NCBI GenBank assembly: GCA_022496805.1
Contig: CM040103.1
Span: 12,294,001 to 12,358,000 of the forward strand
Reading direction: 5' to 3'
DNA length: 64,000 nucleotides
From: Pohlia nutans
Taxonomy: Eukaryota; Streptophyta; Bryopsida; Bryales; Mniaceae
Shown: positions 1 to 64,000 of the stretch, piece by piece
Layout: every line of letters starts with the position of its first letter
Position numbering within the stretch: the stretch's first letter is position 1
Notes under the pieces: model-generated
Seen by the model: the letters and a program-made list of their open reading frames with translations, nothing else
Database searches by the model: none
What the model was told of the DNA's origin: nothing
Translations under genes and position numbers: made by a program

Positions 1-3000
1 CATTTATGACTAGCGTCTCTTCTTGTAGTGATGACGGGGACGAGTATGCAATGATGGCAAGTCACGTGTCATGCAATGGTAGTGTGATCGATTGGATTGT
101 TGATTCGGGAGCCTCGAGTCACATGGCGCCCATTAGGAGTTGTTTCCAATCATATCACGTCATATCTCCAAAGAATGTCATTTTGGGTGATGATACGGTT
201 CTTCAAGCAGTGGGTAAAGGATCCATCGTCGTAGACACCGAGGTGAAGGGTCGTGTGAAGACAATTACCATCCATGATGTCCTCCACGTTCCCAAGTTGA
301 AGGCAAATCTTTTATCGGTGCGACATTTGGTGATGAAGCATTTGCGAGTGGAATTTAGCGACCAAGGGTGTTTTGTGTTGTCCCCAAGTCGTGAGGAGGT
401 GGCCATTACACACGAAGTCAACGGCTTGTACCAAATCAAGTTTTCCAAGATGCACGCGGCGGAATCGGCAACGTTGGTGCAATCGAGTTCAAACGAAGAC
501 AAGTTGGCGTTGTGGCATCGTCGTCTCGGGCATTTGAATGTCAAGAGTGTGAAAGCACTGCGTGGAATGGTAAGTGGCATGGATCTTGCACAATCACACG
601 TCGCGCCTAGTTCATTCACATGTGAGGGTTGTATTGAAGGCAAGCAACAACGCTCACCGTTTCCAGTTGATGGGGCAACTCGTGCAACCAAGGTTCTTGA
701 GATTGTGCATTCCGACGTGTGTGGTCCAATGAAGACCACGTCTATGGGGGGTTGCAAGTATTTTGTGACGTTCATTGATGATTTTTCGAGGAAGATATGG
801 TTGTATCCGATCAAAGCAAAGAGCGAGTGTTTTGAGAAGTTCAAAGAGTTCAAGGCGTTGGTTGAGAAGCAATCCGAGCACAAGATCAAGGTGTTTCGAT
901 CGGATAATGGCGGCGAGTTCTTGTCCAACCAATTTGGAGAGTTATTGAAGAAAGAAGGCATTGCTAGACAAACCACAACGCCATATACACCACAACAAAA
1001 CAGAGTTGCAGAGCGTACAAATCGAACAATTGTGGAAATGGCAAGGAGTATGTTGCATGCACAAAATTTGGGTTTGGACCTTTGGGCGGAAGCGGTGGTG
1101 ACTGCGGTGTACACACGCAACCGATGCCCGACGAGTGCGGTTCAAAACATGACACCAGAGCAAGCGTGGAGTGGGAGGCCACCCCGCGTGGAGCACATGC
1201 GCACATTTGGATGCATCGCATTTGCAAAGGTACCCGATTCTCAAAGAACCAAACTTGAGGCCAAGGCAACAAAATGTGTGTTTCTTGGATATTGTGAAGG
1301 TACCAAGGCGTACAGGCTCATGTCGCTCGAGACCAAGAAGATCATTCGAGCTCGTGATGTGACATTTTGCGAGAATTCCAAGGTTGAAGACAATTTGGAC
1401 GATGGTCCAAGTGGGAGAAGTGGCGATAAACCAGCGATTGTGGACCAATCTTCCAAATCTCCAGTTATTGATATTGTTGATGAAGACGAAGATGACGAAG
1501 ATGGTGGTGATGAGGAACATATTGAGGAGCGACCTTTGAAGACGAAGAATGGCGAGAAAAAGGCACAAGCAACGGCGGTTGAAGACAATGCATCCTCGAG
1601 CGATCGTCGTTATCCAGAGAGAAATCGTAGACCACTTGGCGAGTGGTGGAAGAATCATATTCTCCCTCAAGGTGAGGAGGAGCATGCAAACGTTGCACTT
1701 TTAGATGCTCCATTGACGATTCGTGAAGCGTTGAGTTGTGATGATGCAAACAAGTGGGAGCAAGCCATGCAAGAGGAGTACAAATCGTTGATGGACAATG
1801 GCACTTGGGAATTGACTCCCCTCCCCAAGAATCGCAACGCTATCGGTTGTAAGTGGGTATTTCGTGCAAAGAGAGATGCAACGGGTGATGTGGTTCGTTA
1901 TAAGGCAAGATTGGTGGCAAAGGGCTTTTCACAAATCGAAGGTGTTGATTTTCATGAGACCTTTGCACCGTGGCGAAATTCACCACTATTCGATGCATTT
2001 TGGCCATCGGGGCTGCCATGGATTTGGAAATGCATCAAATGGATGTGAAGACGGCGTTCTTGAATGGCGAGTTGGAGGAGGACATCTACATGGTACAACC
2101 CGAAGGATTTGTGCAACGAGGTAATGAGAACCTTGTTTGCAAGTTGAACAAGTCATTGTATGGGTTGAAGCAATCTCCACGCGCATGGTATTAAAAGATT
2201 GACACGTTTCTTGTTCATATCGGGTTCACAAGGAGCATCGCTGATCACAGCTTGTATTTCATGCAAAAGGGGCAACATGTGGTCATCGTGATCATATATG
2301 TGGATGATTTGATCATCCTTGCAAGTTGTATGAGCTCTTTGAAGGCATTGAAGGCAATGCTTGAGAACGAGTACGAGATGAGTGATTTGGGTGAGTTGCA
2401 CTTTTGTTTAGGAGTTGAGTTTGTGCGAGATAGAGCAACACGCACCATAACAATGAATCAAAGCAAGTATGTTATGGATGTGCTCAAACGCTTTGGCATG
2501 GAGGATTGCAAACCGGTTGGCACTCCATTGGATGGGAATTCCAAACTCGTGAAACTCACCGATGAGGAGTATGCATTAGAGGCTCAATCTATGGTGGATG
2601 TGCCATACAAGCAAGCTGTAGGGTCATTGATGTATGCTATGATTGCAACAAGGCCGAACCTTGCGTATCCAATCAGCGTTGTGAGTCAACACATGGCAAG
2701 ACCGGGTTCAAGTCATTGGGTTGCGGTCAAGAGGATCATGCGGTACTTGAAAGGCACAAGTGATGTGAGGTTGTGTCTTGGAGGTGACAACATTGTGTTG
2801 AGTGGGTATTGTGATGCGGATTATGCGGGTGATACCAATGATCGTAGATCGACCACGGGGTACATGTTCAAAGTTGGATCGGGGGCCGTTTCATGGAATA
2901 GCAAGCGCCAACAAACCACGGCCACGTCAACGGTTGAGGCGGAGTACATGGCGACGAGCCACGGTACGAAGGAGGCCATTTGGTTGAGGCAACTAATGGC

Positions 3001-3298
3001 GGATGTGAGATGCACTCAAGAGGAGGCTACAACAATCATGTGTGACAACCAAGGGAGTATGTCATTGGCGAAGAATCCAACGCATCACTCACGTACAAAG
3101 CACATTGATGTGCAATATCACTTCATTCGAGAGAAGTTAGAGATGAAGGTGATAGAGTTGAAGTATTGTCCAACGGAGCACATGGTGGCGGACGTGCTGA
3201 CAAAGGCTCTTGCGAGAGATCGACATCAAAGACTAGTGGTGGCATTTGGACTCGAAGGCATTGGCTATTCGCAAAGTGGGAGTGTTGAAGTAGGATGA
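1..3298 (+). pseudogene. Ty1/copia retrotransposon Pol polyprotein, 5' end cut by window, lightly broken
   Basis: Seen: an open frame enters from the window edge (an ATG at 6 need not be the start) and encodes, in order, aspartic protease (motif WIVDSGASSH), the zinc GAG-pre-integrase segment (LWHRRLGHLN ... CEGC), integrase with HSDVCGP, SDNGGEF and the downstream Glu in a TPQQN-RVAERTNR context, then RT and RNase H. RT carries the catalytic YVDDL; RNase H carries CDADYAGD, EAEY, CDN and the KHIDVQYHFIR tail. Breaks: a one-base loss near 1968, in the RT FAP region, shifts frame 0 to frame 2, and a TAA stop at 2192-2194 follows RAWY. The remaining 1.1 kb to the TGA at 3296 is intact. Domain order PR-INT-RT-RH defines copia rather than gypsy. 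gag and the 5' LTR would lie left of the window. Only two lesions in 3.3 kb suggest a fairly young copy. Confidence 0.95.
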
Positions 3299-3600
3299 TT
3301 GCGTGGGCTGAAGTTGCTCATAGCCATGCGCATTAGCTAGAGTAGATGATGCGAATGAGCTAGACTTGCAACTAGAGAAGTGGTACTAGTTAGAAGTAAT
3401 GAGAATTGGGTCTCCCAAGTGATATGGGCTGATCCTAGTGTACTAGGAGTGGAGTATGGGCTGATGTCCCATATGGTTTGCCAAGGGGACTCCCTTGGGT
3501 GTGCTGCTTAAGAGGGGCAGCCCATGAGTAAAGATCATCTCTTTCCTATGCATTCGAAGTGTTTGTGTGAGGCTTTGGCATTCTAATCTAACCTTCAATA
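3283..3600 (+). repeat. Probable 3' LTR of the copia element
   Basis: A purine-rich run GCAAAGTGGGAG (3271-3282) is followed by TGTTGAAG. This is the usual copia arrangement of polypurine tract then LTR start, here overlapping the last codons of Pol. A matching inverted end, TTCAATA, occurs at 3594-3600 and fits TGTTGAA with one mismatch, giving an LTR of about 318 bp. The 5' LTR is outside the window, so the right boundary is inferred only from the short inverted end. Confidence 0.5.
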
Positions 3601-3730
3601 GTTGTTTCACCTTCATTTAGTGTCTGCATTTTTGGGTTGAATTCCAAATGAAGTTTAGTTTTTGTAGTAAAAATCTTGCTTCAATCCAAGGTGTCTTGAA
3701 GAATTGGCAAGCGTTTTAGTACAAGGAGGT

Positions 3731-3831
3731 ACCAATGTCTCTTTGTCCGGTGGGCACCGGGTCATTGTCATTACGAACGGACACTTTATTCACGCCGACC
3801 TTGCAATAGAGTCGGTGTTTCTATCTATCTT
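3731..3831 (+). mobile_element. 101-bp 5'-truncated LINE tail with 9-bp target duplication
   Basis: The segment matches the last 100 bp of the large LINE at 6594-19384: it shares the blocks ACGAACGGACACTTTATTCAC and GGTGTTTCTATCTATC and ends in a TCTA repeat. It is flanked by the direct repeat CAAGGAGGT at 3722-3730 and 3832-3840. This is the signature of target-primed reverse transcription with extreme 5' truncation. Confidence 0.85.
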
Positions 3832-3840
3832 CAAGGAGGT

Positions 3841-4188
3841 TTGGTTTTGGACACTTTTTACTTTGTAAAATTTAAACCAGTTTTTTGACATTGCAAAGCC
3901 ATTTTTGAACATATCAAAGTTTTTTCATGAGTTTTTTTGATATCAATGTTTTCTTAAGATGATGTTAACCTCCAAAGGACCAAATGTCTAAATTAGGACA
4001 TTTACAAAATTGGTTAGGTTCCCATGATGTCAATTTTGGGTCAAATATATTGAGATTTTAGTGAACATGAGGAATTTCAAGAACTATAGTTGGATTGTGA
4101 AATAATTGTCTTTTGTAATTGAAATTGTACCTTGGGAATTAGAAATGGCAGCTTTGTAGTGTTTTTTGAGCAAAATAGTCCCAGTTCT
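3841..4188. other. AT-rich non-coding
   Basis: Low-GC sequence between the LINE tail and the first TTAA-ended element. I see no coding potential and no clear repeat ends. Confidence 0.5.
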
Positions 4189-5112
4189 TTAACCCCTAAA
4201 GGACCAAGGGAACACATTGTGTCTACGAATAATTTCATTACTTTGATAACTTGTTTGGATTTCATAATTTTGACTCAATGTTAACTAGAGAATTGAAAAT
4301 GTTTGTTCCAAGAACACAAAAATCTTTCAAGATTTGCAATTACATTGATTGGTTCATCGGGAAAAAACTAAAACGTCAACGTAGGTGAACTTGGGACATA
4401 GTAGTTAGGGCGGTTGATGACTTGAAAGGCGTTTTCACACTTGGACGGCACATTTGTAGAAAAATAAAGTGTACAATATGTAAAATATTTGCCATTACTG
4501 CATCATTAACACTATAAAATAATTACGGAAAATGTTTAAATATATTTAAAATGGAATCTTTTCAAAATAATTGGAATATTTTCTACATATTTTATGTTAT
4601 TTTGGAATATTCTAGAATATTCCAAATATATATTTGAATTCTTTAAAAAAAATTGCAATGTAAAAATTAATAACGATCACAAACACCGGTTCAACGAGTC
4701 ACCAACAAGTCACTTCAACCAAACATAAATCTTTGAGAATCAATCATTGTTGTTGTATTTAGTTTTAGAACACCATTTTTTGTGGGCACCTAGATATAGT
4801 ACATCTTTGTATGTTCCTAAACTTTCAAACCCTAATCATGGTTTTTAAATTTATGAGAAAGTTTGCAATGAATGACTTGTTGGTTTTGTTCAAAATTTTC
4901 AAAAATCAACCTATGATCAAACCTTATAATCATGTAATATATACGGTAGATTGTTTTGAAAATTGATGTACAATCTCATGACTAAGTACTTTTTGAACTT
5001 CAACGGTGAAGTTTTCTACATGAATACCAATCAAGAGATACAATTGCCTTTTCGAAAGCATCACGAGAAAGTGATAAAATTTTAGGAATGAGCATGGTCC
5101 TTTAGGGGTTAA
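4189..5112. mobile_element. TTAA-bounded non-autonomous element (about 0.92 kb)
   Basis: Starts TTAACCCCTAAAGGACCA (4189) and ends with the inverted form TGGTCCTTTAGGGGTTAA (5112), a near-perfect 18-bp terminal inverted repeat including the TTAA. The interior is AT-rich and non-coding. Ends of this type recur across the window. TTAA plus CCC-starting ends matches the piggyBac superfamily; no transposase is present, so the class is inferred. Confidence 0.65.
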
Positions 5113-6582
5113 GGATTAAACAACTTTGTAGTTGAAATATATTTTATTGAAAAGGGTTTAGAAATAGCATTTCAACATCAAAGTGCCAAGAGTCAAATTT
5201 TAGAACCAATTTTTGATATTAAAACAAACAGTCTTCCAATCCATGAAGCTTTAAATGGGTCCAAGCTTGATTCACATCTTCTACAACAAATCTACTACAA
5301 GATTTTACAATTGAGATTTTCACATGTCACTTCAATTTATACTTGTGGCACATTGAAAGCAATGATTTTTTTTTCATTGAAAAAAGTCCCAATCCTTTAG
5401 TGGTTAATTACCATAGGTTGGTAACACCTTGGGCAAAAATTAATTGCTAAAACTCATGTCCAATTTTTTAGGATATTCCAGCTCATACATGTCCAAATAA
5501 ACAATAATTAAATTTGGAAATGTTGAAATCATGGAAATTTATAGAAAGTTCCTATTTTGAAAAATGTCTCTAAACCACACAACCAGGAGTTACTATAAAA
5601 CAATTGCTTTCAATTACGTGAATATCAAATCATTATAGTCATTAGCTGCTAGTAATGAATGAAAGTTTTATGGTTATCCGTTATATTTTATAACATTTAC
5701 ACTATGACGTATCCAATTTTTCTAAATTAAATTTGAAAGCATCCAAATGTCAATGGGAAATCCTTTTTAAATTTTTTCTCAACATTATTTTCCATCTTTT
5801 AATTAATTATCGAGCATTAAGGTGCCCAAGGTGCTACCAAACTATTGTAATTGGAGAGCTTATATTTAACCCCTTAAATTTTCAAATAACCTTCAAGATA
5901 AATTTTCAAAATAATCTTTCAAAATCACTTTGAAATCATTTATTAAGAAGACAATTAACCTTTGGAATAACCTCACACATTCCAATCCAAAAGTTCATTA
6001 AATAATCGCTTATTCCATGTATATATTGTGGTGGCTCTACTCCCAAACAACAAAACATCCTTCTCGTATATTATATAGATAATAGACTAGATGGGCCCCA
6101 TGCATTGTAACCTTGGCACAATTGTTTTAGCGGTAGAACTTTTATGCGAAATGTTCGTGTTTTCACCACCTTAAAATATATGATAGATTATGAAATGTCT
6201 ACTCATTTGCATATATTCTTCACAAAATTTTTGGAATGTGGTATTGGAAAGTGTGTGAACAACAAGTTCAAAGTGTAAAAACCAATATTCAATAAAGTGA
6301 TATAAATCTATATATTAAGGGAGATTGTATTTTTTGTTTTGTTTGTATGTTACATTAAGATCATCCATATTGGACATCCATTGGTTTCGTTCTTGGTACA
6401 GTCGGAAAGTTCTCCACAAAAAGGAGTTCATAGAGTTGGGTTCATCGCATTTGGACGTACAAAGTGAGAATTATGGATTTTTTTTAATGACTTTTGTCTT
6501 TACAAATTGAATTAAATTTTGAAAAATGAAATATGGAAAAAATTTATGTCATTTTTGACATCGTCAAAAGGCTCTTGGCAAG
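5113..6582. other. AT-rich non-coding stretch with degenerate element ends
   Basis: Contains a solitary end CCTTTAGTGGTTAA near 5394-5407, whose upstream context (AAAAGTCCCAATCC) resembles that just left of 4189, and another possible end at 5867 (TTAACCCCTTAAA). The small open frames look random. The segment 6455-6530 is similar to 19425-19490, on the other side of the big LINE. Confidence 0.45.
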
Positions 6583-6593
6583 TAGGAATGCAT
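6583..6593. repeat. Left target-site duplication of the large LINE
   Basis: TAGGAATGCAT at 6583-6593 is repeated exactly at 19385-19395, directly after the terminal TCTA repeat of the LINE. The first two bases could belong to the tail, so the duplication is 9-11 bp. Confidence 0.75.
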
Positions 6594-8237
6594 TGACGAC
6601 CAGCTGGAAAGACACGGTAAGAGCTGGGAGAGAGAGCGATAGAATGCTGCTAGTGTGTTGCAGGGTGGATGGTTGCATGTGAAATGAAGCTGTAAGACTG
6701 CGATTGTGAGCAATGAGGGTGGATCTGAGCTCCCTTTGTTGTGGTTGTTTGCAAACCGATTACACAAGCTGATGTTGGTGAGTAGATCCAGATCTGATAC
6801 TGCGTGTGCATATTGACTTAGATCTGACCGGTTAGAAGCGAGCTGTGGAAGCATACTAGTGTATGCTGTATTGTGTTGGACTCCGCCCTTGCATCGTTGA
6901 AAGGGCTGAGGCACACTCACAGTTTCAGATCTAGGCTTTACATATCTCATCTTTTTGTTAACCGATTTGCATTTAACCCCAGTAGTACGCACTTATCCTT
7001 AGTTCCTGCACCTTCGCTCTTCATTGACTCAGGCAACATTTCTGACCCCTCGTCAATCCACCAGATTAGTTCGCAGTTTACTCAACACCCACTCAGATCT
7101 CCTCTTTCGTTCATTTACCCAGTAGCATTCAAGGTAGCGCTAGCATCTTCGTACCCCTCATCGTAGCAGCAAACAGGAGTACAGATCCGCCTCGATATTG
7201 GCAGCACAAGACCAGAGAGAGTGCCAATATCTCAAGAGCAGCAGCAGCCGAAGATCAATTTGGCAGCGGTCAGTAAGTTCCCTGGTGATCTAGATAAGCA
7301 CAGCCCAAGGCGCTTTGAAGTCCAGGAGCGCACTTTCAAGAGCAGATCCAGCAGTTTCAAGACCAGATCCTGCGCAAATTCAAGCAGAGGAGAATCGGCA
7401 GCGCGGGTGTAGTTGAGTCTACAAATCCGCACTGAAGCCTCATTTCCAACACAACACCAAGCTGTGTACGAGCACCTGCATTCGATCCAATCTGTAGGAG
7501 TAGATCGACACCAAACGCCTAACTCGACGTCGAGTAAAACCAGCCAGCCTGCAGAGATTCATTCTGTTCAAGGCCGCATCGATCCAGTAGCGAGGCAACC
7601 CTCGCCCCTAACCATCAGATCAAACAACCTGAAGCAGCGTCACCTTCGACATCCAAGTAAGTTTCCTCATCCAAATCACTTGCATTATTTTTGCCAAACC
7701 TCGATTACTTTCAATTCCAACAGCGTTTCTTGTTCCGCTAGCCTAGAAACTCACATTACTTCTAATGTGTATCTGGATAGCCAGAAGTCCTCTGTGTCCC
7801 ACCATAGAGCAGATTCAATCGATCTAGAGACCTGCCGTGACCTCCCTAACAGCAACAGATTCTCAAACACCAAACGGCAAAACCAGCGTCGTACCTACCA
7901 AAGCTACAACAATGCCTGGACAACCTGGAGCAGACTCAGCAACAAACCATATGCTTGATGCATTAGCAAAAGCCTAGCCCCACCTACAAAAAACACAAAG
8001 CAACACCAAGGCCACCGCACAGGTAAGATTCCTCACCTTAACCCATTGCTTTGCCCCCTTTTCAGTGATTTTCTGCTTAGCATTGCTCCTTCCCACGCCC
8101 ACTTCAACCACAATTTCAGTATTGTCGACAACAGCCAACAGAGCCCCAAAGGTAAACTCTACCATAATCCCATTTATTTCTACTCTACTGCTTGCACCTC
8201 TATTGTTTTTCATTGCACATTGCTCACAGTGAACGCT
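6594..8237 (+). other. LINE 5' leader with intron-like segments
   Basis: The 1.64 kb before ORF1 is richer in GC than its surroundings and has small open frames (for example 7413-7958) with no recognisable domain, so I treat it as untranslated. It contains consensus-like splice pairs: GTAAGT at 7657 to CAG at 7723 (67 nt), GTAAGA at 8023 to CAG at 8119 (97 nt; a CAG at 8065 would give a rather short 43 nt), and GTAAAC at 8152 to CACAG at 8229 (78 nt), the last ending eight bases before the ORF1 ATG. The first two donors share GTAAG-TTCCTCA, suggesting a duplicated module. Confidence 0.55.
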
Positions 8238-10925
8238 ATGGAAACGCGGCTGTCAGCGTGGTTTAGCTCCACGGACGATAGACAAACCACATTCATGGAC
8301 GTGGACTCCCCGTCCGCCAATTTGAAGAGGCTGCTTGCTGAGAAAGCAGCCAGAGACGCCAAAAAAAAGAGCAAAAACAACACCGAAAATGCCGAGCAGA
8401 CCATTGCCAACGAGGAGGATACAATCATGACCACCAACGACAATGAAGGAGACAGTGAAAAGAACCCGCTTACCCAAAGCGAAGAAGCATGTAGAAGGGA
8501 ACACAGTCGAAAGGAGTTCTCGGGAGGAGCTGCGCATGGGCAAACATCCAACGCTAACGGCAGAGAACGCGCCCCAAGCAACTCCAGCGACAAAACGAAG
8601 CCCGACGACCAACTCAAGAGCGGCCCCAACATCGACCGCGATGGCAGCGCTAACAAGCAAAAGACGCCAAACAATGAAGAACGGGGAAGGAGCGCTAACA
8701 AACAAACCACGGGGAAAAGAAGAGACCGTAGCAAAAGCTCGAGCCGAAGGGAGTCGACCAACATCGACTGCCGAGACCAAAACGCCAACATTTCGGGAGA
8801 AGGCACCAACGTCGACAAAGGTAAGAACGGCTGCAGGCAAGATATAAGCAATACCGGCGACCACACCCAGACCGCGAGCAATCCAGGCTCATCAAAAGAC
8901 ACCACCACAGGCGGGAGCAGCGTAGGAGTCACCCGCGAAGCCAACAACACCCGCACCAGCAGCCAACGGAATAGAGCACCGGCCGTCGCAGCGACAACAA
9001 CCGGAGAGGCCAATCGGCGACAAGGCAAACCCAACAGCGAAGGAAACAAGAAGGCGGCGACCAAAAAGCAAGGGCAGAGGAGCGCAACGAAGGAAACAAA
9101 AGATGACAGAGAAGGCAACGACAGCGACGACGACAGCGAAAAAGGAGAAAGCGACGACGGCAACGAATACGAAGAAGGCAGCGAGAGCGAGCTTGGGAGC
9201 GGCGCAACGACGGGAGACAAGGAGCAGACAATGATGAACGAGCAACAGCAAGAAGGATCGATGACAGCAGAACAACGACACAGCAGCAAGGACAACGACA
9301 GTAAGGGGTCCCCAACAGAGGTAAACCCATCTAACATGAAGAACAAGAACGTGGTGCTCGAGCCACGAAACCCAAATTTTTGGCTTGGGTTTAGCCGTAT
9401 GGAAAGGCTAAGTAAAGAGAATAACGAGGACATAATTTTTATGGATGAGACCCTAGAAGACATGGTCACTAGGGGCATGATGAGGGAAGAAGCCATAGAA
9501 GCTCGTGAGGCAATCGTGGCAAACCCACGAGTCCCACAAATCCTCTACCCTAAAAAAAGGGAAGATGGAATTGTGGGGCAACATTTTAACGTCACTCAAT
9601 TGCCATTTAACATCCCGGTTAACCCCAATACCGGTCTAGCTCTTGACTTTCACATTCAAATTCATTTTGAAATGAATTTAGAAACCCCAATTCTTCATGA
9701 TGAAGCCAAGACCATGATTACTAATAGGCTTCATGACATGAACATTCCTCTTCGCCATGGGATCATAGATCCCATGGCGGTGCTTTGTTATAGCATCAAG
9801 AGAGGGGGGCAAAGGGGGGTTTGGAGTGGAGTTGTCAAACTCCACCTCCAAAACCCTGAAATTGTCGGCTTTAAGTTGCTTCAAGGGCTCCGCCTTTTTG
9901 TCCTCTATTATGACACTATTGAAGGATACTCTAACCATTCTTGCACAAAAAAAAATTTGAACAAGGTTTGTAAGAGTTTTCATAACATCGCTGGAAATGA
10001 TAGTCTAACGGTTAAAATTAAAAGTGATAACCTCTTAGACACCATCGCTAGCTTCCTCTTCCACGACATCTTGAGGAATAGCTTCCTCAAGAAACATGAC
10101 TTTGAAGTCATGGATGTCCAAAAGAAAACGCATGAATGTCATGTGTTCATTCTTGCACCCACACCTAACCTAGTCGATAAGATTAGATTGCATCATGTGG
10201 CCGCTAATCACGAGGTGATTATGCCACAAAAAAAGGTGTTTAACACACCACGTATCTCTCCCGAGGCCAAGGCTAAGAAAGATGCATTGTCCCTCATACT
10301 TTCTTACCTTCCCATTTTGATGTTGGTGGTCGACACCACCGAGGCGATCATCAAAACCATGGAGAGCAAAAATGTTGCCTCCGTGTGGTTTCATAGGGAA
10401 GTGGGTACTTTGCACAACAGTAGTGCAAACGTACAATGCACGAACCCTATCGTTTATAGGTCTTTTGTGAACAAAACCTTTGTGATTGGTGGTCACTATG
10501 TTTTGTTTGCACCGCATCGTAGGAGTCTTGATGGCATTGAACCCCCTACCAAAGAGTATGTGGAGAAGTGGGGTTTCAATGATATTAATGCGGCATTGGT
10601 AAATACCGTTACCACATTGGTAACGGCAACCCCTTCTTCCACCAAAGAAGATGTGAAGAAAATTTTGAAGGAAGACATGAAAACAATATTAGAAGACAAC
10701 AACAAGACCATGAGGGAGGAGAACAAGAAAATGAGGATGGATTTGGAGGTGTCTATGGAGAAGAAGATGAATGAAGAAAGGATCATCAACGACGCCAAGC
10801 ACGATGAATTACAAGCGAAGATTGATGCCGTTCACAAGAACATCATGCTAGCAATCCAACGACTTGGAGACATCAAGGGTAGTGCTTCTCGCCCCACCAT
10901 AGAGTATTCAAAAAATGTAGATTGA
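8238..10925 (+). CDS. LINE ORF1 (895 aa), intact, gag-like role presumed
   Basis: I chose the ATG at 8238 (METRLSAW); the frame is open further upstream only without an ATG. Residues 1 to about 370 are low-complexity and highly charged (Asn, Glu, Lys, Ser and Arg runs, with an acidic stretch DDDSEKGESDDGNEYEEGSE near the middle). Residues about 375-790 form a compact-looking, ordered region starting at VVLEPRNPNFWLGF that I cannot assign to a family. Residues about 800-880 form a heptad-rich Lys/Glu coiled coil (KKILKEDMKTILEDNNK). No CCHC knuckle or RRM is visible. Known: LINE ORF1 proteins usually bind the element RNA and multimerise through coiled coils, so that role is inferred. The frame has no stop over 2.7 kb while ORF2 is wrecked. 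Confidence 0.75.
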   Translation: METRLSAWFSSTDDRQTTFMDVDSPSANLKRLLAEKAARDAKKKSKNNTENAEQTIANEEDTIMTTNDNEGDSEKNPLTQSEEACRREHSRKEFSGGAAHGQTSNANGRERAPSNSSDKTKPDDQLKSGPNIDRDGSANKQKTPNNEERGRSANKQTTGKRRDRSKSSSRRESTNIDCRDQNANISGEGTNVDKGKNGCRQDISNTGDHTQTASNPGSSKDTTTGGSSVGVTREANNTRTSSQRNRAPAVAATTTGEANRRQGKPNSEGNKKAATKKQGQRSATKETKDDREGNDSDDDSEKGESDDGNEYEEGSESELGSGATTGDKEQTMMNEQQQEGSMTAEQRHSSKDNDSKGSPTEVNPSNMKNKNVVLEPRNPNFWLGFSRMERLSKENNEDIIFMDETLEDMVTRGMMREEAIEAREAIVANPRVPQILYPKKREDGIVGQHFNVTQLPFNIPVNPNTGLALDFHIQIHFEMNLETPILHDEAKTMITNRLHDMNIPLRHGIIDPMAVLCYSIKRGGQRGVWSGVVKLHLQNPEIVGFKLLQGLRLFVLYYDTIEGYSNHSCTKKNLNKVCKSFHNIAGNDSLTVKIKSDNLLDTIASFLFHDILRNSFLKKHDFEVMDVQKKTHECHVFILAPTPNLVDKIRLHHVAANHEVIMPQKKVFNTPRISPEAKAKKDALSLILSYLPILMLVVDTTEAIIKTMESKNVASVWFHREVGTLHNSSANVQCTNPIVYRSFVNKTFVIGGHYVLFAPHRRSLDGIEPPTKEYVEKWGFNDINAALVNTVTTLVTATPSSTKEDVKKILKEDMKTILEDNNKTMREENKKMRMDLEVSMEKKMNEERIINDAKHDELQAKIDAVHKNIMLAIQRLGDIKGSASRPTIEYSKNVD

Positions 10926-11056
10926 AAAAAGTCCAAAGAGTAGAATACATAGTATTTTTTATACTTTATAGTATTATTTCCTACTTCCTATTTTATACTA
11001 TATACTATTCAATATTTATACAGTACTTCTACGGCATACTATTTAGTAATATATAG
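10926..11056 (+). other. AT-rich spacer between ORF1 and ORF2
   Basis: Contains TATA/ATAC-rich sequence with stops in all frames. The ORF2 frame becomes open after a TAG at 11054-11056. No internal promoter motif can be argued above the AT-rich background. Confidence 0.5.
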
Positions 11057-11176
11057 TATAGAAATACAAAATACATATACATACCTTTTTGGTATACATA
11101 TACTGTAATACTATACACCATATATAAAAAGGTATATACTAATACCAAAAAATACATATACATTTATACAATACTT

Positions 11177-11540
11177 TTGTGTACAAATACCAATACAAAT
11201 ACCTATACAAATATCAACACAAATACCAACACAAACACCAATACAAATACCCATACAAATACCAATACCAATACAAATACCAAATCCAAAATCAATACCA
11301 AAAACAATAACAAATCAAACAACCAAGACAAAATAAATAAAAACAATCAACATACAAAATACATAACACATAAAACAAAAAGAAGAAATATAAAATCCAA
11401 CAAAAATAAATCCAAACAAAATAAATGGACTCGGCCTAACGGCCTCGTCCAAAAAAAACACCATCAACAACAATGGACTCGGCCTACCGGCCTCGTCCAA
11501 AATAGACAAAGAAAAAGGAAAAAAGAAAAAATAGCCCAAA
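11177..11540 (+). repeat. Low-complexity N-terminus of ORF2 with a 25-bp duplication
   Basis: An ACAAATACC-type microsatellite encodes an alternating Asn-Thr tract of about 30 residues, followed by a Lys/Asn-rich basic stretch. A 25-bp block beginning TGGACTCGGCCTA occurs at 11426-11450 and 11474-11498, giving the repeated peptide WTRPNGLVQ / WTRPTGLVQ. Confidence 0.7.
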
Positions 11541-11572
11541 AAACCCCCCTAAAGAGAAACTTTTTACACCAA

Positions 11573-11614
11573 TTATTGATACTATGTAGGGACATCGAAT
11601 CCAACCCCGGGCCC
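11573..11614 (+). other. 2A-like ribosome-skipping motif in ORF2
   Basis: Reads LLILCRDIESNPGP, followed by M. This matches the 2A core D-[VI]-E-x-N-P-G-P and the preceding leucine-rich helix. Known: 2A sequences make the ribosome skip the Gly-Pro bond, and they occur near the N-termini of some non-LTR retrotransposon ORFs (trypanosome L1Tc, sea urchin CR1-like elements). The Gly usual before the Asp is Arg here (AGG, one G-to-A change from GGG), which may have weakened activity in this copy. Confidence 0.8.
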
Positions 11615-12250
11615 ATGCCCAACTTACTAAAAACTCATCCATCTACACATAAATGAAGATCCAAAACATACTTTATACCAAGCACGATTAAACTACAAAC
11701 AGAATACCAGCATTTAGCAAAGCAATTTGCACCTATCCTAAATATAATCCATCCAAAACATGCGGAAGCCAGTAACGACTATCCACACATATCAAGTTAT
11801 ATCCACCAAAATCAACATCATCCATCACCAAGAATTCTATACGCACTTATAGTTACAATAAGTCCATCAAAAGAAACATGTGATCAACTTTTAATACAAA
11901 TTCCCAACCCCGATTGGACAACATTACTGCTAGAAAGAATATCCTTACTCCAAAACCCACCAGAAAGACACATATTAACTACACATCCATATACAGAATT
12001 TACAAACAATAATCAAAATATAATAAACCCACCAAATACAATTCATAAAGAAATCTATGCTTTTATTCATCAACATAATGGTCCAATAATCCTTCAAACC
12101 ATGATCGATGAATTCCCATTCCTCCCCATCAATTTGTTAGAAGAAACATTAAAAATATATGAACCACTACAAGAATACACTCACCCCCCACCACTCCCAG
12201 ACATACCTATAGTACAACCACAAGAAATTCGTACAACAAACCATAATACG

Positions 12251-13020
12251 AGATTTATTACATGGAATGCCTCTTCACTAAACACGGCCCTTCCAAACCC
12301 ACAGGAATTAATCAACACACCAGATGCACCCGCTATCATCACAATACAAGAAACTAAAATAACTGCTACAAAATCTACCAAATACATACAAAATTTATTT
12401 CCAAAATACAAATTGATTTTTAACAACACACACGCCCTAACAAGATGCATGCAACAACGAATGCCATACCTACCCGCAAGAGGAGGTCTCCTCACACTAA
12501 TACACCAAAAATACGCGTATCCCGGCAACATCACAAAAATCCCAACTCCCAAGGAAATATCACCTTATTTACAAATAATAAAACTAGACAATAATCCACT
12601 ACAAACTTGGCTAATTATTCACATGTATATACCGTCGCATGTAGAAGATACACAATATATACCAGTGATCCAACAAAACATAACACAACAAATCAATGCA
12701 CATCCAAATACCACATACATACTGTGTGGAGATTTTAATAGAGACATAGCACTTATTGGACGTAAAAATAATACTGACACAACCCCACCACAAATGGAAG
12801 ATATAGAATGGAGAACTTTTACAAATAACCTCCAATTAGAATATATTCCAACAAACTGCCCATATTCCAGACAAGGGGGTCAAAACTATAATCAAACCAG
12901 CCTAATAGACAGATACTATATTAAAACACTAGATAATACTTTATACACATCAACCACAAACAACGACCACAACCTTAACTCTGACCACTCACCAGTATCA
13001 CTACACATACCACGAACGCC
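12251..13020 (+). other. APE-type (exonuclease-endonuclease-phosphatase) endonuclease domain of ORF2
   Basis: Motifs in order: TWNASSLN (Asn of motif I), IQETK (metal-binding Glu), GDFNRD (catalytic Asp/Asn), SLIDRYYI and NSDHSPV (catalytic Asp-His pair). All key residues are present. Known role: it nicks target DNA to prime reverse transcription. It ends at a one-base frameshift near 13020. Confidence 0.85.
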
Positions 13021-15253
13021 TTATTAGCAAGACCCATTCCAATAACAAATAAAAGAACAAGAATTCTAAACCCCATACCACAAGAAAATATGGAAAAATT
13101 AAAAATAGAATATTTTGAAGAAAATGCTCTACAAATAAATGAACTCGTCACAATACTATCAAATGATCAACTAACGGACGTCCAATGGGAAACATCATGT
13201 TCAAAACTAGATCACTTGATACAAAAAATATCAGACAAAATTCAAGAAACATGCAGTGCACCACCACTCCCCACACTAACAAATCGCACCTCTCAACAAG
13301 GAGGCTTCTTACCAAGAAAACTACAAAAATCATGGAAAAAACACCTATCCACCTACCATCTAATTAGAAAAACAATTTACATAACAAAAAATACACAAAA
13401 CTGGCAAACACATCCAATAATTGAAAAATTAAATACCCATACAAATGTAAACATCCCACCACTCCCAACCCAAGAACATGACCAAATAGAATGGATCCAA
13501 TCATTAGTAGAAATAGCCAAAACGGCAGAAACGCAAGCTCGTAAAATCACCACAAAATACACCCAAAGTTGTATAAAAAAGTCAATTCAAAAATACAGAC
13601 AACTATACGACAAAAGTCCAAAGAAAATAAACAAGAAAGTCTTCAAAAATCAAGAAACACCACCACTAGATTGCATTATGGACAGAAACAACAACATTCT
13701 GACCAACCCAGAAGACATAGCAAATGATATCCACATACAACAATCAATTAGCAATAGACCTACAGTACCAACATGTTACTACCAACCCGAACATGCAGTA
13801 CATTGTACTTGCGAAGTTAGACAATACCTATGGCACGACCTCGATGGTTTTGTAATAGAAAAAAGAGGACATCTACAAACACCACTCCATAAACACTTTG
13901 ATAAGGAAACATATGAAATGTGTCTTAAAAACCTATCCAACAACAAAACACCAGGTCCAGACAAAATTCCCAACTCAATACTAAAAAGCATGCCCGAAAA
14001 CTTCCAAAAACTACTCTTTTTATTTTTCACTCATTGCTACAAACAAAAACAAATCCTAGCCTCATGGAAAATTAGTTTAACCATACTACTTTATAAAAAA
14101 GGAAATCCAACACAACTGCCAAACCACAGACCAATAGCACTTGCAAACACAATATACGAACTCTTCACCAATACGCTAACATACATACTATCAGCATACG
14201 GTGAAAAATACCAAATCCTACACGATAATCAAGAAGGATTCACAGCAGAAAGAAGTACAACAAGACAATTACAACTCCTCATAGCAGCACTAGAAGATGC
14301 AAAATTTACAAACCAAGACATATATCTACTTTATATAGATTTCAAAAACGCATTCGGCTCACTAGACCATCCAAGACTCCTAACTATAATGAAAGACCTT
14401 GGATACCCAGAAGATGCAATTATGCTAGTTGGCAACATCTACTCCCATTCAAACACCATTTTTACCGGTGAACACTTTGGCAAAACAAAACCAATACCGA
14501 TTCAAAGAGGAACCATACAAGGAGATACACTTAGCCCATATTTTTTCATAATTTTTCTACAACCACTCTTGAGATGGCTACAAAGAGGGGAAAATGGCTA
14601 CAAATTTGGTACATCAAAAATACAAATTATCTCTGCAGCATACGCGGACGATTTAGCAACTATATCAAACTATACAAAATCTCTACAAATACAACTAAAC
14701 AAAATCAACAAATTCTGTGAATGGGCGGGCATGGACTTGGGAGTCACAAAATGCTCGGGGGGAGCACTCCCTTGTATATTTTGCATACACGTGCGATAAT
14801 GACCTATTTATTTGGGGGGTTATTTACCTTGCAAAAAATATTATAAGGTGATGGTATTTTACATGTAAAAAGCGTGAGAATATTATATGTGATGGTATTT
14901 TACATGTAAACATGTTTCACTTTTTAAAAATCCCCTATTTTACATGTACACTTTTTACAAAATTTATCTACAATGAATATATTGGACCCTATTTTTTATC
15001 ACACGTTGTTTCTAAAAATTTCGCCAGTGAACCCCCTGAGACAAAATGCGCCGTTACCAGTTGCCCAAATAAATCCAAAATGCCACCAAACAAATTTAAA
15101 ACCCACATCACAAACCAAAAAATCAATTACAGAAACCAAACATTACCAGTACTCCATCAAAATGAACGGTATGTATACTTAGGCATACAATTAGTTCCAT
15201 CACTAAAATGGAAACTCCAAACACATATCACCACAACTAAAATAATAAACCAA
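13021..15253 (+). other. Reverse transcriptase domain of ORF2, interrupted by a MITE
   Basis: After a basic/helical linker, the RT blocks are clear: NNKTPGPDKIPN, NHRPIALANTIYE, QEGFTAERST, LYIDFKNAFGSLDH (first catalytic Asp), QRGTIQGDTLSPY and AAYADDLA (14635-14658, catalytic Asp pair). The thumb starts at GVTKC and is split by the insertion 14754-15040. It resumes at 15041 and includes YVYLGIQL, the block conserved after the YADD core in LINEs. A TGA at 15254 follows. The region 15257-16200 continues the same frame with two more stops. Confidence 0.9.
14754..15040. mobile_element. 287-bp MITE inserted in the LINE RT domain
   Basis: Ends CTCGGGGGGAGCAC and (inverted) CTCAGGGGGTTCAC are 11/14 identical. 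The flanks ACAAAATG at 14746-14753 and 15041-15048 form an 8-bp duplication (9 bp if the next C is counted), and removal rejoins the RT reading at the same codon. The interior is AT-rich, with GTGATGGTATTTTACATGTA present twice. An 8-9-bp duplication suggests hAT or Mutator-type mobilisation; the end sequence does not decide which. Confidence 0.85.
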
Positions 15254-16796
15254 TGAAAACAATTATCAAAATGCCCTACCACCATCAAACAAAGAATCAG
15301 TATGGTGGACACGGTAATCAGAGCAGGCATAGCCTAGAGCTTCTTCGCAATCCCATACTCACTACCAACCATTAAAAAACTTGATAAGAAAATTATTGCA
15401 ATCCAAAAAACAATATGCGGACTACCTAAAAGCACCGCAAACATAGTAACTCAACTTCCTCATGATTTATTTGGACTTGAAGCCTTCTCTCTAAAAAATG
15501 CCTACCTTAGATGCATTGGGGAACAACTTCGTAATGCACTTAACGACAAAGGAAGACTAGGAATAATATATAAAGGACTTGTACAACACATACTTGTCAA
15601 AGCCGGAGGTGCCGATTCCATCCCAAGAATTAAACGTCAAGACTGCATTACATCACCTACAACATGAATATTATTCCTTCTGAAAATAGAAGTTGGTATA
15701 CACCTTAAAAGCACAGAAGAGAATTTTCAACTCGACATGACTGAACTAGAACGAGAATGGCGAACTGCAGTCATAAATGACCTACCACAATTAGACCCAA
15801 AACTCTCCATCAAATTATTATATAAATTAATGGCACACAAAATTTACAATATTAATCAAATCATCCTCCCCAACGACACAAAACTAATGTCACCAGAAGA
15901 ATTTAAAATATACTATCAAAATCCAACTAAACTAGACAAAAGTGCACTAAACATAGCAGAACAACTCTTCTGTGAACCAAAATGTACCCTAGATTGCCTA
16001 AATCCATGTCAAATACACTTACCACCCCGTACGCTAAAAGAAAAATACAAAATATATAACCACATAATAATACCTAGAACACCAATAAATCCTGTACAAA
16101 TCCCTCAACCTCCACTACAACCAGCCCCACCACAAAACATAAAAAAACGATCCTATAAGATTCCCCATTCATACAATATTAAACCACAAAACAATTACAA
16201 CAAAAGATAAATATAAAATACCAAAAAAATACAACACCTATCTATGTCAATGGATAGACTCAAACCACATAACATACAATAAATGGTTACAACAACGCGA
16301 ACTATTCCCACTAAATCTACCAACAGTTATAGACCATCACATAAACCTCCTTACAAAATACTATACAGAACTTAAAAACAAACACTACCAAAATATTATA
16401 AATACACAATTCACACCCGAACAAAATAGAGACACAAGACACATCCCACCCCCAACAATAATCCCATACATTAAAACATCCACAATTGAATGCAACCCAG
16501 AAAGAGACATATACACAAACAAGTGCACCATTCAAACACAAAATGATAAAACCCACATATATAATGACACCGGTAAATATATCACCACCATTCCAACTAC
16601 AAAAATAAAATGGTTATGGCAACAATATAACAATAACAAATACAACATCCACAGACTAATACCAGCTATACAATCATTTAAAACGGAATTAGTCTGGTTA
16701 TATCAAAGATACGAACACAAAAACCACAAAAAGAATACAATAAAAACACCACACCATACCATTCCATCCAACATTCTAGACACATTAATAACAACA

Positions 16797-17165
16797 TTTA
16801 ATATAACACACTCATATTTTTCCTCACCAATTACATGTTCCATGAAATCTACCCAATTCTTCTCAACATTCACTAGAGACAGGATTTTTGGCTCACTAGG
16901 AACAGCCTTTCAATACAAATGGAAAGGTATTGGATATGCTCACCCAAATGACGCCGAAACAACACAACAAGCAATACATTGGGCTAGACTAGCAGCAAAA
17001 TAAGACCCAGAAACTGTCACCATTTTAGCAATCCCGGACACCAACTGGTATCAAAACCTATCACAGTACAACGGACCCTTCCCGGATACGCACGCCATTA
17101 TACATTTTGCCGCAGACACCATCACATATGACGAACCAACAATTCCATTAGTACCCAGCAAAACC
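16797..17165 (+). other. Methyltransferase-like region of ORF2 (PCIF1-like N6-adenine MTase fold?)
   Basis: Frame 0 encodes SYFSSPITCSM, FTRDRIFGSLGTAF, KGIGYAHPND, a helix AIHWARLAAK, a stop at 17001, then a strand TVTILAIPDTNWY and HAIIHFAADTI. Inference: the order FGS-x-G, then [N/x]-x-P-[F/x] loop, helix, hydrophobic strand ending P-[DE]-x-x-W mirrors the PCIF1-type adenine methyltransferase core, where the loop would be NPPF; here it is AHPND. The same segment exists in the minus-strand copy near 60540-60720, so it belongs to the family. The similarity is judged by eye and may be only structural analogy. Confidence 0.35.
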
Positions 17166-17441
17166 CGAAACGAACCACTTGCAATACACATATGGTGCAT
17201 TCACCATCAAAACAATAACATTGGCACAATAAACCAAATATACACCATAAACACAGCAATTGAAAATCTACAAATTTCGCAATACCATACACAAACAGCA
17301 CCACCAACACCATTAGACACAAAAGTTAACAAAAGCACAAAATGGAACAAACTAATATACCCACATTACAACAATTTACAAAACATGTGGGTAGATCCCC
17401 TTCCAAATTTCGAAATAGACACTACACTAAAACTTCCACCA

Positions 17442-17880
17442 CAATATAGCTATTACACAAATGGATCCTTTTTACCACCTGAAGAAGCTGATGATGGCCA
17501 TTGGAAAAAAGAAAAAGCTGGATATGGAATCTACAACTCATCTAAACCAGATGTACAAATATCAAAAAGACTGCCTGGACTACAAACATGCTTTAGAGCA
17601 GAACTTATGGCCATACATCAAACACTCTCAATAATCACCTCTAAATACATAAATGAACCTGCACACATTTTTACTGATTGTCTCAATTGTATACATGTTC
17701 TAAACACACAACTAAAACACCCAACCGAACAAAACAACCACGCCGATAAAATCATATTAGAAGATATGGTAAAAATGCTAAAAAAACGAACACAACCAAC
17801 CACAATATACAAAGTTAAAGCACACGCTAAAATTACCGGGAATGAACACGCAGATCAACTCGCAATAGAAGGAACCATGA
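17442..17880 (+). other. RNase H domain of ORF2, first catalytic Asp replaced
   Basis: The RNase H fold is shown by YYTNGSF, KAGYGIYN, FRAELMAIHQTL (catalytic Glu), IFTDCLNCI (catalytic Asp) and VKAHAKITGNEHADQLA (His and final Asp). The first block is normally T-D-G-S; here codon 17460-17462 is AAT (Asn), a single G-to-A change that should abolish metal binding in this copy. Confidence 0.85.
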
Positions 17881-18245
17881 AAAGAGGCTATCAAAAAGTA
17901 GCAAGTTCATATGAATTTGCACATACCACACCGTACTACTTCCAAAAAGACACATGGCTCGGTTGTATCAAACGACCAGACAAAGGACCAGTTAGATGTT
18001 TGGAAGAATACATAAAGAAACATGACCGAGAAACTAACCTCGAAATACTGGCAGAAGACTTTTCCAACATTAGCAAATGGACAACAAACTCCATCATAGA
18101 CAACGAAATGTCCAATGACTTTTGGAAAAATCCAGAAATAACAGACGCACAAAAAACAAGCATACTAAAATTTAGAACCGGTCAATACATGGGTAATGCT
18201 AGAAAACAATTAATTTTCGGCATACAAAGATTCCCCTCAAAAACA

Positions 18246-18345
18246 TGTCCCATCTGTAATTCACAAGATGCAGATACATGGCTACATGTACTTTTACTAT
18301 GCAAACAACACCATATACACGCACTAAGAACCAAAAGACACAATA
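18246..18345 (+). other. CCHC-type zinc knuckle of ORF2
   Basis: CPICNSQDADTWLHVLLLC fits C-x2-C-x8-10-H-x4-C, followed by basic RTKRHNKAVW. Known: R2-type and Dualen elements carry such a knuckle immediately before the restriction-like endonuclease. Confidence 0.75.
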
Positions 18346-18394
18346 AAGCGGTATGGGAATTAAGAAAATTAATACTATCCTGAAATAAATCAAG

Positions 18395-18853
18395 ATGCTA
18401 CACTCTCATGAATGCGGGCACATTCAACAATAATCCACAAGAAAACACAGTTCCTCCATGGTTATTACCATATACTTGTAATCAACAAAGATGTCAATGT
18501 ATGCCAGATTCAAACCAGATATATTATGCATTAAAGGCCTCCCATATCAAAGCCCACCGCCTCTAAACCCCGATGATAACCTAACCATACAATTTATAGA
18601 ATTCACATACACAAACGACAGATTTTCACCAGAAACAATTGGCAGATTTAAAAAAAAATACCAACCTCTAATTAACAATATTATACAACAAGGTTGGAAA
18701 GTAGATCCCATCATAGTCATTACAGCTAGAGCTAGAGGAACCACACACATCCCCTCAATGAAACAACTTGAAACAAAATTCAACATCTGTGAAACCTCCA
18801 TAAAACATATTCAAAGCAATAAATACCATCGCCGGATCTATCCTTTTACATAA
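18395..18853 (+). other. Restriction-like endonuclease-type C-terminal domain of ORF2
   Basis: After a frameshift near 18490 the frame reads FKPDILCIKGLP, then IQFIEFTYTNDRF, then a KKKYQPLINNI helix, GWKVDPIIVITARARG and a C-terminal helix. Inference: this is a PD-(D/E)xK layout, with P-D-I-L as the Asp motif, I-E-F-T as the strand with the Glu, and the K-Y...G-W-x-V element seen in LINE restriction-like endonucleases. The canonical Lys is not certain. Cys-rich CNQQRCQC sits just before it. Confidence 0.55.
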
Positions 18854-19384
18854 AAGACGTATAGAAAATAATCAATCAATACCAACAGACGTAGTACATT
18901 AAATGAGGGGGGGGTAGTGGTGAAAACCACTGCTAGCCACTCTTTTCAAATAACTAGCTCAGCTTGTCTCAGGGGATAGGACGGGCCGGTTGGTTGGTAC
19001 AACTTTCATGCCATGACAACTCATTAGCAGCACCAAGTCATGTGTATCACACCACTGCTCAAGGAGCCCAACTCGTTTCGAACCCGGACCACATAATTGT
19101 GATACAACGCCCTCCACCAACCAACCAAGAACTCATGACTTGGCGATAAAACTTAACACTAAACTCACCTTTATACAAACTTACACCCAACCATCATTAC
19201 TTCACTTCTCTCCTTGTTACTGTTACCGTTACTTTATTTTGGTTACTATAGTGTCCATCCTCGAAAGGGAGAGTAGTATTGTTCCAATGTCCCTTTGTCC
19301 GTTGGGCATCAAGTCATTGACTTTACGAACGGACACTTTATTCACACTGGCCCATTTCATTGGGTTGGTGTTTCTATCTATCTA
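18854..19384 (+). other. LINE 3' untranslated region and TCTA-repeat tail
   Basis: About 530 bp following ORF2. It includes a local hairpin GTAGTGGTGAAAACCACTG (18915), a CCAACCAACC-rich part, and the conserved terminal block of about 97 bp (19288-19384) ending in TCTATCTATCTATC. The terminal block is shared with 3731-3831, 28586-28679, 30915 and 59692, so it is probably what the RT recognises. Confidence 0.75.
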
Positions 19385-19395
19385 TCTAGGAATGC
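19385..19395. repeat. Right target-site duplication of the large LINE
   Basis: TAGGAATGCAT, identical to 6583-6593. Confidence 0.75.
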
Positions 19396-19634
19396 ATCAA
19401 AATTGTTTCATTGGTTGTGGACATACGATGTGAGAGTTATGGATTTTTTTAGTGATTTTTTCATCAAGAATTGAATTAATCATGAATAAAATTATCTTTA
19501 AAATGCAAAAGAAAAAGCACAGGGAACACGGGAAGCACAAAGGGACATGTGGAACACGAAAATCATCTTAGCTAAGGGCACAAAGCCACAGTAGTAAGCA
19601 TGACATTCTTCAAAATCAATTGAATTTTAAATAC

Positions 19635-19997
19635 TTAACCCTTGAATGTCAAGAGGGCCTGGACGGGGCAGCCCGGAAAGAATCTAATTTTTTTTGCAAT
19701 TTTTTTTTGTTTTGCAAAAATGGCTGAGCAGTGCACTGCAGGCTAGCACTGTAGCACTACGGCACTGCTGAACTTCAGCTGCCCCAACCTCAAAACTTGT
19801 TCAAATTGGTAACTTTGCTTGCTTACCACCGATTCCACAATCTCTCAAATGAGGCGAAAATTTGGAATCTAGATCGCTTTTTTAGTAGCTTTCCAACGCA
19901 ACAAGTCTCGCTTGATTTGTTTGAGAAAATCTACTTTTTTCTTTAATTATTCCTTTATACCAAGCCCGTGGGGCTTGCTTTGACGTTTAAGGGTTAA
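19635..19997. mobile_element. TTAA-bounded MITE, short family (363 bp)
   Basis: TTAACCCTTGAATGTCAA at the left and its inverted form (two mismatches) at the right. It shares internal GGGCAGCCCG near the left end and the right end GACGTTTAAGGGTTAA with the copy at 31810-32150. Confidence 0.75.
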
Positions 19998-20455
19998 CTA
20001 CAACGATAGTTTTGATTTAATTTTTATAATTGATATTAATTAAAATTTTAAAGTTACTTCATTTTATAAACTATAATTAAATAAATGATTCATGAATTTT
20101 TGAATTTCGTTTTTAAGATGCAATCAAGTAATCACACAAGAATTTAAGCATAAGATTGAAGTCTATGAATTCATAGGATTGTATAATTTACAAGTTGTAA
20201 ATTAACATAATCAAAAGAATAAAATAATTTATGCTCATTTATCTTAATATCAAAGTATTTTTACTACCTAAATTATAAAAATCAAATGAAAGAAAGTCAT
20301 ATATCAAAATATCATAGAAATCATAATGTAGTATAATCTACAATACAACACAATGGTGCATGCACATGGACGCCTATATGTACACTTGTTGCATTAAAAG
20401 TGCACATAGCCATATATACTGTTTTTTAGTGGTATGTGTCCTGCATTTTTTTTTA
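19998..20455. other. AT-rich non-coding
   Basis: About 460 bp of very AT-rich sequence between two TTAA elements. I see nothing coding. Confidence 0.5.
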
Positions 20456-23397
20456 TTAACCCCTCAAAGACCAAGGCTGATTTTTCAAGTTCGGTCACAC
20501 TGTGGAATGAATATTGATCCTCAGTTCTTGAGATTTTTTTGTGATGATTCTACTCTTTATAACAAAGATGGGATAGTAATTGGCGTACATAGGTGATGTA
20601 TAAATCAAAAGATACAATCATGCAAAGGTGGAAAACCTAACTGCGGGCAACTCCAGAAAATTTTCATACAATGAGCTATGCATCTAAATTTTTGCACACA
20701 ATGAGCTAACACCCTCATGCACACAATTGCCAAATTCATTTTACCAAATTTGACCCTAAACTTTACATTTTTTACATTTTCAGAAAGTTTCAAATATGGG
20801 TTGCAAGCTAAAAAAAAGGTGCAACCATTTTTGAAGTTTATATGGCTTACTATTGAAGTGCCCTAAATGGTTGAAAATTAGTAGGTGGTAATAAGTTCAA
20901 GTTGCTTGAAATATCTGTAGTATGTTTTTTTTGTTTTTAGTTGTAGGACTATAGTCTAGTGTGAATAGTGTGTAAAAGTTAGTTAGAAAAGCAATTGTTG
21001 TGTGAATATTATGTTTATAAGTAGTTAGAGCGGTTAATGACCATGGACAGTGTGAAAGACTACGATCAAGACTATGGTTGTTGATACCGTACCTTCCAAG
21101 CAGCTTCGTCTTTAAATAATTCAAAAAAACCTAGAAGAATTTTTTTGGAAATTATAAGTAGATTTTGCCGAATATCATATTTATTGTTTTTTGAAATAGT
21201 CGAAATGTTGAAATATTACCATTTTCACATATTTTATCATTACTTTGAGAGGAAAATGTGAATTGATGGGGAAGAAAGAGCTGATCTTGTAATCAAGTTC
21301 ATTCCAAGTCACTCCCAAATGATATGGGATGAGAACTTGCAAGCTCATGTGAATTCTCACCACACCATATTTTCAGTAGATTTTGATGCACAATTGAGCA
21401 TACCAAATGATCTTATTTTGAAATGTTTTCAACTAAGAAAAGTGAGAAGAACAAGTTGTCTATCACCTCCAAAAAGAATTTTGTGATTTGAAGTTTTTAT
21501 GCATGATTTATGAACAAAATTCAGTAAGGGTGTGAAGAACGTGCATGAGTTGAATGAGAAGAACATGTGTTGTGATCAGACTTTCGAGGCTCAATTGTGC
21601 ATAGTAGACTATCTTATTTTGAGAATTGTTCAACTAATAATAGTTGCATTTTCAAGTAATCTTTCACTTCCAAAAAGAATTTTGTGATTTGATGTATTTT
21701 TTCTCAAGTTATTCACATTCTTGTAAAGGAGTTTAACCGGTGATTAAGAGAACAAGAAGTGAGAATTCTACATATCCCACATTCATTGTTGGCACTAGTG
21801 TCCTGAATTTTGTATAAAGCACAAGACTTTACAACTCTCAATTACTAAGATCTTTCAAGTGAAGTGACCTACACTGTGATGCTAACTTGCAAGGCCCTTT
21901 TGGATGAATGACGAAAACACAATATTATGTTTTTTCAAGAAAATGAATTCAACTAATCTATAAAAATGACAAATGAACATGACTTTTTGAAAAATATTAA
22001 ATATTCGTTTGAAACATGACGAAGCTGCTTGGAAGGTACGGTATCTAAGTTGACCGTGATTGAGAGTGACTTTTCAGTTCTGATTGGGATTTTGAGAGGC
22101 ATTTTGAGGACTATTAGTTGTTGATCTTCTTGTTGTTTTCTTGCCATTAGTTGTGAGAGTTTTTGAACCCTTGACCATAGTCTGCGGTCTCGTAATTGTA
22201 TGAAACTTGTTTTGCTTAAGTAATTCTAAATGTACTCAGTGATTGAGGAATTGTATGAGAAATGCAGTGATTACACAGTTGTATAAAGTCCTTGTGATTA
22301 GGCATTGTGTTGTGATTGTGTAATTCTGTAAGTATAGAGAAGTAACAAACCATAGTCTTGACATGAAGTAGCAATTGGTTTCTCTATGATAGAGTAGTTG
22401 TATGAAGTTGTGAGTGAAATAATAGAGGAAGAGATAATCGATATTGGACCATAGTCTGTGAGATTGAGTGACTATGGAAATTGAGTTGAAGAAAGACTAT
22501 AGTCTGATTGTGAAGATACAGAAATAGTACAGAAGAACTCTGAACTTAATTGAAGGAATGGATGCTGGACTTTAAACTTTGTATATAGTTTGACTATGGA
22601 CATGTAGTGACGTCAATGCAAAGTAATGTAAGACTGTAGTTTTAGAAGACAATGGACCCAATTTATATGTTTAATACACATATAATGACTACAGTCAGTA
22701 CCTGAATGGAGGCTGAGCATGAAGGTTGCGAATACATAAGATATTGATAAGTTTCATTATACCTTTCCATCATTTAGAACAATGTATAAATGGTTAAGAA
22801 GGAACGTGCATACATATAGAATACTGATTACACCATTTGAATTTCTGTTGGAATTATAAAGGAAATTAAAATGAATCAAAGACCATAGTCGTTTTGAGGG
22901 GTTAACAAAAGAGAGGATTTGTAATACTTAGTAGTTGATAGAAAGACTATGGACACGAATTAGATTAATTTAGGGACTATGGATATAAATGAAAGAAGAC
23001 TATGGACCACCCGAAACATATATATTAAAGAGTGTTTTTAGAAAGTTGAGATGATGGTGCATTGGGAGTTTTGCATTAATCATAAAGATAGACTGCAGTT
23101 GGCAAACTTATAGAGAACCATTTCCAAAATGAACTACAATACCTTAACACTCTCTATTAAAATCTGATTCCTATCTAACAAAGTGACCTTAGTTGCACAA
23201 TTGATAGACGATTCTGATCTTCCCTTTTAGAAGAACCCCCACTTCTTTTATTTCCCTGGGTTTTGTCCGAGAGAAATAATCATTCTACGGTTGGATTGGT
23301 CAAAAAGGTCATAGATCAAAAACTATTTTTCTTTTTATGAGAAGGGGTATTTTGGAGTGTTTGAAGAGGAACATAGTTGTGGCCCTTTAGGGATTAA
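20456..23397. mobile_element. TTAA-bounded element (0.57-kb family) split by a 2.4-kb insertion
   Basis: The left part 20456-20913 (TTAACCCCTCAAAGACCAAGG, then TTCAAGTTCGGTCA) and right part 23284-23397 (GGTCAAAAAGGTCATAGATC to CCCTTTAGGGATTAA) together match the uninterrupted copies at 29072-29645 and 46377-46939. The two halves abut at the same point, GAAATATC / CTACNGTTG, so 20914-23283 is a later insertion. Confidence 0.75.
20914..23283. mobile_element. 2.37-kb non-coding insertion with an internal perfect 28-bp inverted repeat
   Basis: Defined by comparison with two intact relatives of the interrupted element. It has no coding sequence. It contains many GACTATAGTC/CCATAGTC-type words and an exact inverted pair at 21083-21110 (starting GATACCGTACCTTCC) and 22018-22045. 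GAAATATC at the left edge and GAAATAATC at the right could be a degraded 8-bp target duplication. Confidence 0.55.
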
Positions 23398-24734
23398 AAA
23401 GGAGAAGGGGGGTGGGAACATATCCACCTCCCTTTAAAATTTTCACTACATTTCTTTTAATTTTAAAAGGAGGGGTAGGAACATATCCACCCCCCTTAAA
23501 ATTTGCATTACATTTTTTTTTAAATGTAATGTACATTCAATTTTGGCATATTATAGGTAAACTATAACTATACTTTTTTCAAACGTTGAATAGAAAGGTT
23601 AGAAGTAGAGCAAAAAAGGAGATTAGATGCGCTTCTTTTTGGTTAACTCAATTGTCTTTATAAGCATGGTTATAAGCATCGGCACTGTCAACTTTCAACA
23701 AGTTAATTATTATGGGGACCTACGAAAATGGAAGGAACCAAAGTTTTGGACACGGCTACTGAAGGGACAACCACCAACTGCGAGTTGTACAACTTGTTGA
23801 AAATTGGATCACGTGAAAAGATGTTCATTTGATCCCGTTTCAAAAGAAGGACTTCTTGAACTACTCGATTATGTTAGGGTAGTTTTGAAAGAACCACAGT
23901 TATTATGGTGGTTTTTTTTGTAAATCTCTCTGTCTACAATTAGGGATATTATCTAATAATATAAAAGCATACAATGAAAGCATAGCTTAATCAAACAAGT
24001 GTTGGTTAAACGTTGGTAACATTGGACCGTTAGATTGGAAGACCAAAATACATTTTAAACCGTATAATGCACTCTTCAAAATGAGATTTAGGAAGGTGCG
24101 TGACTTTAAAAATAAATAGAATTTGGGTTAAATTTTCTAAAATGAAAGTGAAAATGTTCAACAATGATCTATGTCACCACCTCTCCATTGCAATCTTTCA
24201 TGTCAAGATTGGACTCACACATAATTATTATGAATTTTAAAAGTAAGAGTGACTTATTCATGTACAGTTGAGGACAAACATTTCTAGGTTAAACATGAAA
24301 GGAGTCAATACATTGATTAAGATCCAAAAGCATACAATAATGAAACATGAACAAGAGAATACAATCAATAAAAATGAAACAAGATATTAAAAACCTCCAA
24401 ACACAAGAAATATCGCATAGACATGATGGTTCTGCCAAATTTGTAAAGAATTTTCCTTATTAAAAAATATTTTTTACACTTTTTAATAATAATAACTATA
24501 ATAATTTAAAGCAACTAGAATTGACTATGAAATTTTTAAGTTAACCAATTTTTGATATGAAGTACATTTACATATGTGTTATTTGGAATGATTAATTTGA
24601 AGGATTCAAAATATTATTTATTTTGTACTACAATGCCCACAAATGTTGATTTCTGACAATTTTTCTCACGAAACATAAAAAAATGAAAGTTAACTTATTC
24701 AATTAAAAATTTGGAATTGAATTGAATTATTTCA
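23398..24734. other. AT-rich non-coding stretch
   Basis: Contains two successive near-repeats of AGGGGTGG(G)AACATATCCACC with CCCTTNAAAATTTNCA (23403-23445 and 23466-23510), and a segment (23930-24290) resembling 26525-26870. I see no gene. Confidence 0.5.
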
Positions 24735-26115
24735 TGATATATACACTTACAAACAAAACTGAGTATTGATTTGAAACTTTTCCATTCAAACAACCATATC
24801 ATGAGCATCAATGGGCAAAGTCCAAAAGTGAATTTGCAAAAGTTGTAGTGTGCGACATATAACACATTACTACCGAAGTTTGAAGAGAAACTCAATTGTG
24901 ATTTGAAAGAAAATGAATTTCAAAATTAGCCATGTCTAGAACTTGGTTTTGTGCGCTACAAGTTGGAAGTACTTTAAATTTTGTGAATTTTTTCTTATAG
25001 CTTCAATAAAACTTTTTGTGCCTTGGCATGTTGGTATACATCGTTTTAGACTGTTGTACGCAAAAATTGAAGGAAGTTGACATTTATAGAATTTAAAATA
25101 TCGATAATTTGACAAACATGCAAATGATGTTGGTTTTCACGATATTTGAATTTTTTTTTGGATTTGAGAGTTTGGGACTGCATTGGCTATTGTATAGAGA
25201 GCATAGGTTGCAATATGACCATTGTTACATCTTATGACCTTTACATTCGAAATAGTTGTTGAATAGGCAAAGTGTTCAATTTATATATTAGAGTTGTATG
25301 ATGCAGTTTCTTGGTTTGACTTTTTTGTACGAAGTCTAGGGTTCATGATGCACATACTCAATTAACCAATTGAAAAACTTTTTTTTTTGTGTTCAGTATC
25401 ATCAAAATATTGTCAATTTTATGAAAGTCAGTGTAATTTCTGGCAGTTTTGAATTTTTTGATGATATGGAAAATAATATGTTTTTTAATTTTGATTTGTA
25501 GGATTGATTATGTGCGTCATAAACTCTAGTTTTCGTACAAAAATCCTAAACCAAAAAACTACATCGTATAGCTCCAGTATATAAATTGAACGCATTGGCC
25601 TATTCAACAACTATTTCAAATGTAAAGGCATTAAGATGTAACAATGGTCATATTGCAACCTATGCTCTCTATACAATGGCCAATGCAGTCCCAAACTCTC
25701 AAATCCAAAAAAAATTCAAATATCGTGAAAACCAACATCATTTGCATGTTTGTCAAATTATCGATATTTTAAATTCTATAAATGTCAACTTCCTTCAATT
25801 TTTGCGTACAACAGTCTAAAACGATGTATACCAACATGCCAAGGCACAAAAAGTTTTATTGAAGCTATAAGAAAAAATTCACAAAATTTAAAGTACTTCC
25901 AACTTGTAGCGCACAAAACCGAGTTCTAGACATGGCTAATTTTGAAATTCATTTTCTTTCAAATCACAATTGAGTTTCTCTTCAAACTTCGGTAGTAATG
26001 TGTTATATGTCGCACACTACAACTTTTGCAAATTCACTTTTGGACTTTGCCCATTGATGCTCATGATATGGTTGTTTGAATGGAAAAGTTTCAAATCAAT
26101 ACTCAGTTTTGCTCG

Positions 26116-26125
<10 letters not shown>
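24735..26125. repeat. 1.4-kb fold-back palindrome (arms about 0.6 kb)
   Basis: The left arm (about 24735-25360) recurs inverted at about 25500-26125: for example CAACTTGTAGCGCACAAAAC at 25899 mirrors GTTTTGTGCGCTACAAGTTG at 24947, and the same 50-residue random frame (MSFSSNFGSNVLYVAH) can be read on both strands. The loop is about 140 bp. There is no coding function; it is a fold-back or inverted-duplication transposon. Confidence 0.85.

Positions 26126-26176
<51 letters not shown>
26119..26176. repeat. (TA)n microsatellite
   Basis: About 28 TA units adjoining the right end of the palindrome. Confidence 0.95.
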
Positions 26177-26180
<4 letters not shown>

Positions 26181-26876
26181 ACATTAATTAGTCAATGATT
26201 TTAAATGCACAATAATTATACAAACATGTGCAATTATTGTCAACACCACTAATCACAAAGGAATCACTAATAAAATTAACCCATATGAATGTTAAAATAA
26301 AGAAATTTAAATTATAACATATTTAAATTTAAGTTTTAAACCTATACAATTAATAACTTAATCTTCTAACTACATAACCAATTTATACTCAATCTAATGT
26401 ATATTTTGCTTAATACAAGGATTTTTCTAAAACTTTGAATACATTCAAATATTCAATTACATTAATATGGAGCATTCTTTAACCACAATTCTTTTGGTGA
26501 TTTTCTTCCTAAAATTCTTTTTTTTTAAATAGGGATATTTTTAATAGTATTTAGCCATATAAATGCAAGCATAACTTAATTCAACAATTGTTGATTAAAC
26601 CTTAGTAAGATCTGGCTGTTGAATTTGAAGATCATAGTATGTTTTTAAATTACATAATACACACTCAATATTGAGATTGTGGAGGTTGTGACTTCAAAGT
26701 TCAATAGAATTTGGGTAAATTTTCAAAAATGAAAGTGAAAACGTTCAGCACTAACCTATGTCAAGACCTCTCCGTTGCAATCTTTGATGTCAAGAAGAGA
26801 CTCACACGTAATTATTGTGAATTTTATAAGAAAGAGGGACTTATCCATATATGATTTGGGACAAAAATTTATTCGT
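26177..26876. other. AT-rich non-coding
   Basis: No coding signal; partly similar to 23930-24290. Confidence 0.45.
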
Positions 26877-28119
26877 TTAACCCCTCAAGGCCCAAGGGGA
26901 CATATTGTGTCCTCTGACTTGTTCATCAGGTCATTTTTTAAACTCATTTTGTTCAAAAATTACATAAGATATATATAGAAAAAATACATTGCAATGTTAA
27001 TATTGATGTGAGAAATTTTGAAGTACAAATCATATTCTCACTTAGATTTGTCGTACAATGGGGTGACACCGAAATTGTCCCCTTGTGCAAATCCAGGGAA
27101 AGTGCCCACACTGCTGCCAACTTTGACACCCTCCCGAGCGCTGGAGATTTGTTATTTATACATGAAATTTTAGACACAAAATCATTGTTATGTTGACAAC
27201 ATGTGTACCAAATTTCAAAGCTAGAAGATTGATACAAAAAAAGATATTCAAGATTTACTAACAAGGGGTAGTTGTAAGAATGTTTCACAACTGCCAACTT
27301 TGACACCCTCCCAAGGATTGAAGAAATTTTTTTTTTCACATGGAATTTTTGGAGTAGGAACATCTTTATGTCTTTTACACATGTGAAAAAATTCAAGTCC
27401 AAAAGACCCACAAAAAGAATGATATTCCAAATCTATCAACAAATGTAGTTGTGAGAAACAAAGTCGCTTCACAACTACGTTGGTAGATATAGAATAACTA
27501 TTTTTTTGTGTATCTTTTGGCCTTGAAAAATTTCATACATGTGATTAACATCATAAAAATCATGTGACAAAAATTTCATATTGAAATAACAGATTCTCAG
27601 CCCTAGGGAGGTTGTCAAAGTTAGAAGTTGTGAAGCGATTTTGTTTCTCACAACTACACTTGTTGGTAGATTTGGAATATCATTTTTTTTGTGGGTCTTT
27701 TGGACTTGAATTTTTTCACATGTGTAAAAAACATAAAGATATTCCTACTCCAAAAATCCCATGTGAAAAAAAAAATTCTTCAATCCTTGGGAGGGTGTCA
27801 AAGTTGGCAGTTGTGAAACATTTCTTATATCTACCCATTGTTAGTAAATCTTGAATATCTTTTTTTGTATCAATCTTCTAGCTTTGAAATTTGGTACACA
27901 TGTTGTCAACATAACAATGATTTTGTGTCTAAACTTTCATGTATAAATAACAAATTTCCAGCACTCGGGAGGGTGTCAAAGTTGGCAGCAGTGTGGGCAC
28001 TTTCCCTGGAATTGCACAAGGGGACAATTTCGGTGTCACCCCACTGTACAAGAGATAATTGCAGTCAAAGTTCGGTTTCTTCAAATAGTACAGAATCCCC
28101 TTGGGCCTTGAGGGGTTAA
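26877..28119. mobile_element. 1.24-kb TTAA-bounded fold-back element
   Basis: Perfect 24-bp terminal inverted repeats start TTAACCCCTCAAGGCCCAAG (26877) and end inverted at 28119. Inside, long arms (about 27053-27477 and 27626-28045) are near-perfect inverted copies, for example GGGTGACACCGAAATTGTCC and its complement at about 28025. The loop is about 150 bp. A transcript would form a very long hairpin. No protein is encoded. Confidence 0.85.
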
Positions 28120-28585
28120 AAAATGAAATGAGTTGATACATTGATCAAGATTGGAATACATACGCCGATAGAACATGAACAAAACTAAACACAATTCAAA
28201 AAAATAAAACAAGATAACAAACTTCCAAACACAAGAAAATACTGCATAGTACATATGACCCTAAATTCTGGCCTGTAAAGAACATTATGTGTGTTCGGTA
28301 TCATGACCATGAAGCTCAAAAGTGGGAACACTTGAGTCACCTCTTTCATGTCAAATTCTGCATGCATGAAGTTATCGTAACTGCCAACCTTGTGTGGGAA
28401 GTTGCATGTAGCTCATTGTAGTTTTGTACCAAAAAAAACAGAGGGAGGAGTAATGAGTATATATGTAGCTGAACTGTATTTGTTACATTATCTAAGTTTT
28501 AGAATTTTGGTATTCTGTCAATGATAGGCCAGCAAAAACCCCTCAGAAAAAATTAACACTAGCTCACATACTTAGTAAAACTGTA

Positions 28586-28679
28586 TTGTGGGCACCGGGT
28601 TATTGGCATTACGAACGGACACTTTATTCACGCCGGCCTTGAAATAGGGTTGGAGTTTCTATCTATCTATCTACCTATT
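28586..28679 (+). mobile_element. 94-bp LINE tail with target duplication
   Basis: Contains ACGAACGGACACTTTATTCACGC and ends TCTATCTATCTATCTACC. Flanks TAAAACTGTA (28576) and TAAAACTATA (28680) form a 10-bp duplication with one mismatch. Same family as 6594-19384. Confidence 0.75.
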
Positions 28680-28706
28680 TAAAACTATACTTGGATTTGT
28701 CATAAC

Positions 28707-28939
28707 TTAACCCCTAAACGTTTGAACGTGCCGTGGCGACTAGTAGAATACGGTGTATTTTGGTTGTATTTAGAACGGATCCCCACCTTTAATGAGTTTG
28801 GGTGCAGAAGAGAAGTTGAAATTTACATCAATGCGGTTCTAATGAGCTATTAAGATCCCAATTTAGAGTTTCTTGTTGGTAGTAAATCTCAATCATACGA
28901 CAACATATATACCATCCCCATGGGACGCTCAAGGGCTAA
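28707..28939. mobile_element. Short TTAA-ended element (about 233 bp)
   Basis: Left end TTAACCCCTAAACGTTTG; right end GGGACGCTCAAGGGCTAA, inverted with several mismatches. It abuts the next element, which shares the mutated TTAA (CTAA) at 28936. Confidence 0.45.
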
Positions 28940-29744
28940 CCCCTAAGCATTCACTGTGTATTTTCTGTAGTATTTGGAAAATCGGACCTTGGTGCAAATC
29001 ATCTATTTGTGTGAAATGATTTTAGTTTGACACAATTGACAATATTGATCTTGTAGTATAGAATAAGAGTTTTAACCCTTAAAAGACCAAGGCTAATTTT
29101 CCAAGTTCGGTCAGCCCAATGTCGAATGAATATTGCTTCTCAATTTTTGAGATTTTTTGTGGTGATTCTACTCTTTGTAATGAAGATCAAATGGTAATTT
29201 GTGCATGTAGGTGATGCATAGATCAAGAAATACAATCATACAAAGGTGAAAAACCTAATTGCGGGCAACTCTTCAAATTTTCATACAATGAGCTATGCAT
29301 TTGAATTTTTGCACACAATGAGCTAACACTCCCATATACACAACTACCAAATTCATTTTTATCAAATTTGAGACTGAACTTTGCATCTTTGGAATTTTCA
29401 GAACGTTTCAAACTCGGGCAACGAGCCAAAAAAAAAGTGCAACCAACTTTGAAGTTTATAATCTTGCCGTTAAAGAATTTTGAACGGTTGAAAATTTGTA
29501 GGTTGTAATAAGTTCAAGTTAGTTGTAATATCCTACTGTTGAATCAGTCAAAAAGGTTTTAGATCATAAACTATTTGTCTTTTTATGAGAAGGGATACTT
29601 TGGAGTGTTTGGAGAGAAACGTAGTTGTGGTCCTTTAGGGGTTAAAACGGTTTAGAAAACCCAGGTCAAATGAGAAAATGCCATTGTTGCAAATTTTAAT
29701 GATGCACATGGTCATATTGGGCTCTTTAGACGCTTAGGGGTTAA
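28936..29744. mobile_element. TTAA-ended element containing a nested TTAA element
   Basis: Outer ends CTAACCCCTAAGC and (inverted) GCTTAGGGGTTAA flank a unit that is itself interrupted by the element 29072-29645. Confidence 0.6.
29072..29645. mobile_element. TTAA-bounded element, 0.57-kb family, nested copy
   Basis: TTAACCCTTAAAAGACCAAGG to GGTCCTTTAGGGGTTAA. Full-length relatives: 46377-46939 and the split copy 20456-23397; a truncated minus copy lies at about 59110-59430. The interior is conserved between copies (GAGCTATGCAT, TTTTTATGAGAAGGG, TTTGGAGTGTTTG) but non-coding. Confidence 0.8.
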
Positions 29745-29829
29745 AGAATGACTGCCATTATAGGGGCCAGCTACTGGGTTGTGGGTGCGGAATATTTTGC
29801 CCTGTTAACATTGCTCACGTGACAATTTA

Positions 29830-29980
29830 GGGTTAGGGATTTAGTTTAAGATTTTGGGTTTGGGATTTAGGGTGTAGAATTTGGGATATAAAGTTTAGAA
29901 TTGGGGATATGGGGTTTAGAATTTGAGGTTTAGGGTTTAGAATTTGAAATTTAGAGTTTAAAATTTGGAATTTAGGAAAT
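29830..29980. repeat. Degenerate TTTAGGG-type tract
   Basis: About 150 bp of diverged tandem units such as TTTAGGG, TTTAGAATTTG and TTTGGGA. It resembles the plant-type telomere repeat but is too diverged to be a functional telomere. Confidence 0.6.
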
Positions 29981-30040
29981 AAATTTGTTGTCAACATAAA
30001 ATATTTTGAGAATATACTGCATCTACACCTACACCCTGTA

Positions 30041-30320
30041 ATACGCACCCCCAATTCCGCACCATGTACACGTGCACCCCGCAATATGCACCCCCAATTC
30101 CGCATCATGTAGTAGTTGACCCCATTATATAACATATGAAGCTTCCACATTTTGAGCATGCATGAAACAACCACATACAGCCATACTGGTATAAAGATGG
30201 CCAAAGAGTACAGTATATTGCAACAGTGCCGTATGTCTGTAATACCGGTATAAAGGTGGCCATGGAGTAGACTGCATTGCAAAATTGCCCCATGGCGGCA
30301 TGCCATAGGGCCACTGCCAC
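30041..30320. repeat. Two short tandem duplications
   Basis: GCACCCCCAATTCCGCA occurs at 30046 and 30088 (period about 42 bp). A block of about 62 bp beginning ACTGGTATAAAGATGGCC (30184) is repeated at about 30246. Confidence 0.65.
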
Positions 30321-30914
30321 ATAAATTTGTAGTATGTATATGTACCCTCTTGTAAAAGGTGGCTTCCTCATTCTCGTGAGTACAGTAGGTCACAAATAAT
30401 AATTGAAAACAATTGAAAAGTCACAAAATCAATTACTTTTGAAGAATCTACAACCAAAATTTCAAAATTCTATAACTTATATGACATCCAATAAAATGTG
30501 TCTGAGTGCATAGGAATCCTTTGCACAAGATTGACTCATATTTTATTATTATTATTATTAATTATTATTGTTATTAATTAATTAAATAGAAAACACAATC
30601 ATCAGCCAAAATGGTGAAATGAATTTGTGATTTACTGAAGTTTGAGAAAAAAAGTGAAGAGCAATCACGCAATCACTGGTGAATTATACGTTTTATAGGA
30701 ATGAACTAAGAGAATCAACTGCTAATTATAAATTGTCCAATTCATAGCTGAATTTCCAAACCTATGAAAGAAAATTCAAAAAATTCTTATAAAAAGTGAC
30801 ACATGATATTTCTTAATTGTTTGAGGCCTTTTTAAACATACATAACAACCAAGCTTATGACCAAATGATTTCAAATAGAAAAATGACTATTGTTGGCTTT
30901 ATAACAATGTGAAA

Positions 30915-31480
30915 AATAGATAGAAACTCCGGTCCTCCTTTGAGGCCAGCGTGAATAAAGTGTATGTTCCTCTTGACAATGAACTAGTGTTCACTGAACA
31001 AAATGCCATTGGTGCAAGACTACTGATATTCGCCTCTTATGAGAATACACTGATTGTAACCAACGACTAAAAACAAAAGCAACCAAAATCAAGTAGATGA
31101 ATAATTATATGGTTATAAATTGATAATTTTACATCGTAATGATCGCCAAATCATAGGTTCTATGCTTGATTGGTGAAGGGCTTTGTGTTATAATTAGGTA
31201 GTTCTGGTTTGATTCCCATTGGATCCTTTTGAGAAATAATGTGAAATACATGATTCGGTGTTGCTAGTGAGTTATCATAGGCGGGAAAGTTGTACCAACT
31301 AATCAATTGCGTCTCTTGTACATTGAGCTAATCATGAATAAGATAGTGGTCTTTAACTACTAGTTTTTGTTTGTACTTTTCAAATTGGGTCTAATGGTAG
31401 CGGTTGGTTATTTTCTATTAAATTTCTTTTATATAGTATAATTGAACTAGCATAAAAATAACAATGATGTTTATTTCTTC
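30915..31480 (-). mobile_element. 3'-end fragment of the LINE family, minus strand
   Basis: Starts with the complement of the tail (ATAGATAGAAAC, then GGCCAGCGTGAATAAAGTG). It continues through the 3' UTR, with TGAGTTATCATAGGCGGGAAAGTTGTACCAAC matching the complement of 18985-19030, up to the end of ORF2. It is 5'-truncated. Confidence 0.75.
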
Positions 31481-31622
31481 AAATGCATTCTTAATAGAGG
31501 TTTTAGATAGTTTAAATTTTATTTCAAAGTGTTTCATTAAGGGAGCGTGCGTTGTTCCTCTAGCTCTAGCCATGATGACAAAGGTGTAAAAATAACATTG
31601 GCCTTCAATATCATTCCTAAGT

Positions 31623-31777
31623 CACTAGAAGAAATGTAGGATTTTACGACTACAAGTATATAACTCCAAGTATACGACTCAAATAATGCAAAAACTAGTC
31701 CATAATGAATGTTATTTGTCATTATGAACTAATTTGAGTCGTATACTTGTAGTTGTAGTCCCACATTTCTTCTAGTG
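31623..31777. mobile_element. CACTA-type hairpin MITE (155 bp)
   Basis: CACTAGAAGAAATGTAG and its inverted form at the right end, with a nearly complete palindromic interior (TACAAGTATA / GTATACTTGTAG). The 3-bp target duplication AGT (31620-31622, 31778-31780) and the CACTA start identify the superfamily. Confidence 0.85.
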
Positions 31778-31809
31778 AGTCTATCTCAACTTCACAACCA
31801 CTCCTATTG

Positions 31810-32150
31810 TTAACCCTTAAACGACAATTTGGAGACTGGCCGGGCAGCCCGAAATTGGATTACGGCATCTTTTGTACTTGGGCATCATGAATGAACCAAT
31901 CAATGATGAGCTTGCAACCTCCTACAAGGTTATGTGCAACCCCCGGATCTACCTACCACAATCATTTCAAAGCAGAAATCACTCATACAAATTGTGATTT
32001 GAATTGTAAAATTACACTTTGTGAATGCATCGTAGGAAGGTGATTAGAATGATATCAAAAAATAAGTGAAAAGTTGAGTACAGGAAGAGCTACAGAGAAG
32101 ATTCTGTAGAAACCCAGCCCCTGGGGCGGGGGTTGACGTTTAAGGGTTAA
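31810..32150. mobile_element. TTAA-bounded MITE, short family (341 bp)
   Basis: TTAACCCTTAAACGACAA at the left, TTGACGTTTAAGGGTTAA at the right (one mismatch). Relative of 19635-19997. Confidence 0.8.
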
Positions 32151-32317
32151 TTTGGTGTGTGGTAGAATCACAGTCATACCTCACTTTTTGATTCGGCAAT
32201 TGGAGTGCTGAAATGAAATGTTTTGACATTTTGAATTATTTTTTGCCAAACCAAAAAGTGAGGTACAGTGGTCATAGTGACTGACTCATATAAATGTATG
32301 AAAAATCAGTACATCAT

Positions 32318-32525
32318 TTAACCCTTTGACGCGCCTGCGTCCACATAATAGACAACAATCAGATTGCAACCTTTCTCTACACCACATCATGTACAATTTT
32401 TCATCCATCCAAATTTCTCTTAATTCTTGTGCTAGTTGACTATCATTTGTAGTTTTGTACAATATGAATCTTCAAATCAAATAATGGAAACCATACCATC
32501 TTGTAGTGCATGTAATTCCAATTTC

Positions 32526-32597
<72 letters not shown>

Positions 32598-32823
32598 GTG
32601 TGTGTGTGAATTTGAGATTTGAGATTGAATTTCAAGAGTAAACCTTGTAAAATTAATTAAAAAAATATTAATAAAATTACATGATGAATCCAACTGTACG
32701 GATGTGATCTTCACATTGACATTTACAACTTAGCTTTGTACATCAACTCCTTTTTCATTTTTCATCTAACATTTTATAACGAACCTTTGAAAACAGTGTT
32801 GAATTGGGACGTTAAAAGGTTGA
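32318..32823. mobile_element. TTAA-type element, 0.55-kb family, right end decayed
   Basis: TTAACCCTTTGACGCGCC at the left; GGACGTTAAAAGGTTGA at the right (TTAA mutated). Relatives: 45435-45979, 53876-54423 (inverted) and 54894-55447. A (TA)n expansion (32529-32594) has grown inside this copy. Confidence 0.7.
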
Positions 32824-35785
32824 AAAATAATATGAGTACATTCATTTCTTTGTAAATATTCTCGTCAAATGTGGGCTGGTGACCTAACCGCTGGGGAGTT
32901 TTTCGTGACCAACAACTGAAGTCATTCCCCTTATTTGGGACGGAATGGTCACCTAGAATTCTACAAACTGCAGCTGAAATATAGTCAGAGTACTGCACTA
33001 TTTCACTATTTGGTCGCTAGTTAACTGTGGGGGCCCCTTACCTGGAAACTTTGAAAACCTAAAGCAATTGAAGGCTCTCATTGGTCAAGAGCTATGGGGT
33101 GACCAACTTTTGGTACATACAATATTGGTTATTGTCCTTGCAAATTTCTACAAACAAGAAGTACACTTTGGAATCTTTAATAGGACGTTTGGATAGTGTT
33201 TACAATGGATCGTAACCCTTTAAAAATTTGTATCTGAGGGAATTTTTTCCATCTCCTTGACGTAGCGTAGAAGATGTGATAATTCCGTTGACAAATTTGT
33301 AAAAAAAATGTTGTTTTAGATCAATATAATTTATTGATCTATGCAATTCTTGTCATTACACTAGTAGGATTTTGGTCCTTAGTTTACAATTGGTCCCTTA
33401 TGAATTAAATGGTTCAAAACAATTGTTTTTAGACCATCCAACATTGACATTTTTTAGTCTGCCTTCTAGACACCTTTGGAAATTGTCAAAGAATCCGAAT
33501 CAAAACAAGGATCGGAAATCTTAGGATAAATGTTGCTTTGATCAACCAAAGTCACGTTGGATGGCTTGCTTTGAATTCGTAACAATTTTTGAGCAGTGAA
33601 GTCACTCAGTGTAATACACTAGTCAAGAAGCTCTCATTATTAAAATTTTAAGTTCTGACTCCTTCCTTGACAAGTCCAGGATGAAAAGAGTGAGTACTAA
33701 CATTGTCTAAAGAATATTACGAAGCCATAGGGGACAAGTTGTAAAGGACCAAAATTGCCGTAGCTTGCTTAACTCCTAATTTGCAAGCATAAAATCTATC
33801 CAACAAATTTGACATACTTGTAGTTGGAGGCCTCTCCAATATTATTAAAAGCTCCCCATCACAAAAGATTTATTGTAGTTGGTAGAGAATTTAAAAAGCT
33901 TTCAAAGGTGACTTGGATGAAAATCATCTGAGGTTGTATGAGAAAGTTGCAAGGCTCCAAATATGTTCGTAATCCAGTTTTTGGACGCAGGGACGTTTAG
34001 AGGTTAAAGACCGTTCAACTTGAATTTTTACCTAGAATGAAGGTATTCATTTTGTGAATGCACACCATTTGAACAACATTTGAAGTACATTGCCAATTTC
34101 TTAGGGTCTGGACGCACTTAAATAGTTAACCTTGAACTGCCTAGACGTCCATTTTTTGGACGATGTACGAATTTCAACCACATATTTCATCCATTATGCA
34201 CTTTTTTGCAACGTGGATTTTTTACTATAGTTTTATAGGAAGTTAGCTTTATGCATGTCTGAACCAAATAGAAAGGGGATGATTTGTGAAATTTTTATAC
34301 CTCATTTCATGTTGTAATGATTCACTACAAGTTTTTAAGATCTTAGTTCAAAATAACTCAAAAATGTTCTTGAAAAAGTCAACTCATAAAATTAAGCAAC
34401 CAAAAAATCTCCAAAATCCACTACACTTGGAATATTTCATTTCAACCACTTACAAAAAATTTCATGTATAGATTGTCAACTTCTTATTTGTAATTGAATT
34501 AAAAAAGAATTTTGGATTTTGAGTTTCAAATCTTATACAAAACATTGGTAATAGCAATTCTAGATCTAACCATATGGATAGAACCGAAAATTTGCAATGT
34601 ACAACTCTTATTCATACACAAAGTTCAAATTATCCCTTCTAGTTGCATTTTATAATGCGTCTTTGCAATTCTCCAGATCTCGAGAGGGTTGTGGGTACTT
34701 AGGGATAAAGGAGGAGTTAAAGGTATGTTTTTAGTTAGCTCGCCCCATTCTCCTCTTAACCAACGGCTGCACTTGGCCATTGTGAAGAACAATGAACTTC
34801 TATTTGTCTCCCTAGTGTTCCCTACGAGTTGCCCCCTCTTTACTCTCTTGTCCTTTCTTAAATTCCTCTTTCTCTCATGCGCTAAATGTAAACAATGAGG
34901 TGGCATGTGCTTTCTTAACCCCTCCTCAATAGGTACTTTAGTATAGTTGGAACATGGTATAAGCTTGTCTCCTTGGCTTCCCACCTCTACAATTGATTTT
35001 TTTGACCCAATCCATTTTCAAGCCATCACTGTAAGAAAACTTAGTAAAAATAAACTACAGCTGAATTCAGCTACGGTTTGTTTGATGGTCTCATTCCACT
35101 TCAGTCCCTAAACGACTGCAACAATCGTTTTTCTGCAATTGGCGGCCTCAATTATTTGAATTTTGGGGCGTGCAATATATTGTTGGAAAGGTATTTTCGA
35201 GACCTTTCAACCATATATGTAACGTAGAAGGCAGGGTCGGCAGAAAATAATTCCCCAAAACAATGCCAAATAAATAAATAAATTTATTAAGTTTTTTTGT
35301 CGAAATCAACAAAAATAAAGTGAACAAACAGCCAAAAAAAATAAAAATAAAAACACAACACTCAACAAATTTAGAGAAATTCATAGTTTATTCATACGGT
35401 GTCCAAATAATACATACTAAAGTGTAGTGGAATCCTTTTTCATTTGTCAATAAACAAACAAGAATTTTTTTTTTTTTAATAATAATATTAATGTCAATTA
35501 GAGGTACACTTCTGGGCAACCTTTTTTTAGCTTGCAAAATATAGATATAGTCCAAAATTATTTTTTAGAAAGACCCAAAAACTCAATTCTTTATCATAAA
35601 GAAATTCATTCATGTTGACACATTTTCATCCATTTGAGCAAATTTTCATGCAATTGTGACAACTTCATTTCAATTATGAAAGTGCTACACTGGTGCCTCT
35701 CGTTTGAAAAATGAAAAATTGCATGAAAAAATAAATAAAGCTGGGAACACATGTCTCCTCTAGTTTTTGGTGTATGCGACCTTCC
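32824..35785. other. Non-coding stretch with degraded TTAA-type ends
   Basis: Isolated ends occur at 34000-34017 (GGGACGTTTAGAGGTTAA), 34126 (TTAACCTTGAACTGCC) and about 35103 (AGTCCCTAAACGACTGC). A C/T-rich patch at 34735-34930 carries short frames without any recognisable domain. I see no gene. Confidence 0.5.
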
Positions 35786-36373
35786 TTAACCCCTAAACGT
35801 CCCAGAGTCCAGAAACTGGATCACGAATGAATTCAAAGCCTTCTCACGTTCTCATCAATGCTTGGATGAAACTCATCCAAATTTTTGGAGATTCTTCACC
35901 AAGTTGTTGTCCTATCTAATGGCTGGATTTAGTCATACTAGAGTACATATTTTTCTAAAATTACAAATGTAGAAGTATGTCTAGTCGTTGACCAAGCCAA
36001 AATTGCATTGACTCTAGTTCAAAGTGGAATCGAGAAAAATGAGGTCATAAATTTAAGAAACACAAAAATTTCAAAGTATCATCACATTTAAGAGTATCTC
36101 ATTTCAAACTCATTCCAACAAATTTTACTCAAAAAATATTGAAATTTAGTTTGTAATCGAATTTAGAAGGAATTTTTAATTTTAACTTTCAAATTTTATA
36201 ATTAAATATTGGTGATTGTATTAGTGAATCAAACCGTACGGATTGAATCTAAAATTCAAGATCTAGAACTTTCATTTGTATATCAATTCCTGAATATTCT
36301 TCTAAATCGTAGTTTATAATGTTTTTTCTCAAATTGTCAATTCCAGGGACACCCTGATACGTTTAGGGGTTAA
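35786..36373. mobile_element. TTAA-bounded element (588 bp)
   Basis: TTAACCCCTAAACGTCCC at the left; ATACGTTTAGGGGTTAA at the right. Interior AT-rich and non-coding. Confidence 0.7.
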
Positions 36374-37528
36374 TTCAATGGGGGTTTCGTCGTTGCATAC
36401 TCTTGTTTCAAATAAAAATAAAAATAAAAAAATTCAAGAAAAATCCCGGGTTCTGGGATCCTCTGCCTTATTGCTACTGGTGGGAACAAAAGTGCCTCTC
36501 TTTTCACTGCCACCGACATTTAGGGTTAGGAATCCAACTTCCAGAAGGGCCCATGTAAACAACATTGCTCAGGTTGTGCACATTGCACAATGCTGATTGC
36601 AAATCACGCACAGTTCTCCGCACACAAAACAGACCAAAACATTCACCCCTGGGCACACACGTACAGGCAGGTTTAAACTTACCAAAAGCAGGTGCTGAAA
36701 ACGACATTATTATAAATCGTACTATTACAGTGGTAAGGGTGATCTTTGGGCAGTTGGGCACCATGGAATAGTGTCAAATCATGGTATCAAAGGCCCGTAT
36801 TGGCATCACGTTAGTACCATTCTCTGACACTATTCCTTTTAGTACTCGTGTACAATGACATTTCTATGTCGTTATTACGTCTTCAAAAGACATTGAAAAT
36901 GTCATTCCAACACATGAAAATGATATCCTAATGTCACTCCAAGTTGCTCCACCCACATGTGTATCAGAACATTTTAACACAACACATTGTTAGACTCCAA
37001 TCATTACATCTCAAATTTAAGCTTGACTCCATGGTTTTTGTGCAAAAATCATTACTAATACATTGATTTTGAAGTTCAAGGTTGATTCAATACACTTAAC
37101 ATTGTTGCATTTATGCATATTCAACAAAATTGTTGTTCCAACACCAATACAAAATCATATTGATCACTTGACGGCTTCGGTGTTCAACGTTAATTGCATC
37201 TTTTTTATTTAGTATGCACAAATACAACAATGTTTAGCATATTGAATTGGCGTTCGCTTTCTGAGCCATAGCTTAAGCATTGAATGCACAAAAAGACAAT
37301 TGGGACCTAAATTTCAGATGTAGAATGTATCATTGTGTATTAGAACGTTTTTGTTAATAAGTATAATTATATTCTCATGTACTCATTAGAATGTATGAGA
37401 ACATTAATGTAGAAGCACCTAACTGTGACATAAATGGAATGGTCTTCATTTGAAAATGTATTTCTATGTGACTATTTCTATCACACTGAAAACTTTCAAG
37501 ATAAAGTGTCACTATTACGTACCACTGA
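36374..37528. other. Non-coding, with a small hairpin
   Basis: A hairpin at about 36769-36838 pairs GGAATAGTGTCA-ATCATGGTA with TACCATTCTCTGACACTATTCC. The remainder is unassigned. Confidence 0.5.
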
Positions 37529-37659
37529 TACTAGAAGAAAAGAGGGACTTGTACACTCACCCTAAAGTGAAATTTTGAGTGAATTTGGCCACATTTGAGT
37601 GAATTTGCTCACATCTAAGTGAACATGCTCAGTGTACAAGTCCCTCTTTTCTTCTAGTG
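37529..37659. mobile_element. CACTA-type hairpin MITE (131 bp)
   Basis: Left end TACTAGAAGAAAAGAGGG (first base mutated from C), right end the inverted CACTAGAAGAAAAGAGGG. 3-bp duplication TGA at 37526-37528 and 37660-37662. Confidence 0.8.
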
Positions 37660-37710
37660 TGACTACCTTAGAACCTATAAAAACACCACATTCTAAGACT
37701 CTTCATCTTT

Positions 37711-37849
37711 GGGCCTCTTTACACTAGAGGCGAGAAGCCGTGAGGAGAGAAATTTCAACCAACGTGAAATTGGTCTTCTCGGTTTCTAGGCCTCCCATTG
37801 ACTGAAATTTCTCTCCTCATGGCTTCTTGCATTTAGTGTAAAGAGGCCC
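37711..37849. mobile_element. Harbinger-like hairpin MITE (139 bp)
   Basis: GGGCCTCTTTACACTA ends with long inverted arms (AGAAGCCGTGAGGAGAGAAA). Flanking triplets TTT/TTC could be a mutated 3-bp duplication. The ends resemble those of the element at 53260-53622. Confidence 0.65.
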
Positions 37850-38904
37850 TTCATGTAATTGTCACATTATGTTCCTTATTTTATCTGTTTTTAAAATCTT
37901 TTTCTCTTTTCTCTTTTCACATGCTTGTCTTTTTGTTTTACTATGTTTCAGAAACCAGAGATTGAACGAAAAAGTCAATGAGTGAGTGAATCGATGCCGG
38001 AGAGAGAATCGCGTCAGTGAATTATTCTCGGTTGTCGAATCATCATATCCACACAGACTGCAAGTGCTAGCGACGTATGGTCGGCGATGGCCTGCTTGAA
38101 CGGAGCCTTGCTCGGAGCCACAGAGTTTTGAGATCGACTTACAGGCCTGAATGTTTTACTACAACTGGGTGAATGTCATTTTATGATTTGTCGATCATGA
38201 ATGGGAAAAAATGGTGTCAGTGCTTGCATGCATGGAGCCTCAGCTTTGAGAGGGAGATCGAATGATAGGCCTCACTGCATGTTTTACTACGGTCAGGTGT
38301 ATGTCATATTGTGATTCATTATTCAATGCGGTTGAAGGCGGGACACATGTAGTATGGATAAAAATACTAGTAAACAGATAAAATGATTCATCTTCGAGTC
38401 GAAGATAAAAATGAAGATAACAATGAGACTGCGAAAAGTCTCAATATATAATGAATATGGCCTTATGGGGAAAAAAGGGTCGGAGATTGAGTGAGTGATT
38501 GCGGCTGCGTGGACCCTCGGGCTTCAATGCTGATTACGTACCATGCATGTCGGCACTGGCTGGATGACAACATCTGGGGTCCGTCCCTCGCTTAATTTGT
38601 AGAGCTACTTGCGAGCCCTTTCGTTGGATTGTTTTTTCTGTAGCAGCGAGCAAGCACCTGTGTGATAAATTAGCTTGCACGTCTCACGATCAACGTCGAT
38701 CCTTAGATTGATCATCTACTGTCAGTAACTAGTAGCAATAATTGCTTCCGGCCAGGAGCAATGAGAGCCCGAGTAAACTTGCAGGTGTCGTAGTGTAGTT
38801 CTCTGAAGAATCTCACTGCAGCAGATCATCATATATTGTCATGTCAGAGGCGAGACTTCGAGTACTGGACGACGACTAGACTGCCGGTTTGCTCACAACA
38901 TCAT

Positions 38905-39440
38905 CGACGACGCCATTTGTGAGTGTGATGATCTCCTGTGTCTGTTGTGCTCAATGTTTTCTTTGTGTCCTGGCGCTCTAGTTTCCTCTTCATCAGTCCC
39001 ATTGAATCATACCCTCAGCGCAATCAATGGGTAGAAACCACTGAACCTCATATTGGCGCAGTTTCAGGTGTCCTAGTTTTCTAGAGCAGTTGGAACGTCA
39101 ATTTCGGAGCTCTGAAACGTGCCATTTCAACCATAATTTAGAATGTTGTCAATAGTCTGGGAGTGTTCGACGACGCCGTTTGTGAGTCGTTCAATCTCCT
39201 GTCAGTTGTACTCAACGTTTTGTGTCATCCTTCGAGTACTCTTCAATCATCAGTCTAGTGTCATTGAATCATACCTCACCGCAATTAATGGGTTGAAACC
39301 GCACTGATCGAACCTCGTATTCAGTAAAATCGGCGCAGTTTCTGAAACCTCAGATTTCCTGGTTTGAACGTTGATTTCAGCGCTCTGAAATATGCGATTT
39401 GAACCATTTAGAATGTTGTCAAGGAGTCTGGGAGTGTTCG
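38905..39440. repeat. Direct duplication of about 260 bp upstream of the host gene
   Basis: Blocks in the same order appear twice: GACGACGCC-TTTGTGAGT (38907, 39170), ATTGAATCATACC, CGCAATNAATGGGT, GGCGCAGTTTC, GCTCTGAAA and TTTAGAATGTTGTCAA (39138, 39408). The second copy ends about 100 bp before the ATG, so the duplication probably lies in the promoter or 5' UTR. Confidence 0.75.
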
Positions 39441-39527
39441 ACGGACCCTTATTGATACAGTAAAGATGTTGTGTCAGAAACGACTGTGTGTGCAATAATC
39501 CAACTGCAGAGGAGCTGGATCGATATA

Positions 39528-40001
39528 ATGGCGAGGTGGAGCGTCGTCACGGTGATGAATGCGAGCAGCAACTTGGCTGCAGAGACCGTGCAGCTGAGGA
39601 GTCTGGTAGCGTTGCTGTCCACGGTGGTCGTGTTCACAGTGTGCGTGACGATGCTGTTGGCTCTGTGCGCCGCTCACAGCAGCAGCAGCAGCAGCAGCCA
39701 CGCTCACGTTCTGAACGCGCGCCGTGAGGAATTCTCTTCGGGGCCCGAGTTGGCCATTGCGCCCCCGGAGGAGTTCAAGAAGCAGGATCTGCACTCGGGG
39801 CCCTTGAGTTTCCGGTTCTCCAGCGGGAGCAACAGCAACAATAATTCGGGACTCCTCACGCCTACAGTACTGGGCTTGAAGCTGGGCGCCGGCGCCAGCT
39901 CCGCCATCAACAAGCTCAGCTCCTCGTTCCGGATTTCCTCGTTCCGCGACCCGTCCTCCAGTTTCCGCAACTCCTCGTTCCGAGTGGTCTCTTGCAAACA
40001 G
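39528..40001 (+). CDS. Plant-type small membrane protein, exon 1
   Basis: The ATG at 39528 opens MARWSVVTVMNASSN; 158 codons follow to a phase-0 donor CAG|GTACCT at 40001/40002. Residues about 24-48 (LVALLSTVVVFTVCVTMLLAL) form one membrane segment, followed by a serine run, then a Ser/Asn/Phe/Arg-rich tail with repeated S-S-F-R units (SSFRISSFRDPSSSFRNSS). GC content is much higher than in the surroundings. The frame is open further upstream, but only with a non-ATG start. Function is unknown; the exon is linked to exon 2 by matching splice phase. Confidence 0.65.
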
Positions 40002-40159
40002 GTACCTCACCAGAACCTCACCAATCCTGATCAATGGCTTGTATAACGTAGAGTTTACAAGTTAAGTTCCCTTAAAACGTCACAGCACGTCAACTTTTCA
40101 TTGTATTTCGGAAATGTGTGACGTTTAATTAATAACGCAATTTTAGAACTTTGAACAAC

Positions 40160-40267
40160 TAACGCCATATTGGTTAAATTGACCAATCCCTGTTATTTTC
40201 TAGTGTAGTCTGTAACTTGGTACACTAAAAAATAACAGGGATTGGTCAATTTAATGAATATGGCGTT
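40160..40267. repeat. Intronic hairpin (MITE-like)
   Basis: TAACGCCATATTGGTTAAAT / CCAATCCCTGTTATTTTCTA and their complements form arms of about 48 bp around a spacer of about 11 bp. Another inverted pair, TTTCCACCAT...ATGGTGGAAA with ATATTTGTTTAG outside it, lies at 41001-41124. Confidence 0.75.
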
Positions 40268-40289
40268 AACTGAAACTTTTGATATACGT

Positions 40290-41200
40290 ACACAGTTAGT
40301 CTTAGTTTTCAGAACTTCTGGCGCTTGGAAATCCTGGCTGGTTTTTAGAGCTTTGGATACTGGGAAGTCTGAGTTGATTAATGGTCTAGTTTTCGGAGCA
40401 CTTGAAAATCCTAAATTTAAGAGTTCCGGGCATTTGAATGTCCTCATTTCGAGAGCAGATGAAAGGATGTAGTTTGCAGAGCCTTAATTAAGCACGTGGA
40501 AGTTTGGATTTTTAGAGCTTTGGACACTTGAAAAAGTTTGAGGGTTTTCAGATTTTAGAACCTTGGGCACATGAAAGATTTCAGAGATTTAGAGACTTGG
40601 AAGTCTTCAATTTTAGAGCTCCAGACACTTAGAATTTTCTGGACCTCCTAATTATTTTTTTGAGCTCTGGGGCGCTGAAAAGGTCCTAATCTTGAGAGCT
40701 TTAATGAATGAATTCGGCAGTTGAAAGTTGTAGTTTTCATAGCTTTCAGCACTTTCAGAAAGTCTGGGATTTTTAGAGCTTTGGGTCCTTTCAGAAAGTC
40801 AGACTTGAAGTTCAAACGCTGAGATTGAACCTTAAGTTTGGGCACATGAAAGTTACTTGTAGTTTTTGGAGCTTTTTGAGCTCCTGAAAGTTCAATTTCT
40901 TTAAGAGCTTTCTTTGGAAACAGTTGAAAATATTCTTGTTTTTAGAGCTCCTAGGCACTTAAAGTTCTAATGTTTAAAACTGTGGGCACTTGAATGTACT
41001 AAACGCGATATTTGTTTAGTTATTTAGAACTTTCCACCATGTCAAGACTCTTTGTAATTTATGCCACTTGTAGATTTCAAAGAGTTCAAATATGGTGGAA
41101 AGTCCCAATTAAATATCGCTTAGCTAATTCTCACAACTTTGTGCACTTGGAAGTCCTGCTTTATTTTTATGTTTAGAACTTTGGACACATGAATGTTGTG
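40290..41200. repeat. Degenerate minisatellite in the intron
   Basis: Roughly 45-60-bp units around the core TTTTAGAGCTTTGGACACTT followed by GAAAGTCT, about 14 recognisable copies (for example 40501, 40552, 40611, 40766, 40934, 41182). Unit spacing varies. Confidence 0.65.
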
Positions 41201-41287
41201 ATTAGGGTGCTATTAATGTACGTAAAATTATGAAACATGCCATTTAAAAGAATACAGTATATGACGGTAATAATATGCATGCGGCAG

Positions 41288-41527
41288 GTGGATGGGGTGG
41301 TGGATTCGCTTAGGAAGGTTCGGCCTGCCGGATTAGAGGAGGAAAGCAGTGAGCCAGCAGTGTGGCAAAGGGCAATTCTACGAGGAGAGCGATGTTCTCC
41401 TCTTTCATTTTCAGGACTCATTTTGTACGACGAGAATGGCAACCAATTGCCTAGTTTCGATGAGGAAACCAAAGAACAGGACGAATTTAGTTTCACATCT
41501 GGAAGCGAATTGGAGAACGGGTTTTAA
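41288..41527 (+). CDS. Plant-type small membrane protein, exon 2
   Basis: 79 codons from the acceptor CAG|GTGGAT to TAA at 41525-41527. Begins VDGVVDSLRKV and contains VWQRAILRGERCSPLSFSG followed by LILYDENGNQLPSF. I recognise this pattern (W-Q-x2-I-L-x-G-x2-C-x-P-x2-F-S-G-x-I-x-Y-D-x2-G-N-x-L) from uncharacterised small plant membrane proteins, where it lies C-terminal to a single membrane segment, as here. Total protein is 237 residues. The acidic end EETKEQDEF is typical of a soluble tail. I know of no biochemical function. Confidence 0.65.
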   Translation: MDGVVDSLRKVRPAGLEEESSEPAVWQRAILRGERCSPLSFSGLILYDENGNQLPSFDEETKEQDEFSFTSGSELENGF

Positions 41528-41670
41528 TTAACTAGAAGTGTCAGATTGCAAGACTTAACTGTACTATGCAATAAGAGGCAAATGATTCTCAAATGAGACT
41601 TGAAAATACTACAAGGGACTAAAAGTATTGTAGAATTGCATGTGTTTTACCTACTAGTTTCAATTGGTAA

Positions 41671-42130
41671 GAGCATCCTGAATGAAAATGGTTAACTTGT
41701 ACACCAACGCTACTTTGAAGGTGGGAATCGTTTTCTTTGAGCCAATGCTGGTGGCATTCCACCCTTGTTTTCTACGGCCTCTCTATTTGTAACCCCTTGC
41801 TTGTTGCATATGGTGATTCTACTATGCTTCTCTTTCGGTAGTCAACTTTTTTTTATAACAATTAACCAAACAATTTATATTCCGATCGCTTTTTAATTCC
41901 AACAATTGTTATACTCCAACCTCTTATTCACAATCAAGAGTCAACTTGCGACCCAACCAATGCCACCTATTCACACTTGCGCCCCAACGTGGGCAATGAT
42001 TTTTTTTAAATAATGATGACGGCTGGCATTGGGGCGCATGCATGAATTAGCATCTCCGTCAAGAGCTCGTCACGAGACCCTCCCATTGCCATTGTAGTGG
42101 CTATTTACTGTGTGACCATTGAGGATGCTC
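41671..42130. mobile_element. PIF/Harbinger-like MITE (460 bp)
   Basis: GAGCATCCTGAATG at the left and inverted GAGCATCCTCAATG at the right; flanks TAA/TGA (3 bp, one mismatch). GAGCATC-type ends with 3-bp duplications are typical of plant Harbinger MITEs. Confidence 0.65.
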
Positions 42131-43243
42131 TGACAAACTTGCAAATTGCAGAGTTCAAATTGCGATGTTTGACATTTGCATAAAAAAACATAGGGAAGAC
42201 GAGATTCGGAATCACAACACCACAACTTCCTACAAAGCCAAGTTAGAAAGAAAACTTAGAACCCAACTTTTGAAGTGCGAATTAATATGGAATAACTAGT
42301 CTAAATTTTAAGATTTGTTATATTTCTGGGCATAAACAAAAGCAAACTACCTGAAGTTAGTACCTAACCATATAAAAAACATGTTTGAATGAATGCTGAC
42401 CATCAGGTTTTTTTGCTCTGTAGCATTGCCCCATGCATGCAATGGAGAGGTCCCTCTAGATATAGACCATTGTGACTGTGCCACAACATTGGAGTTTGGC
42501 ATCATGGAAGAAAATTACTGGCATCCCTCAAAAAACTCCCCTATTGCTGTGCTTTTGGATAAAATTCAAAGTGTGTAACTATTTTTATGCCACGTGGACA
42601 CTCTGACACCCCTCCCATATGATTTGATTTGTTGGGATGTACGTGACGATGTACTGAACTTTGAACTCGTAAAATAGAGTCAGAGTGCAACAAATAATTA
42701 TCAAATTCTCAGATGTGTACTCCTGCAGTTGCCAAGCACTCAAATCAACTGTGTGGGGCATGTTTTTGATCTTTCCATTGACTGTTCATAAGCTTGAAGT
42801 ACCTATTACCATCCATGTAAGCAATTCGAACATCTTGGAGGACATACCAAATGTGTCACAATTATTTGCATTTAGTGTTCACTTGAAGTGGGGTGCACAC
42901 CTTGGGCTAAATCAGCAGCTAGTTACATGTAGCCGGTTGAATTTGGAAAATTTCAATCCACATTTGAAATTTGTTCAAATCAAGGATAATTTCCTAACTT
43001 ACATCACATATTGTTGTATATACAAATCAAATTAGGATAACATGCACATGACTAGTTGGTCCTGCAAAATCTCTGTTTGCTTTCTATCGATCTGGATCAA
43101 TTTTTTCCCTAGAGTCCCGGGCTTCGGTGAATTGGAATTGAGTCAATCCTAAGGTGAAATTGGGGTCAATGATAGGGTGCAATCTTGAATGCTTTTAGGT
43201 ATGTCAACCTTACATGGGAGATGTATGTACTTCAAGGGCTTCT
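42131..43243. other. Non-coding stretch
   Basis: Short frames (42393-42578, 42685-43035) have no recognisable domain and no splice or codon support. I see no gene. Confidence 0.45.
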
Positions 43244-43791
43244 TTAACCCCTAAACGACGGAGGGGGTAAGGGCAAAACATAAATGTGTTATAAAAAAAT
43301 ACTTCTTCAACTTTGAAGTTTAGTCCAAAAGAGAAAATGAGGAGCTTGATGTTTAGTAATTATCCATACAATCAAATTTCAAAAACTAGCTTTTTATTTT
43401 CTTATAATGAATTTAGAAGCATTTAACTTCATATATTTATCAAAATTACAAATTTTATTTTTAGAATTTGAATTTTTTTATGATTCGTTAAAACTAGACA
43501 TTCTATTCTAAAATTAAAAATTGCAAATTTTTAAATGGAGAGAACATCATTACTTTCCCCAAATAGTAAGTTTTCTAACACTAGACAAATGTAGAAGTGT
43601 TTGTCTTTGAAAATTTCTCCCGGGTGGAGTTTAACTCGGATTGACATGATTCAAATTGGGTTGGAAAGTAGACTTGATTCCCTATTTGAAAATATTTTTT
43701 TATTTTCTATAAACATGTTTTATCTATTTTGGGCAGCCCGTAAAAAAAGGGCAGAGACCATAAAATGGTTGATCTGTCACTTAGGGGTTAA
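43244..43791. mobile_element. TTAA-bounded element (548 bp)
   Basis: TTAACCCCTAAACGACGG to GTCACTTAGGGGTTAA. Related in its end and interior blocks (ACATANATGTGTTATAA; CTCCCGGGTGGAGTTTAACTCG) to the element at 53713-54804. Confidence 0.8.
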
Positions 43792-45434
43792 AGAAGCAGC
43801 TGAGTTCAAAACCTGTGATATAAAATTTGAGCGTTCCTGGCTCACTGTGAGGTGTGCAATAAAAGAATCATTAGGAGTTTGGGACAGTCCGAATAAATGC
43901 AAAGTTCCTTTGAAACGCTGAGTCACGGACTTCAATTGAAAGTTCTGGATTCTTCATATTCTTGCAGCCTCTTTTTTCCTTGAAGTTCGGGACCAAGTTA
44001 TGAGTTTGGTACATGATGCTCTCTTAGTCAAATATGATTGAGCAAGATAACAATAAAAACTAAGCTGATGGCACAGTACTACCGTACCATCAATCACAAT
44101 GTAGTTGCACGCACCTTGACTCTCTAAGTTGGATGATGTAGTCAGTGATTTTATTTTATTTTCCAATAATTTTTAAGGAAAGCACAAATATCGCGAAACT
44201 ACTTAGGGTATCGGTGGGTGGGTCCTTATTGCCCCGCATTCACCGATGCCGGAATCTCCAAAGCACTTTCTTGTGCCTCTCAACAGTGTGATTTCAGGTA
44301 CACTCTAAAGCATAAAATTAGATTTTTTGAAAACCAACCAATAAATGCCATACCAATATCAGCAAAGAGTTTTGTCCATTTTTTGAGCTTCCAGTGTGAG
44401 GATTCTTGTTCACTCTTGTCTTCTAGTGTTATCTTTGCCCCACCGATGGAACATGGAAGGAGGCCCTTAGGCTTGGTTCACACAATCGAAAAGCGAAAGA
44501 AATCATTTACTGATTCTTTTATCGGTTTTGAATTTTAAACAAGTGAAAGTTGCTTGTGCAAAAAGAGTAATCACATGGCAATAGGAGAATCAATTGAGGA
44601 GCTTGTAGAGATTGCAAAGTTTCTAAAAGACTTTGCCTGGAAGTCCAAAAGTGGAGAAGCATCTCTCCTTCTTTGCTCTTTAATTTCTTTGTGGTTCTTA
44701 GTCTAAAGAACCTAAAGAGATTCCTCTTTCAATTTTATGAACTTATTTTTACATCCTAATATGGATGTAACATGTAAAATATGGATGTAACATGTAAAAT
44801 ATGGATGAAATACGATTTATTCATCCAGAAACATGTACATTCATCTAAAATGTAGCAATGTTACCCTTCCATTATACCCTTTTCCAGTGAGTTTGGCATT
44901 ATTCTTTTTGGTACGTTTCAATGGTTCATTTTGAACAATACATCCTGTATAACAATCCAAAGAAAATCACTGGATACAGTTCTAACAAAAATATCTACAG
45001 TATCCTGTGGCCACAATGGTCCTGAACTGTACGAGAGTTCACATTTCACAGGCATCTGAGGTCAGGTACTTGTACTCTTATAAAATGGAGTAAATTAGAT
45101 TATGAATTACAAGTTGGGTTCCAGTCACAGTCCGGGAAGTTTTTTGAGCTTTACCGGTTACTTTCCTTTCATTCCAAGATTGAACCAGTTTTTCAAGTGT
45201 GGAGCCCGGTTATTTTCTCTATTTAATATATAAAATAGAATTTTTTTAGCTTTTTCACCTGGTTTTTAGCCGCTCCTTCTAAATTCCAATCGGTTTTTTA
45301 GAAAATCAACCGGCTCATCTTACACTAGCTTCCCGTTCTCCCCGTTCATTGGACTTCCAGTTATGACCAGTGATTTTTTCTTTTGGCATTAAAATGCCAG
45401 AAAGCACCAAAAAATAATAGGCGTGCATCATGCC
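43792..45434. other. Non-coding stretch
   Basis: Contains a 20-bp tandem unit ATGGATGTAACATGTAAAAT (44761-44810, about 2.5 copies). A less AT-rich patch at 44200-44540 has a 106-codon frame without recognisable similarity. Confidence 0.45.
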
Positions 45435-45979
45435 TTAACCCTTTAGCGCACCGGTATCCAGAATCTGGACGTCGGATGAATTTGAGCAGCTCGATTTCTG
45501 TAGGTACCGGATGTTTTTCATCCAATTTTTTTTTTCATTCTTGTGCTAGTTGAATACCATTTGTACGGTATGGATCTTCCAAATAAGATAATGTGAATTT
45601 TTGAAAAATTACAAAAGTGATTAATGTCAAGTTTCAATCTTAGTTCAAAAAGAAAGACCTTAAATATGATTTTTCGTAGTAAGTAGAATCAAATAATGGA
45701 AACCATACGATCTTGTAGTGCATGTCATTCTAATTTCATTACAATATTTAAAAAAAAAATTGTGTTAATTTTGGATTTTTAATTGAATTTCAAGAGAAAA
45801 CCTTGCAAAATTACTTTTAAAATATTAATAATAAATATGATGAATCCAACCGTACGGATGTTATCTACACATTGACATTTGCAACTTTGTTTTGTACATC
45901 AACTCCATTTTCGTTTTTCATCAACCATTTTATAACAAATCTTTGAAAACAGTGTTGAATCCGGACGTTAAAAGGTTAA
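45435..45979. mobile_element. TTAA-bounded element, 0.55-kb family
   Basis: TTAACCCTTTAGCGCACC to CCGGACGTTAAAAGGTTAA. The interior matches 32318-32823, 54894-55447 and the complement of 53876-54423 (TTTGAAAACAGTGTTGAATC; CCAACCGTACGGATG). Confidence 0.8.
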
Positions 45980-46376
45980 CAAATTGAAGAAAAAAATAAA
46001 GATGAAGACGTTAGATTGTTCCAATTTTTGAAAATAAATTGGATGAAATTGCCAAATTTTAATGAAAGTAATCCAAATATGTGGATGAAAATATAGTTAT
46101 ATCCCAAATATTGATGAATGTGAAAACATTTAGCTACACCATTTATTACATTCTTAAACAATAGGGTAGTGCACTGCATTGATTTTTTTATACTGATACA
46201 ATTATAACGTTCTAAGGAACTAGAGTGAAAAAGATGACACTTGCCATTATATGAGAGGGTATTTAGTTAAAGTCAAGCAAGTAAGACAAACTTAAGATGT
46301 GAAAACAAAGAGCATCCAAGAGCATCAGAAAACATCCAAAAGAATCTTGGAAACAAAGTCTAGGGCTTGACCCCTA

Positions 46377-46939
46377 AAGGACCAAGGCTAATTCTCCAAG
46401 TTCGGTCACCTCAGTATGGAATGAGTATTGATCCTCAATTATTGAGATTTTTTGTGGTGATTCTACTCTTTGTACCGAAGATGGGATGGTAATTTGCGTA
46501 CTTGGATGATGTATAGATCAAAAGATACAATCATGTAAACGTGAAAAACTTAATTGCGGGCAACTCCTAAAAAATTTCATACAATGAGCTATGCATCTGA
46601 ATTTTTGTACACAATGAGCTAACGCCCCATATACACAAACCGCCAAATCCATTTGACCAAATCTGAGACTAAACTTTGCATTTTGGGCATTTTTAGAAAG
46701 CTTCAAACTTGGGCAACAAGCCCAAAAAAAATGCAACCAACTTTAAAGCTTATAATCTTACTATTGAAGAACCTTGAACGATTGAATTTTTTTAGGTTGT
46801 AATAAACTCAAGTTGGTTGAAATATCCTACAGTTAAATCAGTCAAAAAGGTTTTAGATCAAAAACTATTTGTCTTTTTATGAGAAGGGATACTTTGGAGT
46901 GTTTGGAGAGAAACATATTTGTTGTCTTTTAGGGGTTAA
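46377..46939. mobile_element. TTAA-type element, 0.57-kb family
   Basis: Left end TTGACCCCTAAAGGACCAAGG (TTAA mutated to TTGA); right end TTTTAGGGGTTAA. It is the reference copy for the split element 20456-23397. Confidence 0.75.
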
Positions 46940-47446
46940 CAATGTTATGTATATTTTCTATTGCCACTTGAGCACTTCTCCAAAAACCAAAAAAAAAATC
47001 CTCGATTATGACACTAGCTGACTAGCTCATAAGATTCTTTAGCCCTTATGGTACATCTTTACCTTCCAATCATCTGGCCATATTTTGTTAAGGAATAGCA
47101 TACAGGATTCCGGGATACAAGATTCTCTCATATTAGTTAAGCTCAACTAAAGTCAGTGGCTACATTTGTTTTCATGTGGCTAATCACAACAAAGGAATAA
47201 AATAAAAATAAATGGAATAATCCATAGATGCTTTCCACCGTTGCATGATGCGTGGCCTGATTGCTAGGTTGGCTGGATTTGCTTTAGCCCTAGTGACATC
47301 ATTGACACCCAATTACCTTTTTTAGCTTGACATCTGTCCTTAAAAACCCTAAACCGCCTCCTCTTGAGCCCAAGCGGGTTATATATTGTACACGAGTGAA
47401 GATTCAAAGTAAGTTTCAACATACGACGTATAACCTTTGCCTGTTT

Positions 47447-47905
47447 TGTTCTTAATAAAAACCACAACTATAGTCCATTCGTCATACTTCCACAAGGTAA
47501 GCAGCCTTTGGTGCATGCATTAGGGGAAATCTGTAGTCACAAAGGGGCCCTGGCCATTGTCACGTGCTAAAAAATTTAGGCCAAACCGTGCACTTTACAA
47601 GAGGGCACCAATGGTGCTACCGTGGCTGCCAGCAGTGTAGTTCCGTGGGTCGCGCCAATCGACGCTGCCAACACTGCCGACACTGCCAGCACTGCCAACA
47701 CTGCGGCTTCCGACGTTGTCAGCGGGCAGCGACTGCACCAATGGATTTACATAGAAAATGGTGCCTGGGCAGCCGGTTCACCTAACCCGGTCAAGCTTAC
47801 AGGGCCCCTTTGGGACCCCATTTTTCCCCTAATGTTTTGCTCTTAATAAAATCCACCACTATAGCCCATTCGTCATACTTCCACAAGGTAAGTAGCCTTC
47901 GGTGT
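47447..47905. repeat. Direct 70-bp repeats flanking a 315-bp inverted-repeat insert
   Basis: A block from TGTTTTGTTCTTAATAAAA to CACAAGGTAAGCAGCCTT (47447-47515) recurs at 47833-47905. Between them (47519-47833) lies a GC-rich insert with ends CATTAGGGGAAA and inner AAAGGGGCCCTG inverted at the right, including a CACTGCC microsatellite (47667-47702). The flanking repeat, with AATAAA and an upstream TATATA (47390), may be part of an LTR. The 74-codon frame inside lies in the insert and I do not call it a gene. Confidence 0.55.
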
Positions 47906-48706
47906 TCAACAAAAGCATAGTGGGAGTAGCCTTTAAGGCTGAAAATAATAATTCCCATAAGCCTTTTTACTAATGAGCCATATATTCCCTACCTTCGCTG
48001 ACTAAGGTTGAGGTGGTTGCTTCACGCCAAGGATAGTCCATGCTCCCTTGACACTGTTTAGATTTTTTTATAAAAGAATATTGTAGAACTTGATGATTTC
48101 TGGATTCTTTGTAAAAAAAACTACTATAAATCCACAGATCGAGAGGGGTGTGATCTCCCAACTGCTAAAGAACCTTCTGTCTGAGAAACAGAAAGTTTTC
48201 AGATGCATGTACGCATATGATGAAGCAGGTGATTGAATGTAGCCAACAGCCACCAACTTCATCATACAGTGCGGATTCTAACCCCGGCCCCATTGTCCAA
48301 TTTGAACAGTAACCTCCATTGCGCATGATGCAAAGCCCCGCAATAAGAAATACGATCACAACGTCGGTCACAAGGACAAACTAAATGTGTATGATTAGGA
48401 CGAGTCGACTCACTGTAGAATTTGGAATATGGCCCTCCAATGTGACCAGCAAGTACGTACAGTAGGTGTAGTTTAGGTGTCATTTAATTTCTCACCTGAA
48501 AAGAAAGGCCGGCATGTACTGGGAAACAAGTCCAAAATGAATTATGGTACCTGATGATGTAGTTTCAGAGACCCTGCAGTCATTGTCCCGTAAAACATGT
48601 GCACTTATTATTGATAATGTTCCCCCATTGTTGTTTGACATTTTGAAAGTCAAAATGTCAAAATGTCAAAATACCAAAATGTTAAACACCAGCCAATAAT
48701 GACAGT
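47906..48706. other. Non-coding stretch
   Basis: Short in-phase repeats of AAAATGTC near 48645-48680. I see no gene. Confidence 0.4.
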
Positions 48707-48709
48707 TTA

Positions 48710-49125
48710 GAGCATGCCCACCAGCTCCAGACCAAATATGTCCATCAAGTATTAACTTGAAGGCCATTTTTAATTTAGAGGAATAATAAGCAAGAAGTAG
48801 CCCAGCAACACTCCTTGTGCGAACACCAAGGCTACTTATAAAAAGAAGGTTTTATGAAAGTTACTTGATGACCTTGAAGCACTGGCCAGTGAATAGTCCT
48901 CAAGCTCGTTATTTAATTGTTGATTGAGCAAAGATGCTTGCATGGTGTGAGAAATTTGTTTACGCCAAACCTTCTGTAGATGGCAGGGAAACTCCAAACT
49001 ATGGCTCCAGAAACTATATTTTAGCGTTAGCGGGTAGTTGCTGGGCCAAACTTCGAAGCAAGTGGAGATGATTACACCAAATCTTGACGTTGGTCCCTCC
49101 AAAACACGTGCTGCTGGGCATGCTC
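48710..49125. mobile_element. PIF/Harbinger-like MITE (416 bp)
   Basis: GAGCATGCCCACCAGC and inverted GAGCATGCCCAGCAGC, with TTA duplicated on each side (48707-48709, 49126-49128). Confidence 0.8.
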
Positions 49126-49804
49126 TTACACTATGGCTTTGTTGTCCTCTGCACTACCAGTGACAAATGATATATTATAATACATTGGAAAGTAGAAATC
49201 ATGAAAAGAGAAACTACTATGATTTGCTGCGGTGATAATCCTTTACTCATCTATGTAAAATGTAAGAAACCATTCTTGTATCACTTGACAATAGAGTTAA
49301 CAGAAAAGAAGGCCATGGAACATGCCTTTTCAACCTTCTTTCAAGCGCTCTTTTGAGCTCCCCTGAGCTATGTTTGGGTTGAATAGTGTCGTGTTATAAC
49401 TTGTCCCCTTGTGGGCGATGGGCTTGGAGCTTTGGTAGGAGGTGTGGAAGTCATTGCGAGGTGTGGAGAATAATGACAGTGGCTTGCTTTAGATTGTCTC
49501 CCAACTCACCTTGAACTAGTTTTTGGTCTATTTATATTTCAAAATGAGTTCAATTGGAGTTCAAGAGGAATTTGCTAAAACTTTCCTCTTTGAGCTGACT
49601 TTTTGGTTAACTCTAATGGCTAACAAACATTGCTGGTGCTGCGACAAAAAGAAAAGCTTGTCTGATGTCCCCAAATTTAAACTTGTACAAGTATGGAATA
49701 CATTTAAGGTCATAAAGTTTGAAATTTGAGAATCTGTCACAAATAAAAATTCATAGAAAAGAGCGTTTGACCAAATTACATTTGGCATTTACCTCATGCA
49801 TTTA

Positions 49805-50024
49805 AGGTAGGAGCACTCAATTCCGACAGTGTATCCAATACCAATAATTTCTACGCGAGGTTGTCATTTGAGAACGCAAATCTAAGCACATCATAGAGCC
49901 CATATTGTTTGTTGACCAAAATAATAAGCTATCTATGGTCTAACTAGATTTACGTTCTAGAATGACTACCATGTCAAGAAATTATCGGCATTGGGTACAC
50001 TGTCAAAATTGGGTGCTCCTACCT
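49805..50024. mobile_element. Hairpin MITE with TA flanks (about 220 bp)
   Basis: AGGTAGGAGCACTCAATT and inverted AGGTAGGAGCACCCAATT, with further pairing over about 50 bp (GACAGTGTANCCAAT). Flanking TA on both sides would suit Tc1/mariner, but TTA/TAC would not be excluded. Confidence 0.7.
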
Positions 50025-50549
50025 TACATCTACAAACATTGCTTTTTGTCCCTTTTCCACTTTAGTAACTTCTTACCGGCTGCAGTAATCTATAGCAGAA
50101 GAAAATGAATTTGCCAATGGTTGAAATGCATGTGGAATATACAATAGTGGAACTAGAAGAAGTTGATAAATTCAAAAACAATTCAAAGGTGTGCATAACA
50201 TTCTTTAGCTAGTACCGTTGCACACCGCTACACACCCTTTTGCTTGTGTGCAGAGAATTAACATTTGAACAGGGAATTGATAATGTGGAACATGTAGAAA
50301 CTATTTAAAAACAAAAAAATTGTTGAGCTGCCAAGCAATGTTGACTTTGATTCTCTAAAAGCTTGACAAATCCTACAACAACTATGGCTTGCAATGCCGA
50401 TTTCCAAGGGTGAATAGTGGAGTGCTAAATAATGTTATGTATTGAAACAACAATCATGTCCAAAAATTACCTCGCCTTGTAGATATTGGTTGTACTTAAC
50501 AGATGCACTTGGAAGCAACAACTTTCTAGTAGATTGTTGTATTGTTCAG

Positions 50550-51515
50550 TACAATAGGGGCAATAAAGATATATACCCTGTTGTAGAGTCCCAAAATTAT
50601 GTAGTTACAGCAACTTTGAAATGCCATATCTTCTTCAAAAATAAACCAAAGCAAGAACCGTAAAGTGCAATGGATATGCCATTGATTCTACTTTTTTTTA
50701 ATATCAAACAACTCATCTTAGTTTTTCGTTACAACCACTCATCATATTTTTTCTTTTACAATGTTGGTGGCCCCATGCACTCTCGTTTTTCCACACTAAA
50801 CTCATGAGGTTGGTAAGATCCTAATGGCAGTGCATTTATAACTAATTACAACCCTCAACCTTAATTAGAATCCACCAACTTGTCACTTGAGCCATGAGAC
50901 ATTGCCACCTCTCCACAACCTGTTGAAAATATCTGATGAGTGTTGTTGACAATATGAAAGGTTTAGCTACTCATATCGGTACTTACCAAGCCATGACACA
51001 ACCTGCATTTCGGTTGAAAATACTACAAAAAGGATCACACATTCCCTCTCTTACCATTGTGAGGTCAAGTGTGGGGTGAAGCTACCAATTTTTCAAAATT
51101 TGTGCACCAAAGAGAAGGATGGTTGTAGTGTTTGATACTAATGATGTTGCTCAAAAACAATCTAGGCCAAGAAACAAGAAAGAATAGTCCAAGTCATTGA
51201 AAGAGTGGAATGATGTGTACATGGAGATTCTTCACACCCTCATAGCGAGTACGCCTAACGGCATGAAGGCTGTAATTAGTACTTGCAGTGGTAGCACTAG
51301 GTGGTAGTTGTTGTTTTATAAAAAGAACTCTTATTATATTATTTACAACAACATAATAAATACTTGATATTTCTAAAAAGTAATCTTAATGAACTATCCA
51401 TTGCACTTTACAATTCTTTGATTTGGATTATTTGGAGGAAGATATGACATTTCAAAATGTTGCAACTACACAATTTTGGGACTCTATAGTTGGATAATCG
51501 TATCTTTACTGCCCC
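50550..51515. repeat. Fold-back repeat with arms of about 120 bp
   Basis: The left arm (50550-50670: GGGGCAATAAAGATA, AGAGTCCCAAAATTATGTAGTT, GTAAAGTGCAATGGATA) recurs inverted at 51393-51515 at about 80% identity. The spacer is about 720 bp and non-coding. Confidence 0.7.
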
Positions 51516-52454
51516 TACTATATATTTATGCAAGCATTAAACAATCATCTCCTAAACCAACAATTTAAGTCACTCACCTTAATCACACTCAAGTAATTTC
51601 AATCTCGATTAACCTAAAGGACTAAGAATTCATGGTTTTAAAATGACAAATTCAATCATTCACATTATGAAAAATATATAAATAAGATGGGACCAAATTT
51701 TCTCACCACAATCATTAAAAGAACATTGCATGTGTTGATCGAAACCAAAAATAAATTTGAACAAAAGAAACTTCACATAGGACTCACTCAAACTGCTAAC
51801 AAGAACATGAAGCCGCAACATCACGTCGAACAGGAGAAGCATTCTTTTAGCATGTATCCACCAATTTTAAAATATGATTGTGCAGAGAATCAAGCAAAGT
51901 TTAGAACAAGTCTACACTAAAGAAATCAGAAGAGTGAAGGAGTGAAACATGACTTACAGATGCCAAAGTTTCAAGATGCATCAAGATGCAGTCGGCCTGG
52001 GGAACAATATGCTCATATAATGAGCAAATGCAATTAGGTCAAAATATACCAAAGTAGAGAAAAACCGCAGAAAAGAAAAAGGATGAAATGCACAACTAAC
52101 CTTTTGAAATGTCAACTTCCATTGCGACCTTGACGGACAACCTATTACTGAAATTTGACGAAGAAGCAATTCTCCCCACAGTGTTGAATATTCGCTTTCG
52201 AACTGGTCGCATTGAAACCTGCAAATGTTTGATTCATCAGCATCGACCTAAAATAGCAATCTCCTAGTACTTAAACCCTCCATTAGAACCCATACTCAAC
52301 TCTGAAACTCCACAAATCTTCATAAATTTAGATCTCGGGGAAGTCACTTAGTGTAAATTTTGGGTGCATATGAGCAAACAAAGGGTATTTAATGGGGGCT
52401 ATGAAATAATTGAAATATTTTACTATTTATAGTATATTTAGGGTATATTTCATA
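51516..52454. other. Non-coding stretch
   Basis: Short frames only. I see nothing I can name. Confidence 0.4.
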
Positions 52455-52475
52455 TATATATACATATATATATAC

Positions 52476-52528
<53 letters not shown>

Positions 52529-52562
52529 CACTGTACATATATATATATATATATATATGTAT
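52455..52562. repeat. Compound (TA)n/(CATA)n microsatellite
   Basis: About 108 bp of TATATATACA-type units. Confidence 0.95.
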
Positions 52563-53259
52563 ATTTCATGAATATTCTTAAAATATTCCAAATTTGGTTT
52601 TCCCGTTGGTTTTATAACACCCTATATTAATTCTATAAGTTTATAATTTTCATCTCAAATGAATAAAAGACACCCTATTTTTGTTCTCTCTTAGTTATTT
52701 AAATTCTTGATAGTTACTCCCCTCGGCCTTAGATGGAGAACAACGTTACGAGTACAAGAGAAATTTAAAATGACAATTTCATTCCCCAATTATCTTCCTC
52801 AATCAAGTAGTAAGGCACCAATGTCGGCCTCCTACAAGTTGGATTGCAGAGTACAAGGGATTTTATTGTGGGATGAGAACCAGAACCTGCACCATGCCAT
52901 TTGAGACTAGGAAAATTCAGGACGTATACTGTAACGATGTTGGCAACAACCCTAAAATTAATAGTTACAGAGTCATCCGCCGCAGGAAACTTTTGAATTT
53001 ATTTAAACTCATCCGACGGAAAAAGTTATGAAGAGAACTAGCGTACGTTGAACTCCCACAAGGTGATTCAAAGCAGAAATGATTGAAAAAGCTCAAACTT
53101 ACCTATAATTTCTTTTCATCATGTGAATGAGAGCATTGAGGATTTATGCTACACCGTAATTTGCTGGCGCCATCCGTGAGGAATATTTTCTCCGGATCAC
53201 CTCAACTATGAAAAGCTGATCTTCAAAGCACAAAAAACCTGTAAAATTATAAACCCTAA
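52563..53259. other. Non-coding stretch
   Basis: A 65-codon frame at 52707-52904 lacks recognisable similarity. I see no gene. Confidence 0.4.
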
Positions 53260-53622
53260 GGGCTGCTTCACACTATGGCCGTCCAAGTCGAGAGGCCGTG
53301 GGATTGAGAGTCCAAACTTTGTTGAGAGTCCAAAGAAATCTACTGAAAATAGGCATAAAATATAGTTTTCATTTTTTATGAAAAGAAATCGACGGCCTCT
53401 CGACCATGGTGACGGGTCTTGCAAAATGTAGGACCCAAACTTCCTCTCGAGAGGCCGTCACCTTGGTCAAAAAGTGTTGCCATGTAAGCATTTTGAAGGT
53501 CCACGGCCTTTGGACTTTGGCCTCTAGTGTGAAGGGTCGAGAGGCCGAAACCATGGTTTCTTGCAATTTGATTGGTGGAAACCGACGGCCTCTCGACCTT
53601 TGGCCATAGTGTGAAGCGGCCC
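53260..53622. mobile_element. PIF/Harbinger-like MITE (363 bp)
   Basis: GGGCTGCTTCACACTATGGCC and inverted GGGCCGCTTCACACTATGGCC ends, TAA duplicated on each side (53257-53259, 53623-53625). The interior contains several GTCGAGAGGCCGT-type words in both orientations. Confidence 0.85.
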
Positions 53623-53712
53623 TAAGACGCTATGAATGAGTAAGCGAAAGAGGTTCACCTGGCTAGGATATCCATCCCGTTCTAGAATAATGAGTTTAGA
53701 GACCACCAAGCT

Positions 53713-54804
53713 TTAACCCCTAAAAGCCCGAGGGGTATTGGACAAAACATAGATGTGTTATAATATGTGCCTTCCATATGTTCAATGAAGTTTTGTTCAC
53801 TAGAGGAAATGTAGGGCATCATCTCTACAAACTATCCGTACGGTCAAACTTCCAAAAATAACTTTCGATCTTCTTTTAACCCTTGAAGGTCCCGATTCAA
53901 CACTATTTTTAAAGATTCGTTATAAAATGTTTGATAAAAAACTAAAATGGAGTTGATGTACAAAGCAAAGTTATAGATGTCAATGTGAAGATAACATCTA
54001 TACGGTTGGATTCATAATATTTTTTATTAATATTTTTAAATTAATTTTGCAAGGTTTTCTCTTGAAATTCAATTAAAAATCCAAAATTAACATTAAATTT
54101 TTTTTAAATATTGTAATGAAATTGGAATAACATACACTACAAGGTGGTATGGTTTTCACTATTTGATTCTTTTTATTATGGAAAATCATGTTTAAGGTCT
54201 CACTTTTTGAACTAAGAATGAAACTTGACATAAATCACTTTTACTATTTTTCAAAAACTCTCAATATCTTATCTTGAAGATCCGTACCGTACAAATGGTA
54301 ATCAACTAGCACAAGAATTTTAAAAAATTGAATGGATGAAAAACATCCCCGTGTGTGGTGAAAGGGCGCATCCTGAAATCATCCATCATCCAGATTCTGG
54401 ACGCAGGGGCGTCCAAGGGTTAATGAATTCAAAAGCATTAACCTTTGAAAATTTGCATAAATTCTAATTTTCACTTTTAGAGTTTTTAATTTGGCATGAT
54501 TGGTTAAATTTGGTTTATTTATTGTAAACTTCAAAAGAGCAAAAGAAATGATGGAGGGAACATCATTACTTTCCCCAAATAACAAATTTTGTAACACTAA
54601 GACAATGTTGAAGTGATTCACTTTGAAAAATTCTCCCGGGTGGAGTTTAACTCGTTTGACATAATTCAAATTGGGTTGGAAAGTATACTTTATGAAGTAT
54701 TTTTTTTTTTAAATATTTTTTCAAAAACTTATTTTCCGGTTTTGGGCAGCCCGTTAAAAACGGGCAGGGACCAAAAAATGGTCTCTTGGGAGCTTAGGGA
54801 TTAA
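53713..54804. mobile_element. TTAA-bounded element interrupted by a second TTAA element
   Basis: Outer ends TTAACCCCTAAAAGCCCG and GCTTAGGGATTAA. The nested copy 53876-54423 sits in a TTAA. The related element at 43244-43791 shows the uninterrupted sequence at the equivalent point (CTTATAATGAATTTAGAAGC against CTTTTAA / TTAATGAATTCAAAAGC). Confidence 0.8.
53876..54423. mobile_element. Nested TTAA-bounded element, 0.55-kb family, inverted copy
   Basis: TTAACCCTTGAAGGTCCCG to GGGGCGTCCAAGGGTTAA. It is the reverse complement of the 45435-45979 type. TTAA is present at both junctions. Confidence 0.85.
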
Positions 54805-54893
54805 CGGCCTTTTAGAGGACTGATTTATTTTTATTTTTGTCATGGCACGATTCTTCCAAAAGAAAATTAAGCCCGTGGAGCTTAGAATGTCTT

Positions 54894-55447
54894 TTAACCC
54901 TTTGATGCGCTTGTGTTCACATAATGGGCACTAGATGATTTCCGATGCATTGACTTCCTTCATTGCGCATATAGTGATGTTTTTCATCCATCCAAATTTC
55001 TCTTGGTTTTTGTGCTAATCAACATACCATTTGTACGGTATGGACCTTCAAAATAATATATTGTGATTTTTAAAAAACACAAAAGTGGTGGTTTATGTCA
55101 AGTTTCGTTCTGAGTTCAAAAAGTGAGATCTTAAAAATGATTTTCCAAAATAAGTAGAATGAAATAATAGAAATTAAACCATCTCATAGTGCATATTTTT
55201 CTAAAATTATTACAAAAAATGTTAATTAATAATTATTAACTTGAGATTTTCAATTAAATTTCAAAAGAAAATCTTGAGAATTTAATTAAAAAATACTAAT
55301 AAAAAAATGATAAGTCCAACCATATAGGTGTGATCTACACATTGAGATTTACAACTTTTCTTTGTAAATCAATTCCATTTTTGATGAACTTTATAATAAA
55401 TCTGTGAAGTCAGTGCATCATTTGCACTTCAAAAGATTAAGGGTTAA
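54894..55447. mobile_element. TTAA-bounded element, 0.55-kb family
   Basis: TTAACCCTTTGATGCGCTTG to TTCAAAAGATTAAGGGTTAA. Interior as in 45435-45979. Confidence 0.75.
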
Positions 55448-55529
55448 CATTCATATTGCATAACAGACCGGTGGCAACCTTGCCAATCTATATTGTACCT
55501 AACCACACATAGTTGTTCCCCATGTTCCC

Positions 55530-55665
55530 CAAAACAAAACTAAAAGATAGTAAAGAAAGAAAAAGCAGAGAGGGATAAAAAAGGAAAACAGAAAAAAATG
55601 ATAAAAAGAAAGAAAAAAAAAAAAAAAACAAGAGGAGGAAAAAAAACAAAAAAAAACAAAATACA
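55530..55665. repeat. A/G-rich low-complexity tract
   Basis: About 135 bp dominated by A with AAAGAAAG units. The 129-codon reverse-strand frame across it is a composition artefact. Confidence 0.85.
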
Positions 55666-55810
55666 ATAGGAGTTCGGAACTTTGGCTTAAAAAGACTTCA
55701 AAGATGGAGTTGCCAAAATTCGGCATGATTGTTTTGTCATAAAAACACTTAAGACTTATTACGGATAGATGAACAGACAGATTGAGATTCCATTCGTTAC
55801 TCTCTAGGTT

Positions 55811-56048
55811 TAGGGTTAAAGGTTTTGGCGACGGCGGCCTTTCTACAATTGAGAATTGGGGTGTGTGCTTAGATTTTGGCGATGGCATTTACTCCACGAG
55901 TTTTGATCGCGTGTTGCACCTAGTTTGGGTTAAGGGTTTTGGCGATGGCGGCCCTTCTACAGTTGAGCATTAGGGTGTATGCTTAGATTTTGGCCATGGC
56001 GGCTCGTCCACAAGTTTTGATCGCCGGTTGCACCTAGTTCGGGTTTAG
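55811..56048. repeat. 120-bp tandem duplication
   Basis: GGTTTTGGCGACGGCGGCC...TTGCACCTAGTTTGGG (55811-55930) is followed directly by a second copy (55931-56048) at about 85% identity. Confidence 0.8.
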
Positions 56049-57239
56049 TTCGTTGTTAGATTACTTAACTGGCGTTTTGCATCTACCGCTTCCTTCTTGC
56101 TCTTGAAATCGGTACGTTTTTTGGATTTCTTCTCTTTGTGTGTGTTGTGTGATTTTAAGCTGAAATGGGTTTGTTTTCTACGTAAGTTTGTGTTACGTCT
56201 TGAACTCAATGTTGTAGAATTGTGAAGGAACAACTATTCTTTGTTGAATGGTGTCAAATGAGCGGCACTAATAGTCTTAATTCGCGAACAAGTTGAAACT
56301 AATCATAAATCGTTTTAATTGTTTTGTGGTTCATTCTTTTGATAAAATGCGTCTTTTAACATTAGTGCTTATGAGTTTTAATTGAAGTGTTTCGATTAAA
56401 GTGCTGGGAGCTTTAAGGAATTTGCTAAAGCTTGTTGGCCTCTTTTTACTAAAACCATCTTGCTAATTATCTGCCATCTTAGAAAATTTCTTATTGCTAT
56501 TTAGTTGCACTAATTGACTAGTAAATATCATCTCCTATTACTCTGGTACCATGTAGAAAATTACAGAAAGACAACCACTCTATGCACATCCGTGAAACTT
56601 TAAACTGTTCACGCTATTCACATAGAGGGGCTATCGCTATAGTACATAAACGATGGTCACCGTTCACCTCTAACACCGTTTACTTCTAAATAAAGTTCTA
56701 CCTACTTCTTTCTATCTATTATCAATTTGACCCTTCATGTAACCTCATCATTTAAGATGATTGATATCATCTTACACGACATCATAGAGATGAAGGTACT
56801 CTTCACTTTCAACAAAATGAAGGTTGTTGTGGGGATTTGAGAGACTTGCATGTAGTAAATTACTAAGGTTAATTTAGAGATTCTCAAAGAGGTCTTAGGA
56901 ATAACGTTTAAGAGTTGTGAGAGGTTCTAACTTGCTTAGAGTCGCATCTCACAATTGTATTTGGTGGATGTTTTTTTAATCAATTGATAATTTTCAAAGG
57001 ACAATCATGTTTATCTTTTACTTTGTGGTACCATTTGAAACTTCTGTGCAGATTTTGGTGGTGTCCATGAATGTTTTTGGAATCATGTCAATCTTTCGAT
57101 AGACCTTTTATTCGATGAATGAATCAACTTTAACCCCTGCCATGTGAATTATTAGTTCTCTTCACACAATTTGATCTGCAATCGATCTTGGATCCTCTCG
57201 CCAATTGTACTTACAACACACTTTGCCGTTATTTCAGGT
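56049..57239. other. Non-coding stretch
   Basis: Moderately AT-rich, no supported frame, no clear element ends. Confidence 0.4.
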
Positions 57240-57242
57240 GTT

Positions 57243-57405
57243 CACTAGTAGAAATCTTGTCTTATGTGACAAGTCTTTAATGACTCAATGTCGGGAATGA
57301 CATGTCCGTAATGACACAAAGTGGGACTTTGTGTCATTACGGACTTGTCATTCCCGACATTGAGTCATTAAAGACTTGTCACATAAGACAAGATTTCTAC
57401 TAGTG
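57243..57405. mobile_element. CACTA-type perfect hairpin MITE (163 bp)
   Basis: CACTAGTAGAAATCTTGTC reads inward from both ends and the arms are essentially perfect over about 80 bp. The 3-bp duplication GTT (57240-57242, 57406-57408) supports the CACTA superfamily. The near-identity of the arms suggests recent origin. Confidence 0.9.
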
Positions 57406-57540
57406 GTTGGGACGACGCAACCCTAACTTGCATATGATCCTTGAGCGATGGATGAAAGAACTTACAGCTTCAAGTATGGAGGAGATCGAGGACGTTGTTG
57501 TATGTCCGTGGTCTCTATCTTCATGTGCACATTCAAGGTA

Positions 57541-58333
57541 CAATTCACTAGTTGCATCTTCGTCATGCGATTGAAGTCCTGAATCTATCGATTCATATGC
57601 CAAATTCATACACTGGTAGCAGATCTATCTTTTTCATTCCCCACTTTGTGCAAACAGTGAACAGTGACGGAATATTGTGCCTAGATTTTTGTCTTCTTGT
57701 GACCAAAACCACTCACAAGCGTCGACGCAACCCATGTGCCTAGCGTGATTTCATTCCTTTTTTCATTTATAGTAAATGAAAAACGACACATTTCCTACTA
57801 GTGATTTGATATCTTGAATCACGCTGTGAAATCTTTGATTCTCATTCAGAAAGACAATCAATCAATCAACCTTTGCATCCATTTTTATTCAAATTTCACT
57901 TCAGATCAAAGTCCTCGCTGCACGTTCCTCATCAATTTAATTTACAGATTTTACGCAGACTCTAACTTTGGCACATGGAATATTAGCTTGATATGATCCT
58001 CTGATGTGCGGGATAAGCTTATCAAATGATTTACTTGGACATCGGATTTCTATGACTCTTTGAATGAGCAGTTCACTAGTAGGAAATGTGTCGTTTTTCA
58101 CTTACTATAATTGAAAAAGGAATGAAACCGCGCCAGGCACATGGGTTGTGTCGATGCTGGTGAGTGGTTTTGGTCACGAGAAGACAAAAATCTAGGCACA
58201 ATATTCCGTCATTGTTTCCTGTTTGCATAAAGTGGGGAATGAAAAGCGATAGGTCTGCTACTAGTGGATGAATCTGACATATGAATTGAGAGATTCAGGA
58301 CATCAATCGCATGATGCAGGTGCAACTCATTGA
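57541..58333. repeat. Fold-back palindrome (arms about 255 bp) with inward CACTA ends
   Basis: The left arm (57541-57797) ends AAACGACACATTTCCTACTAGTG; the right arm (58077-58333) begins with its complement. The 280-bp spacer is unrelated to the arms. Inner words TGCGATTGAAGTCCTGAAT, AGTGACGGAATATTGTGCC and ACCCATGTGCC all recur inverted. Confidence 0.85.
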
Positions 58334-58550
58334 TGCGGTTTAGGGTTTAGATCGAAAGATTTGGAATCCTTCCAAGGAGCCTCGTGCACAGCTTTGTTCA
58401 AGGAGATCAAGTCAAGCAGCATCTTACATGATCCCGGCCGTTGAAAGTCTGGAGAAACCTATTGTAATTAAACAGAGGGAAATCAGGGAAAAGTTTACGT
58501 TGGAAACCCTAGCCAACAGTGAGAGATGATTCTGTTAACAAACAAGGTAA

Positions 58551-58816
58551 AGCTAAAGAATTCAATCTGGAGTTATATATAATTATGAGTTTTGGAATTT
58601 TGAAAGGCAGTCGTGAGAACGAACGACAACAATGTTTTATCAGCAACTTTTTATGCTCCATTTCGAATTCGTACAAGTCTTTTGTGCGAGGGCGGTGACT
58701 GATAATTCAAGGCTTTAATTTCGGATGGAGCATTAATAGTTGCTGACAAAACATTGTTGTCGTTCTTGCCACTGCCTTTGAGACTGGTATATATGTAACT
58801 CTGGATTGAATTCTTT
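58551..58816. repeat. Fold-back repeat (arms about 100 bp)
   Basis: GCTAAAGAATTCAATCTGGAG (58551) and its near complement CTCTGGATTGAATTCTTTAGC (58798) enclose further pairing (ACAACAATGTTTTATCAGCAAC / GTTGCTGACAAAACATTGTTGT). No coding signal. Confidence 0.8.
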
Positions 58817-59109
58817 AGCTCAATGTACTCCTTGTTGAATGTGTGGCACGTTGATTGTGAAGAGAATTATGACTCACTGTTGGTTTGGGTTTCCGAGGTA
58901 GAACTTTTTCCTTATTTCCCTCCCTTGAATTATAATTATAAGTTTCTTTGGGTCGCGCAGGAGCATGAAAGTCTTCACGCTTGTATGTGTTCATGCAAGG
59001 ACAGACGGAACTTTGCAGTTGATATTGAAATCCATGGTGGGGCAGTTAATTGCGGTCGCGGCCCATTGCAATGGGATCATACCATCAAGAATGTTGATGC
59101 ATTACTCGG

Positions 59110-59430
59110 CCCAAAATGAAAAAATCAGTCTTAGATTTGGTAAAATGAATTTAGCAGTTGTGTATATGGAGGTGTTAGCTGATTGTGTGCAAAAATTTAA
59201 ATGCAAAGCACATTGTCTGTAAGATTTCAAGAGCTGCCCACAGTTAGGTTTATCACCTTTGCATGATTGTATTTCGATTTATACATCACCTTCATTTGCA
59301 AATTACCATCCCATCTTTGTTACAAAGAGCAGAATCACCATAACAAATCTCAAAAATTCATGATCAAAACTCATTTCACACTAAGCTGACCGATTTTGAA
59401 AAATCAGCCTTGGTCTTTTCGAAGTCAAAC
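59110..59430. mobile_element. Truncated minus-strand copy of the 0.57-kb TTAA family
   Basis: Complement of the left 320 bp of the family: ATCAGCCTTGGTCTTTTCGAAG at the end matches the AAAGACCAAGGCTGAT start of 20456. The right part is missing. Confidence 0.7.
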
Positions 59431-59448
59431 CTTTAGTATGCAAAGTCT

Positions 59449-62115
59449 TTAACCCCTAAACATCCTCAACCCTCCCCAAATTTAGAGAATTTTAAAGATG
59501 TCTTATAAAATGTAACTTAGAGGGATATTTTTAACTTGATACGTAAATAAAAGTTGTACATTATGAATTTTTTATTCTATCCATACAATTAGATCTATGA
59601 TTGTTGTCACCAATAGTTTTGTACAAAAATAGGAATTCAAAATTCAAATATTTTTTAATTTGATTACAAATATTAAGATATTGACGATTTGTAGATAGAT
59701 AGAAACTTTGGCCCTCTTTCAAGGCCGGCGCGAATAAAGCGTTTATTCGTAATAGTAATAACCCAATGCCCACCGGACAAAGAGTCATTGAAATAAAATT
59801 ACTCTCTCCAGCCGAAAATAGACACTTTAGTAACCAATAACAAGTAATAGTAACTATTAACTATTGGTTGGGTAATTTTTTAAGTGTAAGTCGAATTTTG
59901 GTTTGTTGTAAGATCATCAAGTCATGAGTTATGCAATTGATTGGTAAGGAGCAATGTATTACAACTATATGGTCCGAGTTTGATTCCCATAGGGTCTGTT
60001 TGAGCAGTAATGTGATACACATGATTTGGTGTTATTGGTGAGTTATCATAGGGAGGAAAGTTGTACCAACCAACCAACCCATTTTCAATTTCTTGAGACA
60101 AGTGATTACACCGAGCTAACTGTAAAAAATAAAAAGTGGTTTTTACCACTACCCCTCTTTTATGTGTGTTGTTTTTTTATAAAAAAAATCTTTATTTATT
60201 TAATTTTATTCTATTGGTATTGATTCGTTATTTTCAATTTGTCTTTTATGTAGAAGGATTGATCCAGTATTTTTTATTTTGTAGTTTATTAATGGTGGTG
60301 TGAATGTGGTTGATGGGTTGATATGGAGTGGGTAAGGTAATTTATTCCATTTGTTGTTTTTTTTTACAGGTGTATTAGGAAGCATGGATGGGGCCTTTCA
60401 TATGTGGTATTGTGTTATTTATGTATTTATTATTATTTTTTTAATTGTGTCTATTTGGTTGATTGTGCCAATGTTGTGGTTTTGGTGGTGAACTCAAAAA
60501 TTGTGTATTGCTAGTGGCTCTATTTGTGGTTTTTTTAAGTCTTAAGGAATTGTTGGTTCTTTGTATGCAATAGTATCTGCGGCAAAATGGGCAATAACAT
60601 GTGTGTCTAAGAAAGGTCTAGTATGCGGTGAAAATATTTGGTACCAATTGATGTTTAGTATAACTAGTATTGTGATGGTGTTTGGGTCATTTTCTAGCTG
60701 CTAATCTTGCCCAATGTAATGCTTGTTGGGCCATCTCTTCATTATCTAGGTGGGCATAACTAACATTATCTAGGTGGGCATAACTAATTCCTTTACATGT
60801 GTATTGGAGGGAGGTACCGAGTGATCCCAAAAAATTGTCTTTCGCAAATGGGGAGTAAAATTGTGTAATTTTTGTGGAACATATTACTAGTGAAGAAAAG
60901 TATGAGTAGGAGATGTTGAATGTTGTGAGAGAATCAAAGATACTAGCCGGAACATTGTTGTGATGCTTTTAGTGGGTCTTTATTTATATTTTTGATAGAG
61001 CTATACTACTGTTTCAAATGATTGAATGCAAGGCACTAGACCATGTAAATAGCTTTGATTTATTGTTGCCATAGCCATTTTAATCTAGTGGTTGGAATGG
61101 TGATGAGGTGTCTCCCTTGGTATCTTTATAAATATGAGTTAGTACGTTTTGTGTTTGTATAGTATTTTTCCTAGTGGTATTGTCATTTATGACAATTTGT
61201 AAATGAATTTTGTTGTGATTGTTTGAAATGTAATACTCTAAGGTGGTTACCCCATTACCAATTGGCGCCTTAAACCAACAATTAGGGGCATTTTCCACAA
61301 TTAATGTTGCAATGTTGGTTTTAGCATGAGTTACATGTGAAAATGGATTCTCTGTTATTAGTTTTAGTGTATATAAGTGTGGTTATGGATTCGTTGTTGT
61401 CGGTTTAAGCATCTTTAGTGTGTGCAATACAAATCTTTTGTAGACAAAAACAGCTCTACCTATGTGAATGGGATGTGTCATGCTTCTACTTTGAAAATTT
61501 ATAACTAATTCATTCTTCATCCAAAAATTATGTTTTAACTTGTGTTGAAATCTATTTCTTCTTGCCTAACTCCAAAAAATAATAATACTAAATAATATCA
61601 ATGTCTCATCTGTATTTCTTATTTAGTTGGGAATGGGGTAACATCATAAAAGTTGGGCCACACTATTTTGGTGCCATAGTGACACCAAAGGCCAAATTCA
61701 AGTCATTTTAGTGTCATTTTATCCATACTACGTTGGTATAGTGGTAGGCACCAAATTATCTTAATTGCATTTCAATGCACCATCATGGCATCATGTTTAC
61801 ATGCCTTAAAGTTCCTGATGAACCACCTTCGGTGTAGTGATTTTTGGAGATTCTTTGGCTGCATAATTTTTTGAGTTGACTATTTCAAGAGAATTTTACA
61901 TTGAAATCTTCAAAATTTTGGGTGAATCACTACAACATAAAATGAGGCATAAAATTTTCATAAACTGTCTCCTTTCTAATCAAGTTACACATGCATGAAA
62001 CTAACTTTCCATAAAATATATAGTAAAAATCCACACAGCAAAAAATCAATGACGGATGAGAAAACCGTGTTTGTACATCTTGCACTTTTTAGACAATTGA
62101 ATAATTAGGGGTTAA
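59449..62115. mobile_element. TTAA-ended element containing a nested LINE fragment
   Basis: TTAACCCCTAAACATCC at the left, AATTAGGGGTTAA at the right. The ends match over 11 bp. If paired correctly, the LINE fragment starting at 59692 lies inside, and the element proper is about 0.9 kb. Confidence 0.5.
59692..61440 (-). mobile_element. Rearranged minus-strand copy of the LINE family
   Basis: From the complement of the tail (TAGATAGATAGAAAC, 59692) it covers the 3' UTR and the last codons of ORF2. It then jumps, near 60300-60360, to the region equivalent to 17375 and runs back through the methyltransferase-like segment (AGTATCTGCGGCAAAATGGGC; CTAATCTTGCCCAATGTAATGC) to about 16450 (frame 61080-61298). 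RNase H, knuckle and C-terminal nuclease, about 1.4 kb, are missing. A 27-bp unit, ATTATCTAGGTGGGCATAACTAA, is duplicated at 60741 and 60768. The right limit is uncertain. Confidence 0.8.
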
Positions 62116-62837
62116 ATAATAGTTACTGTCACCACCTCTGCCTATCATAACATTCAGTAGCATGCACTGTCTTTGCCTTGGAAATACACTACCGTAGTTT
62201 ACTAGCAGGTTCGGCATCTTGCTACCTAATAATTAATTAATGTTCAAAAAGTAGGTTCAGCACCTAAAAATAGTATATTGTTAATTTCGGCAATTTTCTC
62301 CTTGAATTTCTTAAGATTTCGGCTTGTACATTGGTTGACATGCAAGATTTGAGTGTTGATAAAGAATGCTCTGTGCTTTATACAAGTGGAGTGGAGTTGT
62401 ATCCAACAATGCATATGGGATATGTGAACTTTTAGGTGAAGCACCTAGTTAGTCTTTATTTTTATAACACGCATAACTTTTGCATAAAGTCTTCAAATGA
62501 CATAAAATTTGCTGGAGGTGAAAGATTACTTGATTTCTAAACTTTTCTTAGACCAAAACAATTCCAAAAAAGTTGATCTTCTATGCACAAATGAGCTTTG
62601 AAAAACTATTAGGAACGCATTTTGATACATTGACCTTTACAATGTTGTGCTGTTTTGTCCATATCTTTTGCATAAAAACTTATTTTGACACAAAACTTGT
62701 TGGAGGTGGAAGAAGACTTGATTTTTCAGCTTTTGTTAGTTGGACACAATTATATTAAACTTCATCTTCTATGCTCAATTGGACTCCCAAAATCTGTGTA
62801 CAACACATTTCAAAAGCCTCACCTAGAGTCTTGCTAC
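62116..62837. other. Non-coding stretch with an imperfect internal duplication
   Basis: The block CTTTTGCATAAAGTCTTCAAATGACATAAAATTTGCTGGAGG (62478-62519) resembles CTTTTGCATAAAAACTTATTTTGACACAAAACTTGTTGGAGG (62666-62707). I see no gene. Confidence 0.45.
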
Positions 62838-63381
62838 TTAACCCCTAAATGTCCTCACCTATTCTGTAAAAGTCAAATCATTACAATTTGCATACTTAAA
62901 ATATCACATTGGATGATTTATAATTTTTCATGGATAGTCATTAGCACTATGAAGGTATGAGAAAAATTTCAACATGATTGGAAGATATTTTGAATATTTA
63001 CAAATTTTATTATGTAAACAAGATAAAAATTCGAAATAAATATATTTTTGTCAAATTTAATATCAAAAATTGTATTTAAGGTAGATAAAAGTTACATGTA
63101 CAAGTAGTAAAAATATGAAAGTGAAGAAAATAAAAGAGACCTATGATTGGAGCATTTTTAGAAAGCCCTTTGTATTTTGGACACTCAAATTTCAAATTTC
63201 TCAACGGTGGAAAAACTTTAAGTGAAGTCTATTTTCCAATCCAAACGGTGAAAAGATGTATCATAACTTAACTTAAACATCTAATGAAAACATTGACTAC
63301 AATAAAGCCAAAACACTTGATTTTTTGGACGCTTGACCAAAAATCAAGCATAATATGGTTGATTGGGCACTTAGGGGTTAA
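62838..63381. mobile_element. TTAA-bounded element (544 bp)
   Basis: TTAACCCCTAAATGTCC to GGGCACTTAGGGGTTAA. The right end TTGATTGGGCACTTAGGGG resembles that of 43244-43791. Confidence 0.75.
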
Positions 63382-63649
63382 CCCATATTCTTTGTGGACT
63401 AATGTAAGTGGGCTTGATTACAAAATGATCACCTTCTCTCCATTGAAATTCACACAAGTCACACTACTATGTTAAAACCCAGTGAAAAGTATAAAATTCT
63501 CACTTTTCGGCAATTTTGAATTATATATTATATAATATTCGGCAAAAGATGCCAATAATTTCCCAAAATTTTAGGCTTCTATTTTTAGAATTATTTTCTG
63601 CCGAATCAACTTGTAAACTACGGTAGATGGTGTGTAATATCTCACACTC

Positions 63650-63877
63650 AACACTACACTAAATAGTGTATTTAGTGTGAGATAATTATAAGATTTGAAA
63701 ATGTTATAGATTTTTACTCTCGACAAAAAAATTTACCAAAGACATTGATTCCAATACTATTGAAAGATCCCCATCTTGACCAATAGAGGGTAAAAAAATT
63801 GGTCAACAGTAAAAACTTACAACATGTTTATGTAAATTAGTGTATCTCACACTAAATATACTATTTAGAGTACTTCA
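63650..63877. mobile_element. MITE-like inverted-repeat unit (about 225 bp)
   Basis: ACTAAATAGTGTATTTAGTG followed by TGAGATA at the left, and its near complement TATCTCACACTAAATATACTATTTAG at 63842-63867. No target duplication could be fixed. Confidence 0.55.
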
Positions 63878-64000
63878 TCAGTTGCCTAATGGACAGGTGG
63901 AGACTCAGGGTGATGAGGGATAGGCAGTGGGCATGAAAGCTACTGAATGTTACTCCGTATGATTTTGCATACATGTTTTACAAATGGATACACAATCCGA

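Follow-up and report, generated by a model that had tools for sequence, protein, structure and literature searches.

A Dualen/RandI-type LINE of Pohlia nutans with a PCIF1-like domain in ORF2 and a probable coupling of ORF2 to ORF1

The stretch of 64,000 nucleotides of Pohlia nutans DNA analysed here, in the following referred to as the window, harbours a long retroelement that had been described from its sequence as a LINE of the dual-endonuclease (Dualen/RandI) type. The locus raises the question of where this element belongs, what its ORF2 encodes and how this second reading frame could be translated. In our interpretation, to which we assign a probability of about 0.85, the window copy is a decayed member of a large family of LINEs from the Dualen/RandI clade, which carries the PCIF1-like domain of this clade and whose ORF2 is coupled to ORF1.

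The element and its boundaries

The element is flanked by an 11-bp target site duplication (TSD), which is exact and does not extend further, at a chance expectation of 0.003 in 8.2 kb (Table 1). The sequence-only reading had regarded both ends as fixed by this duplication, which is correct with respect to the TSD itself, while the 5' end has no second marker and showed no match at the expected distance in eight of eight sampled copies. A search with the 3' untranslated region returned 4080 candidates in the genome, and the 40 that were scored, window included, all share at least 91% identity; neither a tRNA-like nor an Rfam structure was detected in this region. The proposed length of about 12.8 kb had rightly pointed to a large element but has to be lowered to about 12.5 kb, because the nested insert is not element sequence. 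This MITE-like insert is located inside the RT region of the window copy, whose ORF2, previously read as one frame, is spread over several frames and interrupted by the insert. From its family, its tail and its target duplication, we infer that the element would be mobilized by target-primed reverse transcription.

Table 1. Features of the element, in positions of the window
Feature	Position	Strand	Basis or remark
Left TSD copy, 11 bp, TAGGAATGCAT	6583..6593	no strand	sequence
5' untranslated region	6594..8237	+	sequence; boundary from the TSD alone
ORF1, 895 aa, open in window copy	8238..10925	+	sequence; homologous to ORF1 of L039-L043, 24-80% identity
Heptamer A AAA AAT in ORF1 frame just before ORF1 stop, candidate -1 frameshift site	10910..10916	+	sequence
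A/C-rich leader in -1 frame, no AUG in frame, one stop in window copy	10911..11590	+	sequence
2A-like ribosome-skipping core DIESNPGP, then ATG directly	11591..11614	+	sequence
APE-type endonuclease	12239..13003	+	Pfam Exo_endo_phos_2 1.5e-7 and family profile
Reverse transcriptase (RT), first part, resumes at 15041	14056..14753	+	Pfam RVT_1 2e-23
Nested MITE-like insert, 287 bp, not element	14754..15040	no strand	8-9 bp duplication, ends CTCGGGGG/CCCCCTGAG
PCIF1/CAPAM-like methyltransferase domain, one in-frame stop	16551..17204	+	Pfam, sequence and predicted fold; HPND in place of NPPF
RNase H	17433..17876	+	Pfam RNase_H 7.5e-15
CCHC knuckle CPICNSQDADTWLHVLLLC, then RHN	18246..18302	+	sequence, CPIC..H....C
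Restriction-like endonuclease (RLE), KPD...E...K, frameshifted in window copy	18303..18850	+	profile and fold
3' untranslated region	18905..19372	+	common to many genomic copies
(TCTA)n tail	19373..19386	+	length differs between genomic copies
Right TSD copy	19387..19397	no strand	sequence

Relatives of the element, whose presence nearby had been noticed before, were found in the window at 3729-3830, 28589-28672, 31579-31142 and 61163-59723. In the last of these, taken as 61184-59723 on the reverse strand, a partly kept methyltransferase-like region joins the 3' UTR directly, and RNase H and RLE are absent. The window also contains a Copia-type RT fragment (RVT_2, 2e-21) at 2195-3298. Across ORF2 (12001-18000), the coding strand is A- and C-rich, with an AT skew of 0.22 to 0.37 and a GC skew of -0.26 to -0.42.

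The junction between ORF1 and ORF2

ORF1 of the window copy, for which no Pfam family was found, is 24-36% identical to that of L039, L040 and L042, three of the five copies with long frames (L039-L043), and is thus far more diverged than ORF2. Its product would presumably coat the element RNA. Since the ORF1s of L039, L040 and L042 are homologous in the correct frame, a swap between unrelated ORF1s was ruled out; the identity of about 36% to L040 and L042, yet of 89% between the RTs of the window and L042, may reflect fast evolution or recombination of ORF1.

The transition to ORF2 was compared in 22 junctions of the window's subfamily, consisting of 20 fetched copies, the window and L041. 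The heptamer A AAA AAT occurs in the window, in L041 and in every fetched junction except L062 (19 of 20); three of these 19 have lost the ORF1 stop that follows it. A 2A motif was found in 14 of the 22 junctions, nine times in the -1 frame and five times in other frames, and 12 of these 14 junctions continue with ATG immediately after the motif. Four of the nine -1-frame leaders (L041, L055, L058 and L067) are open over 231-251 codons and contain no AUG in this frame, compared to 9-16 stops in the two remaining frames of these four; the other five have 1-3 stops, and composition-preserving shuffles average 16-19. A core of the form D(I/V)E(S/T)NPGP is found in the window and in L039-L043, with two motifs in L039 and three each, one degenerate, in L040 and L042, and in most copies, as in the window, a methionine comes immediately after the last putative 2A. 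The window, L039, L040, L041 and L042 have a leader that overlaps ORF1 at -1; L043, whose leader is broken, has no such overlap. Motifs of the 2A type also appear in eight of 120 listed relatives described below, among them the Haematococcus protein P0064; five of these eight keep the usual D, and three read G at this position.

The coding character of the leader, the frame relation and the 2A motifs together suggest a -1-frame coupling of ORF2 synthesis to the ORF1 end, with the ORF2 product being released by predicted skipping at 2A. A -1 frameshift at A AAA AAT is the likeliest candidate mechanism for the window's subfamily, and we consider it to have nearly an even chance. A simple frameshift is opposed by a leader stop common to five of the 22 junctions, by L039, L040 and L042, where no fitting heptamer was found, by AUGs in the leaders of L039 and L042, and by the region behind the heptamer, where no stimulatory RNA structure was found (z 0.00), and coupling is therefore better supported than any single mechanism. 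It appears somewhat short of evenly probable that ORF2 instead begins without frameshifting, either through re-initiation after termination near the ORF1 end or from the AUG that immediately follows the last 2A. A start of this kind is favoured by L039, where the ORF1 stop overlaps an AUG of the ORF2 frame as ATGA (3313-3316 in the joined coordinates of L074 and L039), a possible stop-start coupling site, by L042, where a leader AUG follows soon after the ORF1 stop, by the methionine located about 20 residues upstream of the last 2A in L040 and L042, by the ATG that so frequently follows 2A and by the leader stop common to five junctions. It is opposed by the 231-251 leader codons that stay open without AUG in four copies of the subfamily, and by 2A itself, which functions only when the sequence upstream is translated in frame. 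The ATGA overlap thus lowers the odds of frameshifting and raises those of re-initiation, which L039 may use instead; in this copy the ORF2 frame lies at -1 relative to ORF1 and overlaps it, which rules out a one-frame fusion of the two. The 2A motifs and the -1-frame leader coupled to ORF1 suggest a testable route to ORF2 production.

The domain chain of ORF2 and its PCIF1-like domain

The sequence of intact copies shows ORF2 to be a single chain of 2A, APE, RT, PCIF1-like methyltransferase, RNase H, CCHC and RLE. It is open through the end of the RLE in L040 (2460 aa) and L042 (2428 aa), and a search of the genome with PF12237 gave 1183 candidates, of which all 150 that were scored lie above the cut-off, with open frames of up to 2829 aa. 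Pfam matches to the window's own frames and the cysteine-histidine pattern bear out the APE-type endonuclease ahead of RT and the RNase H and CCHC knuckle behind it, all of which had been recognized initially; that first list included neither the PCIF1-like domain nor the 2A motifs nor the -1-frame leader. Matches under the cut-off (Tax, Condensation, DUF1912, Sas6_CC, Flu_PB2_1st) were disregarded. The C-terminal segment, for which no Pfam match over the cut-off was found, had also been assigned as restriction-like endonuclease, and this assignment is supported by the match of its alignment (A2) to the RLE part of solved R2 proteins in a profile comparison (1.7e-6) and by a predicted model that weakly resembles PD-(D/E)xK nucleases and R2, both lists of fold matches being headed by the expected class.

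A search with the RT in 5.8 billion proteins gave 173 matches, 120 of them listed, and because this search was limited by length and shared words, counts among the 120 listed relatives are not natural frequencies. With profiles started from the family, RT was detected in all 120, APE in 87, the methyltransferase-like (MT) domain in 89, RNase H in 88 and RLE in 83. RT, MT, RNase H and RLE occur together in 76 of the listed relatives, invariably in the same order (76/76), and all five domains in 60, with APE first in each (60/60). Where at least 900 residues follow the RT, the MT domain is found in 84 of 86 listed relatives, P0081 and P0112 being without it, and the addition of two proteins from the own genome and eight found through the MT domain changes these numbers to 93/95, 85/85 for order and 67/67 for APE in first position. 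The MT domain is absent from 13 of 13 individually checked outgroup proteins, of which six are RLE-only and seven have RNase H, five of the latter together with APE, and reversed sequences gave no match to any of the five profiles. An MT profile from which the two own-genome rows were removed still matches the window domain (1.4e-42). The PCIF1-like domain is a conserved component of the clade's ORF2 rather than an accident of the window copy. Several relatives, among them P0066, P0014, P0032, P0041 and P0026, contain extra domains in precomputed Pfam annotations (C5 DNA methylase, ULP1, OTU, Josephin, PHD finger).

By sequence and predicted fold, the domain is homologous to the catalytic region of PCIF1/CAPAM, whose motif is NPPF (PMC8868631). 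Among 91 domains, 84 of which have all four motif letters in their row, NPEY is by far the commonest motif at this position (31/91), NPPF is found in none (0/91) and the proline is kept in 80. Copies of the own genome uniformly (35/35) read HP and two further letters that vary (HPND, HPHN or HPYN, for example), with HPND in the window. The median pairwise dN/dS of the domain is 0.16 (36 copies, 589 pairs), a figure biased downward by the origin of 35 of the 36 loci from the PF12237 match list. RNase H has a value of 0.15 and the RT thumb region one of 0.13, which indicates that selection maintains the domain. With the methyltransferase region of P0005 as query, no protein was matched at 1e-3, and the corresponding region of P0026 gave 13 matches including P0026 itself, all adjoined by RT or RNase H.

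Our tentative proposal for its role is that the domain binds the capped 5' end of its own RNA, with methylation of the cap-adjacent adenosine in NPEY lineages, to which this activity would likely be confined, and with HP-type domains serving mainly as cap or RNA binders. We regard it as doubtful that the entire Dualen/RandI clade would possess its own cap-adenosine methyltransferase marking the RNA cap in cis, which in the lineage of this genome became a cap-binding module; such marking would serve translation, stability or the retention of RNA and ORF2 together. It is improbable that the domain, captured once, has neither a binding nor an enzymatic role and persists as a dead relic or serves as a linker of purely structural value: the loss of NPPF in all 35 own-genome copies examined and the restriction of NPEY to 31 of 91 domains would favour this view, but the dN/dS similar to RNase H despite the biased loci, the retention in 84 of 86 listed relatives with room for the domain, and the prevalence of NPEY at the very place of PCIF1's NPPF speak against it. 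If Dualen ORF2 indeed includes a conserved domain related to the cap m6Am writer, a retroelement clade would have captured an enzyme of the epitranscriptome, which would offer a new angle on the cis recognition of LINE RNA and a source of novel cap-binding or methylating domains. The dual-endonuclease element itself is of an already known kind, and it is this third conserved enzyme-like domain, together with the arrangement of 2A and leader, that extends beyond what is described; the literature searched, an incomplete collection, yielded no description of LINEs with a PCIF1-like domain.

Clade placement and known systems

The assignment to Dualen/RandI-like LINEs, already made at the outset, agrees with a tree of 50 RTs (46 picked from 123 protein rows and four PDB references), which does not contain verified RandI sequences and places the window in a 34-row clade (99/97) with elements of the chlorophytes Haematococcus, Pleodorina and Cymbomonas. 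Its RT falls outside the R2 and Myb-type RTs, which form a separate clade (98/95), and apart from L1; support is weak at many inner forks, and L1 has a long branch. By profiles, Haematococcus P0064 has APE, MT and RLE, Cymbomonas P0104 has APE and MT, and the shorter proteins Pleodorina P0092 and Haematococcus P0109 have APE only. It is very unlikely that the element belongs to the RLE-only (R2/NeSL-type) or APE-only (L1-type) LINEs and acquired a second endonuclease by chance, given the five-domain chain with APE invariably first in half of the listed relatives and an RT clade distinct from R2 and L1. Head-to-tail RVT_1 arrays with a spacing of about 5964 bp and mostly 1188-aa frames were observed elsewhere (G000 C17:13365624-13400743 and contigs C81, C110 and C312); their reading as LINEs is not supported, the eight best PF00078 loci (L001-L008) not being matched by the LINE RT profile.

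Dualen elements carry a cysteine protease, for which no Pfam match was found in P0004/P0005; OTU, ULP1 or Josephin domains are present in some relatives. Dualen/RandI elements, in which dual endonucleases (PMC4640811, PMC3636483) and RNase H (PMC4640811) are described, share with the window element an APE upstream of RT, RNase H and RLE downstream of it, and a tail of non-A simple repeats, which is (TCTA)n here and (ATT)n or (CTATTT)n in algal RandI (PMC3747384). The PCIF1-like domain and 2A motifs of the window element are not mentioned for Dualen/RandI in the available parts of these three papers. Dualen has been used in the argument that APE endonucleases replaced RLEs (PMC4640811) and was found across relatives of Chlamydomonas by Craig et al. 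(PMC8226300). The LINEs listed in a review of land-plant elements are L1 and RTE, and the words RandI and Dualen do not appear in its accessible text (PMC9033089). As far as its available sections go, a 2026 study of StopGo/2A reports almost no such motifs in plant viruses (PMC12846837).

PCIF1/CAPAM, a cap-specific adenosine N6-methyltransferase, resembles the window domain in the sequence and predicted fold of its catalytic region, its NPPF aligning to NPEY, whereas the window domain resides inside a LINE ORF2, has an HP-type motif and is without a WW domain in the Pfam scan. In 2A-bearing APE-type LINEs, which belong to another clade, 2A is likewise located near the N-terminus of ORF2, and the window family differs in having up to three tandem motifs and a -1-frame overlap of the leader with ORF1. 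R2, a LINE of the RLE type, has the same C-terminal succession of CCHC, RHN and PD..E..K, but the six RLE-only outgroup proteins of this type contain, by these profiles, no APE, RNase H or PCIF1-like domain. Finally, DIRS1-like retrotransposons, which are tyrosine-recombinase elements, also combine a retroelement with a methyltransferase domain, which in their case is of the Dam type and in the window element PCIF1-like.
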